From a virus: 64,000 bases of DNA. Position numbers and translations under genes: made by a program. Location: positions 1 through 64,000 of IMG/VR virus record IMGVR_UViG_3300048033_001554. One strand, written 5' to 3'. Positions 1 to 64,000 of this stretch are shown in pieces; position 1 is the stretch's first letter, and every line of letters begins with the position of its first letter. The notes beneath the pieces are model-generated. The model was not told the origin of the DNA. It ran no database searches and was given only the letters and a program-made list of their open reading frames with translations.

Positions 1-1291
1 CGTAACCTTCAAACTGTCCATCTTCAGCATTAAAGCGAACCATACCGGTTTGTTCAGTAGGTCTTTGAATTGTGTTACCAACAGGAAGCTTAATCGCTCC
101 AGTACCAGATATAACTTCAATATCTTGAGTTTTATCTACTTGGAAAGTTGTTCCATTAAGTGTTAAGCCACGGCCTGCGTTGTAAGTTCCTTCACCTTGG
201 AATTGAACCCAGTTAATAGCATCAACACCAAGATTAAATGTGGATGCATCATTAACTGTAACTACCCAACCAGTACCACCATTCTCGGTACCATCTGTAA
301 TAAATTCATAAGAGCCAGGAAGTTCATCGCTTTCGTTTGACCAAGATGTTCTTTGGAAAACCCATTCAGTATTAGCGCTACCAGTTTGAATAAGATCATA
401 TGAACCATTTTCTAACGGGTTTGTTTGGTCTTTAACTACTAGGTTATCACCAATACTCCAAGACGTAACGTCATCAATATATAAAACATTTACTGGAGGA
501 AGTGTAATAGTTGCATCAAAAGAAGAGTTGCCAGAGTCATAAGAACCACCAAGATCTGCAGTTGTTGCTGCAAGAGCTGACGGTCTAACACGTAAACCTT
601 TTGCTATGTTATCAACATATTTTTTGTTTGCAGCATCTGTTTCTAGAATTGGATCGTCGAAAACTTTAATAGTAGTTTCAACACGATCTAATTCAAATTC
701 TAAATATCTTTTATTTACTACATCTTTATCGTCAACTGGGTTATCAACATTAACAATACGTCTTGTACCAAAGTCGAATACACCAAGTGGAGCTGTTGTT
801 GTAAATAAAACAGTATTTGCGTCAGAAGAAATCTCATCGTCAGATATTGTAAAACCACCAATCTCAACAAGATCTAATCCTCTTATTTCTCCAATGGTTT
901 CACCTAGTGTAACAGGAGTAGAACCAAGAGTAATATCTTTTGATGATATAATGTAGTTTGTAGATACGAAATTATTTGCGTCAAGGCTGGTAGAAGAAAG
1001 TGCAGTTATATGACCAAACTGGTCTATAGAAGCATTTTGTACAAACTCTAAAACACCGTTGTTACTGCTTACTTCTGATGTTGTAAATGCATGACTAATT
1101 ACTAGATTAGCAGATTCCGTATCAGACTCTGGAGTTACTACAATGCCAGCGCCAGCGTCAATTGCACGAACGTATTCGCCAGTAGTATCAGAACCTAAGG
1201 CAATAGAATCAGGAACAATAGAAGGTCTTTTTTCGCCTGTAGCAACTAGTCTGACATTTCTAGTTTGGCCTACTTTTACTTTAACTGACAC
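1..1291 (-). CDS. Partial tail-fibre-like structural protein (C-terminus outside window)
   Basis: The minus-strand frame is open from a GTG at 1291 to the left edge (430 codons, no stop), so the gene is cut at its C-terminus. GTG is chosen because GGAGG lies at 1299-1303, seven bases upstream. The first residues are MSVKVKVGQTRNVRLVAT. Inside are phrases typical of phage fibre shafts, such as a VDDKDVVNKRYLE stretch followed by DAANKKYVDNIAKGLRVRPS, and near the edge an RPTEQTGMVRFNAEDGQFEG motif that I recall from fibre proteins of T4-like marine phages. It lies directly downstream of the 108-residue gene with only 2 bases between, so the two are probably cotranscribed. Role as a virion fibre or baseplate-attached protein is inferred. 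Confidence 0.75.
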   Translation of the reverse strand, partial: MSVKVKVGQTRNVRLVATGEKRPSIVPDSIALGSDTTGEYVRAIDAGAGIVVTPESDTESANLVISHAFTTSEVSSNNGVLEFVQNASIDQFGHITALSSTSLDANNFVSTNYIISSKDITLGSTPVTLGETIGEIRGLDLVEIGGFTISDDEISSDANTVLFTTTAPLGVFDFGTRRIVNVDNPVDDKDVVNKRYLEFELDRVETTIKVFDDPILETDAANKKYVDNIAKGLRVRPSALAATTADLGGSYDSGNSSFDATITLPPVNVLYIDDVTSWSIGDNLVVKDQTNPLENGSYDLIQTGSANTEWVFQRTSWSNESDELPGSYEFITDGTENGGTGWVVTVNDASTFNLGVDAINWVQFQGEGTYNAGRGLTLNGTTFQVDKTQDIEVISGTGAIKLPVGNTIQRPTEQTGMVRFNAEDGQFEGY

Positions 1292-1293
1292 CC

Positions 1294-1620
1294 TTATACC
1301 TCCGTGATAGTCGAAATAACGAACGCGACTCCATTAAGAATCTTTGATAGTTCTCCAGTTGGTTTTTTCATTATCACGTCATATTGGTATTTTCCAGGCT
1401 TAAGTTGTGCTGTAGTATCAGCATCCATAACTAATGTTATATCATTTTCAGATTTTTCAAATTCAAATTCGGCTGTTCTTTTTTCAGAATACAGCTTTTT
1501 AACATCGCCATAAAAACTATAGTTAGCGATAGGCAAGTCTAAGTCGTTGTCATCAAACAACTCGACTGTAAGTCTAAAATCAGTACCTTGATCTATGTAA
1601 ATATTTAATTGAGAACTCAT
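1294..1620 (-). CDS. Small putative virion structural protein (108 aa)
   Basis: Unrecognised acidic 108-residue protein starting MSSQLNIYIDQGTDFRLTVE. Alternating hydrophobic residues suggest a beta-sandwich, and the opening recalls short beta-domain virion proteins such as BppU-type N-terminal domains, but this is only a resemblance. It has its own late promoter at 1640-1647 and is followed at once by the partial fibre gene, so it is probably a late structural protein attached to that fibre. No catalytic motif is visible. Confidence 0.6.
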   Translation of the reverse strand: MSSQLNIYIDQGTDFRLTVELFDDNDLDLPIANYSFYGDVKKLYSEKRTAEFEFEKSENDITLVMDADTTAQLKPGKYQYDVIMKKPTGELSKILNGVAFVISTITEV

Positions 1621-1639
1621 TTTAAATCTCTTTTTTCTT

Positions 1640-1647
1640 TATTTATA
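1640..1647 (-). promoter_or_regulatory. T4-type late promoter
   Basis: The minus strand reads TATAAATA, the T4 late promoter -10 box, about 20 bases upstream of the ATG at 1620 and just after a terminator, so it opens a new late transcript. Confidence 0.75.
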
Positions 1648-1662
1648 ATAGAAGAACACCGC

Positions 1663-1686
1663 AAAAAGGGGGCAAAAGCCCCCTTT
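1663..1686 (-). terminator. Intrinsic terminator after the collagen-like fibre gene
   Basis: A perfect 9-bp stem (AAAGGGGGC at 1665-1673 with GCCCCCTTT at 1678-1686) with a 4-base loop. On the minus strand it ends in a run of five T. It lies 22 bases after the stop of the fibre gene. Confidence 0.9.
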
Positions 1687-1708
1687 ATTAGATTCATTGA
1701 CGTCAATT

Positions 1709-4700
1709 TTATCGACCCTTCAGGTCATCAACTTGATCTTTTAGCTCCTTGATAGCTTCAACTAATAGACCAACAATGTTTCCGTATGCAACGCTCTTAA
1801 TTTGCTCACCATCAGATTCAGTCTTAACAACTTCAGGTAAGACTTCTTCAACTTCTTGAGCAATAAGACCTGTTTTTCTAACACCTGGATCAGCTTTCAT
1901 ATCAAAGTATACGCCTCTCATAGATGCAACTTTATCTAGAGCATTAGGAATTGTTTCGATATTTTCCTTCAATCTTCTATCTGAGTTAGCTGCAATGTCA
2001 CCCGCTGCAGTAAACTCGCCAGTAACCATATCAAAATCAAATCTAGTCGCAGTTGGGGATCTAAATTCAATTGCTGCTAAGTTAGCTCCGTATCCTTGCA
2101 TAACCAACGCATTTTGAGTTGAGTTATATTCAATCTTAGAGAATGGAGCTGCATTTGTACCACCTAATGTAACCGGTTGGTCTGTATTAAAGTGGAAAGG
2201 ATCTGTACCGCTTTGTGCAAAGGAGAAAGCAGATACTGTTCCTACGACATTAATATTACCTTCAACTTGAATGTTCTCAACTGTAAGTTCGTCAGCATCG
2301 TTGGTGTAGAAGAAGTTAGATTCGCCGCCTGGGTTTGGACCCAATGTAGCAAGTAGCGGACGATATTCTTGGCCACCTTCAAAGAATGGAATAAACAGTG
2401 CAGTGTCTTGCAATGGAGATTCGTGTACGTTCTGGAGGTTTTTAACACCACCTTCTGGTCCAAAGCCTTGCATACCCTGCGTACCTTGGAAACCACGTTC
2501 ACCTTGAACACCCTGTGCAGCTTGAGTACCTTGAATACCTTGTGTACCTTGGCCTGGGAAACCTTGAACACCAAGACCACCTTGGAAACCTTGAGTACCT
2601 TGTAAACCTTGTGTACCAGTACCTTCGGGTCCTTGGAAGCCTGGGCCACCCTGGATACCTTGAGCACCTTGGCCACCAGTTTCACCTAATCCACCGTCAG
2701 TACCTTGAAAGCCTTGAATACCAAAGAAACCTTGAACACCTTGAGTACCGCCAACACCCGATTCACCAATGGTACCTTGAACACCTTGGTTACCGTCGTT
2801 ACCTTGAATACCATCAGCACCGATACCCGCAGCACCTTGGAAACCTTGGGTACCTTGGTTACCAGTACCGCTAGTACCCTGTCCACCTTGGGCACCCTCG
2901 TCGCCGTCAAGACCTTGGATACCTTGAATACCAGATGTACCTTGACCCGGAAGACCTTGAACACCCTGCGAACCAATTTCACCCGTAGTACCTTGCGAAC
3001 CTTGGAAACCTTGTGTACCTTGATTACCAAATCCAGCAGGACCTGTAGTACCTTGGTTACCTTGAACACCTTGGTTTGCTACACCTTGTAGACCTTGGAA
3101 ACCTTGGATACCCGTAGCACCAATACCAGCAATACCTTGCGCACCAGATTCACCTTGTATACCTTGTGCACCTACGCCGTCTCTACCTTGGATACCTTGA
3201 ACACCTTGGATGCCTTCACCGTCAGCACCTTCGGCACCTTGGATACTTCGGCCTTGAATACCCTGTGTACCTTGTGTACCTTGAGTACCATCACCACCAA
3301 CAAAACCCGCAGAACCTTGGAAGCCCTGTAAACCTTGAATGCTTGTGCCTTGGTTACCTTGAACACCTTGGCCGCCACCGCCACCTTGGATACCACCAGG
3401 ACCTTGGAAGCCTTCAAAACCTTGAACACCTTGAGGACCAGATGGACCAACATCACCAGTTCTAGCAAAAGTAATAATAACGTCAGCATCATTAGCAAAA
3501 CCAGATACTGATCCGCTTACGAATGCTGATACAATAGTGAAGTAGCCTGAGTTTTCAGCTAAAGATGATATTGTAAAGATAGCAAAATTAGAAGGTGTAT
3601 TCTTTTCAGATACTTTATAGTGACCTTTAATTGGGCTAGTAGAATCATCAACTGTTCTTAGGAATGGCTGGATATCTGTAAAGTTATCATCACGGTCGTC
3701 CATGTACATTTCAGTAGCAGATGGCAAGTTTGAGCTATTAAACTTAAGGTAGCCAACACCAGGATCTGAAGAAACTGTATTTGTGCTGTGAGTATAATCA
3801 AATGTTACACCGCCAAATCCACCTGTTGAACCTTGGAAGCCAGGACCACCTTGTAGACCATCAGTACCTTGAATTCCTTGTGGACCAATAGGACCTGGGA
3901 AACCTTGAGTACCTTGGAAACCAAAGTCACCTTGGAAACCTTGAATACCTTGTGAACCAGCACCATCGCTACCTTGTAGACCGGCATCACCTTGTAGACC
4001 ATCCGTACCTTGGAAGCCTTGGATACCTTGGACACCTTGAGGACCTAATTCACTAGTACGAAGTTCACCACCCATTCCTGAATGAATTGAACACTGGTAA
4101 TAAAGAGTATCTGGAGCATCGCCTGGAACTCTAAATGTAATCGTTCCAACATCCACACCGTTGTTTGTAACACCAGTATTATATTGGTCAGCTGTACCAG
4201 TTGAAGGATTTGTTTTAATATAGAAAGGATGCCCCGGAGCATTTACAATAAATCTATAAGTAAATCCTTTTAGGAGATTTAAGTCAGGATTGTTGTTTCC
4301 ATCGATTACATAAGCAATTGATGAGAGGTTAGTAACATTAAAGTCACGAGCACCTTCTGTACCTTGAACTCCTTGAATACCCTGATTACCTTGGATACCT
4401 TGTACAGATTGCATACCTTGGATGCCTTGCGGTCCAAAGTCACCTTGAATACCTTGGAAGCCCTGTGCACCTTGAGTACCTGCATCACCTCTTGGAACAA
4501 AGTTAATAAGAGATTTAGCTGGGTGTCCAGTTCCAATAACACTTGTTTGCCAATTAAATGATGTTACACCATACTGGCCTACGTATTGGATTGCAAATGA
4601 GTACCAATCATCACCATAAGAGGTAACATCAGTAAATTCGTAAACAACTTGGTGGTGGCCACCAGGACCAAAACCATCGTCAAAGCTCTCAATAACAATA

Positions 4701-6844
4701 AGGCCTTTAGAACCAGATCCACCAGGAATTGCATCTAACCATTGGAATACTTCATCAACACCTGAGTTAAAGTTGTTAAGAGGTACATCGTCAATAGTTA
4801 ATAGTGTAGCACTTCTGATATCTGCGTTATTAAGTTTCCATTTACTTAAGCCAGGATCAGATCCAGGTGATTGATCGTTTAAGAATTCCCACTCATATGT
4901 TAATCCACCATAGTGACCAATTGCACCCTGTACGCCTTGGAAACCTTGAGTACCTTGGAAACCAGTTGTTCCTTGGAAACCTTGTACACCAACATCACCT
5001 TGAACACCCTGAGTACCTTGTGCTCCTTGGAAGCCTTGAATACCCTGTGTACCAACATCGCCTTGGATACCTTGTACACCTTGGAAACCCTGAGTACCTT
5101 GGAAGCCTTGAATACCTTGCGCACCTTTTTCGCCCGAAGGAATAAAGTCAACAACAGTCGTAGTTCCAAATGTAGGTACAGCACCCGATGTCCAGCTTGA
5201 TCCTGGAAGAGCATCTGTTCCGCCTAACGTAGAACTTGCAACATAAGTGATATCAAAATGGCCCCAGTCTCTACCAGTTCCTGTTGGACTCCATGTCCAA
5301 TCACTTACGTTGTATATAAGGAATTCGTAATCGTCACTACTTGTATCTTTTAAAGTCCTAAGGAAAATTTGTCCTTTTGGATTACTTAAACGGCTATCTA
5401 AGAAATCAAAAAGCTCATCAACTCGACGACCTGTTTCTGTTAAATCGTCAATGTAAAGTCTAGTTGCTGATGTAACATCGTTACTGTTAAGCAACCAACC
5501 ATTTAATCCTGGGAAACCTTCAGTAGTAGAAGGATTATATGTAAAGTTGAATGTTAGGCCACCGCTGTAGCCAATAAAGCCTTGAACACCGGTATCACCT
5601 TGAATTCCTTGAATTCCTTGGTTGCCCTGAATACCTTGAATACCTTGATGGCCTTGAGTACCTTGCATACCTTGGAAACCAGTAGTCCCTTGGAAACCTT
5701 GAACACCTTGGAAACCTCTATCACCAGCAATATTAAAATCTACTAATAGCGGGTAAGAAGTAAATGTTCCAGGCGTTGCTTCTTCGCAAAAATCTGATTT
5801 GATTGCAGCACCAGAAACAAATGCAACATCTAATTCTCTGTATCCTGTTTTATCTGTTACTTCAGTTACTGCAAAAATTACGTAATTTTGAGGAGAGCCA
5901 CGTTGAGTGACTTTCATGTATGCTTTATTTGTAGAAGAAGATGCATCAATTGCATCAAATAAGTTTTGTAGATCTACGCCATAAAATGCTTCGTTGTCTA
6001 TCCAAATCTTTGTAACAGTAGTAAAGTCATCAGTTTGAGCAGCTGCAGCATTAAAGAACATATTACCTTGAGTAGGATCTGCGTCCGCCACATTGTTTAA
6101 CAGTCTGTATTCTACTACGGAACCAGCGTCATCACCGTTGAAGCCTTGAAAACCAACATCACCTTGCACACCTTGAATACCCTGAGCGGCTTGCATGCCT
6201 TGAATACCTTGGATACCTTGCACACCTTGCAAGCCTTGGATACCCTGTACAGATTGCATACCTTGGATGCCTTGTACACCTTGGAAACCTTGAATACCCT
6301 GATTACCTTGTATGCCAATTGTACCTTGTACACCTTGAATACCTTGGTTACCACGGAAACCACGAGAACCTTGAATACCAGTTTCACCAACAACGCCTTG
6401 CGTTCCTTGGTTACCTTGAACACCTTGGAAACCTTGAACACCTCTAAAGGATCCAACGTTTACCCAAGTTGTGCCGTTATAAACCCAAAGCTCGTCATCT
6501 GTTTCGTCAATAGCACCTTGACCAGTAGTAACACTTGGAAAAGCTGTATTAAGAGTAGCTTGTGGATCTCCACCTGCATCAACATCAGCGACAGAGCCAA
6601 TAACATCAAATCCAGGACCGTAAGTACCTTGTACACCTTGGTTGCCTTGAACACCTTGAGTACCCTGTGAACCGGTTGCACCAGATCCTACATCGCTCCA
6701 AGCAGTGCCATCAGAGACATATACTCGGCCGTCAGTGCCATAAGCAATTGCACCTTTATACGGTGCTGGATCTAATTGAATAGGTACTTGTTGTGGAGTA
6801 CCCTGGCCAATAATTTTACTGCCAGCTAGAGATCTAAAAGCCAT
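1709..6844 (-). CDS. Collagen-like long tail fibre with cupredoxin insert and S74 chaperone
   Basis: 1711 residues. Long runs of Gly-X-Gln triplets (GIQ, GVQ, GFQ, GTQ) form collagen-like stalks, the longest at about residues 1130-1480. The stalks are broken by four related globular inserts (about 237-373, 428-571, 646-785, 1011-1131) that share YxxxxN and IDD signatures. A fifth, different insert at about 832-932 is cupredoxin-like, with His872, Cys918, His921 and Met924 in type-1 copper order. The C-terminus carries a peptidase S74 intramolecular chaperone: SDRRLKENIE with Ser1621 and Lys1626 as the self-cleavage dyad, then a coiled coil. S74 domains trimerise fibres and then cut themselves off. 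The gene is followed by a terminator and overlaps its upstream neighbour as TAATG. Exposed fibre at the virion surface is inferred. Confidence 0.9.
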   Translation of the reverse strand: MAFRSLAGSKIIGQGTPQQVPIQLDPAPYKGAIAYGTDGRVYVSDGTAWSDVGSGATGSQGTQGVQGNQGVQGTYGPGFDVIGSVADVDAGGDPQATLNTAFPSVTTGQGAIDETDDELWVYNGTTWVNVGSFRGVQGFQGVQGNQGTQGVVGETGIQGSRGFRGNQGIQGVQGTIGIQGNQGIQGFQGVQGIQGMQSVQGIQGLQGVQGIQGIQGMQAAQGIQGVQGDVGFQGFNGDDAGSVVEYRLLNNVADADPTQGNMFFNAAAAQTDDFTTVTKIWIDNEAFYGVDLQNLFDAIDASSSTNKAYMKVTQRGSPQNYVIFAVTEVTDKTGYRELDVAFVSGAAIKSDFCEEATPGTFTSYPLLVDFNIAGDRGFQGVQGFQGTTGFQGMQGTQGHQGIQGIQGNQGIQGIQGDTGVQGFIGYSGGLTFNFTYNPSTTEGFPGLNGWLLNSNDVTSATRLYIDDLTETGRRVDELFDFLDSRLSNPKGQIFLRTLKDTSSDDYEFLIYNVSDWTWSPTGTGRDWGHFDITYVASSTLGGTDALPGSSWTSGAVPTFGTTTVVDFIPSGEKGAQGIQGFQGTQGFQGVQGIQGDVGTQGIQGFQGAQGTQGVQGDVGVQGFQGTTGFQGTQGFQGVQGAIGHYGGLTYEWEFLNDQSPGSDPGLSKWKLNNADIRSATLLTIDDVPLNNFNSGVDEVFQWLDAIPGGSGSKGLIVIESFDDGFGPGGHHQVVYEFTDVTSYGDDWYSFAIQYVGQYGVTSFNWQTSVIGTGHPAKSLINFVPRGDAGTQGAQGFQGIQGDFGPQGIQGMQSVQGIQGNQGIQGVQGTEGARDFNVTNLSSIAYVIDGNNNPDLNLLKGFTYRFIVNAPGHPFYIKTNPSTGTADQYNTGVTNNGVDVGTITFRVPGDAPDTLYYQCSIHSGMGGELRTSELGPQGVQGIQGFQGTDGLQGDAGLQGSDGAGSQGIQGFQGDFGFQGTQGFPGPIGPQGIQGTDGLQGGPGFQGSTGGFGGVTFDYTHSTNTVSSDPGVGYLKFNSSNLPSATEMYMDDRDDNFTDIQPFLRTVDDSTSPIKGHYKVSEKNTPSNFAIFTISSLAENSGYFTIVSAFVSGSVSGFANDADVIITFARTGDVGPSGPQGVQGFEGFQGPGGIQGGGGGQGVQGNQGTSIQGLQGFQGSAGFVGGDGTQGTQGTQGIQGRSIQGAEGADGEGIQGVQGIQGRDGVGAQGIQGESGAQGIAGIGATGIQGFQGLQGVANQGVQGNQGTTGPAGFGNQGTQGFQGSQGTTGEIGSQGVQGLPGQGTSGIQGIQGLDGDEGAQGGQGTSGTGNQGTQGFQGAAGIGADGIQGNDGNQGVQGTIGESGVGGTQGVQGFFGIQGFQGTDGGLGETGGQGAQGIQGGPGFQGPEGTGTQGLQGTQGFQGGLGVQGFPGQGTQGIQGTQAAQGVQGERGFQGTQGMQGFGPEGGVKNLQNVHESPLQDTALFIPFFEGGQEYRPLLATLGPNPGGESNFFYTNDADELTVENIQVEGNINVVGTVSAFSFAQSGTDPFHFNTDQPVTLGGTNAAPFSKIEYNSTQNALVMQGYGANLAAIEFRSPTATRFDFDMVTGEFTAAGDIAANSDRRLKENIETIPNALDKVASMRGVYFDMKADPGVRKTGLIAQEVEEVLPEVVKTESDGEQIKSVAYGNIVGLLVEAIKELKDQVDDLKGR
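2470..3450. repeat. Nine-base collagen-coding repeat block
   Basis: The plus strand repeats variants of CACCTTGGA and TACCTTGAA about every 9 bases, the complement of Gly-X-Gln codons. Shorter blocks recur near 3830-4050, 4350-4480, 4920-5120, 5570-5720 and 6130-6450. The block creates long open frames in other frames on both strands, which are not genes. Confidence 0.85.
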
Positions 6845-7275
6845 TATACATCATCCTCTTCAGACTGTCCAAGCGTGAATGATAATGTAGCATCAACAGA
6901 AAAATCTGCATCAGCTTTAATTTCTAACAAGTCACCCGATTTAAAGAACTGTCCATTGAGAGGAAGAGGAACGGTGTCGTATGATGGAATTTGAAGATTT
7001 CTTACAATCCAAAATTCATCATTAACTTCGTACCTATGAGTTCTAACGTCAACTGCTACAGTGTTTGCTGTAAAGTTACAAAGCATTAAAGGAGAAATAA
7101 CTTCTCCAACGCCTGGTTCGACTACACTAGATCCACCAAATACAAGTTCCGGAACTTCATAGTTAGGAACCTCGATCATAGTTTGCCAATTAGTCGTCAA
7201 GGTGAATGATCGGGCAACCGGTTTGGCGTCCGGTGCCTGAGACGTTTTGACTGTTGTAATTACTGTATTTGCCAT
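6844..7275 (-). CDS. Putative virion structural protein (143 aa)
   Basis: 143 residues, beginning MANTVITTVKTSQAP. Beta-rich, with an acidic end (QSEEDDV) and no catalytic motif. Similar short proteins sit beside giant fibre genes in T4-like marine phages as I recall them, but I cannot name the family. It overlaps both neighbours by one base (TAATG at 7275 and 6844), so it is translationally coupled between the 3272-residue protein and the collagen-like fibre, which suggests a joint or adaptor role. Confidence 0.7.
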   Translation of the reverse strand: MANTVITTVKTSQAPDAKPVARSFTLTTNWQTMIEVPNYEVPELVFGGSSVVEPGVGEVISPLMLCNFTANTVAVDVRTHRYEVNDEFWIVRNLQIPSYDTVPLPLNGQFFKSGDLLEIKADADFSVDATLSFTLGQSEEDDV

Positions 7276-10200
7276 TATAGTGATGCCCTACTGTTAGATG
7301 CTCTTCTAGCAAGTTTTCTTACGGATGAAGTAAATGGTCTACCTTCGATACGACCTGTTCTACCGTTAATTCTTAGACCTCTTGCGAAGTACTGGTTATT
7401 TAATTCGTCTGAACCTGACCATCTGATTCGTCCACCATTTTCTGATAGGACCGAAGCATTAGCACCAATTGCAGCACCCACGTTTCTAAAGTTCAATGGC
7501 AAGGCGTTTCTGTTAACACCTGCCGATGCACCGTTGAACTGGTGAGCGATAGATTCGACCAACGATCCAAATACTAGGAAGTTAGGTCTAATTACACTAT
7601 CAATTAGTACGTTATCAATTAATTCAGTTATCATTGTTCTCTGTGGTATTGTTACTGCGACATTGTTATTTATATAGTCTCGCATGTGCTCCCAAGCTCC
7701 AACGAAGGAATCTAACAAATCAGTGTTGTTATTTCCTGCTGAGGCCCAAGCTGCGCCTGTCCAATACCAGATTTCACCTTCATAACGATTACCACTATTA
7801 TTTGTTGGAATGATATAAGCATCCCAGCGTTTCATACCTTCTAGAGCATCTCTATCTGTTCCATTTGCAACAGTACCTTTAAATTTCAGGTTACGCCAGT
7901 TAGCAAATGCAGCCGGTGGATTGAATACTGGGAATACATGCTGTGCATCAATGTTAAACAATGCACCAACAAAAGATCTTGTAGCTTTATCCGAACCTTC
8001 AAACCCAAGAGCTGGATCAATAAACCTAAAGTCGTTTGCAAGGATTTTAAGTAAGTTGCCGGCATCACGGTAAGTTTTAGGTAAGTCGATAAACTTGTAT
8101 TCTGAAGTAATAAATCTTTGAACTTCGCGTTGTAGCTTAGTTCTATTATTATCAAGAATATCTTTAGCAAATTTGAACTTTTGAGTTTCTTCCCATGCAA
8201 AGTCTGGTTCAATTGTTGGACCAAGATACTTAGGTGAGTTAAAGAATAGTGCATTGTAGAAGATCAAGCCAAGATCGTAAGCTTGTGTTACTTGTTCTTC
8301 AGCACCAACTTCTGGTCTCATTGCTTGGCCAGGATATTTACCTGCTACAACTTTACTTACGATATCACCCAACTTGCGGTAAGATTGAGCAGTTGCTTCT
8401 CTTGTATTTTCAGGAATACGTAATTCGTTATTCCAGAAGTAGAAGTCTGCATTCCAACGTGATGCTAAGTTACCACCGTAGTTCAAGTCCCAGCTCATCG
8501 CATCCAGGATATAACCTGAATCTCTACGACATTTCGCTTTGCTGTAATCTACGATTGTGAAGTTATCTGCAATAAAGTCAGTAACATCATCAGCAAGATC
8601 GTTTAAGTTAGAATCAATTTCTTCAGCAGCTGCTAATTTGTCTGCAGCAACCCAAGATGTATTTGGCTCAATAAGAGCAGGCATTGCATCTAAGCTATCT
8701 CTACGGATTGCTTCTTCAATAACACGTACCATGTCTGCAACCCATTCACCTTCAACAGATGTTGCTGGAGTTCCAGATGAATCTTGGCCAACTGCAAGTT
8801 CTTGTACGACGTTATCAACAAGATTAGCCATTGTAACGTAGAAGTCAGCTGTTTGAGTTCTTTGATCAAATGGTAATACGCTTGTTGCATTATCGAAGTA
8901 CATATTTGCACAAAGTCTTGTTGCATAGTTTGTTTCGTATTGAACGTCGTGTGATAGTGCATCAACAATAATACCAACATCTCTGCGACATTTCTCTTTA
9001 GGATAGCTGATACCTTTGTATTCAGAAGAGATAAAGTTAATCATGTTTGTTACGAGAGTTTCAAGCTCGTTGTCAACTAGATCTTTTTGATCTTTAACCA
9101 TCGCTGGCATCCAAGCCGTGTGTGGTTCAACTCTAGATGGTAAGTTATCAGGATTGTTATCGTCAGCAATATTCGCAACCATCATGCCAAGCTCTTTAGC
9201 TTCCATGGCAATAGCTCTTCTTGCTGTTAGGTTTGACATGTCTTGTACTGATGAATTAGCAGGAGATGCTGTAACCGCTTCGTTACGAATAACGTCGTGG
9301 ATTACTTCAGACATTCTAGTGAATGCTTCTCTTGTTGCATCTCTTTGATCCAATGGTAACAAGTTGGTCATGTTAACAAAGTAGATTTGAGCTGAATTCC
9401 ACATCGCCGCATTACCACCATATTGGATATCGTGGGAAATTGCATCAACCATGTAGCCAACATCTCTGCGGCATTTAACTGAGTTATACTCAAGGTAATC
9501 AAACTTATCTTGAAGATATTTGTTAATACCTGCAGCTAGCGTAGCTTTGCGTCCTTCAACTATTGCTACATCAGTCTCATAATCATAACCGGTTGCAGCT
9601 GGATCTGAAGTATTAGCTTCTTGGGCTGCTGGCATATTGATTAATGAATTTTCAGTAATAATAGTTGTTACGATGTTAATAAGATCTTGTACTTCTTGGC
9701 CTGTTGCCGCAACTACGTTACCGAATCCTACAACAGTTTGTGTTTGTGTATTACCGGCAGTAGGAGTAACTACTTGCTTAAGAACAACTCTTTCAGCAAT
9801 TGTCGCCACGTGGCTAAATACTGCTGCTGTTTCTGTTCTTTGATCAGCTGGTAAAACTGAGTTACCTTCTTCAAAGTAAAGTCTTGCCACATCTCTCATT
9901 GCAACATTAGAACCATGTCTAATATCGTATGATGCTGCATCAACTAAGAATCCAATATCTCTTTCACACTTATCTCTTTGAGCTGCAGTTAATGACCCCC
10001 ATAGTGTTGGGTAGTATAACTGGAAGTATGCTCTACCTTCGCCAGCCAAGAATGCTCTGTTAAGCTGTAAGCCGTCAGTAGCTGCGTTATCGCTGTTGCC
10101 AACGTTTGCTGTACCAAAGCTTGCATAAGTAAGACCAGTTGTGCCATTCTTCATAACATTAATGATATTATCGAATGCACCAATCGCTCTTGTTTTTGCA

Positions 10201-13200
10201 TCTCCAGTAAGTCTAGCTTCAACATCAGCTCTAATGTATTTAATACCTTCGATTGTTTCAGCTAATTGCTCGTTAATTACAACATCTGTTCCAACTGTAC
10301 CTGCACGATAAGCTCTACCCGCATATTTACTTGGGTAATCAGAACCAGTTTGAATATCACGTTTAACTGCATCTAGGATGTAGCCAACGTCTCTTTCACA
10401 TTTGCCTTCGTCATAGACAAAGTACTTGTCATTAATAAATGCAACAACTTCATCTTGAATAAAGCCTTTGTTCATCTGTAATGATTTACGAGCAAATGTT
10501 CTGCTTGGTTCAATTGCAGGTTTTGTATCTGCATCAGCTGTTGGCAATGCTTCTGGGATTTGTTGGCCAACACTCTTATCAAGCGAACCTTCGTATCCTG
10601 GAACAACCAATCTATTATCAACTGTAGCTGAAACTGTATTGAATAGTGTCTTAGCTCTTAATGCTGTAGTAGCTGTTGCTGTGTTGCCAGAGGTGATCTG
10701 AGTAGTTGTGTTACCAGCGGTTGGTGTAACCGCAGTACCTTGAACAACGTCTTCAGCGACATCTGCTAAGTGTTCGAATGCCATTCTAGTTGGCTCTCGT
10801 TGCTCGTAAGGTAAGATATTAATTGCATTTTTGAAGTAGTATTGAGCAGCATTTGCTGTAGCAGCATCGCCACCATATTCCATATCTTCAGTGATTGCAT
10901 CAATAATTAAACCAGTATCTCTGTAGCAAAGTTCGGTATCGAATCCAAGACCATTGTATTCTTCACGAATAAAGTCAATGATTTCTGTTTGATACTTAAC
11001 TGTTTCACCAGCAACTCTTTCGTACATTTCATTAATTGCAGTATCGTAACCAGTACCAACAAGTGTTGGTTCTTTAATTTCAGGAATACCAGTTCCGTAT
11101 CCTGCATTAGTGAATGTTTCTGTAAAGTTATCTTCGAGTACAATATTACCAATTGCATTGAATAAGTCAACTGCTTCGCCAGCAACATTTGGTGCAACTG
11201 AAGGTCTAATCGCATTGGCTACTGCACTTACGAATGTATGTGGTTCAGTATATGTTCCAGCGTTACCAACTTGCATTGTGAATGTCGTTGCTGTTGTTGC
11301 ATCGATACGAATTGGAGTATTGAAGTATGGGTCAGTTGCTCTTGGGTGAGAAATCTGAGTAGCAGGTGAACCACATTCTAATGTGATACCACCTTCTTCA
11401 ATTACTACATAATCGCCAACTGCTAATGTATGAGAAGCAACTGTTACTGTCATTACACCGGTTACTGGGTTGTAAGCAACGTCGGTTGGTGTTAATGCAT
11501 TAGATGCAGCGTTGAAAGTTTGAGTAGTAACGGCTTGATCAGGATTCTGAATTTCTTCTTCTCTAACAATTTGACCAACCAACTCACCAATATGTTTGTA
11601 AGCTGCTGCTGTAATTGGTTTTTCAGCTTCAGCCAATACGCCTACCGCATTATCAAAGTAAAGTCTTGCATTTTTAAGAGTTGCGGCATTTGAACCATGC
11701 TGTACATCCCAAGAAATAGCATCGATAAAGTAACCTAAGTCTCTTTCGCAATCTGCTACGTTGTATGTAAATGATGGGTAGTTAGCTGCAATCCATGCTG
11801 TAACTTCATCTTGTAAGAATGCTTTGTTAGCTTGTAATGCTTGACGAGCTTGTAACGCATGAGCTGAAACATAAGATGTACCAAAAGTAATAGTATCTGC
11901 ACTTCCGACACCGTTATTCATAATATCAATGATTTCATCAAATGCAGCATCTGCTCTTGTTTCACCAGTACCAGAAGTAATACCTTGAATCTTACCTTTT
12001 AGCCATGTAATTGCACCAACTGTTTCAGTTAGCTCATTTGCAATTACTGATTCTGTAGATGGGTTACCTGAACGGTACGCCAAACCAGCAAATACTGAGT
12101 TGACGTTTGATCCAGTTGCCATGTCTCTACGAACTGCATCTAAGATAAGACCAGTGTCTCTTGCACAAAGTTTGTCATTATAAACGAAGTAGTTATCTTT
12201 AATCCAAGCATCTACTTCATCTTGTAAGAATGTTCTATTTTCTTGTAATTTGTCTGCCGCAATGCGACCTTCACGTGTCACACCTGCTGGAAGCTTGATC
12301 AATGATCCTTCTTCAGCACTTACAAATGTATGTGTTCCGGTATAACCACCAGCATCACCAGGATTAACTGTAATAGTTGTTGCATCAACTGCAGTAATTT
12401 CAAGTGGCATCATGTAATTTGGTTCACCAATTCTTGGAGAAGAAATTTCAGTAACTACACTTGTATCTGTGTTTGCACAACTAAATACAACACTGTTTGG
12501 TTTGAACTCGATATGATCGTCGGTAGTTAAACCGTGATTTGCGCCGAGTGTAACAACCATTTCGCCATTTGCAGGATTGTAAGTTGCAGTACTTGGAGTA
12601 TGGAAAGATTCAATTTTAGCAGGATCTGTCCAGTAAATTGCATTTGCATCAATACAATCAATATTAGCACTTACGAATGTATGAGCACCAGTGTAACCAT
12701 TAGCATTTGCAACGTTGACTGTAATAGAATCAGCAGTAACTGCAGTAATTCTTACAGGTTGTCTAAATGCAGGATCAGTTGCACGTGGGTGAGAAATATT
12801 GATTGGTGTTGGATCAACATCTGATGTTGGGCAAGATAGTGTAATTGAATTATCAGCAATTGAAATCCATTTACCAACTGGCAAGTTGTGTTGTCCAATG
12901 GTAAGAGTCATATCACCACTAATTGGATCATAATCCGCATTTGAAGGAGTAAACTTACCGTCGTAAATACCAGCATCTCTAATTGCATTAGCATTAGCAC
13001 TTACAAATGTATGAGCACCTGTGTAACCACCGGCATATCCAACATTAACTATAATTGTAGTAGCTGTTTTGCCGCTGATTGTTAATGGTGTGTTAAATGC
13101 AGGATCAGTTGCACGTGGGTGAGAAATCTCAACAGGATCGCCAGCACCATCTAAGCAAGAGAATGTCATGCTTTCTTGTTCAATAATAATAGTATCACCA

Positions 13201-16200
13201 AGTTGGAAATCATGAGAACCAATTGTTACTTCCATGATACCAGTATCTACATCGTATGTAGCATCAGTTGGTGTATACTTTTTGCTATTATTTCTTGCGA
13301 TGTTAATGATTTCGTTATAACCATCATCAACACGTTGGATTGCAATCGCATCAGTTACTGTGTTTGCAGTATCTTGTCTTAAGAAGTCAATCGCTCCAAT
13401 TGTTTCAGTTAACTGCTCACTTACAGCTACCTTAGCAATACCTTGACGATAAGCAATACCAGATTGGATTGAGTTAAAGTTTGTACCAGTTTGCATATCT
13501 CTAAGAACTGCTGGTACAATGTAATCTTTCATGTCACGCTGGCATTTTTTGCTATCGTAGAAGAACCACTCGTTATCAGCCCAATCCATCATGTAATCTT
13601 GGATGAATGATTTATTTGACTGAAGTTGTTTACGTGCATTTCTGTTGTTAGCTGGAATGTTTGCATCATCGCTAAATTCGATAGCTGATCCAAGTACAAT
13701 CACTGCATCATTTGCAACTGCTTTAAGTGTATGAACACCTTTATAACCAGTTGAACCAACATTAACAGTAATAGTAGTTGATGTTGATGATGTGATTGGC
13801 AACGCAGATTTAAATGCAGGATCTGATTTTCTTGGGTGCTTAAATTCTAGTACATTACCATCAGTATCACAAGTGAATGTGAATGCTTCTGGTGAAAGAA
13901 GAATATATCTGCCAGTTGTTAGGCCATGCTCACCCAATGTGATTACAAAATCACCAGTTGCTGGATCATATGTTGCTGCGGATGGTGTAAACTTATCACC
14001 TTCCATTTTAAGAATGTTAATGATTTCATTGAATTTTTCGTAAGCGTCAACTGCAAGAGCTGGTGACTCAGATTCAATAAGAGCATCTGTTGATTGACGT
14101 AATCTTTCGTAAGCTGCAATTGTTTCATTGCGCTGAGCACCAATTACGTTTTTAGCTGCTTTAAAGTAGTAAGCATTACCGGCTGTAACTGAGTTATAGT
14201 TTGTGCCAAGTAATGAGTCATATTTAACCGCTGGAAGAATAAAGTCTCTTACGTCACGTTTACACTTAGTGCTATCGTAAGCATAGAAATCTTCGTTATT
14301 GTCTAACCAGTCAATGAATTCTTCAATAATGAATTCACGGTTGTCTTGTACTAATTCACGAGCTGCTACGCCTGATCCGTTGCCGGTATCAGTGAAGATA
14401 ATATCAGATGCGAACTCTTCACCATTTTGAAGAACATTTAATGTTTCGCTAATTGATACATCAATACGATCTTTAACATCTTGCGTTGTATTTTGGAAAA
14501 TGTGATCCATTGACTCTTTAAGATGCTCAATAGAACCAACAGTTTCTGTAAGCTGTTCGTTAACAACTACGTATGAGATAGGTGAACGATATGTGATACC
14601 GTTTAAGCGACCCCAGTAGTTAGAATTTGTTGCTAAGTCATAACCAGTATTATCAACAATAATACCTGTATCACGGAAACACTTATCAGCATTGTAACCT
14701 TGATAACCCAATCCGCCTGATGTCGTGTTAGAAGTCAAGTAATCAATCATGCTATCGATGATTTCTTCTTTGTTATCTTCTATTACATCGGCAAACTCAG
14801 TGTTAGCAATTAGGTTTATGCCATTACCATCTTCATCACGAGAAGCTTCAGCTGGTTTAATAATAACTGTGTTACCACGTGCACGCATTGAGATGTCACC
14901 AAACTGTGAACCTGAGTTGTTCAATGTCATTTGGCCGCCGTCAAGTGCAAAGAAAGCTTGGCGAGTAAAGATTGAAAGTGAACCGATACCGTTAACACCA
15001 GCACCATTCTTAGCAACGTAACCTGTACCGTTTTGTGTACGAGGTGTGAAACCAAAACATAGTACGTAGGTATATAGTGAGTCAGTATCTAGTACCGCTC
15101 TGTCTGCTAATAGACAACCGCCGCCACGACCAACTAGTCTGTTAGGGAAGTCGTCGATACCAATTTTTTCTACTGTACCTGTACCGCCTCGTTGAGCATA
15201 TAAAATATCTCCAACTTCTACGTTACCTTTTAAGTTACGGATGTAAATCTGGCTATTTGAATCAATGTCATTGATGTAAGAGATATAACCTGATGCACCA
15301 GATGAGAATGTAACTTCGTCATCTACTTCAAACTGATTTTGTAAGCTGTGACCTGCTTCTAAATACAACTCTTGGCCAAGGTCAAGAATAGTGCCTTTTG
15401 AGTTAAATGGATTTAGCGGTGGTTCAACATCCAAACGATTGAAGTTAGAAAGCTGTGAGCTATCTCGAATGTATGGAGATCTTCTCATTAATGCACCTGG
15501 GCGATAAGCAATAGCAAAACCACCTTCAGGTTGGTCGAAGTTGTCGACTTCGAAGTTCATATATGAGAAACCTTGAACATAGCAACCAGAACCAACTAGG
15601 ATACCATTAGTTTTTTCCCAACCTGGTTTCTTTTGAATTACTGTAGCATACTGACCAGATGTAGATGTTAATGAACAATCATCTGGCAAAGGAACAGGTT
15701 CATCCACGTAGTAAGTACCAGGACCACACGAAATGTGAATTGCGTTATTAATATCATTTCTGTCGTATTTGCCACCAGCTTTTTCTAAAGCAATTTCGCC
15801 TGCTCGTTTTAGAGTACGAACCGGTCTTAAAATAGTACCATCATAGTTGTCATTACCGTCAGAAGCAACGTGAACTTTTAGCGCTTTTTCAGTTGTACGA
15901 GATACTTCATCATACAACTGACGATATGTCATTCTTTGAGTTTCGCCGGTTTTCTCGTTCTTTAAAGCAAAGTATGAGTCTTCATCAATTGGAGCCTCAA
16001 ATACTTTCTTAAGATCCATGTCAAAGTCAACGAGAGAAGAACCATCTATCGTTGAATTAGCAATTGCTACTTCGCTTAGATCAGAATTTTTAATAGAAGA
16101 TCTGTCTTGGATTAATCCTTCAGAAGATGAAGAACCAATTTGCATGTTTTGAGCAACAACGCCATCCATTGTACCAGTAAATGACGCATTAGCAATTTCA

Positions 16201-17093
16201 GCAGTGTTAAGAACTGAGTTGCTAAATACGTTATTATTACCAGTGCCATCTGAGAAATCAGAGTTTGTAATAAGGATATTGTTTGCCGTGCCGTCATTGA
16301 ATACGGAATTCGTAATTACAATGTTATTAGCATTTGTATCGAAAATATCTGAGTTACTAACTACGGTATTCCAAATTTGCCCGTTAGCAAATCTAGAATT
16401 TGTAATTGTAACGTTATCTAAATCGGTATCTCGTATGTCGCCATTCGCAAAACTAGAATCTGTGATTCCTACATTTGAAACAGAAGAATCTGCGATGCTA
16501 CCGTTTGCAAATATTGTTGAATCAATCTCAGAGTTAGAAATAAACGCATCTTCAAGGATGAGCTCATCAATCTCGATGTTTGTTAAGATAAGACCGTTTG
16601 CCGTACCTTGATCGATTGTAACGTTATTATAGAATGAATCATCAATTGTAGAGTTGGTAAAGATATTGTTATTACCAGTTGAGTTATCAAGCGCTCCAAA
16701 GTCTACAATTGTATTTGTAAATACGTTATTATTACCAGTACCATCTGAGAAATCTGATGTTACGATTTCAGAGTTTGACATTTCAATGTCAACTGCAACA
16801 ACGCGAGTAGCAGTACCACCAGAGATATTAGAATCGTTGATGTCACCGTTGTTAAATTCGTTGTTATCCATAATGTTATTATCGATCTGAGATCGAGTTA
16901 TGGTAACGTTTGTAATAGTACCGCCAGTAATCGTTATTCTATCAAAGATTTCATATTGTAGTGCTTGAACTAACTCTTTTCTGGTGATGTTTTTAGTACC
17001 GTCATCACCTTGAATAAGGTTAACGATTACAAACAGGTCCTCTGATCTGGTATTACTTCCTTTAATTGGACCTAATTCTGAAATCTTTGACAT
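7275..17093 (-). CDS. Giant virion structural protein with beta-helix and two interleaved repeat families (3272 aa)
   Basis: The largest gene in the window. Residues about 50-340 are pentapeptide-like repeats (SNSDIF, ITNSVF, FANGDI). Residues about 400-700 look like a pectate-lyase-type right-handed beta-helix (VASDGNDNYDGTILRPVRTL, then CGPGTYYVDEPV). From about residue 805 to 3020 two repeat families alternate. One is helical with a C-x-RD-x-G...DA...D...G motif, 11 copies plus a degenerate twelfth. The other is beta-rich (FTPS..YDP..G.M.V..G.H then SHPRATDPAFN), five copies. No enzyme active site is evident. It has a late promoter at 17122-17129 and is coupled to the 143-residue gene. Likely a tail or baseplate appendage; receptor contact is inferred only. 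Confidence 0.88.
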   Translation of the reverse strand: MSKISELGPIKGSNTRSEDLFVIVNLIQGDDGTKNITRKELVQALQYEIFDRITITGGTITNVTITRSQIDNNIMDNNEFNNGDINDSNISGGTATRVVAVDIEMSNSEIVTSDFSDGTGNNNVFTNTIVDFGALDNSTGNNNIFTNSTIDDSFYNNVTIDQGTANGLILTNIEIDELILEDAFISNSEIDSTIFANGSIADSSVSNVGITDSSFANGDIRDTDLDNVTITNSRFANGQIWNTVVSNSDIFDTNANNIVITNSVFNDGTANNILITNSDFSDGTGNNNVFSNSVLNTAEIANASFTGTMDGVVAQNMQIGSSSSEGLIQDRSSIKNSDLSEVAIANSTIDGSSLVDFDMDLKKVFEAPIDEDSYFALKNEKTGETQRMTYRQLYDEVSRTTEKALKVHVASDGNDNYDGTILRPVRTLKRAGEIALEKAGGKYDRNDINNAIHISCGPGTYYVDEPVPLPDDCSLTSTSGQYATVIQKKPGWEKTNGILVGSGCYVQGFSYMNFEVDNFDQPEGGFAIAYRPGALMRRSPYIRDSSQLSNFNRLDVEPPLNPFNSKGTILDLGQELYLEAGHSLQNQFEVDDEVTFSSGASGYISYINDIDSNSQIYIRNLKGNVEVGDILYAQRGGTGTVEKIGIDDFPNRLVGRGGGCLLADRAVLDTDSLYTYVLCFGFTPRTQNGTGYVAKNGAGVNGIGSLSIFTRQAFFALDGGQMTLNNSGSQFGDISMRARGNTVIIKPAEASRDEDGNGINLIANTEFADVIEDNKEEIIDSMIDYLTSNTTSGGLGYQGYNADKCFRDTGIIVDNTGYDLATNSNYWGRLNGITYRSPISYVVVNEQLTETVGSIEHLKESMDHIFQNTTQDVKDRIDVSISETLNVLQNGEEFASDIIFTDTGNGSGVAARELVQDNREFIIEEFIDWLDNNEDFYAYDSTKCKRDVRDFILPAVKYDSLLGTNYNSVTAGNAYYFKAAKNVIGAQRNETIAAYERLRQSTDALIESESPALAVDAYEKFNEIINILKMEGDKFTPSAATYDPATGDFVITLGEHGLTTGRYILLSPEAFTFTCDTDGNVLEFKHPRKSDPAFKSALPITSSTSTTITVNVGSTGYKGVHTLKAVANDAVIVLGSAIEFSDDANIPANNRNARKQLQSNKSFIQDYMMDWADNEWFFYDSKKCQRDMKDYIVPAVLRDMQTGTNFNSIQSGIAYRQGIAKVAVSEQLTETIGAIDFLRQDTANTVTDAIAIQRVDDGYNEIINIARNNSKKYTPTDATYDVDTGIMEVTIGSHDFQLGDTIIIEQESMTFSCLDGAGDPVEISHPRATDPAFNTPLTISGKTATTIIVNVGYAGGYTGAHTFVSANANAIRDAGIYDGKFTPSNADYDPISGDMTLTIGQHNLPVGKWISIADNSITLSCPTSDVDPTPINISHPRATDPAFRQPVRITAVTADSITVNVANANGYTGAHTFVSANIDCIDANAIYWTDPAKIESFHTPSTATYNPANGEMVVTLGANHGLTTDDHIEFKPNSVVFSCANTDTSVVTEISSPRIGEPNYMMPLEITAVDATTITVNPGDAGGYTGTHTFVSAEEGSLIKLPAGVTREGRIAADKLQENRTFLQDEVDAWIKDNYFVYNDKLCARDTGLILDAVRRDMATGSNVNSVFAGLAYRSGNPSTESVIANELTETVGAITWLKGKIQGITSGTGETRADAAFDEIIDIMNNGVGSADTITFGTSYVSAHALQARQALQANKAFLQDEVTAWIAANYPSFTYNVADCERDLGYFIDAISWDVQHGSNAATLKNARLYFDNAVGVLAEAEKPITAAAYKHIGELVGQIVREEEIQNPDQAVTTQTFNAASNALTPTDVAYNPVTGVMTVTVASHTLAVGDYVVIEEGGITLECGSPATQISHPRATDPYFNTPIRIDATTATTFTMQVGNAGTYTEPHTFVSAVANAIRPSVAPNVAGEAVDLFNAIGNIVLEDNFTETFTNAGYGTGIPEIKEPTLVGTGYDTAINEMYERVAGETVKYQTEIIDFIREEYNGLGFDTELCYRDTGLIIDAITEDMEYGGDAATANAAQYYFKNAINILPYEQREPTRMAFEHLADVAEDVVQGTAVTPTAGNTTTQITSGNTATATTALRAKTLFNTVSATVDNRLVVPGYEGSLDKSVGQQIPEALPTADADTKPAIEPSRTFARKSLQMNKGFIQDEVVAFINDKYFVYDEGKCERDVGYILDAVKRDIQTGSDYPSKYAGRAYRAGTVGTDVVINEQLAETIEGIKYIRADVEARLTGDAKTRAIGAFDNIINVMKNGTTGLTYASFGTANVGNSDNAATDGLQLNRAFLAGEGRAYFQLYYPTLWGSLTAAQRDKCERDIGFLVDAASYDIRHGSNVAMRDVARLYFEEGNSVLPADQRTETAAVFSHVATIAERVVLKQVVTPTAGNTQTQTVVGFGNVVAATGQEVQDLINIVTTIITENSLINMPAAQEANTSDPAATGYDYETDVAIVEGRKATLAAGINKYLQDKFDYLEYNSVKCRRDVGYMVDAISHDIQYGGNAAMWNSAQIYFVNMTNLLPLDQRDATREAFTRMSEVIHDVIRNEAVTASPANSSVQDMSNLTARRAIAMEAKELGMMVANIADDNNPDNLPSRVEPHTAWMPAMVKDQKDLVDNELETLVTNMINFISSEYKGISYPKEKCRRDVGIIVDALSHDVQYETNYATRLCANMYFDNATSVLPFDQRTQTADFYVTMANLVDNVVQELAVGQDSSGTPATSVEGEWVADMVRVIEEAIRRDSLDAMPALIEPNTSWVAADKLAAAEEIDSNLNDLADDVTDFIADNFTIVDYSKAKCRRDSGYILDAMSWDLNYGGNLASRWNADFYFWNNELRIPENTREATAQSYRKLGDIVSKVVAGKYPGQAMRPEVGAEEQVTQAYDLGLIFYNALFFNSPKYLGPTIEPDFAWEETQKFKFAKDILDNNRTKLQREVQRFITSEYKFIDLPKTYRDAGNLLKILANDFRFIDPALGFEGSDKATRSFVGALFNIDAQHVFPVFNPPAAFANWRNLKFKGTVANGTDRDALEGMKRWDAYIIPTNNSGNRYEGEIWYWTGAAWASAGNNNTDLLDSFVGAWEHMRDYINNNVAVTIPQRTMITELIDNVLIDSVIRPNFLVFGSLVESIAHQFNGASAGVNRNALPLNFRNVGAAIGANASVLSENGGRIRWSGSDELNNQYFARGLRINGRTGRIEGRPFTSSVRKLARRASNSRASL
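8040..14690. repeat. DNA span of the helical and beta repeats in the giant protein
   Basis: Encodes the repeated C-x-RD modules and the five beta modules. Repeats are diverged at DNA level but recognisable at protein level, for example YNSVKCRRDVGYMVDA, YDEGKCERDVGYILDA and YSKAKCRRDSGYILDA. This points to old tandem duplication within one gene. Confidence 0.8.
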
Positions 17094-17121
17094 TCTAAGA
17101 TACCCTTGTATGTTTTTCTAT

Positions 17122-17129
17122 TATTTATA
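17122..17129 (-). promoter_or_regulatory. T4-type late promoter for the giant protein
   Basis: TATAAATA on the minus strand in an intergenic gap, about 29 bases upstream of the ATG at 17093, in the context TTATAAATAATAG shared with other late promoters here. Confidence 0.75.
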
Positions 17130-17133
17130 ATAT

Positions 17134-17751
17134 CTAGAAGAAGCGGTTTGGATCTACTAGAAAATAACCTTGATCTTTTTTATTTTTTGATGCTATGTTA
17201 TATTTAAAACCTGCGTTTTTAACTGCGCCAAAAAGTTCTTTTGATCCACCCCATATTTCATAGTTTTCTGGATCAGCGATTGATTCACCGTCATGATTGA
17301 TTTTATTGTTATTAGAATCATAGTAGTCAATATCTAAAGAACGAGTTTCTAAATTTGCGTTGTAATCTTTTTTACCTAAAACTTCGCCGTTTTTATTAAG
17401 GTAATAACCAACGCCATATAGAAAGCTTGTTTCGTTTATATTTCTACGACTACTTTTATCACTTACATATATTCTTAAATAATCTTGGTTTTCTTCTGTT
17501 AAATCTAAACCGATCAGTCCGACCGTGTTTTCATTATCATCTGCTGTTAAATACAAATGTTTAGGTATTTCAAATCCAGCTAGCTGATCAATAATTTTTT
17601 GTTCTTCAATAGAATGATTATGTAAAACTATAGTAACAGTATGCACATTTTCTCTTCTACAAAAAACAAATGCGTATACTTTTTCTATATTAATTATATC
17701 TAAAGCTTTGTCTAAGCTTTTATAATATCCTTTAAATACATCTGAATTCAT
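17134..17751 (-). CDS. Uncharacterised late-region protein (205 aa)
   Basis: Not recognised. 205 residues, soluble, mixed alpha/beta, with one Cys (FVFCRREN) and no clear catalytic pattern. The start at 17751 has GGAG eight bases upstream. It stands between the glycine-rich protein and the promoter of the giant protein on the same strand, so it is probably expressed late. It could be a fibre assembly factor or a virion protein; nothing in the sequence decides. Confidence 0.65.
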   Translation of the reverse strand: MNSDVFKGYYKSLDKALDIINIEKVYAFVFCRRENVHTVTIVLHNHSIEEQKIIDQLAGFEIPKHLYLTADDNENTVGLIGLDLTEENQDYLRIYVSDKSSRRNINETSFLYGVGYYLNKNGEVLGKKDYNANLETRSLDIDYYDSNNNKINHDGESIADPENYEIWGGSKELFGAVKNAGFKYNIASKNKKDQGYFLVDPNRFF

Positions 17752-17769
17752 TACAACGAGCTCCTTAAA

Positions 17770-18693
17770 TTATACACTAAAAGTATCTACTTGTCCGCCA
17801 CGAGTAATTCTAAATCCAAAAAATCTATTTCCAGTATAATCGAGGGCAGCCGGTGCAGTAATTTCTGGTGGTTTAAATGTAAAAGTACCAGTGTCAGTAT
17901 CAACTGTAAATTCTAAGTAACCTGGCATTCCACGTCCACCTCTATGGTTACCCGCACTTGAAGAAGCACCGCCCCCGCCAATTACTACTACATATTCTAC
18001 TTCTACATCTATATCTATAGTGCCTGTGGTTTTAACGCCAGCCAAGCCCCCATCGCCACCGGCGCCAGCATCATCGCCACCGCCTTCTGGAATAATGATA
18101 AAATAATCATCGCCTTTACCACCATCGCCGCCACCGCCGCCGCCGCCAACTCCCCATCTACCCCATACAGGTTGAGGTGCTGCGTTGTTAAGAGAGCCAC
18201 CATTACCGCCTGCACCAAAATCAGTACCTCCACCTGTAAGGCCGGGTTCACCCAGTTTATGTCCACCGTTTTCTCCTCCTGAACCTCCACTTGCAAGAGC
18301 TTTACTAGAAGATCCACCAGTGGTTGCTGCTAAAAAGTCAGCAGGTGCGGGAGTACTAGCTAGAGAATCGTAAGTAGATTTAAGCATGATTCCGGTAATT
18401 TTACCAGCACCAGCAAATGATCCAGAGTTCAATCCTCCGTTTTCATATCCTGATCCTCCAGCTCCACCACCACCATAAGCAGTGAAAGAAAGAGTAATGA
18501 TTTTGCTTGCGCCATAAAAATCGTCAAAGGCAATAGGATCACCAGAACCAACTGCTGCAATATTACTGTTTACATTCTTATTTGGCACATAGCTTCCACC
18601 TCGGTAGTAGTCGGCTATTGAATACGGCTTTACACCGCCAAATTCATCGACGATGTCTTGTAATGATATAGGCCCAGAAGTTTTTATAGGCAT
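17770..18693 (-). CDS. Glycine-rich tail adhesin candidate (307 aa)
   Basis: The first 85 residues hold the phage-tail motif TSGPISLQDI...YYRGGSYVP...FDDFYGA. They are followed by glycine-rich stretches (YGGGGAGGSG, GVGGGGGGGDGG, GGGDDAGAGGDGG) up to about residue 240 and then a short beta region. Alternating Gly-rich segments of this kind form polyglycine-II bundles in gp38-type adhesins at the fibre tips of some T-even phages. The similarity here is of composition, not of alignable sequence. The start has AGGTAAG upstream. It lies 3 bases after the S74 fibre gene, as expected for a fibre-tip or receptor-binding partner. Confidence 0.72.
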   Translation of the reverse strand: MPIKTSGPISLQDIVDEFGGVKPYSIADYYRGGSYVPNKNVNSNIAAVGSGDPIAFDDFYGASKIITLSFTAYGGGGAGGSGYENGGLNSGSFAGAGKITGIMLKSTYDSLASTPAPADFLAATTGGSSSKALASGGSGGENGGHKLGEPGLTGGGTDFGAGGNGGSLNNAAPQPVWGRWGVGGGGGGGDGGKGDDYFIIIPEGGGDDAGAGGDGGLAGVKTTGTIDIDVEVEYVVVIGGGGASSSAGNHRGGRGMPGYLEFTVDTDTGTFTFKPPEITAPAALDYTGNRFFGFRITRGGQVDTFSV

Positions 18694-18696
18694 AAG

Positions 18697-19878
18697 TTAC
18701 TTACCTACTTTTTCTTGAAGTTCCTTGATGGCTTCAATGAGTAAACCTATTACGTTGCCATGTCGGACTGCAAATACTGTTTCTTTTGTTTTTGGATCTT
18801 GAGTTTCGTAAACCGCTTCAGGTAAAACTTTTTGTAACTCTTGAGCCATAACACCAGTCATTGGAGTTTCATCACCCTTGTAATTAAAGGTGTAACCACC
18901 AAGCTGAGAAATTTTATCTAGCGCGTTTGTAATTGGATTGATATTTTCTTTTGTTGTAATATCTGAAACAGTTCCATATGCGGTAATATTTCCAGAAGCT
19001 GTAACTGAAGCAAACTGTACGTTTGAAGTTATGTTTACTGCTTGGCCAATACCAATTACAGTTTTAGTAGAATCATTAGGATCGATCGTTATTCCAACAC
19101 CAGTGCCTTGTGTAAGCGTCTCGCGTACTCTAAGTCTTGTAAAATAAAGATTAGTGCCTTCGGTAAGATTAGTTGTTTTGTGGTTGGTTAAAGAACTAAC
19201 TGTACCATTCACGTTACCGGTAAATGTTGCAGGAACATTTGCAGCTGGGCCACCGTTTTCAAATATTTTGTTTCCGGCTGGATGGTAAATATCTCCAGTG
19301 AATTGGCCACGAATATTATTACTTGTAAGTGATTGTATTGTTGCGTTGTTTGCTGTTAAGCTTTGTGCCACTGTTAAGTTGTCAACTGCAATATCACCGC
19401 CTGCTACAGAAATACCAGTTTCAGCAACAATACTGTCTACTGTAAGAACGCCAGATGGTGATAATTTAAATAAGTCAGCTCCATTATAACCCATAACAAA
19501 GTCTTGGTCGCTAACATTATTAATGCCGGTATCCCAAGAATTAGTACCTTCAGTAAATCTTGTCTTAGCTCCAGATCCACCGAAATTAAAGGTTGCTACA
19601 ATTTCACTTGCAGCTCCAGTGATTTCAATTGGAGATCCAAAATCAATGGATCCACCCGGAGTAGTAGCAATAAACTCGTCAGCATGCAAAGAAGGATAAG
19701 CTACAATTGTATTAGCTCCAAACTCGCCAATTAAATTTGCATCGCCTGAAGTTGAATCGCCAGAAACAGAAGCAGTGATTGCGGAGTCTCTAAATATGTT
19801 AACCATTTCATTGGTCTTATCAAGCCAATTTTGAAATGTTTGCGTTGTTGTAACGTTTTGTATATTAGGCTTTGACAT
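18697..19878 (-). CDS. Tail fibre with C-terminal S74 chaperone (393 aa)
   Basis: 393 residues. The N-terminal part is a helix (TFQNWLDKTNEMVNIFRDSA) likely used for attachment, the middle is beta-rich fibre shaft, and the last 90 residues are a peptidase S74 chaperone. There SDITTKENIN contains Ser305 and Lys310 in the S-x4-K dyad, followed by GVMAQELQKVLPEAV and a terminal coiled coil. S74 domains fold the trimer and self-cleave. Its C-terminus resembles that of the collagen-like fibre (same LPE, GNVIGLL and EAIKEL signature), which points to a shared module. The start overlaps the end of the 68-residue gene by 14 bases. Confidence 0.88.
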   Translation of the reverse strand: MSKPNIQNVTTTQTFQNWLDKTNEMVNIFRDSAITASVSGDSTSGDANLIGEFGANTIVAYPSLHADEFIATTPGGSIDFGSPIEITGAASEIVATFNFGGSGAKTRFTEGTNSWDTGINNVSDQDFVMGYNGADLFKLSPSGVLTVDSIVAETGISVAGGDIAVDNLTVAQSLTANNATIQSLTSNNIRGQFTGDIYHPAGNKIFENGGPAANVPATFTGNVNGTVSSLTNHKTTNLTEGTNLYFTRLRVRETLTQGTGVGITIDPNDSTKTVIGIGQAVNITSNVQFASVTASGNITAYGTVSDITTKENINPITNALDKISQLGGYTFNYKGDETPMTGVMAQELQKVLPEAVYETQDPKTKETVFAVRHGNVIGLLIEAIKELQEKVGK

Positions 19879-20071
19879 CTATTTGCTTCTCTATTTTTTC
19901 TAATCTTGAATTAACATTTTCTAAACATTGTTTAGCACTTGAGAGTTCTTTGGTTAATTGAGCTATTTTACGATGTAAAGCTCTTTCTTGTTTATATTTA
20001 TTCAAAGCGACAACGTCGGTACTAATGACCGCGCTGCTATTTTCGTCTCTTGCTAAACCTTGATTAATCAT
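19865..20071 (-). CDS. Small coiled-coil protein (68 aa)
   Basis: 68 residues with a heptad-like C-terminal half (LHRKIAQLTKELSSAKQCLE). ATG at 20071 overlaps the TGA of the DUF4815 gene as ATGA, and the 3' end overlaps the fibre gene, so it is coupled on both sides. It may be a small fibre-attachment or assembly helper. Function unknown. Confidence 0.65.
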   Translation of the reverse strand: MINQGLARDENSSAVISTDVVALNKYKQERALHRKIAQLTKELSSAKQCLENVNSRLEKIEKQIDVKA

Positions 20072-23000
20072 GTTAATGCAATCCCTCTATAATCTTTTAC
20101 AAACGGTACATTGAAAATATCTTCTGCAAGCAATTCGATTTTAATAGCAAATTTTCTATAACTTGCAAATGTACCAGCAGTACTTGTGTATTTTATTACA
20201 CCAAGCGAGTCTTTATTAGCTTCAGGTACCGCATAACGATATTCTCTAAAGTCACTTGTATTTATTGACGATGAGTAAGTATTAACACCTTCAGTCATTT
20301 CTAATTCTATCCAAGGAAGAGTATTAAACGAAGCATTATCTTGCGCGTGCTGTGGTCTAATATAAACTTTAATATTAGTTCCATTTGGTCTATAACCAGT
20401 TAAATAAAGATTTAAATCTTCTGCATCTAAATCTTCAGCTAATTCAACAGTTTTAGAAATATATTTAGATGTTGTCGCTGCATCATTAGTTGCTTGATAT
20501 TGATAAGCAATCAAAGTAGACAATTCTAAATCAATTATTGGAGTTGATGTTACATTAGATCTGTTAGCCATTGCAATATTAATATCAAAAGATTTTGGAT
20601 TAATAAAGTTGTTAGACTTACTGTATATAACAGCACCTTTGCGAGTAAATTCGTTATTATCACCGAATCTCATTGGCATATTATAAGTTGTGCTTAAATC
20701 ATTAGGATCAGTAAATGTACCGCTCATCTCTGTAGTAGTAATAGAGTCATTTGATTTTTGAATCAAAGGCTGAACATAACTAATATTAATGTTATCAACA
20801 CTACCAATAGTAGCTTCGGTTCCACTTTCAAATCCATAAATGGTATCACCTGCTTCAAATCTCTTAGCAAGAGTTGCAGAACTTTCTTTAATATGCAATT
20901 CGTTTGCAGTAAATTTATTATAGTGAGAAACTTCTCCAGCAATAACTGGCTTACCATTACCGTTTGAGAAATTAAATGGTGTTGGAAATGTAGTAGTCAT
21001 TTGAGTAGCGCTATCAACACTTGCAATCTTAAAGATTTCTGAAGTATCATTCCCACTATTTGTTACTAAGATGTAATCACCAGCAGAATAATCAGTTCTA
21101 AAGTCATTTCCTATAGTAGTAACCACGTTCGTATTTTGAACCATGTTTACAGTATAACCAGTTGCGTCTACTTCTTTGTATACAAATTCGCCAGGATTAA
21201 ATCTACCATCCCAGTCGCTTAATGTAAAGAATTCAAGGTCATTTGGAGCAAGTGCGATTGTACCCGTGGCGCTGTTAAAGTTATGACGATATAACGTAAA
21301 TTTAATATCTTCATCTTGAACTGATTGCCATGCCCTGTTGTTTGTTGATGTAAATAGAACACCGTCACCCCAGTCCATAACAACAGATTGGCCGTTTGTT
21401 GCACCTGGGCTTAGGTCAATACCGCCAACTTTAGATGTAAAGTGTAAGTAATTAGGATCGTTTGCATCAGGTATAATTACAACGGCATATTCTTTTTCAA
21501 CGTCCATTCTAACCGGAGCATCAAATGTTACCTCAGTGATTGCTGAAGCGTCATCAGATACATTCACTTCAGTTGCTGGTATATGCACTTTAGAGAAAGG
21601 TAATACTTCTGCTGAAGGATACCCATTAACTACTTCTCTTAATTGAATTGTTACACCATTAACATTACTCTTACGCTTGAAGTACAAGTCAACTTTTGAA
21701 ACAAAGATTGAATTAGATCCAGCACCCATACCTTTTTTGATAAAGAATGTTTGTGATAAAGGGTCTGTTGTTGTTCTGGGATCACCGGTATCTCGTTGTT
21801 CTGGGCGGGTCACGCTTGAGACTCTAGAAGGTAAGTTTCTAGTTGTAGCTCCGCCATCTACAATTGACAGTTCTGGAACACGTGTAGAAAGATTAGAACT
21901 ATTTTGCGATATAGAATATGCGTGGTATTCGATTGCTGTAAGAGAAGTAGATCCTGAAGTAATAGCACCAAAAGAATCAACATCAGTGATAGTGATTGTT
22001 CTATCGCCTACATAAAAAGTATCGCTTGGAATAGTAAATACTGCTCTAATTACACCATTTGCATCTGTCATCACGGCTGCTTCAAGCTCACCAAATCTTC
22101 CTACAGATCTAGCATCCATAGCGTCAGTTGTACCTGGTCTAACGTGAGCGTTTACATCAACGCCATCAAAGAAGAAATAATGTCGTGTATTAGGACGCAA
22201 GCCTGATGCATATATCTTAATATTTCTAGATCTCATAAATGGATTAAAATTAACGTTAGTAAGGAAGTCACCTACTTTATTTAATCCGCCATCTTGAACA
22301 TTTAAAACTTGTTCTATACCAGATTGAGTTACTGGTACAGTAGTTGTTGTAGTTCTACCTGCACGTGTTACAACTGGTCTACCATTAACTACTTCACCCC
22401 AGTTAACGCCAGTGACTGGCATTAACGATTGAAGCTCTTGGAAAGGAGAAAGCAAGTCAATTTCAACTGGAGTTGGATTAGCAATTGTATCAATACCCAT
22501 ATCATGACTAGGAGAAATTTGAGCTTGTCCTTGATATTTCCAAAAGTTACTTACGCAGTTTCTAAAGCTTGTAGCATAAGGCTGACCAATTACTTTAATA
22601 TTATCATTTCTTCCAAGTGTACCAATTTCAGCATCGTTAGTAGATGGGAAAATAGAAGCACCCGTTCCAGACTTATATTTCAAGTCAATCATGAAAGTGT
22701 TTAACGCTGGAGTAAGAATTCTTTTGTCAAAGTGAATCGCTGCTTTATAATTAGGATCATTAATGTTTGCTATGTCAGAATCATTCATTGGATCTACAAC
22801 ATAACCATTTTTAAATCTTGTTAAACCGTTTTCATCAAGAATAAGTAAGTTTTCAGATTCTTGTTCTAACTGGTTCAAAGAAATATAATATTCTAATCCT
22901 TCAATTCTTTTTTCGATTTTTTCAATGTCTCGCATTGTGTAATTACGAGTTGCTTTCGCGGTAAGTTTAAGACCAGCTTCTACTTTTCCAGATTCCAAAG

Positions 23001-25458
23001 CTTCTCTAGGACTTAAAGCAGGATAGCCTGGAATTTTAATTTGACCGATAATTAATTTATCTTGATCAGTAACTGGAGTCAATGGTCTTTCTGATTCTTT
23101 ACCTTTAATGATTTCCATTCCCCCGTAAGAATCTACTGCAATTGCATCAATTCTTGAAAGGTAATGTTCTAAATCTGCAGTAACATTAGATCTTAAAGCT
23201 GGTACTGTAGTATTACCAGTGAACTGGTTAGTATATCCGCCAACCGCAGTCGTAATTAAACCTGCATCCCCGGTTGTTGTATCCGAATAGCTAACAGCTG
23301 CGTCTATAGTTGCATGAGGTCTAAAGTCAACAGAGTTTCTTAAGTTATATACTTTTCCGTTTGTCGCGCGATAAGTTTCAATATCAATAGATCTAACAGT
23401 GTCTGCAGCTGGAGTATCGCTATCATCAACAGGGTAACTATTAATATTAAAGAAGTGTGTGCCAGAAGTAACAACTTTTTCAAAAGCTCTAAGCTTAATT
23501 TCAATAATGCCTGCGGCTGGTGCAGGTCTACCACTAATATATTCAATGTATGAAATATCGTAGAAATGGTCGTTTTGATTTGACTCGAGCCTAAAGCTAT
23601 TTGTTACATCAGTATTTGTTGAATCTAAAATTCTTTCAATTTTAAATACATCTGGGAAGCCTACACTATACTTAGTAGTTCCAGGAACAAAAGCATTTCT
23701 TACATATAATGTTTTAACGCCTTTACTGGCTGGTATAGATTTGTCGGCATTGAGTCTTTTGTTGTAATATAATGTTCCGTTTCCAGCAGCGCCATCTGCA
23801 GGATCTAAATCTACTGTTAAGAATTGTTCTGATCCATTAATTGTAACATTATAATTTGTGATACCAATAAGAGTATTTGTATCATCAACAAACACCATAT
23901 CATCTTGGTTAATACCAAAATCTTCATTTGGCAATTGCTGAACATTTACTTGGTTACTAACGACTGTTAAGTTTGTTTGAGCTCTTACCGGAATAATAGC
24001 ATCTGATATTTCTTTAAGATAGTTCGTGCCAGAATCAAATACCATAGGAGAGTTTTTAAACTCTTGTACTTTTGATCCAGCTGCTATTGTAATGATGCCA
24101 GATGTTCCAATAACACGAGTAACAGCTTCAAAAACATTTGGTGACTGCATTTTAATATTAAACAAATACAGTTTAGTTTCTGTAATATTTTTTACAATTG
24201 CAGAACCAATAGAAACTCCACCGGCATTTTGCAAGTCTACAGTTTCATAGTTAATATCAATTCTGCCGCTAATATCAGTAATGTTTACATAAGAACCGTA
24301 ATCAATTGAAATTGCTTGGTTTTGTTGAATATTAGTTTCAGTAACGTTATCTATTTCAAAAGAGCGAGTACCAACATTTTCTGCGCGGTATCCTTTAACA
24401 TACGCTGTACCTTTACCGACAAGCGCATTCAACGTTCCATTTCTTCTATCTAAATCAATTTTAAATTTATCAGAGACATAGTTACCAGATTCTTCATATG
24501 TTCTTTTAGCCATTTCTTCATTAATAGAATTAAACTGAGTTACATCACGTAACGTAACAGCATTACCATTATCATATCTAATTAAGCTAAAGAAGTTTGA
24601 ATCTACGTCAGCTTCTGCGGCTGATTTAACAGCAAGCTTAGGAACCATTTTAAGTCTATCAGCGCCTGGTGCATTTTCGTTTAATGAACCATTTGCGTTG
24701 TCATATAATCTTCCATCTTGCAATGCGTTAATAAGTTGCTCTTCAACTACGAAGCCAACTGAAACATCTGTAGGTTGATTATCGTATTTAGAAACAACCA
24801 ATGTTTGGTCGTCTGTAAATAGGAAGTGTCCTTTTTGGAAAACGATACCAGGTGTCGATTGAACACCAAACGAGTTTCCTACATGAGGAGAAAGAAGAGT
24901 GACGTTAATTTGTTCAACATTTAATTCTGTTAAATCTGTTCTTAAAGTAGAACCTTCATAAATGTATTTGTTGATTGTTAGCGCTTCACCAGCTGAGAAA
25001 ACAGCCCTGCCACCAGTTTCGGTGTTTAAGTAATTGACATAGAATGTGTTTAAGTTTGGTGGACGTGTTTCGAAACCACGAGAAGCTGTAACAATAGATG
25101 CCTTAAGTCCTGTTGAGCTTTCGAGTTCGTAAACTACGCTGATGTCTTTAACAACACCACCTTCTGTAAGAGTATCTTCTCCGCCAATATACGATTCAAC
25201 GTCAAATCCAGTTTTATCTACAAGTTTAACAAATTGAAGGCTGTCCAACTCAGTAAAGTTACACCCTTTAATAACACTACCTTCTTGGTAAATGTTATCG
25301 CCAAATTGCTCAATCTGATTTTGAAGAATCGTTTGAAGTTGAGTCAGCTCTCTTGCCTGCACGGCATATGCTGGTTTAAACAGAATTTTATAAAACTGTT
25401 TCTCGAGATCAAAGTCATCGAAATATGGAGCAATGTTTAAGTCTGTATTAATAGGCAT
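20068..25458 (-). CDS. DUF4815-type virion structural protein (1796 aa)
   Basis: The N-terminus (INTDLNIAPYFDDFDLEKQF then AVQARELTQLQTILQNQIEQ) is characteristic of DUF4815 proteins, which I know from T4-like marine phages as large tail or baseplate proteins. The middle has a GLRPNTRHYFFFDGVDVNAH segment that recurs in that group. The rest is beta-rich with no catalytic motif. AAGGAA precedes the ATG. It lies downstream of gp8, at the outer-baseplate and short-fibre end of the cluster, so a peripheral baseplate or fibre-network role is inferred. Confidence 0.85.
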   Translation of the reverse strand: MPINTDLNIAPYFDDFDLEKQFYKILFKPAYAVQARELTQLQTILQNQIEQFGDNIYQEGSVIKGCNFTELDSLQFVKLVDKTGFDVESYIGGEDTLTEGGVVKDISVVYELESSTGLKASIVTASRGFETRPPNLNTFYVNYLNTETGGRAVFSAGEALTINKYIYEGSTLRTDLTELNVEQINVTLLSPHVGNSFGVQSTPGIVFQKGHFLFTDDQTLVVSKYDNQPTDVSVGFVVEEQLINALQDGRLYDNANGSLNENAPGADRLKMVPKLAVKSAAEADVDSNFFSLIRYDNGNAVTLRDVTQFNSINEEMAKRTYEESGNYVSDKFKIDLDRRNGTLNALVGKGTAYVKGYRAENVGTRSFEIDNVTETNIQQNQAISIDYGSYVNITDISGRIDINYETVDLQNAGGVSIGSAIVKNITETKLYLFNIKMQSPNVFEAVTRVIGTSGIITIAAGSKVQEFKNSPMVFDSGTNYLKEISDAIIPVRAQTNLTVVSNQVNVQQLPNEDFGINQDDMVFVDDTNTLIGITNYNVTINGSEQFLTVDLDPADGAAGNGTLYYNKRLNADKSIPASKGVKTLYVRNAFVPGTTKYSVGFPDVFKIERILDSTNTDVTNSFRLESNQNDHFYDISYIEYISGRPAPAAGIIEIKLRAFEKVVTSGTHFFNINSYPVDDSDTPAADTVRSIDIETYRATNGKVYNLRNSVDFRPHATIDAAVSYSDTTTGDAGLITTAVGGYTNQFTGNTTVPALRSNVTADLEHYLSRIDAIAVDSYGGMEIIKGKESERPLTPVTDQDKLIIGQIKIPGYPALSPREALESGKVEAGLKLTAKATRNYTMRDIEKIEKRIEGLEYYISLNQLEQESENLLILDENGLTRFKNGYVVDPMNDSDIANINDPNYKAAIHFDKRILTPALNTFMIDLKYKSGTGASIFPSTNDAEIGTLGRNDNIKVIGQPYATSFRNCVSNFWKYQGQAQISPSHDMGIDTIANPTPVEIDLLSPFQELQSLMPVTGVNWGEVVNGRPVVTRAGRTTTTTVPVTQSGIEQVLNVQDGGLNKVGDFLTNVNFNPFMRSRNIKIYASGLRPNTRHYFFFDGVDVNAHVRPGTTDAMDARSVGRFGELEAAVMTDANGVIRAVFTIPSDTFYVGDRTITITDVDSFGAITSGSTSLTAIEYHAYSISQNSSNLSTRVPELSIVDGGATTRNLPSRVSSVTRPEQRDTGDPRTTTDPLSQTFFIKKGMGAGSNSIFVSKVDLYFKRKSNVNGVTIQLREVVNGYPSAEVLPFSKVHIPATEVNVSDDASAITEVTFDAPVRMDVEKEYAVVIIPDANDPNYLHFTSKVGGIDLSPGATNGQSVVMDWGDGVLFTSTNNRAWQSVQDEDIKFTLYRHNFNSATGTIALAPNDLEFFTLSDWDGRFNPGEFVYKEVDATGYTVNMVQNTNVVTTIGNDFRTDYSAGDYILVTNSGNDTSEIFKIASVDSATQMTTTFPTPFNFSNGNGKPVIAGEVSHYNKFTANELHIKESSATLAKRFEAGDTIYGFESGTEATIGSVDNINISYVQPLIQKSNDSITTTEMSGTFTDPNDLSTTYNMPMRFGDNNEFTRKGAVIYSKSNNFINPKSFDINIAMANRSNVTSTPIIDLELSTLIAYQYQATNDAATTSKYISKTVELAEDLDAEDLNLYLTGYRPNGTNIKVYIRPQHAQDNASFNTLPWIELEMTEGVNTYSSSINTSDFREYRYAVPEANKDSLGVIKYTSTAGTFASYRKFAIKIELLAEDIFNVPFVKDYRGIALT

Positions 25459-25472
25459 CTATTTTCGTTTCC

Positions 25473-27146
25473 TTAAAATTCTAAGACCAGTTTATATTCT
25501 TCTCGTGAAGTTACGCTTCTTTCTAAAGGAACAAAATCTTCCATGAAGTATACTGTTCCTGATCTTTGAGTATATCTTGATTCAATTACATTGTTGGCTA
25601 CAGGTGTATTTATCTGTAATGTTTGGCCAGTCTCGTTGATTAATGGCTTAGTGTAATCAAAAGATATATCGTTATTTGATTGATTAGTATAAGGACCGCT
25701 ATAACTTGTAATAAAAATTGAGTTAGAGCTTGCTTGGACTGCGTGTACTCTACCTTCAAACGTTTTGTTGTTGTTAATGTCAGTTTGTTTTACTAACGTA
25801 TTAACTTCTACTTTGCCATAATCGTTTGTGATAATTTGAATTCTGTTATCAAACACAAGAGGAGAAGCAGTATTTGCGTTGTCCGGATCTGCTGCAAACT
25901 CTGGGTTTTTAATTAAACCTACGGCAGAGTATGAATTTGATTGCCCAATTTGGTTATTGTCTGATTCTGTAATGTATGCATACATTAGTATATTTCTGCA
26001 ATGCATTTCATCAATCAAATTAAAGTTATGACCACCAAACGGAGAAAGAACAGGTCTTAAAACAGCTCTAACGTCGATAGTGTTTCTATTTGATGGATCA
26101 AAGTTAATTTGTGGATCTACTACCGTTGCAGTAACGTTATTATAATCATTACCTGCTTGCAATACTTCGACGCCTGTTACTCGACCTTCTGTAACAATAG
26201 CAACTACTTCACCACCATGACCATCGCCTTCGAGTTTAATAGTTGGAACAATTCTAAAAGAAGAAGATCCAACAATTCCATCTCCAAGAGGATCGCCAAT
26301 AACTCTAACTTTAGCAATGTCTGACGCTGGGTTTTCATCCCATCTGTATGTATCAATTATATAGCTTTTAGATACTTCATTTGCTTTATTCGTAATGTAA
26401 ATAGTCATCCCAGAATAAAAGTTAGAAGTTTCTGATAAGTTGGCATTTCTAATCAAGAATGTGCCATCATTGTTTGGAGTATTAATAATGATTCCATTTT
26501 CAACTGATGGATACCCAAAGTTATCAAAAGCATTTTCTACTATAACGTCACTAATTTGAGAACCAGTAATTTCAACATTAGTATTAGCCACAGGATCAAA
26601 TCTTTCTGCAACTGGATTAATATCAAATACTTTTTCTAAAGGAATGTAACCAACCGCGTTATATGCTTCAAACTCTTGTTCAGTCAAATAGTACATAAAT
26701 TTCCAGACATATCCATCTGTTTCCGCGTATATTTGACCTTTAGTTTCAGCATTATAGTTTGGAGGAGAAATTGATGCAGCTCCGTTGTTATTGTCTAAAC
26801 ACTTATAAACTCGATAATCGCCAGAGTCATTATTGTTTGGTCCAACTACCGCATAAAACTTTTTATCTTCCAAGTTTGATTCGTCATCATATTGATCGTA
26901 CACCGCGTCAGATTGCCAAGGATAATACTTAATCATAAACTTAATATCTTCTGGGTATACTTTTTTACCAAAAACGATATTTTCTTTAAATTGAGTTTTA
27001 CTATTCAACGAATTTACAGCATTAACGCGCGAAAGCTCATCTATCGTAATAGATGAAACTGCGAAATAGTATTCATTATTAAGAATGTCATCGTAGACTA
27101 TTCTTATTGTATCATTCTTTAATTTTGTAGTTAATACTTCTGCCAT
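25473..27146 (-). CDS. 8: Baseplate wedge protein gp8-like
   Basis: 557 residues. The segment YRVYKCLDNNNGAASISPP, followed by GQIYAETDGYVWKFMYYL, matches the T4 gp8 pattern (YRCLD...PP...GDGYVWEYLF). gp8 forms the upper part of each baseplate wedge and helps change baseplate shape. The protein is much longer than T4 gp8 (about 334 residues), with extra beta-rich sequence after residue 180. It has its own late promoter at 27169-27176 and AAGGTG before the ATG, and follows the protease gene. Confidence 0.75.
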   Translation of the reverse strand: MAEVLTTKLKNDTIRIVYDDILNNEYYFAVSSITIDELSRVNAVNSLNSKTQFKENIVFGKKVYPEDIKFMIKYYPWQSDAVYDQYDDESNLEDKKFYAVVGPNNNDSGDYRVYKCLDNNNGAASISPPNYNAETKGQIYAETDGYVWKFMYYLTEQEFEAYNAVGYIPLEKVFDINPVAERFDPVANTNVEITGSQISDVIVENAFDNFGYPSVENGIIINTPNNDGTFLIRNANLSETSNFYSGMTIYITNKANEVSKSYIIDTYRWDENPASDIAKVRVIGDPLGDGIVGSSSFRIVPTIKLEGDGHGGEVVAIVTEGRVTGVEVLQAGNDYNNVTATVVDPQINFDPSNRNTIDVRAVLRPVLSPFGGHNFNLIDEMHCRNILMYAYITESDNNQIGQSNSYSAVGLIKNPEFAADPDNANTASPLVFDNRIQIITNDYGKVEVNTLVKQTDINNNKTFEGRVHAVQASSNSIFITSYSGPYTNQSNNDISFDYTKPLINETGQTLQINTPVANNVIESRYTQRSGTVYFMEDFVPLERSVTSREEYKLVLEF

Positions 27147-27168
27147 GTCACACCTTGTGCTTTTCTAA

Positions 27169-27176
27169 TATTTATA
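27169..27176 (-). promoter_or_regulatory. T4-type late promoter for gp8
   Basis: TATAAATA on the minus strand, 22 bases upstream of the ATG at 27146, in the gap between the protease stop and the gp8 start. The following TTAG matches other late promoters here. Confidence 0.75.
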
Positions 27177-27183
27177 AACTATT

Positions 27184-28851
27184 TTAGCCGCGTCTTCTAA
27201 TACGTGGCCTTGGATACGTTGCGCCAGACGATGGCCTTGGTTTAAAATTTCTTTGTGGAAAAGTAGATCCATTTATAGCTCTTTGATTAATCCACCTTAA
27301 ATATCTATTTGGTGCTCCTTGGAGACTATTCACATCAGTTGAATCGTCAGTACCAGTATCAAACATTTGATCTATTGAAGCATTGTCAATTAACCATTGT
27401 TGAGCTTCAGCCTGTGTAATACTTGGCCAAGATTCTGCTAATAAAGCCAAGACTCCAGCTACTTGAGGTCCTGACATGCTCGTTCCTTGATATTTGTCAA
27501 AATTATAACCAGATAATCTTGGATCTGCAATATCACCAGTCCTAGCATGCACGCTACTTTGGATGGCTTCGCCCGCAGCATATATGTCTACTTGATTGCC
27601 ACAATTAGAAAACGGAGCTTTTTCTTCAGTTGTTCTATTGGACGTTGCACCAACAACAATAGCAGGTGCATAACCTGCGCCTGAACCGGTACCTTTGTTT
27701 AGTGCCCATTGTAAATTGAATCCGTTATAAGTCATGTAATATATGTTATTGAAATCTTGATCTGAAGAATTTACGATTTTCCAAGAGTCATTACCAGCAG
27801 AAGCAACTACAATAATACCATCATTCATTGCATCTTGTATATCTGCTTCTCGTGAATTAAAATAATTTGGGATGCTTGTTGTAGTAGAAGTAGCATAAAA
27901 CCCGCGAGAAGTCATTTCGTTCAATGTTAATTCTCTGCCTGGATTAAAATCAACACCTCTATAATTTACTCTGGTTACTCCACCGGTAGTATACGCATCA
28001 CTATAATTTGAAATAATAGTAGATCCATAGCTATTGTTCGTAATAGTTGGATTTCTTCTACCGGTTTCTGGATTGATTGGTTTACTGTTGTGCCAAGCAC
28101 GTATGTAGTCCCACATAACGGCACTAGAGAGACTGTTAGGGTTCGTACCGTATGGACTTATATTATAAATGTTAGCATCTCTAGCCCACCCCTGAGTGTT
28201 TCCAGCAACAGTTCCTGCGCAGTGACAACCATGATTATTATCTTCGGCATCTATAGAATTAGTGTAAGAACCAGCTCTATCATAAACGTAAGTACCATTA
28301 GCACCACCCGTTACAGCATTTGTATGTTGAAACCAATTATATTGAACTACTCTAGATCCGCCAGATCCATCAGGATTAACTGCAAACTCTGGGTGATTAG
28401 GATCTATATGTCCATCAACAATTAAAACATCTACATTTTTACCTGATGCGGTGATGGTTAAATTATCTGTTACTAGTGAAGAACCGTTGTCGCCCCAATT
28501 AGTTCTATTTGTTTCTTCGGTGTGTCTAAGCAAACCCCAGTTTAAATCACTAGCATCATCAAACCAGCTTTTATCAAATTCACCATTTGTGATAGAATAA
28601 CCATGTGGTATTGTTGTTAACTCTAAAAGCTCAGCCAAATCAACGCCAACAACTCTATCATCAGCTTTAATTAATTCTACTTCATCTAGTGTTAACATAT
28701 AATGTGTATTTCTAGAAGTAGGTCTTTTGTTTACTACGTCAACGGCTCTATCTGGAATAAACAAATTGCCACCAGGTGTTTCCATGTCTTCATAAAAAGA
28801 TTCTAAATCTTCTTTGCTACGAAGAGTAACAATCCATTCCATCAGTTCCAT
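27184..28851 (-). CDS. Subtilisin-like serine protease (peptidase S8) in the baseplate cluster
   Basis: 555 residues with a full S8 active site: Asp146 in VDVLIVDGHID, His207 in NNHGCHCAGT, oxyanion Asn354 in ASAGND and Ser458 in GTSMSGP. The first ~80 residues (MEWIVTLRSKEDLESF to RVVGVD) look like an I9-type inhibitory prodomain, implying a zymogen that cuts itself. The C-terminal ~40 residues are basic and Arg/Pro rich. No signal peptide is seen. GGAGG lies six bases before the ATG, and it is packed between the gp10-like gene (1-base gap) and gp8, so it is expressed with virion proteins. It could process baseplate or fibre proteins or degrade a host surface protein; both are inference. Confidence 0.92.
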   Translation of the reverse strand: MELMEWIVTLRSKEDLESFYEDMETPGGNLFIPDRAVDVVNKRPTSRNTHYMLTLDEVELIKADDRVVGVDLAELLELTTIPHGYSITNGEFDKSWFDDASDLNWGLLRHTEETNRTNWGDNGSSLVTDNLTITASGKNVDVLIVDGHIDPNHPEFAVNPDGSGGSRVVQYNWFQHTNAVTGGANGTYVYDRAGSYTNSIDAEDNNHGCHCAGTVAGNTQGWARDANIYNISPYGTNPNSLSSAVMWDYIRAWHNSKPINPETGRRNPTITNNSYGSTIISNYSDAYTTGGVTRVNYRGVDFNPGRELTLNEMTSRGFYATSTTTSIPNYFNSREADIQDAMNDGIIVVASAGNDSWKIVNSSDQDFNNIYYMTYNGFNLQWALNKGTGSGAGYAPAIVVGATSNRTTEEKAPFSNCGNQVDIYAAGEAIQSSVHARTGDIADPRLSGYNFDKYQGTSMSGPQVAGVLALLAESWPSITQAEAQQWLIDNASIDQMFDTGTDDSTDVNSLQGAPNRYLRWINQRAINGSTFPQRNFKPRPSSGATYPRPRIRRRG

Positions 28852-28852
28852 C

Positions 28853-29767
28853 TTAAGCCTCCAGCTGGAGAACTGTGAGAGTTACTTGTACGGTTCCTGT
28901 TGAACCTGATTTGTTTGTAACTCTGCAAGGAATATTTGTAGTAGGAGTAGATTCCATGTTATATCCTATTGCACCTGGAGATACAAGTACTGTTTCGGCT
29001 CCAGTTGTAATTACTTCAGCAATAACTCCCGCGTCCGGCGCAGGGTCAGATGTTTCAGCTCTGCCAGCGTCAGCAGTTCTTGATGCGCCGTTTGCATAAA
29101 TTCTTACCCAAGCTGCTTTATCGGTTTGGATTGATAAAAGACCATAGCCTTTAAATCCATCGATATCTAAATTTGCAGCAGCACCGTTTGCCAAAGATGA
29201 AGTTGTGCCCGCTTTAGCAGATCTTGTCTGCAATGATCCACCACTTAGCAATCCACCTGTATCTGTTAAATCACTAACATCAGCTGGAATAACTGGTGGT
29301 GTATAAGTGAATACGCCGTTTGTATTATTATATGCAATGCTGCCATCACCTGAAGCGGATCCTTCAGCACCAACACTTAAATCTGTTAATGCAATACCGC
29401 CGCCAGACGCTGCGTTTATCCAATCGTAATCTGTACCAGTCCAAGATAAAATCTGGTTATTTGATGCTGTACTTGTATTTAAATGTGCATCAACATCTGA
29501 GTTAAAATATCCAGCTGCGGTATTAGCAAATGTAAATCCGCCATCACCGTCTGTTGTAAGAACCTGCCCAGTATTTCCATCTGTTATTCCAAGATCTATT
29601 AATTCGGCTGGGATTACTGGTTTATCGGTAAGATCGTCATAACTCCCGCTGAAAGATAAATTGTATAATTCATCAAAATTAGAAACGATTTTAATCATGG
29701 CATTTCTTAGCGCATCGCCTGTACCATCGTTTTCGTTTAGGCCATAATTGATAACTTGCTTAGCCAT
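28853..29767 (-). CDS. gp10-like wedge-attached fibre/pin protein
   Basis: 304 residues. The N-terminus (QVINYGLNENDGTGDALRNA then IKIVSNFDELY) matches the start of T4 gp10 (INIGNVVDDGTGDYLRKGG then IKINENFDELY), the part that docks on the baseplate wedge. The remainder is a different beta-rich fibre body, so this appears to be a gp10-type docking domain on another receptor or pin domain. GGAG precedes the ATG. It sits between the gp7-position gene and the protease. Confidence 0.75.
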   Translation of the reverse strand: MAKQVINYGLNENDGTGDALRNAMIKIVSNFDELYNLSFSGSYDDLTDKPVIPAELIDLGITDGNTGQVLTTDGDGGFTFANTAAGYFNSDVDAHLNTSTASNNQILSWTGTDYDWINAASGGGIALTDLSVGAEGSASGDGSIAYNNTNGVFTYTPPVIPADVSDLTDTGGLLSGGSLQTRSAKAGTTSSLANGAAANLDIDGFKGYGLLSIQTDKAAWVRIYANGASRTADAGRAETSDPAPDAGVIAEVITTGAETVLVSPGAIGYNMESTPTTNIPCRVTNKSGSTGTVQVTLTVLQLEA

Positions 29768-29781
29768 GATAGCTCCTGTTT

Positions 29782-29799
29782 AATTTATAGTTATTTATC
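29782..29799 (-). promoter_or_regulatory. Weak late promoter candidates
   Basis: Two near-matches to TATAAATA on the minus strand (TATAAATT at 29782-29789 and GATAAATA at 29792-29799), each one base off consensus, in the gap before the gp10-like gene. Confidence 0.3.
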
Positions 29800-32114
29800 T
29801 AAGAGTTGTCTACGGTAATATTTATAGAATCTACAGAGTAAATAACACTATCAGATCTTACCGTTTGATCGCCGACATCTTGGTTTGGACCTACAATGTC
29901 TGCACCGCCTACAATATAATCGTCTTTCACTCTTATTGAGAACTTGTGTTTTAATGTTGGGCCTACTGAGTTTTTGTACGTGAAGTTGCCGAACATTTTT
30001 GTTCCGGCAAGGTGCATAGTATCTTTTAACACTGTTTGATACTTATTAAGTGATACAGTAGACTTTAGATCATAAGAATACTCTTGGTAGTAATCACTAT
30101 CTTGAACTCTTTGGTTACTGTCGTAATATTCAAAAATATTTGTGTCGGGATTCGTTCTATAACCGTTGATATGTGAAGATCGACTACCCCAGAATCCTGC
30201 AGTAATACCCTGCGAATCAACTTGAAGTATACCTTCAGCAACTTTTCTTCCATCATCATCAATTAAGTAACCGGTTTCTTCATTCAAATAACCAAAGCCA
30301 GAATTTTGTATCGAAACAGCGGCAATTTTACCTTGCGAAAACTCTGTTCTATTTTTAACAATCGCGTTCTCACCAAACTTTTTAGAAGTATAATCACGTT
30401 CAACTGCAATCAAATCATAAGTGTTGCCTTTGTATGTGATAGCATCACCTGCACCGGTCTTAAACCCATAATAACTATATGGCCTTACGTAAAGAGCTTG
30501 CGCATCATTATCAATTTTGGTAATTAAACCAGACGTTCCTGTAAGTCCTTGAGATACAGTATCACCAACTGAGAAACCAGCATTAAAATTATCAACTAAT
30601 AGCACTTGGTCAAATCTTTCAAATGCTGCCATTTGTTCGTCGATAACAAGAGTGAACGTATCATTAACATAGTCTTCGCCAGGATTTATATTTTCAAATG
30701 ATTTAATAGTACCAATATCAAATGGAGTTAAATCAAACGCTTGATTCATTGGCGTGGCTAATGTTACTGGGCTTGCAGTTCCTGACATTGCTGTTGGGCC
30801 TGCAGATGCAGTATTAAAATCTGAAGAATTTAATTGAACATCTTTAAATGGATTAATAATATCTGTGATTAGTTCGATGTTTTCAATGTTTATTAATTCT
30901 TCAATTTTAGCATGATTAATGTCACCAGTGTTTGCATACAATGGCCCAGGAGAAGAATCGTTTTTAGGTGAAACACTTAATATGTCTCCCGTCATTGTTG
31001 CTATGTCATAAGGCAACAATGTGATATTAGTAGCTCTATCTCTTGTAGAAATAGCTCTCGTTTTATCAAACTCTTCTCCTGGCTCCATTTTAACGCCAAC
31101 TGAAGAAGAGTTTTGTCCAATAACAGTACCTTCGTTACCTGCACTATCTCTTAAAACTTCTAATATTTCAAATTTAAAATCTGAATTATCTAAAATAACA
31201 ACTTGGTTTGATGTTTGAATTTTAGTGTTTGGAATAGTATATCCAAAACCGCCATCTTCTAATATGTACCTAATTGTGCCAGTAAATTCTTCAACTAGCT
31301 CAGTGACGATAACTTTACCGCCACCGCCATATTCACTTTCTATTCTAAGTATGTCGCCAATTTCGTTTCCAACGGTAGCCCATTGTGACTCAGTATCAAT
31401 TTCCATGCCAGCAACAGATCCATTGAGTTTTCCAAAGTTGACGTCTTGGCCACCAAATCTAGCAATAATATCGTCGTACTTTCTAAACTCACCTTTTACA
31501 TCCACTAAGTAAATAATAGGAGTTAAAGTATTGTTTAAATATACGAAGTTAATCTTATCAACAATAGCTTTTGCTTGCGAAATTGTGCCGTAAATATCTT
31601 TGCTTAAAAGATCTGCATAAGAGTATTCTGTTTGTCCATCAGGAGAAAAGAATCTACCGTTATTAGAAAACATTTGCAAAAATGCACCCGTTCTCCATTT
31701 TGAGTCAGACGGCTTGAGCATATTTTTTGCTGGGTATTTAATTTCAACGTCTTCTTCGTAAAACATTCTAAAGAATAGTTTAATACCACTTTCAGTACCT
31801 TTACGTCTATAAAGGTCCATTATGTTTCTAATTACAAATCTTGCAGTTTTATCGTCTTCAATATTAGGAAGATCAGCCATGTATTTTTTCTTAAAGAAAA
31901 TAATCATGTCTGAAAGTGTTGTGCCAATATCTCTGTATTCAAACATTCTACGAGTGTTATAAACACCCATGTTAGATTCGCTTTCAACAAATCTGTAATA
32001 TTGCTCAACCATGTCAACGAGTTCCGGGCCTTGCTCTCTAAAGTAGGCGGGGAACTGATTAGCAATTTTAAATGCTATATCCTTTTCAACTAATGTGACT
32101 TGGTTATCAGCCAT
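29799..32114 (-). CDS. Baseplate wedge protein in the gp7 position
   Basis: 771 residues. The N-terminal 130 residues are helical and conserved-looking (FPAYFREQGPELVDMVEQYY, then RRKGTESGIKLFFRMFYEED), a signature I associate with baseplate proteins of T4-like marine phages; the rest is beta-rich. In T4 the gene between 6 and 8 is 7, the wedge organiser of 1032 residues. Position therefore suggests a gp7 counterpart, although I cannot align it to T4 gp7 by eye. It abuts gp6 with no gap and has GAGG upstream inside the gp6-gp7 junction. Confidence 0.7.
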   Translation of the reverse strand: MADNQVTLVEKDIAFKIANQFPAYFREQGPELVDMVEQYYRFVESESNMGVYNTRRMFEYRDIGTTLSDMIIFFKKKYMADLPNIEDDKTARFVIRNIMDLYRRKGTESGIKLFFRMFYEEDVEIKYPAKNMLKPSDSKWRTGAFLQMFSNNGRFFSPDGQTEYSYADLLSKDIYGTISQAKAIVDKINFVYLNNTLTPIIYLVDVKGEFRKYDDIIARFGGQDVNFGKLNGSVAGMEIDTESQWATVGNEIGDILRIESEYGGGGKVIVTELVEEFTGTIRYILEDGGFGYTIPNTKIQTSNQVVILDNSDFKFEILEVLRDSAGNEGTVIGQNSSSVGVKMEPGEEFDKTRAISTRDRATNITLLPYDIATMTGDILSVSPKNDSSPGPLYANTGDINHAKIEELINIENIELITDIINPFKDVQLNSSDFNTASAGPTAMSGTASPVTLATPMNQAFDLTPFDIGTIKSFENINPGEDYVNDTFTLVIDEQMAAFERFDQVLLVDNFNAGFSVGDTVSQGLTGTSGLITKIDNDAQALYVRPYSYYGFKTGAGDAITYKGNTYDLIAVERDYTSKKFGENAIVKNRTEFSQGKIAAVSIQNSGFGYLNEETGYLIDDDGRKVAEGILQVDSQGITAGFWGSRSSHINGYRTNPDTNIFEYYDSNQRVQDSDYYQEYSYDLKSTVSLNKYQTVLKDTMHLAGTKMFGNFTYKNSVGPTLKHKFSIRVKDDYIVGGADIVGPNQDVGDQTVRSDSVIYSVDSINITVDNS

Positions 32115-33914
32115 TTACTTGACCTCTTTCATGTTAACAGTTACGTCATCATCTTTAATCAAGAAAATTCTACCAGCTGGAGCTTTGATATCGTCGAGCT
32201 TAGTTGTAACCATAATTGTGATACCTGATCCATCAGCAAAGCCGCCAACTTTAAAGTTAGTCAAATTAACTTCACCTGTAGCATAGTTTACTTTACCAGC
32301 AATAGGGTTTACTACCTGCGGGTTTACAATATCGGATGTTACAATTTGAATGTTTCCTAAGCCATCATCTTGGAAGAATGAATCAACAAAGTTATATTCA
32401 AATACACTACTTTTAACCGCTGGTTTATAATCAGTAAAACCATTTGAATCTTTAAACGGATAAGGTTTAACTAATTCAGCATAAAACTTAAATGATGGAG
32501 ATTCAGCTTGGTTTAAAGCAGGAGAATATCTTACATAAGGACATACTGATAAACTATTACTTTCAATAGAAGATTCGGATGCATCGATGTCTTTAGAAAG
32601 CTTTGAAAGTCTTAAAGTAACATTAAAGTTATCCAAACTAGACGTATTGTAATTTTCAATAGCAGATCTAACTAAATTTTCGATTTGACCGGCTGATTTG
32701 CCAGTAACTTTAGGATTGAAGTTAACATCTACGTTAACACAACCGTACATAAATTCTGATTTAACAAATGTAGGTTCAACCGCAACTGGACTTTTATCTT
32801 TTAAGTAATCAATATAAGAAGCTGAAATAGTTTCTGATAATCCTTCTCGGCCTTCGCCAAGATAAACTGAAATAGCAACTCGTCCAAATTGAGGTGGATC
32901 TAGTTCTTCACCACCGTATGCAGCAATTGCTTTGATTTCTGGGAAACGCTGTTGTAATATAACTTCATAGTCTTTAGATGTTACAGCTCTTTCTTGAATT
33001 TGCAAAGACTTAGGAGCGTAATATCTAATACTTTCTAAAGTTTCTCTTTCAGCACCACCTGCAGCAGGTTCAATAGTTACCGTACTAGATTGAGCGGTGT
33101 CTGATACTAATAATAACTCAAAAGTATTTGCGCCGTTGGATTCAGGACCTGAAGTAATACGATATCTTACGCGAACGTCTTGGAAAACTTCTGGTTGTAT
33201 ACCAAATTTATTATTGCCAAAGTAGATAACATAACGGCCATCATAATATGGTTCTACATAGAATACTTTATCTAAAGGCTGGACGCCGAAGATATCATTT
33301 TTACGAATAAACACGTTTTCGTTATCTGTTGCTTCGGCATCTACGAATACTACAATTGAATCTGTATCAGCATTTTCGTTTGAAAGGATAACGCGAAGAA
33401 CTCCGTCGTCACCAATAAAGTAGCCTTCTCTCTCAAAGCTTGCTAGCATCTCACCTTCAAAGATTTCTACATTTTCGGCAACAAACGTTCCTGGGGCAGT
33501 TTTACGAGCAACGTAAGCTTTATCAGTAACATAATTAAATGTTTGGCCTTGGAAGTTAGTCTTAAACTGAGAATAAGCAGGAATAGTAATAGTCTGCCCT
33601 GCAATGCTCGTATCAGTAATAGTAGTTGTCACTACAGCTTTTGGCGACCTACGAGATCTAGGAACATAATTCAATTCCTTAGCGTGTGACATGACTGAGT
33701 TTTTAAGAACAGCTGAATCAAGGAACATCTCATTGATTGCCATGTTAGCATAAAAGTTATTTTGGAATGTATTATATGATAACACATCCAAGAATACACT
33801 CATATTCGACCCTTCAAAGTTATAATCTTTGAATTGAGTTTGGTTCCTCAGATAAGTTTTAAACTGAGTTTTGATCTCTTCAAAGTCTAATTCTGAAATG
33901 TTTAACTTGGCCAT
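32115..33914 (-). CDS. 6: Baseplate wedge protein gp6
   Basis: 599 residues. The opening (LDFEEIKTQFKTYLRNQTQF...NMSVFLDVLSYNTFQNNFYA) is the clear gp6 / baseplate-J-like signature, and the central VTSKDYEVILQQRFPEIKAI element is typical of J-like proteins. gp6 dimers form the inner ring that joins the six baseplate wedges around the hub. It is contiguous with gp25 upstream and the gp7-position gene downstream, the usual order in T4-like marine phages. Confidence 0.93.
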   Translation of the reverse strand: MAKLNISELDFEEIKTQFKTYLRNQTQFKDYNFEGSNMSVFLDVLSYNTFQNNFYANMAINEMFLDSAVLKNSVMSHAKELNYVPRSRRSPKAVVTTTITDTSIAGQTITIPAYSQFKTNFQGQTFNYVTDKAYVARKTAPGTFVAENVEIFEGEMLASFEREGYFIGDDGVLRVILSNENADTDSIVVFVDAEATDNENVFIRKNDIFGVQPLDKVFYVEPYYDGRYVIYFGNNKFGIQPEVFQDVRVRYRITSGPESNGANTFELLLVSDTAQSSTVTIEPAAGGAERETLESIRYYAPKSLQIQERAVTSKDYEVILQQRFPEIKAIAAYGGEELDPPQFGRVAISVYLGEGREGLSETISASYIDYLKDKSPVAVEPTFVKSEFMYGCVNVDVNFNPKVTGKSAGQIENLVRSAIENYNTSSLDNFNVTLRLSKLSKDIDASESSIESNSLSVCPYVRYSPALNQAESPSFKFYAELVKPYPFKDSNGFTDYKPAVKSSVFEYNFVDSFFQDDGLGNIQIVTSDIVNPQVVNPIAGKVNYATGEVNLTNFKVGGFADGSGITIMVTTKLDDIKAPAGRIFLIKDDDVTVNMKEVK

Positions 33915-34331
33915 TTACCTAGTCCTCTCTATGAATACATCAAGGTCGATAGGCTGTTCTACGTTTTTGATGTAAAAAGTAATTCGTATGTTCACTGCGT
34001 TGTCATCTATGTTAGATGTTACAGTAACGTCCTGGAGTTCTGCTCTAGGCTCGTATAGGTTAATTGTTGTTCTTACGTTTTCTTCTATTAGTTTAAGAAC
34101 TGAAGGAGTAAGATTTTCAAATAGCATGGCTTGGATATTACCACCCAAGTTTGGCTGCATTAATCGTTCGCCGCGATCAGTAAGAATTAAATTTTTAATT
34201 GATTCTTTTACTGCGTCTTCATCTTTATTTAAAGTAAGATCTTGCGACAAAGGGCTAACCTCAAGATTTTTCTTGAAGTCCGAATAAATCGTTACCTTTT
34301 TAGTTTTAGGTGTAAATAACCTAGCTACCAT
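33915..34331 (-). CDS. 25: Baseplate wedge protein gp25
   Basis: 138 residues of the GPW/gp25 family: LTLNKDEDAVKESIKNLILT, followed by RGERLMQPNLGGNIQAMLFE, is the family core. gp25 binds gp6 and gp53 in the wedge and helps nucleate the sheath. Length matches T4 gp25 (132). It ends one base before gp6 starts. Confidence 0.93.
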   Translation of the reverse strand: MVARLFTPKTKKVTIYSDFKKNLEVSPLSQDLTLNKDEDAVKESIKNLILTDRGERLMQPNLGGNIQAMLFENLTPSVLKLIEENVRTTINLYEPRAELQDVTVTSNIDDNAVNIRITFYIKNVEQPIDLDVFIERTR

Positions 34332-34334
34332 TTC

Positions 34335-35972
34335 TTAACCTCGTTTATCCCAAGACCTTGCTGGTCCAATATCGCAATGAAGGAAACTGTTATAGTAACC
34401 AAATCCTTTGAATCCTACGCTTTGCGCTAATTTTACAAATTCTCTTAAATCATTTCCTCTAGGATTAAACCCATCCCACTTCAGATCACATGCAGTGCCT
34501 TTGAGGTGTTGCGATGCTTTAGCACCCGGTGGTTTTATGATTGAATTATAGTACGGACTTCTATAGCCACTATTTAAATATAGTGGGCCACTAATAATTC
34601 CTGCATCTTTAGCTAATCTTTGTAGCTGCATAATTTTTAACCTTACATCCGGATCCATTTTAGTCCAGCCTTCGTGAGTTGGTATCATTCTAGTAGTCCA
34701 CCCACCTCTAATTCGTAAATTAGGATGTGTGTTATCTTTTATTTCTTCCCAGCTTGGAACTCCATTAATATCTTCTATAGTAGGAGGAATAGGATTATTA
34801 TTCGTTCCTTCAGGATGATCGTCAGTAATTCCATACCATGGTATCTTTGCTATATTTATTAAAGCTTGCCTGTTTTCTTCTGTAGCTCTGATGGCACCTG
34901 CTCGAACTGCTTCACTAGTAACTCTATTAGAAACGTTTGAAAGAGTATTAAATACTTCGTCGTAGCGATCCGCAAAATCATTTAATGGATCTTTAAGCTT
35001 TTTAAATAAACCTTCAATACCTGCAGCCATGCCACATAAGCGAGCTATAAGCATAAAGATTTCTTCTATGGATGGGTTTTCGAATAAACCAACCGCGTAG
35101 TCAATAATACCTTGAATTTTAGCTTTAATTTTATCAGCGTTTTCATCACCACAAATATTTTGCAACGCTGATTTCTTTTCTTCAGCATCTGCTGCAACTT
35201 TAATTTGAGCAGGAGTTACTACTGGTAGATTTCTACCAATAATTGCTGATACATCAAAGTTAGCTATTGATTGGCAAACTTTTTGAATAGCTTGCTTAAC
35301 CATTTCACTGATTTTTTCTTTGATTGCTTCAATGATTGCTTTAACTTTAAGTGCTTCAAATGCTGCAAGTAATTCATTCTTAATGTTTTTAATTTTTCTA
35401 ATAAAAGCAAATACATCTTGAATAAAGCCATCAATTTTATTAAGCATATTAAAGAAAGAATTAATAGCACCAAACACGCTATTAAACAATCCACAAAACC
35501 CGCCTAATATACTATCAGAAAAATCTCCATTATAATATTTGTCAAGCTCATCCAAGAATCTAGATCCTTTAGCATTACTAGATTCTATGGCTGATGCTGG
35601 AGTATAGTTGCTACTTTTCATAAAAGAAGCCCACTCTAAAGCAGTAATAGGACCGTGCTTTAATCTTTCATTAAGTACTTCATATTGAGGCAATTGATCT
35701 CTTACATATTCTCTACCAAAAAAGTCTTGGTTAATCTGTTTAACAGTATCGTAGAAAGTAGGATATCTAGTAACATATTGAGATAAAGGATTATTATTTT
35801 GAACATCCTCTACAATAGTATCTCTAAATTTCTTTTCGAACTCTGATACTTGGTTTAAAGTGTATTCACCGTTTCCATTATCGGTCGGGCCGTTTTGAAT
35901 GGCATTACGCTCATATACTGTTTGTAAACAGCTAGTACAAAGACCTTTTCCTGGCTGACATGTGCATGACAT
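34335..35972 (-). CDS. Virion-associated protein with C-terminal M15-type peptidase domain
   Basis: 545 residues. The N-terminus has a Cys-rich start (SCTCQPGKGLCTSC). Residues about 150-350 are long amphipathic helices. The C-terminal ~120 residues are an M15-type (DD-carboxypeptidase/endopeptidase) fold: LNSGYRSPYYN, then SQHLKGTACDL with His489 and Asp496 and LHCD with His532 as zinc ligands. Such enzymes cut the peptide part of peptidoglycan. It overlaps gp5 by one base and precedes gp25, so it is most likely carried in the baseplate for cell-wall passage rather than acting as an endolysin, which would be placed elsewhere with a holin. Role inferred from motif and position. Confidence 0.82.
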   Translation of the reverse strand: MSCTCQPGKGLCTSCLQTVYERNAIQNGPTDNGNGEYTLNQVSEFEKKFRDTIVEDVQNNNPLSQYVTRYPTFYDTVKQINQDFFGREYVRDQLPQYEVLNERLKHGPITALEWASFMKSSNYTPASAIESSNAKGSRFLDELDKYYNGDFSDSILGGFCGLFNSVFGAINSFFNMLNKIDGFIQDVFAFIRKIKNIKNELLAAFEALKVKAIIEAIKEKISEMVKQAIQKVCQSIANFDVSAIIGRNLPVVTPAQIKVAADAEEKKSALQNICGDENADKIKAKIQGIIDYAVGLFENPSIEEIFMLIARLCGMAAGIEGLFKKLKDPLNDFADRYDEVFNTLSNVSNRVTSEAVRAGAIRATEENRQALINIAKIPWYGITDDHPEGTNNNPIPPTIEDINGVPSWEEIKDNTHPNLRIRGGWTTRMIPTHEGWTKMDPDVRLKIMQLQRLAKDAGIISGPLYLNSGYRSPYYNSIIKPPGAKASQHLKGTACDLKWDGFNPRGNDLREFVKLAQSVGFKGFGYYNSFLHCDIGPARSWDKRG

Positions 35973-38101
35973 TATCCAGCACCTCCACTAATTATATTTT
36001 GTTCAGTTGATTTTACTGCATCAATCGCGTTTAAGAATTCTTGTACCGTGGTAAGAGCTCTATTTCCAGCTGAATCACCTGCATATTTACTTCTACCTGT
36101 ATTTGGACCTGTTACCAGTGGTAAGGAAGCCCATTCACTTGCAAGATTGTTTGCAAATTGCTCGCGTGTAAGTTCGCCTTTTAAGAATCTAGTTAAGCCT
36201 CTGCCTTCGAGTAGCACAATTGCCATTTTGTCTTGATTGATAGGACTAAACAAATCACCCGCACTTAAGCCTGCTCTTACATACAATGGATTTCCAGGGC
36301 CTGTTGTTAAGTCATTGTTATAACCACGCAAGGTGTCTTCCATAATTTGGTATCTACCAACTGCTTCTGAGTTTTGAGTTGCATCAATACTTTCTTGCCA
36401 ATCTAGTACTTCCTGGATAGTCATTTCTATAATGGGCTTGGTAGGATACCTAGTTTTAGATACAAGACCAGATATGTCATCATAACCTTCTGATTCTTTA
36501 TTACCAATAAAATCTAGCAATGGAGTTGCTGCTGATTGTATTTCAGCTGATACGTTGCCAAGAGTTCCACCAAACGACGTGTTACCACCATTACCCTCAC
36601 CAGCATGATCTTTTGAAACATAGCCAGTTCCACCCAACGAACCTTCATCACCTTCCGGCAAAATAGATGTTGATTTAGCAACTGGTTCTGGAGCTTCAAC
36701 TTTAGCTGCGCGCCATGCAATTTCTGGAGTTTGAGATCCAGGAACAAACGGTAATTGACCGATTGGTGGAATAGCAACCCTTGCAGTTGCAACTGTTGTT
36801 AAAGCACTCGCGAGATTAGGTCTTGCAAATCCACCGGCTAAGTTAACAAAAGTATCTATGTTAACAATAGGCGAATTAATATTTGTCTGCACACCGCCGC
36901 CAATTGCAACGTCTATTCCTGCGCCAATATCAAATGTAACACCTGCGCTTAGCGCTGCTGATGTTGTTGATCTTGCTGCCCAAGTAAGTGACGATTGGTT
37001 GATTGCACCAAGTGGAGCGGTAATATTCATTTCAACGCCAGCTTGGATGTTAGTCTGCGTAAGACCTCTTAATCCTAATTTATCTGTAGCATCAACAAGA
37101 ATCTTTTCACCTTTAATAGAAATACCGCCGTAAGTAGGTGGTAATCCTAGACCACCCGCAGAAAGCTGCAATTCTTTATTTGCATTAATAGCAAGTGTAC
37201 CTGCATTGGCATGAATTTTAACATCGCCACCACGAATTTGAGCCATTTCAGCGTTTATAGTAGATTGACCACCAACCGAAAGATGATGGTTACCATGTAC
37301 TAATGTTTGCAAATCACCTTCAATTTCTTCAACTTTATTACCACGGACATAAACATAACTATTACCCATAATAGTAACAGTGCTCATTCCACCAACAACT
37401 ACGTGCTGCTTTCTATCCATTACATCGTATTGATCGCCGGTGGTTTTATTTGTGGTAGTACCACGAGAATCAATTTCAATAAATGAACCAGACTTATGCC
37501 TAACAGTAATACGCTCAGCTCCAGATGTATCATCTAATTCAATGCTATGATGGGCTGTTTCTATAACTTTATTATGAGGATATTCTGCGTTATAACTTGC
37601 GTTAGGCTGATCCCATGTTTCTTCTGAGCCACCAATTTTAACATCAACTGCTCTACCCATTTCTTGAGTAAGCACTGCAGTTTCTTGAATGTATTCACCA
37701 CGGGCTAATCGGGATTGCTGTGGTTGCATTATATCTTCTGGTTTAGATCCATGTGCCAATTCGTTAGCATCTGTATCGGGCACTCTGCCCCATCCAGTCT
37801 TATCAGGGTCAATAACTGTAGCATATTGAGTTGGAATTAGACCAAGAACCATAGGCTCTTGCGCGTCTCTTCCGTCTAAGAAAACACCAAATACCCAGCT
37901 ATTTACTTTTGGAATATTGTTTGGATTATAATCACCTTGAACAACAATAGCCCAAGGCAATTCATCAGATGGAACTTCTTTGTTTGTACCATGTACACCA
38001 AATGCACGTACTTGTGCTCTTCCTTCTTTACGAGGATCTACGTTATTTTCAATTACGCCAATAAAAAATAAAGGATCTTTAATCCCTACACCGTTTTGCA
38101 T
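35972..38101 (-). CDS. 5: Baseplate hub spike protein gp5-like with C-terminal GH104-like lysozyme
   Basis: 709 residues. Residues 1-120 form the gp5 OB-fold (FFIGVIENNVDPRKEGRAQV then DGRDAQEPMVLGLI). Residues about 210-400 have the VxGxxxxxVxG repeats of the spike beta-helix. Residues about 523-690 resemble the lambda R lytic transglycosylase family (GH104): NKESEGYDD with candidate catalytic Glu538, AVGRYQIMEDTL, and an EWASLP element shared with lambda R. In T4 gp5 the lysozyme lies between the OB-fold and the helix and is T4-lysozyme-like; here a different enzyme is appended after the helix. It overlaps both neighbours by one base. Confidence 0.88.
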   Translation of the reverse strand: MQNGVGIKDPLFFIGVIENNVDPRKEGRAQVRAFGVHGTNKEVPSDELPWAIVVQGDYNPNNIPKVNSWVFGVFLDGRDAQEPMVLGLIPTQYATVIDPDKTGWGRVPDTDANELAHGSKPEDIMQPQQSRLARGEYIQETAVLTQEMGRAVDVKIGGSEETWDQPNASYNAEYPHNKVIETAHHSIELDDTSGAERITVRHKSGSFIEIDSRGTTTNKTTGDQYDVMDRKQHVVVGGMSTVTIMGNSYVYVRGNKVEEIEGDLQTLVHGNHHLSVGGQSTINAEMAQIRGGDVKIHANAGTLAINANKELQLSAGGLGLPPTYGGISIKGEKILVDATDKLGLRGLTQTNIQAGVEMNITAPLGAINQSSLTWAARSTTSAALSAGVTFDIGAGIDVAIGGGVQTNINSPIVNIDTFVNLAGGFARPNLASALTTVATARVAIPPIGQLPFVPGSQTPEIAWRAAKVEAPEPVAKSTSILPEGDEGSLGGTGYVSKDHAGEGNGGNTSFGGTLGNVSAEIQSAATPLLDFIGNKESEGYDDISGLVSKTRYPTKPIIEMTIQEVLDWQESIDATQNSEAVGRYQIMEDTLRGYNNDLTTGPGNPLYVRAGLSAGDLFSPINQDKMAIVLLEGRGLTRFLKGELTREQFANNLASEWASLPLVTGPNTGRSKYAGDSAGNRALTTVQEFLNAIDAVKSTEQNIISGGAG

Positions 38102-39531
38102 TAACCGGCACCTCCTGAAGTAACAACATTATCAATAAAATCTTGTGATTGTTCTGGTTTATCGCCAGCATCCCAATCAAATTTAACAAGCTTCAAAGTA
38201 GTAGAAAGAGTGCTTGCTTCATCAACAGAATGGTTTGTTGCATACACTAAATACCTACCGGCTAAACTATTATTTACAACCGACTTACCATCTGAATCTA
38301 AAGCTTTGATATCTAAATTAACAATTTCACCAGGAGTAATATCTAACCTTCCTTTTAAAGAAGCAGAAAGTGTAGTGTTATTTAAATGGTGATAGTAAGA
38401 TACTCTATTTTGAACAATATCTGCATAGTGCTTATCTTGTGATAAGTTACTTGGAATATCGCCAGGGCTAGAATAATTTCTAAATACCATAAATCTTTTA
38501 GCATTTTCATCTGTAAATATATCTTGTCTAAAAGACTCACTATGCGGATTTGCATCTGATTTTCTTTTAGTACCAGACATATCATAATATTCTGTATTGT
38601 CGAAATTAAACTTGCTAATAGTAAATTTTCTTCGTACTAAATCAACTTCTACTACTTCGTTTCTATAAGAACCTGAAGCTAAATCCATTGCAGAATCAAT
38701 ACCTTTAGAAATAACATTAATTGCTTCTACTCTTTTAAACTGAGCTTCGATATTTTGTGGACCAAGATCTACTACAGGTGCATAGAATAATTCGTGAACG
38801 ACCTTAGGATCTTTAACAAAATATTCATCTGGGCAAAAATAGTAATTATTAAAGGTTTCAAAAAACCTAAATGTTTGAGAAGGTGTTCCTGGATTATATG
38901 ATCTAGAACACATAAAGTTGATTGCTTCTGCTGGAGTCATATCAGGAATAATGAACTTGGCTACTCCGACTGTAGGAGTGATGAATAAGTTTCTTCCATA
39001 TTGCTCGTCTTTTAATTCATATCTTTGAGTAGCAAACGGCAATACTTTTGTTTTGTCATCTGGGTCTAACGCATCGCCTTGAGCTTTGTTAGGCAGATTT
39101 CTATAATTATTTTTAAATACTTTATGAACCGCGCCTGATATTGAGCTAGTAAAAGGTTCTATTAAACTTTTGGTAGATGCATCAAATGTTGCTTCTGAAA
39201 CAAAGTGTATTGTATAGGTTACTGAGTTAGAGTTTAATGATGGCTGAATATTGTTTATTCTAAATACTCTAACATTAAGTTTTACGAGAGTATCTAAATC
39301 GTAACTTCTAAACCAAAGATCTAATCTTTCTTCTCCTCTGAGAGGAAAGCTTTCAAGTATCCCAGTGGTATCTAATATGTTTGCAGATCCGGTGTACGCA
39401 ACAGACCCCATTGATTGAGTTAACTCAAACGAGGTTATAAAGTTAGTAGATAGATCTACTTTTTGCGTCAAGTCATGCGAACGAAATATCGCTCGTTCAA
39501 TTTCACATCTTGTTGTGTTAATTTCTGCCAT
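38101..39531 (-). CDS. Baseplate hub protein (gp27-like position)
   Basis: 476 residues, beta-rich. Phrases such as GSANILDTTGILESFPLRGE and RLDITPGEIVNLDI fit tail hub proteins of the gp27/gpD type. It lies directly upstream of gp5, the partner of gp27 in the T4 hub, with one-base overlaps on both sides. The gp27 assignment rests on position and general character rather than on an obvious alignment. Confidence 0.7.
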   Translation of the reverse strand: MAEINTTRCEIERAIFRSHDLTQKVDLSTNFITSFELTQSMGSVAYTGSANILDTTGILESFPLRGEERLDLWFRSYDLDTLVKLNVRVFRINNIQPSLNSNSVTYTIHFVSEATFDASTKSLIEPFTSSISGAVHKVFKNNYRNLPNKAQGDALDPDDKTKVLPFATQRYELKDEQYGRNLFITPTVGVAKFIIPDMTPAEAINFMCSRSYNPGTPSQTFRFFETFNNYYFCPDEYFVKDPKVVHELFYAPVVDLGPQNIEAQFKRVEAINVISKGIDSAMDLASGSYRNEVVEVDLVRRKFTISKFNFDNTEYYDMSGTKRKSDANPHSESFRQDIFTDENAKRFMVFRNYSSPGDIPSNLSQDKHYADIVQNRVSYYHHLNNTTLSASLKGRLDITPGEIVNLDIKALDSDGKSVVNNSLAGRYLVYATNHSVDEASTLSTTLKLVKFDWDAGDKPEQSQDFIDNVVTSGGAG

Positions 39532-39788
39532 TAGCCTTGTCTAATCTTACGTGAAAAATCTGATTCAATAATAGGCAAATAAGTCCTATCAATTAGGAAT
39601 ATTTCTTTTTTGTTTTCGTTATCATAAAGTTCTTGGTCGTAAACTTTCCATTCTTTCCACTCGTTAGGAATAATACGCTTAATAATAATTTTACGACCTT
39701 GTTCAGTACGCAAAATAACCCGATCTTCTTTACGAAGGTAAATTGTTTGGAAAGATTCTGGCGCTAGCTTAATAATATCTACAGCCAT
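39531..39788 (-). CDS. Small conserved-looking baseplate-cluster protein (85 aa)
   Basis: 85 residues, basic, starting MAVDIIKLAPESFQTIYLRK. Not recognised. It is coupled to the hub gene by a one-base overlap and lies 3 bases from gp53, so a hub-wedge linking or assembly role is plausible but unproven. Confidence 0.65.
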   Translation of the reverse strand: MAVDIIKLAPESFQTIYLRKEDRVILRTEQGRKIIIKRIIPNEWKEWKVYDQELYDNENKKEIFLIDRTYLPIIESDFSRKIRQG

Positions 39789-39791
39789 TTG

Positions 39792-40163
39792 TTATACCTC
39801 TCTATAATAATAAATGATATTATCACCATTATCTTCTCGAGTCCAGTCAACAACATCTTCACCAACTCTTCCTGATTCTTCTGAATACTTTTCAATTAAG
39901 TAGTCGTTAAACTCTGCTTCTGCCAAAGGCCATTGGTGATATGGATCTAAAATATTATTAGACAAATACACAAGCCAAACATAATCAACAGAACCGTAAT
40001 AATAATTTGCAATATCTTCAGCACGTTCACCTTCTTTAATAGTAAAAGGCAAATACAAAGCTGGATTAGAAACTACCAATTGAGTAAAATTAGTACGGCG
40101 AGTAATATCTTTTACTTTATAGCCTTCGTAATCTACTGTTGGAAAATTTTCGAAATATTTCAT
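39792..40163 (-). CDS. 53: Baseplate wedge protein gp53
   Basis: 123 residues. LPFTIKEGERAEDIANYYYG and VDYVWLVYLSNNILDPYHQW are the gp53 family signature (T4 gp53 has ANAIYGNPQLYWVLLMCNDN then DPYYGW). gp53 clamps adjacent wedges together during baseplate assembly. The protein is shorter than T4 gp53 (196), losing C-terminal sequence. It overlaps gp48 by one base. Confidence 0.92.
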   Translation of the reverse strand: MKYFENFPTVDYEGYKVKDITRRTNFTQLVVSNPALYLPFTIKEGERAEDIANYYYGSVDYVWLVYLSNNILDPYHQWPLAEAEFNDYLIEKYSEESGRVGEDVVDWTREDNGDNIIYYYREV

Positions 40164-41236
40164 TATTGAGCTCCTGGATCTTGTGGTGGAGTCTCAACAG
40201 CTTCGTCAACAGCACCACTTGTAGTGTCATCACCTTCTTCATAGTCGTCGGCCGTTTGAATAGAAAGTTCTTGTAATGACAGTGATATGCTAACTCCAGC
40301 AGGTTTACCACCTTTCATAATAGAAACACCGCCACCTGCACCATAGTCAACAGTAAAGTTTTGAACCATTGCTGGCTTAAAGCTCATAAAAGAGTTTTCA
40401 TCAATACCAATTAAATATATCTTAACAACGTGCGGATATTTAAGAAAAGCTCTTTCAAAATCAACCACAGTACCAAGGCTAAAGTTTTCAGTTGCTGGAA
40501 GAACAGATCTTTTCATAACATTTATTATTTTGTTGATTTGATCTGAATCTTCTTTATTGCTTGGAAACAACTCCCAATTAAATTGATGGGATCTTAAACC
40601 AACACCTTCAAAAGCTAATGTTTCTTTTGGGTTTAAAGCTGAACCGAAAACTTGGTTTGCAGTAGATCCCATATTGTCACTAACATAAGGACTAAACTTT
40701 TGAAGCAAGTATTGAGCTGCTTTTGCTGTATTGGCAACACCCATATCAGACAGTGTTTTAGTTAAGCTTCCCATCACATCGCCGCTGCCACCTGCCATGG
40801 CACTACCCATGAACTGCGCAAAGTTTGCTCCACCTTGTTGTAGTTTTCCAGCCACATCACCAATAGTAGTATCTCCGCCAGCTAAACCTGCAAGGCCTGA
40901 CGCTAGCTTTTCTGCAATAGGATCCATACTAAAACCGTTTAAAGTAATATCAGTTGAGTCAGAAAGTTGTTTTGGAAATGGCAATTCTATTGCTCTACTA
41001 TTTCTTAAATTGGCTCCAGATGTTCTGCCAGCTTCGCCAAGCGCATTAGCTGATAATAGACCAGAGACGTATTCGCTAGATCCGCCATTATTTTTAGTAT
41101 ATCCTTTTTCAAAGCTATATTCTTCGAAAACTAAAAGCATAGTATGAGGATGTGGTTTAGAAGGAAATCTATAGATGTTAGCGGTAGCGCTTTGCTTTTC
41201 GCTTGCCCTTCTATATACCTCTGGTCTACTGCTCAT
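40163..41236 (-). CDS. 48: Baseplate tail-tube cap, gp48-like
   Basis: 357 residues. The segment NPKETLAFEGVGLRSHQFNW, followed by ELFPSNKEDSDQINKIINVM, has the R-x-F-x-W-x-L-x-P-x-S pattern of the T4 gp48/gp54 pair, which caps the hub and starts the tail tube. Residues about 100-170 are Gly/Ala rich. The acidic tail is disordered-looking. First gene of the leftward late block, starting about 31 bases from the -10 box at 41274-41281. It could instead be called gp54; the companion tube-type gene at 42380 makes gp48 the better choice here. Confidence 0.75.
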   Translation of the reverse strand: MSSRPEVYRRASEKQSATANIYRFPSKPHPHTMLLVFEEYSFEKGYTKNNGGSSEYVSGLLSANALGEAGRTSGANLRNSRAIELPFPKQLSDSTDITLNGFSMDPIAEKLASGLAGLAGGDTTIGDVAGKLQQGGANFAQFMGSAMAGGSGDVMGSLTKTLSDMGVANTAKAAQYLLQKFSPYVSDNMGSTANQVFGSALNPKETLAFEGVGLRSHQFNWELFPSNKEDSDQINKIINVMKRSVLPATENFSLGTVVDFERAFLKYPHVVKIYLIGIDENSFMSFKPAMVQNFTVDYGAGGGVSIMKGGKPAGVSISLSLQELSIQTADDYEEGDDTTSGAVDEAVETPPQDPGAQ

Positions 41237-41253
41237 TGTGTTGTGCCCTTGAT

Positions 41254-41261
41254 TATAAATA
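41254..41261 (+). promoter_or_regulatory. Rightward T4-type late promoter
   Basis: TATAAATA on the plus strand, 39 bases before the gp4 start. It faces the leftward late promoter 13 bases away, so the two expected start points fall at almost the same base. Confidence 0.75.
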
Positions 41262-41273
41262 GTTTATTAGTTC

Positions 41274-41281
41274 TATTTATA
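41274..41281 (-). promoter_or_regulatory. Leftward T4-type late promoter for the baseplate block
   Basis: TATAAATA on the minus strand, about 38 bases upstream of the gp48 ATG at 41236. It lies inside the initially transcribed region of the rightward promoter. Confidence 0.75.
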
Positions 41282-41300
41282 ACAAATCGTGAGGTAACAT

Positions 41301-41756
41301 TTGGCGTATAATGGAAGGTTTCGGCCTAAAAACCCTCATAAATACAAGGGTGATCCAACTAAGATTATTTATAGATCTTCTTGGGAGCTAAGATTTTTTA
41401 GCACTTGCGATAGACACCCAGATGTAATATGGTGGCAAAGTGAAGAAGTAGTTGTACCATATGTTTCTCCAATTGATGGGCGTAGGCATAGATATTTCCC
41501 TGATGTGATTACTCATGTTAGAACTTCTGATGGAAAGACAAAAACGATTATGATTGAAATTAAACCGAAGGCTCAAACCAAGCCTCCGGATAGATCTAAA
41601 AAGAATACTGCCAAGGGACGAGTATCTAGAAGATATTTGAACGAGGTTAAAACATACGGGATTAACGAAGCAAAGTGGAAAGCAGCTAAAATATACTGCG
41701 CACAACGTGGATGGGAATTCAAAATTTATACTGAAGATACATTAGGAATCAAATAG
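41301..41756 (+). CDS. 4: Head completion protein gp4 (TTG start)
   Basis: 151 residues. MAYNGRFRPKNPHKYKGDPT, then YRSSWELRFF, follows T4 gp4 (MAYSGKWVPKNISKYRGDPK, YRSNWE) closely. IEIKPKAQTKPP carries the E-x-K of the TnsA-like nuclease fold. gp4 acts late in head completion before tails join. The start codon is TTG at 41301, supported by alignment with T4 and by GAGGT five bases upstream; no in-frame ATG fits. First gene of the rightward late block. Confidence 0.93.
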   Translation: MAYNGRFRPKNPHKYKGDPTKIIYRSSWELRFFSTCDRHPDVIWWQSEEVVVPYVSPIDGRRHRYFPDVITHVRTSDGKTKTIMIEIKPKAQTKPPDRSKKNTAKGRVSRRYLNEVKTYGINEAKWKAAKIYCAQRGWEFKIYTEDTLGIK

Positions 41757-42380
41757 ATGGCTGAAATATTTAACGATATATTGCTTAGAGGTATTAGATC
41801 AGGACAAGCTCCTGCTCGTTCAGCTGCTGCCCGCGATTGGTATAGAACACAAGCTAAAGAAGTTACACGAACAAAAAGAAATAGATCACAAGGTGATAAG
41901 CTTATTCGAGAGCTAAGATCTGATAAAGATCGTAGGCAGGATAGCAAATTTATGATGGGTAATATGTACCTATTTGCTTATGATCCTAAACATAAAGACA
42001 CACTACCATATTATGATAGGTTTCCACTCATATTTCCAATAAATAAAGCAAAGGGTGGATTTCTTGGAATTAACATGCATTATTTGCCACCGATATTAAG
42101 GGCAAAACTAATGGATCAATTATATACCATACTCAATAATAAGAATTTTGACGAATCAACAAGACTTACAGCATCATATAAAGTTTTAAATGGAGCAGCT
42201 AAATTTAAAGAATTTGGTCCTTGTATTAAACATTATTTGAATGCGCATGTAAGAGCAAAGCCAGCGTATATTAACCCAGCAGAATGGGATATCGCATTGT
42301 TCTTACCGACGCAGAAATTTGTTGGTGCTACTGCAAGTCAAGTATATGCTGATTCTAGAAAAATCATAAGAGGCAAATAA
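41757..42380 (+). CDS. Conserved-looking virion/assembly protein between gp4 and tube genes (207 aa)
   Basis: 207 residues, strongly basic N-terminus (RTKRNRSQGDKLIRELRSDK). It then has MYLFAYDPKHKDTLPYYDRF and GGFLGINMHYLPP, a motif I associate with T4-like marine phages but cannot name. It starts directly after the gp4 stop and overlaps the next gene as TAATG. In T4 the neighbour of gene 4 is gene 2 (DNA-end protector), so that is a possible role by position only. Confidence 0.7.
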   Translation: MAEIFNDILLRGIRSGQAPARSAAARDWYRTQAKEVTRTKRNRSQGDKLIRELRSDKDRRQDSKFMMGNMYLFAYDPKHKDTLPYYDRFPLIFPINKAKGGFLGINMHYLPPILRAKLMDQLYTILNNKNFDESTRLTASYKVLNGAAKFKEFGPCIKHYLNAHVRAKPAYINPAEWDIALFLPTQKFVGATASQVYADSRKIIRGK

Positions 42381-43126
42381 TGGCATTTAGGATAAACGAA
42401 TTTAAATCACAAATGGATTACTTTGGAGGTCCAGCTCGTGGATCTTTGTTTGAAGTGCAAATCGTTACTCCAAAAGGAGTTAAGTCTAGAGCAAATTCAA
42501 GAGACTTAATTTTCTTTTGTAAAAATGCTTCTATACCTGGAATGACCATCAATGCTGCTCAAAATGAACAGGTTGGCCAGTTTCGTAAAATGATGCCACA
42601 ATCTATACAAATTGAACCAGTACAAGCTATCTTTATGCTCGATTCAGATCACCAAGTATTATCTTTTTTCCATTCATGGATGCAAAACATTGTTAACTAT
42701 GGTACTGCAGCTGGTGATTTTGCTGAGGTGGGTGGCAAACTTCCTTTTGAAATTGGATATAAAGATGAATATTCTTGTCGTGTTATCATTAGACAATACT
42801 CAACAAACTATCAAACATCAGGTCAATATTATGAAGTAATATTAGATAATGCGTTTCCAATTGCGGTTGGTGACGTTGATCTCGCGTGGGAATCCAGCGA
42901 CAGCTATTCAGTACTACCAGTGAGTTTCCAGTATGATCGTATTGAAGTTACTGGCGAACAAATTGGTTCACCTACTGCTCGGTTTGGTAGAGGTAATGGT
43001 GTACTTGATTTATTCAATGCAATCGGATCTTTTGGGCAATTGATTGGTCAAAACTTGGTTCCACGCTCAGTACAAGAAGCAGTAGATAAATATACGCGCG
43101 TCAGAAACGCAATTGATAGATTTTAA
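42380..43126 (+). CDS. Tail-tube-fold protein, probably the gp54 tube initiator
   Basis: 248 residues. CKNASIPGMTINAAQ, RVIIRQYSTN and the late element FPIAVGDVDLAWESSDS, followed by PVSFQYD, match the layout of T4 gp19 tube proteins (CKATALPAG, IVRQYA, WPTNVGELQLDWDSNN). T4 gp54 shares this fold and primes tube growth. The protein is longer than gp19 (163), and its extra ~70 C-terminal residues favour gp54 over a tube subunit. It is coupled upstream by TAATG. Confidence 0.72.
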   Translation: MAFRINEFKSQMDYFGGPARGSLFEVQIVTPKGVKSRANSRDLIFFCKNASIPGMTINAAQNEQVGQFRKMMPQSIQIEPVQAIFMLDSDHQVLSFFHSWMQNIVNYGTAAGDFAEVGGKLPFEIGYKDEYSCRVIIRQYSTNYQTSGQYYEVILDNAFPIAVGDVDLAWESSDSYSVLPVSFQYDRIEVTGEQIGSPTARFGRGNGVLDLFNAIGSFGQLIGQNLVPRSVQEAVDKYTRVRNAIDRF

Positions 43127-43148
43127 AATGAATTTGGAGAAATAAATT

Positions 43149-43850
43149 ATGGCATTACCTAAGATTGACTTACCTATTTTTGAAGTAAAACTTCCTTCTA
43201 CCCGTGAAAAGGTAAAACTTAGACCTTTTACTGTTAAAGAAGAAAAAATACTTTTGGTTGCTCGGGAATCTGGAGCAGGTGAAGATACTATTATTGGTAT
43301 TAAACAAGTAGTTAATAATTGCTTAATTGATAAAGATGTGTCAGAACTTGCGATGTTTGATTTAGAATTTGTATTAGTTGTTTTAAGATCAAGATCAGTA
43401 GACAACAACGTTTCTTTCCAAATCCAAGATCCTGATACTGAAGAAGTAGTAGACTTATCAGTTGACCTAGACGATATTACTATTGTTAGAAAAGAAGATC
43501 ACACTAATAAAGTTCAAATTAACGAAGATTATACTTTATTTTTAAAGTATCCAACGATAGACGAATTTATTAAGATTTCTTCTTTGGATGATGGCGATCC
43601 ATTGGCAAGTTATTTTATTATGATTTCTTGTTTGGATAGTGTAGTATCTGAAGATGAAGTACACTATTTTAAAGACTACACTGAAGAAGAAATTAATGAT
43701 TTCATGGAAAATACATCCGGTGAAGTTATTAAAGGAATTCAACATTTCTTTGAAACAGTTCCAAAGCTTAGACATGAAATGAAATATACGAATAAAAATG
43801 GCGATGAAAAAACTTTCGTACTTGAAGGAATGAATAGTTTTTTTATCTAG
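43149..43850 (+). CDS. 26: Baseplate hub assembly / tail assembly chaperone, gp26-like
   Basis: 233 residues. LPIFEVKLPSTREKVKLRPF, then TVKEEKILLVA, is the gp26 family signature (T4 baseplate protein family). The gene ends with seven T at 43838-43844 and then a stop at 43848. Reading -1 at that run gives a frame open for 57 more residues into the short downstream ORF, so a 289-residue fusion is expected beside the 233-residue product. Many tail chaperones (lambda G/GT, P2 and Mu types) use this arrangement just before the tape measure gene, as here. GGAG precedes the ATG. Confidence 0.85.
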   Translation: MALPKIDLPIFEVKLPSTREKVKLRPFTVKEEKILLVARESGAGEDTIIGIKQVVNNCLIDKDVSELAMFDLEFVLVVLRSRSVDNNVSFQIQDPDTEEVVDLSVDLDDITIVRKEDHTNKVQINEDYTLFLKYPTIDEFIKISSLDDGDPLASYFIMISCLDSVVSEDEVHYFKDYTEEEINDFMENTSGEVIKGIQHFFETVPKLRHEMKYTNKNGDEKTFVLEGMNSFFI

Positions 43851-43909
43851 TGCTGTGCCACATCAATTTAGGGGATTACTATAAAATGATATTTTCTATG
43901 GCACAGCAC
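43838..43909 (+). other. Programmed -1 ribosomal frameshift signal
   Basis: Slippery T TTT TTT in the zero frame at 43838-43844, a 5-base spacer, then an 11-bp perfect stem: GTGCTGTGCCA (43850-43860) with TGGCACAGCAC (43899-43909), loop 38 bases. The -1 frame has no stop between the slip site and the TAA at 44015-44017, and enters the downstream ORF in phase. Confidence 0.85.
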
Positions 43910-44017
43910 CATAAATATTCTATATCTGAGATTGAAAGTATGCTACCTTATGAAAGAGATTTATATTTTGGTATGTTAGTTGATTATATAGAAAAACAAA
44001 ACGAAAAAAATAGTTAA
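43844..44017 (+). CDS. Frameshift extension / short ORF in the gp51 position
   Basis: Read by -1 frameshift from 43844 this adds 57 residues to gp26. A standalone ORF from ATG 43886 would be 43 residues (MIFSMAQHHKYSISEIESML, then PYERDLYFGMLVDYIEKQ). The pattern of a short helical segment with QHH-Y-S-x-x-E-I-E resembles the T half of G/GT chaperones. In T4 gene 26 is followed by 51, the hub-assembly catalyst, so this may be the equivalent. AGGGGA upstream of ATG 43886 would also allow separate initiation, so both modes are possible. Confidence 0.75.
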   Translation, partial: YLVLCHINLGDYYKMIFSMAQHHKYSISEIESMLPYERDLYFGMLVDYIEKQNEKNS

Positions 44018-44031
44018 ATAGGAATAATTTA

Positions 44032-45981
44032 ATGGCCGAGCTGTCAGACGAAACAAAAGCTATATTAAAAGGACTAAAAGATGAAGGGTTGCTTACCAGG
44101 AATACTGGTGCTAACTCTATCAAGTCTTTGGGCATTAAATTTGATAAATTTTCCGGAGTTCTTAATAGTATTAATACTAACATTATTTCTCAAAATGAAA
44201 TGATGGCTAAACAATTAGACATATCTTATGATGCTGCTGCAGCGGCTAGAAATAAAGAACAATTCGATGAAATTGATTCATCAAATGATAGTAAGCCTTC
44301 TTTACCGCAGACAGACACTGGAGGTGAAGATAAAACATATAAAGTTATTGATACGATAGGTGAGAAAATGGCGAGTGCATTTTCTCTCAAAAACATAGCA
44401 ATGGGTTTAGCGGGCGGTTTTGTAGGATACAACCTGTTAAAAGGATTTGTGGATGAAAAAACGAATGGTGGATTTACTGCATTTGAAAGCAATATTGGAA
44501 AGATAATTACCGATATTTCTGCAGTAGACTTTAGCAAGTTTGCTCCTAGTATGGAAACTTTAACTGCAACTATTGATAAAATGAAAGAAGCAGTAGATAA
44601 AATATCAGACACAATAACAAAAATTACAGAGTTTGGTTGGGATGATTTGTTTGGTGCTTTATGGAATACTATGGGTGCTATTACTGCGTATAACTTGACT
44701 ATGGGTGTTCTTAATAAAGTCATGGCGGGCAGAGCAGGTAAAGCGTCTGGGGCAGGTAAAAAAGGACTACTCAAAAAACTATTAGCAGGTGGACTTGGCG
44801 TAGGAGCAATCGCGGCGTCTGGTGCATTAACACCGGATGAAATTAAAGCGGGCAAAGCAGAAATAGATGCAGATAAAGCAAACTTAGAAAAATCACGAGC
44901 AGCACAAGCTAAATATTCAAGAGGCGGAGCTGGTAATACTAGCATTACACCAAGACCCGGCGCTATACCAGACGCGGATGGAAACGTAACTTCTAAAAGT
45001 GGTAAAGTATACGCAGCTGATAGCCCACAAGGCAAAATGATAACAACAGCCGGTGGTACCATAACACCAGATCAAAGAGCAGCACTTGGTGGGTATGATA
45101 ACTATAGACCAAATGCGGCGGTGCCTTCACCAAGGGCAGCTGCAGGCGTGGCGGCAGATGCAGTAGCTGATAGCGGTGGTACTGTAGGTAAAGAAGTTTT
45201 AGCTAGAAATAAAGGTAGAATAGCTAAATTAGTTGCACAAAAAATTAGTGGTGTATTCATTAAAGCAGTTCCTGGTTTGGGTATGATAGCTGGAGCTGGT
45301 TTTGCTTTGTGGAGTTTAGCTCGTGGTGATTTTACTACAGCAGCTTTAGAAGCAGCTTCTATCCCGGCTCCTTCATTAGCTGGTGCTCCATTAGACGTAG
45401 GAGCTGTTGCTACTGCAGTATTCTTTGAAGTTACTGGTGAAACTTACAACCAAGGAAATGAAGACCACCGAGCAATTATGATTGGAATTGGTGAAGAAGT
45501 TGCTAAGCAATGGGAAGAGTGGAAAGCTAAAAGAGAACAAGAAGGCAAAGATTTTGAGCAAAAAGTTAACCAAATGGCAGCTGATGAAAGAATGGCTGGC
45601 GGTGGTGTAGATACTTCTACTACTGTTGGTGCATTTAGCGGTCAAACTCCTGAGGAATACTTCCAAAGCTTATCTGACGATCCTAACTTTAAAGGAAACT
45701 ATACTTATGATAAGTATGGTACTCAATACGTCACTCGTCCAGGTAATCCTATGCGCCAAAGAGTATCATCTAGACAAGAAAGAGCGGCGCAACTGTCTTC
45801 TGTAGGAAACGGTGCAGGTGGCGGAGGTGCGGTAATAGTTAACAACAATACTAGCGCTCCAAACTATGTAACTAATGTTTCAAATGGTGGAGATACAGTA
45901 GCAGTTTCTCAAAATAGCGTTAGCGGTGGAGGTGATGGAAGTGCAACTAATTTCTATAATCTGCCAGGTGGAATCCAATAA
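44032..45981 (+). CDS. Tail tape measure candidate (gp29 position)
   Basis: 649 residues. The N-terminal part is helical (SIKSLGIKFDKFSGVLNSIN), followed by hydrophobic Gly/Ala-rich segments at about 120-140, 245-265 and 415-435 (GLGMIAGAGFALWSLA), a charged helix (EEWKAKREQEGKDFEQKVNQ), and a Gly/Asn-rich tail. That layout, and its place right after the frameshifted chaperone, fit a tape measure. T4 gp29 has 590 residues, so a tube of similar length is expected. No peptidoglycan hydrolase motif is visible. AGGAA precedes the ATG. Last gene before a bidirectional terminator. Confidence 0.72.
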   Translation: MAELSDETKAILKGLKDEGLLTRNTGANSIKSLGIKFDKFSGVLNSINTNIISQNEMMAKQLDISYDAAAAARNKEQFDEIDSSNDSKPSLPQTDTGGEDKTYKVIDTIGEKMASAFSLKNIAMGLAGGFVGYNLLKGFVDEKTNGGFTAFESNIGKIITDISAVDFSKFAPSMETLTATIDKMKEAVDKISDTITKITEFGWDDLFGALWNTMGAITAYNLTMGVLNKVMAGRAGKASGAGKKGLLKKLLAGGLGVGAIAASGALTPDEIKAGKAEIDADKANLEKSRAAQAKYSRGGAGNTSITPRPGAIPDADGNVTSKSGKVYAADSPQGKMITTAGGTITPDQRAALGGYDNYRPNAAVPSPRAAAGVAADAVADSGGTVGKEVLARNKGRIAKLVAQKISGVFIKAVPGLGMIAGAGFALWSLARGDFTTAALEAASIPAPSLAGAPLDVGAVATAVFFEVTGETYNQGNEDHRAIMIGIGEEVAKQWEEWKAKREQEGKDFEQKVNQMAADERMAGGGVDTSTTVGAFSGQTPEEYFQSLSDDPNFKGNYTYDKYGTQYVTRPGNPMRQRVSSRQERAAQLSSVGNGAGGGGAVIVNNNTSAPNYVTNVSNGGDTVAVSQNSVSGGGDGSATNFYNLPGGIQ

Positions 45982-45982
45982 A

Positions 45983-46005
45983 AAAGGGAGCGTTAAGCTC
46001 CCTTT
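45983..46005. terminator. Bidirectional intrinsic terminator
   Basis: Perfect 9-bp stem AAAGGGAGC (45983-45991) and GCTCCCTTT (45997-46005) with a 5-base loop, between converging genes. On the minus strand it is followed by a run of T, on the plus strand by TTTCTCTTG-type sequence. Confidence 0.9.
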
Positions 46006-46022
46006 CTCTTGTTCTTTAAATG

Positions 46023-46244
46023 TTAGTCTTTCTTAGATACGAAAGAATACATCTCTTTAGCTTTTTCCATCAAATCATCCATGCTATATGGAGTCATTGC
46101 TTCTTTAAGCTCTTCAGCATTCTTTTTTCCAGCTTCAAACATTTTTGTAGCGAACTCGACGTTCATTTGAGTTTGCTTATCCATATAATCTTTAGCCATT
46201 TCAAGGACTTCAGTACGGATTTCGAATGGGTTTTTATTTGACAT
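46023..46244 (-). CDS. Small helical protein (73 aa)
   Basis: 73 residues, charged and helical (NPFEIRTEVLEMAKDYMDKQ, then FATKMFEAGKKNAEELKEAM), resembling phasin-like or small cytoplasmic proteins in composition. AGGAGA lies eight bases before the ATG. It is the last gene of the leftward block before the bidirectional terminator. Function unknown. Confidence 0.75.
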   Translation of the reverse strand: MSNKNPFEIRTEVLEMAKDYMDKQTQMNVEFATKMFEAGKKNAEELKEAMTPYSMDDLMEKAKEMYSFVSKKD

Positions 46245-46271
46245 AATAGTTCTCCTAGTGTGTGTATGTGT

Positions 46272-46460
46272 TTAACCAGAAATGTATACACCTTTTGGTC
46301 TATACCAGTTTTTCTGGTGGAAAATCTTAGCTTTAAGATCTTCGATTGATTGAACCTCAAATCCTACTGATCCCATGCGTTGATGTTGTAGTAGTATAAG
46401 AGCTTCTTCTATTAAGTTGATGTCTTCAACATCTAACTCAAATGTTGTATTTGGTTTCAT
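46272..46460 (-). CDS. Small hypothetical protein (62 aa)
   Basis: 62 residues, start ATG 46460. It begins MKPNTTFELDVEDINLIEEA and is helical with an acidic N-terminal half. No strong Shine-Dalgarno sequence is visible (GAAAG upstream). It lies just after the Hsp20 terminator and before the 73-residue gene. Probably real because the gap would otherwise be empty and the next gene is coupled closely, but unrecognised. Confidence 0.6.
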   Translation of the reverse strand: MKPNTTFELDVEDINLIEEALILLQHQRMGSVGFEVQSIEDLKAKIFHQKNWYRPKGVYISG

Positions 46461-46479
46461 AATATAGCTTTCAATAAAT

Positions 46480-46501
46480 GAGACGACCCGAAGGCCGTCT
46501 C
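46480..46501 (-). terminator. Terminator with C(UUCG)G loop after Hsp20
   Basis: On the minus strand GAGACGGCC pairs with GGTCGTCTC around a TTCG tetraloop (one G-T pair). The extra-stable UUCG loop is the type used in T4 intercistronic hairpins. It follows the Hsp20 stop by 11 bases; the T tract is short (ATTTATT). Confidence 0.75.
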
Positions 46502-46512
46502 TTTAGAGTTAT

Positions 46513-46983
46513 TTATCCTTTAAGAAGTTCTTTCTCAGTATTGCCAATAGGGATTTTACGAGGTTTCTTCTCTTCAGGAATTACATTCTCTAGATCAATG
46601 TACAACATTCCGTGGCTAAGATCTGCGCCTCGAACTACAATTGTATCTGAGAGTGTAAAGCTTCTACAAAAAGAACGAGTTGAAATACCCTTATGCAAGT
46701 AATGTGCTTCTTCTTGATCTTCTTTTTTACCCTCGACGTGTAGAACGCCTTCTCTTACTTCGATATTAATTTCGTCTTCAAGAAAACCAGCTACAGCTAT
46801 GTCGATAGTGTAGTTGTTTTCATCTACTTTAATAATATTGTATGGAGGGTAATTGTTTGTTTGACCTGGAGTTGATGCATGCATCTTGTTTAGAATTTTA
46901 TCTAATCCAATAAACATTGGGTCGTTGAGCATGCTCGCGTTTATTCTACGTGTTTGCGGATCAACTGGTTTAGTGTATGTCAT
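46513..46983 (-). CDS. hsp20: Small heat shock protein Hsp20
   Basis: 156 residues with an alpha-crystallin domain at about 50-140: YNIIKVDENNYTIDIAVAGF, then EINIEVREGVLHVEGKK and the C-terminal GMLYIDLENVIPEEKKPRKI with an I-x-I-type tail. These chaperones hold unfolded proteins and are common in T4-like marine phages. The ATG at 46983 is used because AAAGGAG lies nine bases upstream; an in-frame TTG 24 bases further up is not credible. A late promoter lies at 47072-47079. Confidence 0.93.
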   Translation of the reverse strand: MTYTKPVDPQTRRINASMLNDPMFIGLDKILNKMHASTPGQTNNYPPYNIIKVDENNYTIDIAVAGFLEDEINIEVREGVLHVEGKKEDQEEAHYLHKGISTRSFCRSFTLSDTIVVRGADLSHGMLYIDLENVIPEEKKPRKIPIGNTEKELLKG

Positions 46984-47040
46984 ATTGCTATCTCCTTTAT
47001 TAAGCAAGATTTATGTTTGCCGTTATAAACCGGCGATTAA

Positions 47041-47069
47041 AGTGTAGGAACCCGAAGCATTCCTACACT
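47041..47069 (-). terminator. 10-bp hairpin after dUTPase, also in the Hsp20 leader
   Basis: AGTGTAGGAA (47041-47050) pairs perfectly with TTCCTACACT (47060-47069) around a 9-base loop that contains CTTCGG on the minus strand. It ends the clamp-operon transcript but has only a weak T run. The late promoter at 47072-47079 starts inside or at it, so it also forms the 5' end of the Hsp20 message. Confidence 0.7.
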
Positions 47070-47071
47070 AT

Positions 47072-47079
47072 TATTTATA
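47072..47079 (-). promoter_or_regulatory. T4-type late promoter for Hsp20
   Basis: TATAAATA on the minus strand, 88 bases upstream of the Hsp20 ATG, within the gap after dUTPase, followed by ATAG as in the other late promoters. Confidence 0.7.
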
Positions 47080-47083
47080 TAGC

Positions 47084-47596
47084 TTATTCTGTTCCTGTGC
47101 TACCAAAACCACCATTTCGGTCAGTTTTTTGTACTGGTTTTTCTTTTGTTTCAGTAATTTTAACTCGAAGAGTTTTTTCAATCAAACATTGAGCAATGCG
47201 CTCGCCATGTTCAATTGTTGCCATACTGTCTGAAACATTCTCCAACATCATGAAAGATTCTTCCACATAGTCTGAGTCAATTATACCAACTCCATTCGCC
47301 ATTGTCAATCCTTTTTTAAGAGCTTGACCAGAACGAATATACATTTTCATTACATGTTTTTCAGGAATATCAAAGATAAGACCTGTTGGCACAAGTACTC
47401 GAATGCCTGGCGGTAATTGAAAGGAATTTGGAATTGCGCCAACACCTTTAACAACAATAGACATTTCTTTGTTGAAGGCGTTAAAAGATTTTAAACGTTG
47501 TCCATTTTGAATACATGCTTTAATATCAAAACAGGCCGATCCATCTGTAGCATACTCAGGTAGCTCTGCTCTATCATTCACTTTATATACGTTCAT
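47084..47596 (-). CDS. dut: dUTPase
   Basis: 170 residues with trimeric dUTPase motifs in order: ATDGSACFDI (motif 1), RSGQALKKGL (2), GIIDSDYVEE (3), ERIAQCLIEK (4) and RNGGFGSTG (5). It hydrolyses dUTP to dUMP and pyrophosphate, keeping uracil out of DNA and supplying dUMP. A 15-20 residue insert after motif 1 (QNGQRLKSFNAFNKEM) makes it slightly long. It follows regA by 3 bases at the end of the clamp operon, a common order in T4-like marine phages. Confidence 0.92.
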   Translation of the reverse strand: MNVYKVNDRAELPEYATDGSACFDIKACIQNGQRLKSFNAFNKEMSIVVKGVGAIPNSFQLPPGIRVLVPTGLIFDIPEKHVMKMYIRSGQALKKGLTMANGVGIIDSDYVEESFMMLENVSDSMATIEHGERIAQCLIEKTLRVKITETKEKPVQKTDRNGGFGSTGTE

Positions 47597-47599
47597 AAT

Positions 47600-48001
47600 T
47601 TATTTCTTCCCAATGTTATATTTTGCTTCAAGTGTCCAATTTGATTTTTCTTTGTGAGAAAGAATCTTAACTTGATTTAACGGAGCAATTGGATCGTTAG
47701 AACTTTCAGGATCTACGACCTCAATAAGTTCCCACTCTTCTAGCAGGTTTACAATCGTGTTTCTTCTTGCTTCGTCTTCGTCAGTAAATGTATTCTTCTT
47801 TCCATCTAAAATAAACAACTCTTTAAAATGAAGAATTGCATAACGACCTTGTTTATGTAGAATGTGGCATGTTTGATATAGCTTCTTTTCTTTACGAGAA
47901 GAAATGCCAATTCGAGTTAAAGTTTCTTTAACTTTTAGAAAACTGTCTGGAGAAGGAAGTGAGATTTCTATACCGACACCTTTAAAAATGTCTTCTTGCA
48001 T
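47600..48001 (-). CDS. regA: Translational repressor RegA
   Basis: 133 residues; DSFLKVKETLTRIGISSRKE, then KKLYQTCHILHKQGRYAILH, aligns by eye with T4 RegA (DFLKVKETLTRMGIANNKDK, VLYQSCHILQKKGLYYIVHF). RegA binds ribosome binding sites of early messages, including those of 44 and 45, to shut them down. It keeps the T4 gene order 45-44-62-regA. AAGGTG lies upstream of the ATG. Confidence 0.95.
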   Translation of the reverse strand: MQEDIFKGVGIEISLPSPDSFLKVKETLTRIGISSRKEKKLYQTCHILHKQGRYAILHFKELFILDGKKNTFTDEDEARRNTIVNLLEEWELIEVVDPESSNDPIAPLNQVKILSHKEKSNWTLEAKYNIGKK

Positions 48002-48074
48002 AACAACAGCACCTTATTATTAATTGTTTTTTATGGTTTCACGATGCTCACTTTGACCATCAATTATATTTATT

Positions 48075-48479
48075 TTATTTTGAAACTCCACCTGTAGTCA
48101 TCTTATTATGGATTGACTTCAGGTCTTCCTTCGAAAGAGCTTTTAAATAAAGTTTAGCAACGGTGCGGTTGCATTGATATACATGTTGAATTGCGTCTAG
48201 GTCGCCGCTTTTATCAGCCTTAGGCCATTTAGAAAAACGTTTACGTTTACGCAATGCTCCACGGTAATATTGAAACTGAGCATCATGGAATAGATGATGT
48301 CTCATATTCATTTCGTTTGCATGAAGAACAGTATCTTCAAAGTTTGTGAAACCTTTATTAACAAGATAAGGTGTGTATTGCTTTTCAATTAAATCGGGAG
48401 TTTCATGGCTATGTATGAGGTCTTCCTTTGAGAAAGAAACAGCGTTCATAAAATCAAATGGGCTATAGTCCTTCGCCAT
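48075..48479 (-). CDS. 62: Clamp loader small subunit gp62
   Basis: 134 residues. ANEMNMRHHLFHDAQFQYYR and KRKRFSKWPKADKSGDLDAI match gp62 of T4-like marine phages. gp62 joins four gp44 subunits to load the gp45 clamp. It is shorter than T4 gp62 (187), as in other marine relatives. ATG 48479 is chosen, with GGAGG six bases upstream; an upstream in-frame TTG would destroy that spacing. The 5' end overlaps the zinc-knuckle gene by 17 bases. A 73-base spacer separates it from regA. Confidence 0.9.
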   Translation of the reverse strand: MAKDYSPFDFMNAVSFSKEDLIHSHETPDLIEKQYTPYLVNKGFTNFEDTVLHANEMNMRHHLFHDAQFQYYRGALRKRKRFSKWPKADKSGDLDAIQHVYQCNRTVAKLYLKALSKEDLKSIHNKMTTGGVSK

Positions 48480-48669
48480 ACTTAACCTCCTCAATAGCTT
48501 TTAGCACATCATTCACATCGTCAGCACATTGTTGGCATGCTTTAAGAGTAAGCAAACCTTCAGCTGTATTTAATTTTACATTAAAAGCAGTCTTTTTGTC
48601 AACTCTTTCTTTGCAATAAAAGCATTCAACAGTACGAGAACCGATGAGCTTTTTCATCCACTCACTCAT
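48463..48669 (-). CDS. Small zinc-knuckle protein in the clamp operon (68 aa)
   Basis: 68 residues from ATG 48669 (an in-frame TTG lies 12 bases upstream). Two CxxC pairs (CFYCKERVDKK and CQQCADDVNDVL, about 25 residues apart) suggest a single zinc site. It overlaps the membrane ORF upstream by 8 bases and gp62 by 17, so translation is coupled through the group. Function unknown; it could modulate the clamp loader or host proteins. Confidence 0.75.
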   Translation of the reverse strand: MSEWMKKLIGSRTVECFYCKERVDKKTAFNVKLNTAEGLLTLKACQQCADDVNDVLKAIEEVKYGEGL

Positions 48670-48820
48670 TGTTTTTACCAATTGGATTATCGTAGTAATC
48701 AGTCAAGCCTTTACGTTGGCGTTCTTTCTTTTCTTCGATTATCACAGACGATTGCCAAACGGCGATTGCACCTAAAACTAAGATTGGCAATCCAATCAAG
48801 TATTGGATAATAGTTTCCAT
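48662..48820 (-). CDS. Tiny membrane protein in the clamp operon (52 aa)
   Basis: 52 residues: one transmembrane segment (IIQYLIGLPILVLGAIAVWQ) at residues about 4-23, then a charged cytoplasmic tail (EEKKERQRKG). The ATG shares its first base with the gp44 stop (TAATG), giving coupling. Reading the frame by hand shows no stop until TGA at 48662-48664. Not recognised. Confidence 0.7.
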   Translation of the reverse strand: METIIQYLIGLPILVLGAIAVWQSSVIIEEKKERQRKGLTDYYDNPIGKNNE

Positions 48821-49773
48821 TATTGATACTCCGATTCCATCATAACTTCAGTAAGGAAAGCTACCATGTTAACTTCAAGGTCAGCCACAAAGTTTGCTTT
48901 GTACATATAGTCAGCAAGTGTTACAACAAATCCTGGCATTGATTTAAGCTGAACTTTGTCTGTTGCCATGTCATAGATACGACGGAACATTTCGTTCATA
49001 TCTTGGTCAGAGTTAGATGCAACCCACTTACGCATACCAGTAAAGTTTTTTGTTTTAAGAAGATTGAACAATTCATCCATAGATTCTTGTTTAAGGTTAA
49101 CAAAGATACCTTCATCAATTTTACCAGAGCCAGCATATGTTTGAAGCTCGGTTAGTACTCGACGAAAATCTGGGAAGTGGCGTTCAATTACTTTAGCAAC
49201 TACAGCTTTGTCATATGCTACAGATTCGTTATCAAGTACGTTACATACTCGTTTAAAGAATTGCATAGCCATTTTAGGACGTTGTGTTGTTTCAATTGTG
49301 AAGTCAACTTCAGACAACCGAGAACGAAGTGGTTCAATAATACGATTTTTAAAATTACAAGTAAAGATAAAACCACAGTTAGAGGAATATTCTTCAATAA
49401 AGTTACGAAGAGCTGGTTGAACAGACGCAGCGTTTAGATAATCAGCTTCATCAAAGATAACATACTTACGACCACCGGATAGAGACATAGAGGAAGCGTA
49501 TGTAGAGATTTCATATCGAAGTGTATCGATATTAACATTAAGTGAACCATTCTTAACGATATAATCGCAACCTAGCTCTTCGAGCATAGCTTTTGCGATT
49601 GTAGTTTTACCTACGCCAGGTCCACCAGTAAGAAGGAGGTTAGGAATACTTTCATCTTCAACAAACTTTTTGAAAGCAGCCTTTGTTTTTTCAGGAAGGA
49701 TTGTATCATCAATCTTTTGTGGGCGATACTTTTCGACCCAGAGTACTTCATTTGCTTTTGCATCAATAGACAT
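48820..49773 (-). CDS. 44: Clamp loader ATPase gp44
   Basis: 317 residues, AAA+: Walker A GGPGVGKTT at 50-58, Walker B FDEAD at 107-111, and the LRSRLSEVDF arginine-finger region. Its N-terminus (VLWVEKYRPQKIDDTILPEK) matches T4 gp44 and RFC/DnaX subunits. It uses ATP to place gp45 on DNA together with gp62. It follows an 88-base structured leader and is coupled downstream to the tiny membrane ORF. Confidence 0.95.
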   Translation of the reverse strand: MSIDAKANEVLWVEKYRPQKIDDTILPEKTKAAFKKFVEDESIPNLLLTGGPGVGKTTIAKAMLEELGCDYIVKNGSLNVNIDTLRYEISTYASSMSLSGGRKYVIFDEADYLNAASVQPALRNFIEEYSSNCGFIFTCNFKNRIIEPLRSRLSEVDFTIETTQRPKMAMQFFKRVCNVLDNESVAYDKAVVAKVIERHFPDFRRVLTELQTYAGSGKIDEGIFVNLKQESMDELFNLLKTKNFTGMRKWVASNSDQDMNEMFRRIYDMATDKVQLKSMPGFVVTLADYMYKANFVADLEVNMVAFLTEVMMESEYQ

Positions 49774-49803
49774 GTCATCACCATCATAATATAAAAATAA
49801 GAT

Positions 49804-49858
49804 GCAGGTTTGTTTAGCAACGAGAGCCTGCTTCGTTCGGTCCCTAGGTAGCGCCTAG
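49804..49858 (-). promoter_or_regulatory. Structured leader of gp44
   Basis: Two small hairpins in the 88-base gap: CTAGG (49844-49848) with CCTAG (49854-49858), and GCAGG (49804-49808) with CCTGC (49827-49831). It could be a RegA-related or processing element; the role is not shown. Confidence 0.35.
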
Positions 49859-49861
49859 TTA

Positions 49862-50125
49862 TTAGTTTGCTACTTTATCAGCAAGTGGTGCTTCGTCAGG
49901 TACAGCAGCTGGTGCTTCTGCTGGCATTTGACCTTCAGGTACTTCACCCTGTGGCGCATTTTGACGAAGGAACAATTCAAGCTTATTACGCAGCATACCT
50001 ACGCCTGCCATTTCATTGCCTTCAAATCCACCGCGACGTGATACCACGTCTACCATTTGTACTACAGTAGCAATATCTTGTAGAGAAAGCTGTACTGGTT
50101 CTTGCTGTTGTGCTTGTTCACTCAT
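49862..50125 (-). CDS. Small protein between sliding clamp and clamp loader (87 aa)
   Basis: 87 residues from ATG 50125, with AAGGA about ten bases upstream; an earlier ATG at 50131 is too close to that site. Residues 8-50 are helical (LQDIATVVQMVDVVSRRGGF), the C-terminal half is Pro/Ala/Glu-rich and disordered-looking. It lies between gp45 and gp44, where T4 has no gene. Function unknown; a clamp-associated role is a guess. Confidence 0.75.
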   Translation of the reverse strand: MSEQAQQQEPVQLSLQDIATVVQMVDVVSRRGGFEGNEMAGVGMLRNKLELFLRQNAPQGEVPEGQMPAEAPAAVPDEAPLADKVAN

Positions 50126-50131
50126 TTTCAT

Positions 50132-50800
50132 TTATCCTTTTTTATAAGTCGACTTAGTATCGATAGCAATAAAGTATTTCACATTGCCATCACTGCTTTT
50201 AAACTCAGAGATACCCTTCGCGCAAAGAGTAACATTATAGTCCTGAGGTAAAAGTTTAAGATTATCAGTTTTTACAATAATCTTAAATTCATCAGATGTA
50301 GTGCCAATTTCAACACCATAATCATCTGAGTTGCTGTTATTGCTATCAATGGCTTTAAGGAAGATTTTACCATCTTCACCAACGAAAGCAATCTCACCAA
50401 ATTGGAGAACGCCGGCTGCTTTGATAACAGACTGCATATCATCCCATGAAACATCAACTTCAACATCAGTTGTTGGTAGCTGAATTTCTTTCTTTGGAGC
50501 TGCATGGATCATAGAAACATCAGCATAAACATACTTTGTACGCTGTTTACCATCTCTAATCATAAAGTATTTATCTTCAAATTCTACATCTGGATCCTTA
50601 TAAAGGCTAAGGATTGACAAGAAACGAGATAGATCGTAAACACAAGCCTGGGCTGGAATTTGATCGGGAATTGTTGCTGACGCAACCAATGTTTTTTCTG
50701 GTGTTACAGTTTTAAGAACATTACCTTCCTCCATAAGAATGGATTTGTTAATGGTTGAAAAACTTTTAAGAATCGTAAGAGTACGTTCACTAAATTTCAT
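50132..50800 (-). CDS. 45: Sliding clamp gp45
   Basis: 222 residues. MKFSERTLTILKSFSTINKS and the body (VYDLSRFLSILSLYKDPDVE, KLLPQDYNVTLCAKGISEFK) match T4 gp45 (KLSKDTTALLKNFATINSGI; YDLNGFLGILSLVNDDAEIS). gp45 is the processivity ring and, in T4, the mobile activator of late transcription; that fits the TATAAATA promoters here. AAGGAGC lies upstream of the ATG, behind a consensus promoter at 50838-50866. Confidence 0.95.
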   Translation of the reverse strand: MKFSERTLTILKSFSTINKSILMEEGNVLKTVTPEKTLVASATIPDQIPAQACVYDLSRFLSILSLYKDPDVEFEDKYFMIRDGKQRTKYVYADVSMIHAAPKKEIQLPTTDVEVDVSWDDMQSVIKAAGVLQFGEIAFVGEDGKIFLKAIDSNNSNSDDYGVEIGTTSDEFKIIVKTDNLKLLPQDYNVTLCAKGISEFKSSDGNVKYFIAIDTKSTYKKG

Positions 50801-50837
50801 TATGTAGAGCTCCTTGTTTCACGTTTGGTATTGATTA

Positions 50838-50866
50838 ATAATATAACAGTATTCATTGAATGTCAA
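50838..50866 (-). promoter_or_regulatory. Sigma70-type promoter for gp45 operon
   Basis: Minus-strand TTGACA (50866-50861), 17-base spacer, TATTAT (50843-50838). It lies between the glycosyltransferase stop and gp45 and gives a leader of about 30 bases. Confidence 0.88.
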
Positions 50867-51721
50867 CTACTTTTTGTAGGTTTTTTTGCGGCTAGCTTGG
50901 TTTGCCGTTGCAGACATTCCAAGCTGTCCCATGTCGGCCAAAGATCCTTTGAAGATATAAGAACCAATATGATGTAGATTCATCCACGGGCACATCCATA
51001 CTTGCATCCCAGCTTTACGAGCCCACTTACAAAAGAAATAATCTTCAGACAAGTAACGCTTTGTTTCTGGATCAATGACGCAGTCAAAGAAAGCCGTAAT
51101 TTCTCTACTACCATCAAAGTTATCAGTACGAACATGATCTGGCTTATAGCTTAATTCAGGATAAGCTTCTTTGAATTTTTCAAGAGTAGCTCGTGGAATA
51201 AGCATAAATCCTGTACCTGCTTCAGCTACTTCAAGCGGCTCAGCCACATTAAAAGATGCTTGCTTTTTAACAGGATTAAATACGTAATCGGCTGTATATT
51301 TTTCAAGATCAAAAGGATTATCTTTTCCTTTACCTTGCTGAGCAGCTTGAGAAACTTTTTCCCATGCAATTGTTTTCTTAGGATATGGTCCTGTTACGAT
51401 GTTATACTTATCAGGATCTTGGAGGTTAACTGCCATCAATCCTAAAATATCTCTTGGATTAAAACCAATGTCTGCATCAATAAACAATAGATGAGTACAA
51501 TCAGAACGAAGGAATTCATCTACAATATAGTTACGTGCTCGTTGGATCAAGCTTTCATTAAACAAAAAGTAAAACTGTACTTGAATGCCATTAGCACCAG
51601 CCATTAAGGCCAAATCAGTGCAAGCTTTTGTATATGTACCGGCCGCTTGTGCGCCATACATTGGCGTACCAATAAAGATTTTATGCTTTCTTAGCTCATC
51701 GATACTTAATTCGATTTTCAT
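50867..51721 (-). CDS. GT-A type glycosyltransferase
   Basis: 284 residues with a GT-A fold: HLLFIDADIGFNPRDILGLM carries the metal-binding D82-A-D84, preceded by NESLIQRARNYIVDEFL, typical of phage GT2-like proteins. The C-terminal part (FFDCVIDPETKRYLSEDYFF) completes the acceptor side. Donor and acceptor are unknown. It is the last gene of a 12-gene early operon that holds dCMP hydroxymethylase and an Agt homologue, so a second sugar added to modified DNA is a reasonable idea. The start overlaps the DexA stop (ATGA). Confidence 0.85.
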   Translation of the reverse strand: MKIELSIDELRKHKIFIGTPMYGAQAAGTYTKACTDLALMAGANGIQVQFYFLFNESLIQRARNYIVDEFLRSDCTHLLFIDADIGFNPRDILGLMAVNLQDPDKYNIVTGPYPKKTIAWEKVSQAAQQGKGKDNPFDLEKYTADYVFNPVKKQASFNVAEPLEVAEAGTGFMLIPRATLEKFKEAYPELSYKPDHVRTDNFDGSREITAFFDCVIDPETKRYLSEDYFFCKWARKAGMQVWMCPWMNLHHIGSYIFKGSLADMGQLGMSATANQASRKKTYKK

Positions 51722-52362
51722 ATTTCTACTTGCTCCAAATCTGCTTCTGCTCTTACAATGGCCTGCAGCCGCAGAATATCTGCTGCAACATCATGTTTAG
51801 CGTCGTGTGCGTTAAAATTATAATTCCATTTTTCAATGTCTGATACAGGAATGAATCCGTTGTTGCCGCCAGGAACATTAAAATCAAATTTAGCATCAAT
51901 AAATGTTCGTGTATCTCTTACCAAGTAATACTTTAAGAAAGAACTAAGTAGATCAGCCTTATTAGCATTATGTGCAAGACGATCTAATACTACCGGATCA
52001 AACGAATTTGATCTTGACCACCAGTAATCAATCTTACCAGCAGCACGTAGATAGTTAATTAAACCTTCAATAAATTGCGGTGCTTTCATATCATCACTTG
52101 AAGGCTTTAAGTTTCTTCTAAGTTCAGCTGGTTTATCCAACCACCATTGCAAATCACTTTGGCTATACTTACATCCATGGTTTTCCATTTGATCTTTAAT
52201 ATCAAACTTAGCATGCTCCATACCAAGAACTAACTCTTTAAAAGAGTATGGGTTATCACAAAACCTATCCCACTCAAAAGTCGTGTATGCGACATCAATA
52301 GCTGGAATTTCACGAGAGCATCCGCCAATAGTTTCAAAATCAAGAATAAAATGTGTGCTCAT
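51718..52362 (-). CDS. dexA: DexA-type 3'-5' exonuclease
   Basis: 214 residues. FILDFETIGG (DEDD motif I), YSQSDLQWWLDKPAELRRNL and NAHDAKHDVAADILRLQAIV (final D) line up with T4 DexA (FIIDFETMGS; STIEWWKNQSPEARKNIAPS; AHDSIHDCAKDILMMKYALR). It removes 3' nucleotides from single-stranded DNA and is dispensable in T4. ATGA overlaps join it to the methyltransferase homologue and the glycosyltransferase. Confidence 0.9.
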   Translation of the reverse strand: MSTHFILDFETIGGCSREIPAIDVAYTTFEWDRFCDNPYSFKELVLGMEHAKFDIKDQMENHGCKYSQSDLQWWLDKPAELRRNLKPSSDDMKAPQFIEGLINYLRAAGKIDYWWSRSNSFDPVVLDRLAHNANKADLLSSFLKYYLVRDTRTFIDAKFDFNVPGGNNGFIPVSDIEKWNYNFNAHDAKHDVAADILRLQAIVRAEADLEQVEI

Positions 52363-53564
52363 AAAAATGCCTCTAATGTATTACCGCGTTCAATATAATC
52401 TGCCTTCTGTCTATGATTATACTGCAAAATGTAGTCTGTGTCAACCATTACTAACTCATTATTCAAATATTTTTTAACTTCAGTTGCCATGTCAGTAGCA
52501 GTTTGAACTGGTACGTTTTGACAAATATGGTTAGCAACCTTAGGACCAGCATTTACGAGTTCAAAATCTTCGGGCAAACCCATGATTGTCATAGCTTCTC
52601 GATAGTTAATAAAGCGATCTTCATCTGGATGGGCAAGCATAAGAGGATAGTGGCCAACAAAAGCACCAATGCGATCCTTAGGAATGGTTACACCACGGCG
52701 CATAATACTTTTACCTGATTCGAGTTTTGCATGTTTGTATTTGCATTTCTCTACTTCACGATCAAAACCATTTTCAGCCATCCAATCAGCAACTTGCAAA
52801 TAGCTATATCCTTGTTGTTCAATGTAACTGTAAACACAAGCGCCACGAGCTGATGTTGGTTCAATCAAAGCAGCATGTTCTTTATGAGTACGACCACCGT
52901 GAATATGTTCTAAGATGAAACGGTAATAAGGATTGTCTGTTGGTTTCTTTTTATGGTTAATTACTTCAGTTTGGAAGTTAGATGTAACACCTCGGATTAC
53001 CTCTTCGATGGGCGTATGAGGCTTGTTATAGTAGTTTAAGAGAGGAGTTTTAGTACCTTTCCAGAAAAAGTAGAATGATCTCTCGCGTACCTGTGGTGCA
53101 CCGTGCAATAGAGATTTAGTTCTATATACAGACATTGTATATCCATTTTCTCTACCAATTTCTTTTAACTGGGTACGAACTTTAGCTCCAATTTTACCAG
53201 CAAACCCCGGTGCATTCTCTCCCCAAAACACTTTTGGTTTATACTCGCCAAGGATATATTTAGCGGTTTCTACCATCCACTTGTTGTTTTCATTGTCATC
53301 ACCATATCCCATAGACATAGTTGATAGACCGGCACATGGGCAAACTGAAGATACAACATCAGCTCTTTCATTGGTTGGTGGAGCCATTCCTTTATCTAAA
53401 ACATAGTAGGGAATTTCGTTATTATAGTAATTTAGGATGTGACTATCATTAGAAGCAAAAGCCTCATATGACATAAAATGCAATGGCTTAGTGCCAAAAG
53501 CATTTTGTGATCCAATTGTTTCACCGCCAATTAGTGGTACAATGGCTGCATGTGTTATGCTCAT
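52359..53564 (-). CDS. C5-cytosine DNA methyltransferase homologue
   Basis: 401 residues with C5-methyltransferase motifs: motif IV VCPCAGLS with catalytic Cys77, motif VI-like GENAPG (Glu116-Asn117), QVRERSFYF (Gln158-Arg160-Arg162) and a motif X-like NAGPKVANHICQNVPV near residue 346. The cofactor motif I (PLIGGETIGSQNAFG) departs from the usual FxGxGG. Middle residues about 200-290 may be the target recognition region. Expected product is 5-methylcytosine, but in a phage with dCMP hydroxymethylase it may act elsewhere or early. ATGA overlaps with both neighbours. Confidence 0.85.
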   Translation of the reverse strand: MSITHAAIVPLIGGETIGSQNAFGTKPLHFMSYEAFASNDSHILNYYNNEIPYYVLDKGMAPPTNERADVVSSVCPCAGLSTMSMGYGDDNENNKWMVETAKYILGEYKPKVFWGENAPGFAGKIGAKVRTQLKEIGRENGYTMSVYRTKSLLHGAPQVRERSFYFFWKGTKTPLLNYYNKPHTPIEEVIRGVTSNFQTEVINHKKKPTDNPYYRFILEHIHGGRTHKEHAALIEPTSARGACVYSYIEQQGYSYLQVADWMAENGFDREVEKCKYKHAKLESGKSIMRRGVTIPKDRIGAFVGHYPLMLAHPDEDRFINYREAMTIMGLPEDFELVNAGPKVANHICQNVPVQTATDMATEVKKYLNNELVMVDTDYILQYNHRQKADYIERGNTLEAFL

Positions 53565-54028
53565 AATTTACCTTTCAAGCTCGCGTCAGCAACACGCTTT
53601 CTCAAATCAGTTGATGAGAAAGAATGTTTTCGTTTATTGTAATGGATCGGACAAAGACCTTTTGCGGTGTGCTCAGTATCACGGTATTCTTCACCAACAA
53701 TACGGACATGAGGCTGAATAGTTAGCACCATATCAACAATTTCTTGTTCTGTTGTAAAAGGAATTACCTCGTCAACAAATCGACAAGCCGATAGTTGAAC
53801 ATATCTTTCAAAGGGAGTTTGAACGGGTTTTTGTTTGCTGTCTGGACGGTCTACTGTTGGATCTACTAGCAGACCGCAAATGAGGTAGTCACAAAGGCTT
53901 TTAGCTTCTTGTAACATTACAATATGACCTGCATGTAGCAAATCAAAAGTAGAACAAGTAAAACCAATTTTAACTTCATCAGCTGGTTTACCCAAACGCT
54001 GAGCAATCTCAGAGATATTCGTAAACAT
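53561..54028 (-). CDS. Cytidylyltransferase (TagD-like)
   Basis: 155 residues. HxGH motif at His32-Ala33-Gly34-His35 in STFDLLHAGHIVML and a C-terminal SSTDLRKR (139-146, the R-x-x-x-S-T motif region) define the nucleotidyltransferase family that makes CDP-glycerol or CDP-alcohols from CTP. FERYVQLSACRFVDEVIPF is family-like. It overlaps the HAD-kinase gene by 20 bases, a strong sign of a joint pathway: kinase or phosphatase makes a phosphorylated alcohol or sugar and this enzyme activates it. Substrate is unknown. Confidence 0.85.
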   Translation of the reverse strand: MFTNISEIAQRLGKPADEVKIGFTCSTFDLLHAGHIVMLQEAKSLCDYLICGLLVDPTVDRPDSKQKPVQTPFERYVQLSACRFVDEVIPFTTEQEIVDMVLTIQPHVRIVGEEYRDTEHTAKGLCPIHYNKRKHSFSSTDLRKRVADASLKGKL

Positions 54029-55046
54029 TATTCATACACTCCATAATAAAATCTTTATTAGGGTGGTATTTGTACACCCTAGTAATTTCAGCACCAACCA
54101 ACGCTGACAGCATACCTTTATTTATATCATTTGCTAGCGCCATATATTTAAAAGACTTAACAACTTTATCCATATCATATTTGTTAATCAATAGACTTGC
54201 AATAAATTTAGCAGCATCCAACTCAGTGCAACCAAACACACCACAAATAGGATCAATCAGCGTAACGTTGCAATCTTTAAAGAGCATATTTTTAATGCCA
54301 AAATCACCGTGAGAAAATGTTCTTTTTAAATCAAACTTATAAAGCTTAAAGGCATTATCACGGAAAATCTCATGGCCACCGTGATTATATGCGTTCTCAG
54401 CATGCTGTTCAATTCGATGAATATAAGATACGTAGCTTAATTCGTCTTTTACTTTAAGTGATTTAAGCTTATCCAATTGAGTTTGAATAATGCCAAGCGC
54501 CATGTGAATATTATTTTCAAAGTAGTTTTCATCGTTATCAATATAATCCATTGTAATCGTTTCGCCAACAACACGGTGTACTACTGGAACTTTAACGTTA
54601 ACAATTTCAGCCTGTTCAAACCATTCACGAGTAGCATGAGCTGCTGAATCTTGCTTATGGACTACTTTACCATCTGTATAAATTTCAGTACCTGACAAAC
54701 CACCTTCAAGCTCGCGAATATCTACCTCAAGGAAGTCCTCAGGCATAATACCTTTATCGTCGATGTAATAAGCTGCCAAAGGTTTATCAAACGAAAGCAT
54801 ATTATATTTTACATTATACTTTTTAAGCCAAGCTACAATGCTTGACTCATATTTTTCTCGAGCTTCTTCACGAGTATTACATGAAATAGAACCACGAGCT
54901 GTGAAGATATCAATCTGCCAACCTTGATCGTATAAGTGATTAAGTTTATTAATCAAAACTTCATTTGGTTGAGCAGAATCGAACTTACGACCTTGATGGA
55001 ACGCTAGTGTGTCGTCAAAGTCAACAACGATTCGTTTATGATACAT
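54009..55046 (-). CDS. HAD-type phosphatase fused to APH-type kinase
   Basis: 345 residues. Residues 1-110 are a HAD domain: DFDDTLAF with Asp9 and Asp11, FTARGSISC, and DDKGI with Asp96-Asp97. The C-terminal ~200 residues look like the aminoglycoside/choline kinase fold: SHGDFGIKNMLF (His246, Asp248, Asn253) and LIDPICG with Asp265. The likely outcome is removal of one phosphate and addition of another, or processing of a small alcohol, sugar or amine, before the cytidylyltransferase. It overlaps the Agt-like gene by one base. Similar fusions occur in capsule loci as I recall; the exact substrate is not visible. Confidence 0.75.
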   Translation of the reverse strand: MYHKRIVVDFDDTLAFHQGRKFDSAQPNEVLINKLNHLYDQGWQIDIFTARGSISCNTREEAREKYESSIVAWLKKYNVKYNMLSFDKPLAAYYIDDKGIMPEDFLEVDIRELEGGLSGTEIYTDGKVVHKQDSAAHATREWFEQAEIVNVKVPVVHRVVGETITMDYIDNDENYFENNIHMALGIIQTQLDKLKSLKVKDELSYVSYIHRIEQHAENAYNHGGHEIFRDNAFKLYKFDLKRTFSHGDFGIKNMLFKDCNVTLIDPICGVFGCTELDAAKFIASLLINKYDMDKVVKSFKYMALANDINKGMLSALVGAEITRVYKYHPNKDFIMECMNNVYEYL

Positions 55047-56470
55047 TAGAAAAATCCTTCAAGAGTAGATCCAACTTGCTTAGGCTCTTTAATTTCATTT
55101 TGTCTTCCATCAACAAGAGTATAAGCCTTTTCAAGTAGTACACTGCCGGGAGTTGAAACAATAATTTCCCCGCGTTCACGACGTTCTCGAGCACTTGGAA
55201 AGTAACTCGAAATCCTATCTATAAAATCTACTTTATCATGTCTTTTACCTTTTGTCAACACAAAATCTAAGAATTTTGGACCAAGGACTTCAATATCATT
55301 AAACTTGTAAATTAGTTCACGGCATGCTTCAGTACGAGCTTTCCATTCCTTAGGATTATTAGCAATACGGTTCAATTCAGCAGCAAGTTCTTCTTCCTTA
55401 GTAGCTTCTGAAATAAGTGGACCATAATATTCTCCCCACTTTTTACCTTCAGGAGATACAGCGTTTTCAGCAAAGTGACGGCTAATAACAGGTAGAGACA
55501 ATAGGAATGATTCAATTACTGTATATTCCATGCGGTGGCCATACTCTTTTGGATCGCCAAGACGGTAACCACACCATGCAGCCATAGAAGAACCAAGTTC
55601 ACCCATGCCAAAATCATACTTATAACCATCGTACGCAGTAATTGTAGTACCGGTCTTTTCTTTCTCTTTACCTGGGAGGTAATGTTCGCCAGCTGAGTTT
55701 GTTCCAATGAACCTAATTTTTGGCTGATAAGATTTATGGTATGGAGCTGGATCTGTTGCAAGAGTTTTAGAATCAGGATCTCCAATAGAAGAAATAGAAC
55801 GTTCACAACCCATCAAGGTAAGATCCCATTCATTTTTCAAAAATGGTTCAATACGGCAAATCATTCCTGGATCTTTAAGTGTTGACATACGACCCATGTA
55901 CATAAAGTGTTTACGACGTTCTTCAAGGTCAGCACGATATTGATCGTAGTCTCCTGTACGAACCCAAATAGGATTCTCAAGTAATCTACCTTCAAGGCCA
56001 AGATCAGTTGCTAGATAACACTCTTGTGAATACCCTTCAAATGACTGGGTAATACCAATGTCTGCCAAAGCAAACAACTCACCAGCACCGGTTTGGCGAT
56101 TAATAGTATTTTTAGTAATAGCATGATCGTGTACTACAATAATTGGATCATTAATCTCTTCTACAAATTCACGGAATCGATCAATGTATTTCCCATTCTT
56201 GCGAGTTGGAAATGAATGCACAATAGCAATATCGCAAGTATTAACCGCATCAACCACCGGTTGTACATCTTTTACTTCTTGGTTGCTTTCAACACGAAGC
56301 ACTTCACCGTGCCATGAAACGTTTTGTGCTCGACCAAATTTTTGTTTGTTATCAAAATCAATAACCATTGTTTCATGGCCTTGAGATACTAGCCAATCTT
56401 CGAAGATATTAGCGCCTTTAGTAACACCACAACCTTCAATGCCTTTTCCAAAGATAAAAGCAACCTTCAT
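55046..56470 (-). CDS. agt: DNA hydroxymethylcytosine alpha-glucosyltransferase-like (Agt/GT72-like)
   Basis: 474 residues, GT-B. The start (MKVAFIFGKGIEGCGVTKGA) matches T4 alpha-glucosyltransferase (MRICIFMARGLEGCGVTKFS). VVHDHAITKNTINR, FMYMGRMSTLKDPGM and RMEYTVIESFLLSLPVIS follow the same order as YQHDHSVLSLRRN, IGRTTTWKGFYQM and SLEYTHLELGACGTIPVFW. T4 Agt puts glucose on hydroxymethylcytosine from UDP-glucose. This protein is about 70 residues longer than Agt (400), with extra sequence after residue 230 and a C-terminal tail. It lies in the same operon as dCMP hydroxymethylase. Glucose versus another donor cannot be told. Confidence 0.82.
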   Translation of the reverse strand: MKVAFIFGKGIEGCGVTKGANIFEDWLVSQGHETMVIDFDNKQKFGRAQNVSWHGEVLRVESNQEVKDVQPVVDAVNTCDIAIVHSFPTRKNGKYIDRFREFVEEINDPIIVVHDHAITKNTINRQTGAGELFALADIGITQSFEGYSQECYLATDLGLEGRLLENPIWVRTGDYDQYRADLEERRKHFMYMGRMSTLKDPGMICRIEPFLKNEWDLTLMGCERSISSIGDPDSKTLATDPAPYHKSYQPKIRFIGTNSAGEHYLPGKEKEKTGTTITAYDGYKYDFGMGELGSSMAAWCGYRLGDPKEYGHRMEYTVIESFLLSLPVISRHFAENAVSPEGKKWGEYYGPLISEATKEEELAAELNRIANNPKEWKARTEACRELIYKFNDIEVLGPKFLDFVLTKGKRHDKVDFIDRISSYFPSARERRERGEIIVSTPGSVLLEKAYTLVDGRQNEIKEPKQVGSTLEGFF

Positions 56471-56474
56471 AATA

Positions 56475-56804
56475 TTATCCTTCTACAAATTGTTCCCATT
56501 TGTTTGGCATACCATCGAACAATTCAGCATCCTCGAGAGGTTCTTTTTGTTCATTGATGTTTGGCCAAACCTGAGAGTATTTAGTATTTCTTTCCATCCA
56601 TATAATCTTATCTGGTTCTGGCAAATCTACGTCAGCAACAATAGCACTAACAGGACATTCAGGAACGCAAACTCCACAGTCAATACATTCATCAGGATTA
56701 ATTACTAAAGTATCTTCACCTTCATAAAAACAATCAACTGGACATACAGCAACGCAATCGGTGTGTTTACACTTAACACAATTATCCGTTACCAGATAAG
56801 TCAT
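56475..56804 (-). CDS. fdxA: 7Fe ferredoxin, FdI/FdxA type
   Basis: 109 residues from ATG 56804 (GGAGG six bases upstream). Cys at 9, 12, 17, 21, 25, 40, 43, 46 and 50 follow Azotobacter FdI spacing (8, 11, 16, 20, 24, 39, 42, 45, 49) exactly, and flanks such as [20 protein letters not shown] match it. FdI has a [3Fe-4S] and a [4Fe-4S] cluster. The C-terminal end ([20 protein letters not shown]) is also that of FdI. It sits between dCMP deaminase (1-base gap) and the Agt-like gene. A redox partner is needed for some reductase or radical enzyme; the radical SAM protein at 62 kb is one candidate. Confidence 0.93.
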
Positions 56805-56805
56805 A

Positions 56806-57372
56806 TTATACCTCCAAAAGAGTGATTTGTACACCACTTTCTTTAAACATTAAAGAACTTTGTTCTTCCCAAATTTCTTGCCAATTACCTTTGTCTGTTT
56901 TAGTACTAGGAATTACTACACGCTTAATGCCAGCTTGGATAATGCATTTAGTACAAGACGGACAAATAGGTAATCCATAGACATACAATGTAGCATCTTT
57001 AACGGCAACACCATTATATAGAGCGTTCATTAATGCATTCATTTCAGCATGGATGATACGAGGATATTTTTCCTCCCTACTATTTAGCCTTTCTGGAGTA
57101 TCCGAAATACCACGAGGAAAGCCATTGTAGCCGGTGGCTAGAATACGTCGTTCATCATTAACAATTACAGCACCAATTTTACTTGATGGATCTTTACTCC
57201 AACTTGCAATAAGCTCAGCCTGCTCCATGAAACGTCGATCCCATTTAGTAATGTTATCTTCTACTTCTTTATTCATACGTCGCATGTAGTCTTCGTAAAA
57301 TTCGTATTCGCCCATGTACTCTTCTTTCTCTTGAAGTTCCATTACATATTGTCCAATTTTACTCATAATCAT
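56806..57372 (-). CDS. cd: dCMP deaminase
   Basis: 188 residues. Zinc site His108-Ala-Glu110 (IIHAEMNAL) and Cys137-Pro-Ser-Cys140 (ICPSCTKCI); [10 protein letters not shown] and [10 protein letters not shown] are the substrate-side signature. Deaminates dCMP to dUMP, feeding thymidylate. The first ~45 residues precede the core and are helical. Length is close to T4 Cd (193). The start overlaps the gp42 stop as ATGA. In an hmC phage it balances dCMP between hydroxymethylation and dUMP. Confidence 0.92.
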
Positions 57373-58046
57373 TTTACTAAGTGGAAATGGCGGCTATACA
57401 CGTGCAGGTTCATTACTTGCCAGATTAGATCACCTTTCGTAAGTTCATAACCGAGATCTGCTTCATTTAGATTATCAATAGCACGATCCATAAGATGTTG
57501 TGCCCAAGCATAATCATTCTTATAGCCAAAGACTACATCATTTGAACGCATTTGCGATACCATATGCAGTTTACCATCACGAATATAAAACGTTTGAGCG
57601 TTGGTACAGATGAAATCAGACTTACCACCTTCATTGAATTCAACCCAGATAGATGGACGGTTATAGATCATTTGAGCACGGCGGCTATCTGGATTTGCAA
57701 TCAATTCATCAATTGCGTTGTAATATTGATTATAAAACTTTGGTGAGTCTACAAGATGCCCGTAGTTTGAGTTGATATTACCATGTGCATCAGCTGCATA
57801 TTTCCAGGCGGCAGGCGGTTCTTTGTCTTTGCCATGGATATCGTTAATGTTAGTACTTTGGCTTTCATACCAAGCCAATTCAGAATCGATATAAGATTGT
57901 ACTGGAGTACCAAAGATAGCAGGTTCATCAGCAATAAAGCTTGCGCCTAGAATTTCAATTGTTTTAGCACCAGTTTTGTCAGTTGTAAATCGTTCAGCTT
58001 TAAGTTCATTAATAAAGTACTGACGAATATCAGTTACAGTTTTCAT
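57369..58046 (-). CDS. 42: dCMP hydroxymethylase gp42
   Basis: 225 residues. TTDKTGAKTIEILGASFIAD closely follows T4 gp42 (VVDKTGVKTIEIIGASFVAD). The catalytic Cys147 (DFICTNA) and Asp178 (YKNDYAW) correspond to T4 Cys148 and Asp179; the Asp replaces the Asn of thymidylate synthase and selects cytosine. Makes hydroxymethyl-dCMP from dCMP and methylene-tetrahydrofolate, so the genome probably contains hydroxymethylcytosine. The C-terminus ends ~20 residues before that of T4. ATGA overlaps on both sides. Confidence 0.95.
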   Translation of the reverse strand: MKTVTDIRQYFINELKAERFTTDKTGAKTIEILGASFIADEPAIFGTPVQSYIDSELAWYESQSTNINDIHGKDKEPPAAWKYAADAHGNINSNYGHLVDSPKFYNQYYNAIDELIANPDSRRAQMIYNRPSIWVEFNEGGKSDFICTNAQTFYIRDGKLHMVSQMRSNDVVFGYKNDYAWAQHLMDRAIDNLNEADLGYELTKGDLIWQVMNLHVYSRHFHLVK

Positions 58047-58360
58047 TCCATTTCCTCCGGTTTAAAGCGATCATCAACGTCAGTGCCTTGCATTTCGCAC
58101 ATAACTAAAATCATAAGTTGTGTAAGAGCATGGTGTGTATGAGGAAGACCACTTTCGGGATCAGTATCCTCGCCACTAAACCAAGCCAATAGATGACGTT
58201 GAATAGAACCATAGTGACGTGAATAAGGAAACTTATTTAGATCCTTACGCCAATTGTTTTCACCATACTTTTGAGCACCAAAAGCATAAACTTGCGAAGC
58301 CGCAAGGATTACTTCTGGTGGAACAAGGTTAACAGGTGGTTTGCCATTATCAAATTTCAT
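58043..58360 (-). CDS. dATP/dGTP diphosphohydrolase-type protein
   Basis: 105 residues. KFDNGKPPVNLVPPEVILAA, YGENNWRK and RHLLAWFSGEDTDPESGLPH are the signature of the phage dATP/dGTP diphosphohydrolase N-terminal family. All-alpha NTP pyrophosphatases of this type adjust the dNTP pool, and some phages use them when they replace a base. ATG 58360 is used with GGAG six bases upstream; it shares a base with the stop of the preceding nuclease-like gene (TAATG). ATGA couples it to gp42. Confidence 0.88.
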   Translation of the reverse strand: MKFDNGKPPVNLVPPEVILAASQVYAFGAQKYGENNWRKDLNKFPYSRHYGSIQRHLLAWFSGEDTDPESGLPHTHHALTQLMILVMCEMQGTDVDDRFKPEEME

Positions 58361-59145
58361 TATTTTCTCCAAGTTGAAATATCTTTAGAATTATCATATA
58401 TGATTTTAGATTGTTCTGGAGTCATTATAAACTGCTTAAGACAGCTTGTCAACGGATAATTCCGCAACTTGTTGCCTTTGTTATTATAAACGTAATTATA
58501 GCAAGTTTTATGATTAACACAAAGATAAGCTACAGCAAGATCGGTTTCCTTATGAGGAACTCTAATAAAGAAAAGTATGTCAACGCCATCAAGTTTTTTC
58601 CATTGAGATTGATCAATCCAAAAACCTTGCTCTCTTTGGTTCAACTGAATTGTTTTAAGCTCGTAAGTAAGCTCGCCAATCATGCCATCTTTTTTGCTGT
58701 CATACCAGTCTTCAGAACGTTCGGCTCCGTAAAACTTTTCTATAGCCATTTCGCCGATGTCACCAATTTTTACCGCGGTGGTTTCTTTTGGCATTGACGG
58801 TGTATCTACAAATCCTACTACAGGAATAGTACCCTTTTCTGTAACTTCAAATTTCTTACTATAGAGCTTAAACAAACCATTGCGATGCATTAGTAATGTT
58901 GGAAACCACGGATATCCACTTGAGTTCTTAGCAATTACATTTTTTACTGTAGAATGGCGTTGAATATCAGACCAGCTAGAATATTCTGCGACTATTTTGC
59001 CTTTTTGCAAAACTCGCAAAGGCTTATTAGACATTTTCCAGTATTTATCCTGCCCACGGTGATAGTGAAAAATATTAGAAACTTCCGCCGCGGTCAACGG
59101 AAGTTCCAGTTCAAAGTATGCTGTTTCAACAAGATCTTCAAGCAT
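58360..59145 (-). CDS. Putative PD-(D/E)XK nuclease
   Basis: 261 residues from ATG 59145; an in-frame TTG at 59181 is less likely because ATG 59145 overlaps the previous stop by 8 bases. Near residue 138 GDIGEMAIEKFYG and then SKKDGMIGELTYELKTI give Glu, Asp and E-L-K spaced as in PD-(D/E)XK nucleases, followed by WKKLDGVDILFFIRVP (a strand of the fold). First ~100 residues look like DNA-binding helices. Could be a phage restriction-type enzyme that spares modified DNA. Not a named family. Confidence 0.6.
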   Translation of the reverse strand: MLEDLVETAYFELELPLTAAEVSNIFHYHRGQDKYWKMSNKPLRVLQKGKIVAEYSSWSDIQRHSTVKNVIAKNSSGYPWFPTLLMHRNGLFKLYSKKFEVTEKGTIPVVGFVDTPSMPKETTAVKIGDIGEMAIEKFYGAERSEDWYDSKKDGMIGELTYELKTIQLNQREQGFWIDQSQWKKLDGVDILFFIRVPHKETDLAVAYLCVNHKTCYNYVYNNKGNKLRNYPLTSCLKQFIMTPEQSKIIYDNSKDISTWRK

Positions 59146-59413
59146 TTTTTGTGTTCCAGTTTTTTTCAAATTGAGTTTCAAAGTGATAGTTATTAGAATT
59201 AAGATTCCAAAAACCAGGACAGGATTTTTGTTGTCTGTTGAAATACCAATATTTGATCAAATCTTTAAGTTTAGGTGATTTTGTATTGATATGACATTTC
59301 TCAAGAATTTGAAATAGTTGGTTGAGTTGCGATTCACAGGTTTTATTTTGAGGATTAAGTGTAGCGATGAGATAAGCACCGTCAAAGTCGTGACTGAGTT
59401 TAGAATTTAACAT
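59138..59413 (-). CDS. Small protein, first gene of the modification operon (91 aa)
   Basis: 91 residues; AAGGAG lies eight bases before ATG 59413 and the consensus promoter is 25 bases further. Contains three Cys (CESQ, KCHI, SCPG) and a basic helix (KSPKLKDLIKYWYF). Not recognised. Leads the 12-gene operon, so it may be an early regulator or host factor. Confidence 0.75.
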   Translation of the reverse strand: MLNSKLSHDFDGAYLIATLNPQNKTCESQLNQLFQILEKCHINTKSPKLKDLIKYWYFNRQQKSCPGFWNLNSNNYHFETQFEKNWNTKNA

Positions 59414-59437
59414 TGTTGTTTCTCCTTAACAGGATAT

Positions 59438-59466
59438 TTTATAACACATTTAAAAACGTTTGTCAA
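59438..59466 (-). promoter_or_regulatory. Strong sigma70 promoter of the DNA-modification operon
   Basis: Minus-strand TTGACA (59466-59461), 17-base spacer, TATAAA (59443-59438). The -35 box contains the TGA stop of the upstream gene. All genes from 59413 down to 50867 follow without a terminator. Confidence 0.9.
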
Positions 59467-60110
59467 CCGCAAAGTTCATTTTGCCATTCTTTAGGCAGGT
59501 TGTTAATAGCTTTTTTCCAACAACGAAGAATGCCGTTTACAAGAGTATCGTAAGCTTCTTCGTAAGAACGTTCAATAGCGTTAGAAGCTTTCTCTTTAGT
59601 CCAGTTGATTTGTAAACAATTAGCAATATTAGCATTTTCGCCGTAATTAGCAATCTGCTTAGCACCACGTACCATTACATTAGAAGAGTCTTTTTTATCT
59701 ACAGACAAAAACCAGTAGTCTTTATTTGGAATATCTGCTTTGTTTTCGTTTATCAAATCAACATACTTTTTCCATCCCATCGCAAATGGAATTTGATCAA
59801 AATCTAGATCAGTAAGAGCATAAACAAAACCACCTTTAGAAGTAGCGTTATCAGAACTACCAATAGATGTTTTGATATTAACAGGATGAGTAGTTACACC
59901 ATCATAGTCGATCACAAACATATCAGCCGAGTGGCGTGGCTTTTCAGTATCGATATGTTTACTGAGTGTAGGATGTGATTGAAGAAAACGAATTACTGAA
60001 CCTTCATCCTGAAGAGAAGCTACGCGACCTTCACCTTCAATTTTTTCAGCAATTTTGATTTTTTCTTCTTTAAGAGCTGCTACAACGTCAATTAAGATTT
60101 GTGGTGTCAT
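59463..60110 (-). CDS. Putative nuclease-like early protein (215 aa)
   Basis: 215 residues from ATG 60110; a longer frame from 60140 would start inside the promoter. HSADMFVIDYDG, then THPVNIKTSIG, fits the D...(D/E/N)-x-K element of PD-(D/E)XK restriction-type enzymes (VNIKTS variant), flanked by strands. No other motif. Could cleave unmodified DNA such as the host chromosome, next to the operon that protects phage DNA. The nuclease call is inferred. Confidence 0.55.
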   Translation of the reverse strand: MTPQILIDVVAALKEEKIKIAEKIEGEGRVASLQDEGSVIRFLQSHPTLSKHIDTEKPRHSADMFVIDYDGVTTHPVNIKTSIGSSDNATSKGGFVYALTDLDFDQIPFAMGWKKYVDLINENKADIPNKDYWFLSVDKKDSSNVMVRGAKQIANYGENANIANCLQINWTKEKASNAIERSYEEAYDTLVNGILRCWKKAINNLPKEWQNELCG

Positions 60111-60139
60111 AATATAATATTCCTTTTGTTGATAAATCA

Positions 60140-60167
60140 ATTATACCATACAATCAGAGTTTGTCAA
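60140..60167 (-). promoter_or_regulatory. Sigma70-type promoter for the 215-residue gene
   Basis: Minus-strand TTGACA (60167-60162), 16-base spacer, perfect TATAAT (60145-60140), between the stop at 60175 and the ATG at 60110. Confidence 0.88.
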
Positions 60168-60174
60168 CTGTTTT

Positions 60175-60408
60175 TTAGTAGTATTTTTTCTTCCAAGCAG
60201 AACCAACAGTAGCAAGACCACTACCGGACAAATACACTTGCCACATGATACGAGACACTTCAGCTGAGTTCGGAGCCTTAGAGATGTCGTACTGAAGACG
60301 TTCTAGAACACGCTGCTTAGTCTTCTTTGGATCTATTAGGTTCACTGCAGCAAAGCGAGCTTCATTCAGAGGTAGCTTATCTAGCTTTTGTAGCATGTTC
60401 ATATCCAT
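60175..60408 (-). CDS. Small helical basic protein (77 aa)
   Basis: 77 residues from ATG 60408, with GGAG seven bases upstream inside the previous ORF. Basic (KKTKQRVLERLQYDISKAPN) with a Lys/Tyr-rich C-terminus (WKKKYY). Starts on the stop of the 40-residue ORF (TAATG). Not recognised; an early host-takeover protein is plausible from position. Confidence 0.7.
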   Translation of the reverse strand: MDMNMLQKLDKLPLNEARFAAVNLIDPKKTKQRVLERLQYDISKAPNSAEVSRIMWQVYLSGSGLATVGSAWKKKYY

Positions 60409-60530
60409 TAGTCTTCTCCAATCCAAATATTCAAGTGAGCGATAGTTTCATCTTTACGAGTTACTACATAATCCAAACCAGCTTTTCTTAACGCTGCTTT
60501 GAGCTTTTCGAGTTTTTCGTTATCAGACAT
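60408..60530 (-). CDS. 40-residue ORF
   Basis: ATG 60530 with AGGA about seven bases upstream. Product begins MSDNEKLEKLKAALRKAGLD and ends HLNIWIGED. Coupled at both ends: 8 bases from the 84-residue gene and TAATG with the 77-residue gene. Function unknown. Confidence 0.65.
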   Translation of the reverse strand: MSDNEKLEKLKAALRKAGLDYVVTRKDETIAHLNIWIGED

Positions 60531-60538
60531 TGATTATC

Positions 60539-60793
60539 CTATCGTGTGTAAACGTAAACGTCAGCAGTAGTAGCCATACCAAGTGGCAAAGACTGATGGA
60601 AGCGACGTGAAGGGCGAGGACCGCGACCTTGAAGTTTTACATACATTTGATCACTAAACAATCTGTTGCTTTGCTTAACAAGCTGACGAAGCTCTGCAAC
60701 CAATTCTGCATCTTTTCCAACTGGACGACCGTCTTTCATTTCAACAGTAAAACGGTAAGCATCTGAGGTGCGGTTTGTAGAAGTGAATTTCAT
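60539..60793 (-). CDS. Small basic protein (84 aa)
   Basis: 84 residues, Arg/Lys-rich (KLQGRGPRPSRRFHQ), beta-rich ends (YRFTVEMKDGR, ADVYVYTR). First of a three-gene mini-operon behind its own sigma70 promoter; AAGGAA precedes the ATG. A nucleic-acid-binding role is possible from charge only. Confidence 0.7.
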   Translation of the reverse strand: MKFTSTNRTSDAYRFTVEMKDGRPVGKDAELVAELRQLVKQSNRLFSDQMYVKLQGRGPRPSRRFHQSLPLGMATTADVYVYTR

Positions 60794-60825
60794 GATGTAT
60801 TCCTTATTTGATTTGATAAGACTAT

Positions 60826-60852
60826 ATTATATCATACTAGAACGAATGTCAA
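60826..60852 (-). promoter_or_regulatory. Sigma70-type promoter cassette (60.8 kb)
   Basis: Minus-strand TTGACA (60852-60847), 15-base spacer, TATAAT (60831-60826), then a CTTATCAAATCAAA leader shared with two other cassettes. Confidence 0.8.
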
Positions 60853-60865
60853 CAGTTAATTTCAT

Positions 60866-61042
60866 TTAATTTGAAATATTTTTTGTAACACTCTTAGTTG
60901 CATTTGATTTAGTACTGCATTTTTCACAGTAGTGATACTTATCTTCGTGTTTAATGCCGGTGGCAATGATAACATCACATCCGTTACAGAGCAATGCACC
61001 ACGACCTCCATTAAATTTCACTTGTGCTTTTTTGAAACTCAT
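60866..61042 (-). CDS. Small zinc-ribbon protein (58 aa)
   Basis: 58 residues found by hand: CNGCDVIIATGIKHEDKYHY then CEKC, a CxxC-x17-CxxC zinc ribbon. ATG 61042 overlaps the stop of the 87-residue gene (ATGA). Lies just upstream of the 60.8 kb promoter. Function unknown. Confidence 0.75.
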   Translation of the reverse strand: MSFKKAQVKFNGGRGALLCNGCDVIIATGIKHEDKYHYCEKCSTKSNATKSVTKNISN

Positions 61043-61302
61043 CCTTTCATACCCAACTTCATAAACTCAGTTGCCTCATCGGCAGTTACACCTGAAGTTT
61101 TAAGAATATCTTGAACCTTTGAAGGACCAAAGATAGCTCCTACACGAGTAAGAGTATCGCCAAAAGAAGCCATTCGATTGTAACGACCAATTTCAGCATC
61201 CTTCAAACCTTTCATAGGAGTGGTTGCTGCGATATCCATTAGACGACGGCCAATGCCAGCAAGTTTGATTTCGTTTGGAGTTGGATCATAGTAGCTTTTC
61301 AT
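61039..61302 (-). CDS. Small early protein (87 aa)
   Basis: 87 residues from ATG 61302, AAGGTG eight bases upstream; a longer frame to 61374 would run through the promoter. Helical (KLAGIGRRLMDIAATTPMKG; DILKTSGVTADEATEFMKLG). Not recognised. First gene behind the 61.3 kb cassette. Confidence 0.72.
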   Translation of the reverse strand: MKSYYDPTPNEIKLAGIGRRLMDIAATTPMKGLKDAEIGRYNRMASFGDTLTRVGAIFGPSKVQDILKTSGVTADEATEFMKLGMKG

Positions 61303-61332
61303 AATGTTCACCTTTTTTGATTTGATAAGATA

Positions 61333-61361
61333 ATTATAAACAATTTGAGAGTGAATGTCAA
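61333..61361 (-). promoter_or_regulatory. Sigma70-type promoter cassette (61.3 kb)
   Basis: Minus-strand TTGACA (61361-61356), 17-base spacer, TATAAT (61338-61333), then TATCTTATCAAATCAAAA and AAGGTG before the ATG. Confidence 0.9.
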
Positions 61362-61380
61362 CGGTTATTTTCAATTATTT

Positions 61381-61602
61381 TCAATTAATTTCTTCTACAG
61401 TAACTCGGTAAGATTTGCCATTAAAATCAGTGACTACAATGGTCCTCTTAGTAGACAGAAAGTAACCTTCAGTAGGATGTAGATCCATAGATGGATTACC
61501 TACATGTTCTAGAATAGCGTCTCCGGTGCTCTCTGCATCAATCATTTCACGCTTTAGCAGTACACTAATGATATCTGCAATGTAATCACAATATGCTAAC
61601 AT
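61381..61602 (-). CDS. Small protein (73 aa)
   Basis: 73 residues; ATG 61602 lies 2 bases after the stop of the upstream gene. Helical start (YCDYIADIISVLLKREMIDA) and beta-rich end (TIVVTDFNGKSYRVTVEEIN). Not recognised. Second gene behind the 62.0 kb cassette. Confidence 0.68.
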   Translation of the reverse strand: MLAYCDYIADIISVLLKREMIDAESTGDAILEHVGNPSMDLHPTEGYFLSTKRTIVVTDFNGKSYRVTVEEIN

Positions 61603-61604
61603 AA

Positions 61605-61979
61605 TTAAGCCGCCATCTTAGGGTTAAAGGAAAATGCTACGAAACCAACCGGAGCAACCACTGCGCATTGACCTTCTTCGTCAACAATGACATCACCAAC
61701 AGACAAGGAAGACATACGAGACAGACGTTCGATGTTTTCTTCTGGACCAATATTGCCAACTTCGAAGCAATCGTTATAGTCATTGGCTGTGATGTTTGCA
61801 ACATGAGTGTAAAGGCCGGTTTCAAATGCGTCAGAAGCAATACCACCAATTTTGTGGCCATCAAAGTCCATCATCATTTTCAATTTGGCTGATTGAGCTG
61901 GGACAGCATCATGGCCTTCAGCATTTATAAGGTCGATTTGAGCTTCTGTCAGCTGGATCTGGTAAATTGCAAATTTCAT
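61605..61979 (-). CDS. Small early protein with YodL-like C-terminus (124 aa)
   Basis: 124 residues from ATG 61979 with AGGTG six bases upstream (an in-frame GTG at 61988 overlaps that site). The end (RMSSLSVGDVIVDEEGQCAV then PVGFVAF) recalls the SLSVGDVI...GF signature of YodL-type domains found on phages and plasmids. Their function is not established to my knowledge. First gene of the 62.0 kb cassette. Confidence 0.72.
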   Translation of the reverse strand: MKFAIYQIQLTEAQIDLINAEGHDAVPAQSAKLKMMMDFDGHKIGGIASDAFETGLYTHVANITANDYNDCFEVGNIGPEENIERLSRMSSLSVGDVIVDEEGQCAVVAPVGFVAFSFNPKMAA

Positions 61980-62009
61980 GTTTGACACCTTTTTTCATTT
62001 GATAAGATA

Positions 62010-62038
62010 ATTATATATCATCTAAAAACGAATGTCAA
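62010..62038 (-). promoter_or_regulatory. Sigma70-type promoter cassette (62.0 kb)
   Basis: Minus-strand TTGACA (62038-62033), 17-base spacer, TATAAT (62015-62010), then TATCTTATCAAATGAAAA, nearly identical to the 61.3 kb cassette. Confidence 0.9.
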
Positions 62039-62047
62039 CAACTTTTT

Positions 62048-63139
62048 TCATTTTATTTCAAGTTTTTTAGTATGTTTTAAGCTATTTTTCCATCTGCCAT
62101 TTCTTTTGTTACATGTCTGTGCACAAACTCTGAATGGAACACTACTCCAAGATTCTTCTATATGCTTAAACAAACCAGCGTTAAGAATATCTGTGATATC
62201 GTGTTTAGTTACATTATTGAATTCTCGGTCTAGTTTTAGCTCAGTGTAAAGCTTTTTAGAAAGCAATCCTTCTGTATTCTTTAAGACATCACTTTGGACT
62301 TCTTGCCCTATCCAACAACAAGGCCACAATTTCTTTTCAGCGGACAAGTAAACCATAGCATCTTGATCTGCTTGACATTGAATATCAGCTGTAATATCAT
62401 AGCTTTCGTCATATGTTTTGGGATATTGCGGTTGAAAATCCCTAACGGTGTCATTTCGCCTGTGCTTATAGTTATCTTCGATCGCTGACGCAGGTTCTAA
62501 AGAGTATTCTGGTTTGTGCTTCTTATCATATACTATAAGATCCTTGGTGCCCCATCTCATAGACACCCTAGATTTAAATTGTTTAAATCCATATTGCTTC
62601 GCAAGTTCACGGCATTCTTGTTCTTGGTGCTCATTATGTTTAAAGATGGTCATAGCCCAATTCGCCTCTCCACCTGCGTCTATGTAGGCTTTAGCATTTT
62701 TCATTACAACACTAAATAACGTATTTCTTCTGTATAAATGATGCGTATCTTCGAGACCATCTATACCAAATTCTACATTGACGTTATGTTGTTTACCTAA
62801 CCAAGCCCAAAAATCTGTAGATAAAGCTCCACCATTTGTGTTAATTTTTATACGCATACTACGATTTAATAAAACTTCAATTAATCCTTTTGGATTTGAA
62901 TGTTTAACTATATCTCCAAAATTTCCATTTACTACTACAGTAAAAACATTAGAAAAATATTCGTGGTCAAGAACCTTTTCTAGCTCTTCTGTAGACCACT
63001 CATTTATTTCTAATCCTGGCATTGTTTTAAAAAAAGTATCATAAGTTCTTGGGCACTGAGGGCATCGAGCATTACATCCGCTAGTAGGCTCTAAGTGTAT
63101 AGTTCTAATAAGCCTTTTGTATATTCCATAATCAACCAT
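62048..63139 (-). CDS. Radical SAM protein with SPASM-like C-terminus
   Basis: 363 residues. Cys22, Cys26 and Cys29 (TSGCNARCPQCPRT) form the CxxxCxxC cluster motif; KINTNGGALS and FGIDGLEDTHHLYRRNT are typical radical SAM core strands. C-terminal Cys (QCQADQ, WPCCWIG, VCAQTCNKR) suggest one or more auxiliary Fe-S sites as in SPASM/twitch enzymes, which often modify peptides or carbohydrates. Substrate is unknown. The next gene upstream is 20 bases away and unrecognised. Needs an electron donor, for which the 7Fe ferredoxin is a candidate. Confidence 0.85.
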   Translation of the reverse strand: MVDYGIYKRLIRTIHLEPTSGCNARCPQCPRTYDTFFKTMPGLEINEWSTEELEKVLDHEYFSNVFTVVVNGNFGDIVKHSNPKGLIEVLLNRSMRIKINTNGGALSTDFWAWLGKQHNVNVEFGIDGLEDTHHLYRRNTLFSVVMKNAKAYIDAGGEANWAMTIFKHNEHQEQECRELAKQYGFKQFKSRVSMRWGTKDLIVYDKKHKPEYSLEPASAIEDNYKHRRNDTVRDFQPQYPKTYDESYDITADIQCQADQDAMVYLSAEKKLWPCCWIGQEVQSDVLKNTEGLLSKKLYTELKLDREFNNVTKHDITDILNAGLFKHIEESWSSVPFRVCAQTCNKRNGRWKNSLKHTKKLEIK

Positions 63140-63159
63140 TTGTACGCCTATATTTGATT

Positions 63160-64000
63160 TTAACCAAAAGCTTCTACTCTATCTATGATATTGTAGTTGC
63201 ATAAATTTTTTATAATTTTTGTATAGCTCTCGTTTGTATCAATAAACGCAACTGGAATATTTCCAATAGCATTCTTAGGATCGCCTTTAGTAAAACCCAG
63301 AGCAGTAAGATAATTGTTATTTTGATCCCACCAATTATTCATTCCTTCTAAGAATTTATTAACGTTGTCTTCTTGCCTATTATGAAAGTAAGCGGTGAAA
63401 TCTGGGCTATACCATCTTAGTGGACGAATATTATCTTCGCCAACTACGTCGTCGCCATCTTTAAACACATCATATAAAGGCTTTCCTACTTCACAATAGT
63501 TTATATAGACTTCTCCAAATTTTCTTTTTAGAGTGAACAACTCATAATCTGAATCTTGTAGATTCAATCTATTTCTGTTATTGAATGTTACAACTATTCT
63601 TGGGTAATAACTAGTCTTGCTTTGAAAAGCATTTGCGTAATAATTTTCAGCTCTATGTATTATTACGTTGTATCTTTCTAAAGCTATTTTTTGAGCATCG
63701 TCGCATTCCATAAAAAAGTCAGAAGGTAGCAGAGTGCTACCTCTTAGGTTTTCAAAATAATGGTGTAAATGATTTAGCTGCTCTTGAGGCATACCAACAT
63801 ATGCTTCATGATGAATTACTTTTTTGTTTTTGTTTATTGTGCTAATACAAGAATTTAATTCTTCAACCAGTCTTTCTTCAGTCCATTCACCAGAAGGAAA
63901 ATTATACATTCTATCCGGTTCTTTTGCAGTATTATCTTTTTCAATTACTTGCTCTTTTAAACATTGAAACCATCTAATTGCAATGTCGGTATTGTAAACA
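63160..64000 (-). CDS. Uncharacterised protein, 5' end outside window
   Basis: The frame is open from the stop at 63160 to the right edge. An ATG at 63909 would give 249 residues, but upstream codons (YNTDIAIRWFQCLKEQVIEK) continue in frame with no stop, so the true start is beyond 64000. Text such as YPRIVVTFNNRNRLNLQDSD and RWYSPDFTAYFHN suggests an alpha/beta enzyme or binding protein; no motif is recognised. It is cotranscribed with the radical SAM gene (20-base gap) and may be its partner or substrate handler. Confidence 0.7.
   Translation of the reverse strand, partial: VYNTDIAIRWFQCLKEQVIEKDNTAKEPDRMYNFPSGEWTEERLVEELNSCISTINKNKKVIHHEAYVGMPQEQLNHLHHYFENLRGSTLLPSDFFMECDDAQKIALERYNVIIHRAENYYANAFQSKTSYYPRIVVTFNNRNRLNLQDSDYELFTLKRKFGEVYINYCEVGKPLYDVFKDGDDVVGEDNIRPLRWYSPDFTAYFHNRQEDNVNKFLEGMNNWWDQNNNYLTALGFTKGDPKNAIGNIPVAFIDTNESYTKIIKNLCNYNIIDRVEAFG

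Follow-up and report, generated by a model that had tools for sequence, protein, structure and literature searches.

The window, a stretch of 64,000 nucleotides of viral DNA, comes from an 84 kb record of a T4-like phage and encodes a baseplate wedge of the gp6 type along with other virion proteins. The carrier is a marine virus of bacteria. Because its gp6 homologue is closest to those of the T4-like Sinorhizobium phages phiN3/phiM12 and Caulobacter phage Cr30 (35-40%), a cyanobacterial host is not assumed. An ORF of 1711 amino acids on the minus strand (1709-6844) contains 11 Pfam Collagen stretches and a C-terminal Peptidase_S74 domain and, with collagen repeats and fibre chaperone both present, is a collagen-like phage tail fibre. 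Its features are as follows.

1709..6844, minus strand: tail fibre ORF, 1711 aa (Pfam Collagen and Peptidase_S74; PHROG tail fibre families)
1823..1984, minus strand: Peptidase_S74 (intramolecular chaperone) domain, aa 1621-1674 (Pfam E 1.5e-17)
3833..4042, minus strand: collagen-like stalk of G-x-Q repeats, C-terminal side of the cupredoxin-fold domain
4043..4357, minus strand: predicted cupredoxin-fold domain, aa 830-934, ~105 residues (AlphaFold2, Foldseek, profile matches to blue copper proteins)
4073..4075, minus strand: Met924 codon, predicted axial ligand (sequence and rusticyanin alignment)
4082..4084, minus strand: His921 codon, predicted copper ligand 3 (sequence and rusticyanin alignment)
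4091..4093, minus strand: Cys918 codon, predicted copper ligand 2 (sequence and rusticyanin alignment)
4229..4231, minus strand: His872 codon, predicted copper ligand 1 (pairs with the His in GHSF of rusticyanin)
4358..4489, minus strand: collagen-like stalk of G-x-Q repeats, N-terminal side of the cupredoxin-fold domain
5726-6145, 5135-5566, 4490-4936 and 3458-3832, minus strand: four related globular units (BLASTP among themselves)

The original prediction, made from the sequence of the window, placed a cupredoxin-like domain with all type-1 copper ligands between Gly-X-Gln stalks at 3850-4360. Collagen-like repeats indeed flank the globular block, aa 828-933, on each side, and the proposed range contains the domain; it also covers the downstream stalk, the domain proper being confined to 4043-4357. 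In the ORF translation, His872, Cys918, His921 and Met924 are all found at the residues named, with the C-x2-H-x2-M spacing of the amicyanin type. This motif occurs once in the fibre ORF, and the complete H...C-x2-H-x2-M pattern arose in none of 2000 whole-ORF shuffles and in 1 of 20000 shuffles of the domain. The main argument against a chance origin is comparative, namely the recurrence of the same set in divergent relatives. The fibre has two cysteines, and participation of Cys918 in a disulfide was rejected, as it is the sole cysteine of the domain; a disulfide role is also disfavoured because, in the aligned copies, 85 Cys residues fall in the ligand column and 3 in other columns. None of the 12 histidines of the fibre lies in an H-x-H motif. 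The four further globular units, each ~120-150 aa and located between collagen stalks, are mutually related (BLASTP E 1e-15 to 1e-4) and match no Pfam family. Among the window ORFs, neither a second cupredoxin-like copy nor a recognisable copper-handling gene was found; a subtilisin-like protein encoded among the virion genes (27184-28851, minus strand) is without a cupredoxin-like domain.

The fold was predicted with AlphaFold2 from an alignment of 19 relatives. A cupredoxin should form an eight-strand Greek key, as the original prediction noted, and the model, a predicted rather than a solved structure, has eight strands (pLDDT 95.9, pTM 0.87). Foldseek matched this model in the PDB to cupredoxins and multicopper oxidases, with rusticyanin first; the 50 titles listed, 2 of which do not name the protein, comprise rusticyanin, AcoP, plastocyanins, nitrite reductases, laccases, and other multicopper oxidases, and also a CuA domain that has an amicyanin loop. 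Identities are 12-22%, with moderate TM-scores of 0.47-0.64 when normalised by query length. From the model, a cupredoxin fold is predicted for the fibre domain with high confidence.

Sequence comparison points in the same direction independently of structure. A single-sequence phmmer search of the PDB with the domain gave no match, and only family profiles reached cupredoxins: a profile built from 32 phage and bacterial relatives and searched against PDB sequences matched almost exclusively blue copper proteins, including copper nitrite reductase (E 1e-5), plastocyanin (3e-4), rusticyanin (7e-4), and amicyanin (4e-3). In the rusticyanin alignment, GHPF is paired with GHSF of rusticyanin, and C, H, and M are each matched by the identical residue, so that the His...Cys-x(n)-His-x(n)-Met set stands at cupredoxin-equivalent positions. 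Fold and ligand alignment thus both favour the proposed cupredoxin-like domain with a full type-1 set, in which copper would be the expected metal. Among established families, Pfam Copper-bind (PF00127) matches 8 of the 32 relatives (best E 6.6e-5) and does not list the window domain at its cut-off; the At5g54830-like domain (PF25489) matches 11 of the 32 (best E 4.3e-9), with the window domain below the cut-off at 18 versus 27 bits; and the NCBIfam amicyanin model (TIGR02657) matches 6 relatives weakly and the window domain not at all. Because it falls below the Copper-bind cut-off and has no NCBIfam amicyanin match, we treat the domain as a cupredoxin superfamily branch that has no name and is found here in a virion setting.

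In phages, 349 records match the domain; 340 of these are named Synechococcus, Cyanophage, or Prochlorococcus, the others including marine single-cell and Pelagibacter records; further phage copies are present in BFVD, and plasmids gave no match. It corresponds to the C-terminus of PHROG 677, annotated gp9 in cyanophages, and the gp9 proteins of P-SSM4, P-SSM7, S-RIM8, ACG-2014b, and S-B64 carry all ligands (5/5 read). At 4 of these 5 loci the following gene encodes a second copy that matches more weakly but has the same ligands, a divergent domain with H...C-x2-H-x2-M (E 0.0002-0.006). Elsewhere, the stalk-domain-stalk layout of the window fibre recurs in PSSM2_028 of P-SSM2, the domain lies near the N-terminus of a protein in two Prochlorococcus podoviruses, and it ends a subtilisin-like protein in S-H9-1. 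In the 45 kb of P-HM2 that was read (60000-105000), three ligand-complete copies are present: PHM2_106 has two of them, and gp7, the baseplate wedge initiator, has the third. The whole genome of P-SSP7 contains none. Carrier proteins are labelled tail fiber, baseplate connector, or hypothetical in the sequence records. The domain is a module found commonly in virion proteins of marine phages, and the window fibre belongs to this large, unnamed family.

Relatives are also encoded on bacterial chromosomes. In Bacteroidota, chromosomal genes carry the domain in 11 of 296 genomes sampled, the seed genome counted. They include secreted versions, single-domain ORFs that are short and lipoprotein-like, and one protein with a collagen-like region; all Bacteroidota copies read are ligand-complete, at identities down to about 30%. 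One Bacteroidetes gene (L231, 4945-6273), flanked by an NADH dehydrogenase-like and an Ffh-like gene, combines a collagen-like region with the domain, and the pairing is therefore not confined to phages. Furthermore, small proteins described as 'beta-sandwich protein' in Pithovirus and Marseillevirus assemblies (BFVD A0A481Z6J5, A0A481Z7Q7, and A0A481YVH3) match the model over most of their length.

Across 92 non-redundant copies (<75% identity), 83 keep H and C-x(2-4)-H-x(2-4)-M, 3 keep the first His only, and 6 keep neither part, in a sample biased toward ligand-bearing copies because part of it was collected with the C-H-M pattern. To get around this bias, a search was performed with a consensus probe whose ligand positions had been blanked, used as a search string only; 13 of the 19 non-redundant copies recovered are complete, 5 lack both parts, and 1 is partial. 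With 6 of 19 copies incomplete, the fold may therefore exist without the site. Ligands are retained in the loop-length variants C-x3-H-x2-M and C-x2-H-x3-M. In 32 diverse rows only the four ligands and one Tyr are invariant, partly by choice, since the rows are mostly ligand-selected; once degenerate copies are added, the ligands are no better conserved than several structural residues. Joint loss of the ligands is suggestive: the Fisher test (p 1e-7) was discounted, as only about four changes are required on the tree. Sub-branches without some or all ligands keep the rest of the sequence pattern, and some of them are tandem degenerate copies in one ORF.

These losses bear on whether the site binds metal at all. 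Phages use Ig-like domains as generic adhesion or spacer modules, and the cupredoxin β-sandwich might have been borrowed likewise, its ligands kept by ancestry or packing with no metal bound, as the ligandless copies and the equally conserved structural residues would allow. This reading is unlikely, because the free Cys, both His, and the Met are kept together in highly divergent proteins and through changes of loop length, and because the model of a ligandless subfamily failed at a pLDDT of 48 from four sequences and is uninformative on whether such copies keep the fold.

From the observed sequence, conservation, and family relationship, the domain is instead probably a copper-binding cupredoxin-fold knob with a complete type-1 set, carried on a trimeric fibre and serving structure and adhesion. 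A trimer is inferred because it is usual for collagen-like fibres with an S74 chaperone, and each fibre would then have up to three metal sites. The domain may form a rigid knob between the collagen-like stalks, with the bound metal stabilising and shaping a host-facing domain for structure and adhesion. A non-enzymatic knob is the most likely form; the domain is probably not an electron carrier. Phage proteins fold in the cytosol, where free copper is scarce, which counts against copper loading, as does the lack of a recognised copper-handling gene among the window ORFs; most likely copper is acquired passively after the protein's exit from the reducing cytosol. The family as a whole is modular: in phages it is spread across proteins of adhesion and of the baseplate, and it has secreted relatives in Bacteroidota.

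The place of synthesis also raises the question of which metal is bound. Cupredoxins expressed in the bacterial cytosol can be found with zinc, and since tail proteins are made there and the window has no recognised copper chaperone, a real site might be filled with zinc, or with a different soft metal, during assembly in the host cytosol and be purely structural. We consider this quite unlikely, as copper sites are where a ligand set with Met belongs and the relatives found by sequence are copper proteins.

An active role for copper is very doubtful, whether as a copper version of the Trojan-horse idea proposed for iron in fibres or as a redox-sensitive trigger of attachment. Placement of the domain in fibres and gp9 would suit it, and iron on HxH fibres has been published together with a receptor hypothesis (PMC11705849). 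P-HM2, reported to be unable to adsorb in the dark, differs in copy number from P-SSP7, which infects in the dark (PMC7112961); however, these two phages belong to different families and the comparison is confounded, so that the contrast is a lead and not evidence. The domain, moreover, also occurs outside cyanophages, in Bacteroidota and, judged by gp6, in the window phage, and no receptor or redox partner is known. It is highly improbable that copper-loaded domains in the fibres and baseplates of common ocean phages switch attachment in a copper- or redox-dependent manner and contribute to light-dependent cyanophage adsorption.

In the open-licence papers searched, no description of the domain as a cupredoxin was found, nor anything relevant on cupredoxin, plastocyanin-like, or copper-binding domains in tail fibres or cyanophages. 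Should copper be bound, virions would be copper carriers in seawater, the host-contact proteins of hundreds of sequenced marine phages would contain a metal site, and the iron-in-fibres idea would extend to copper. Even without copper, a widespread and unannotated virion domain gains a fold and a family. As the family is common in the ocean, copper on the parts of phages that touch the host becomes a testable question.

Among known systems, T4 gp37 has metal on a tail fibre (PMC11705849); its iron is held between chains via HxH, whereas the window fibre, free of HxH, has a predicted mononuclear site within one domain. Rusticyanin and AcoP, the Acidithiobacillus cupredoxins that give the best PDB fold matches, are soluble periplasmic electron-transfer proteins with a longer ligand loop and about 16-20% identity to the domain. 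Amicyanin shares the C-x2-H-x2-M spacing and is found by the family profile; it is a stand-alone electron carrier, and the window domain does not match its NCBIfam model. The secreted or lipoprotein-like cupredoxin domains of Bacteroidota belong to the same family and have all ligands, with L231 also collagen-linked, but these are chromosomal genes with other partner domains, some of them short single-domain ORFs. Cyanophage gp9 (PHROG 677, baseplate wedge tail fiber connector) has a ligand-complete domain at its C-terminus, without a collagen stalk and in the baseplate rather than the fibre. PSSM2_028 of P-SSM2, annotated as tail fiber-like only, differs in its 560-residue frame and its C-terminal part, and shares with the window fibre the collagen-domain-collagen order, all ligands, and 56% identity over the domain.
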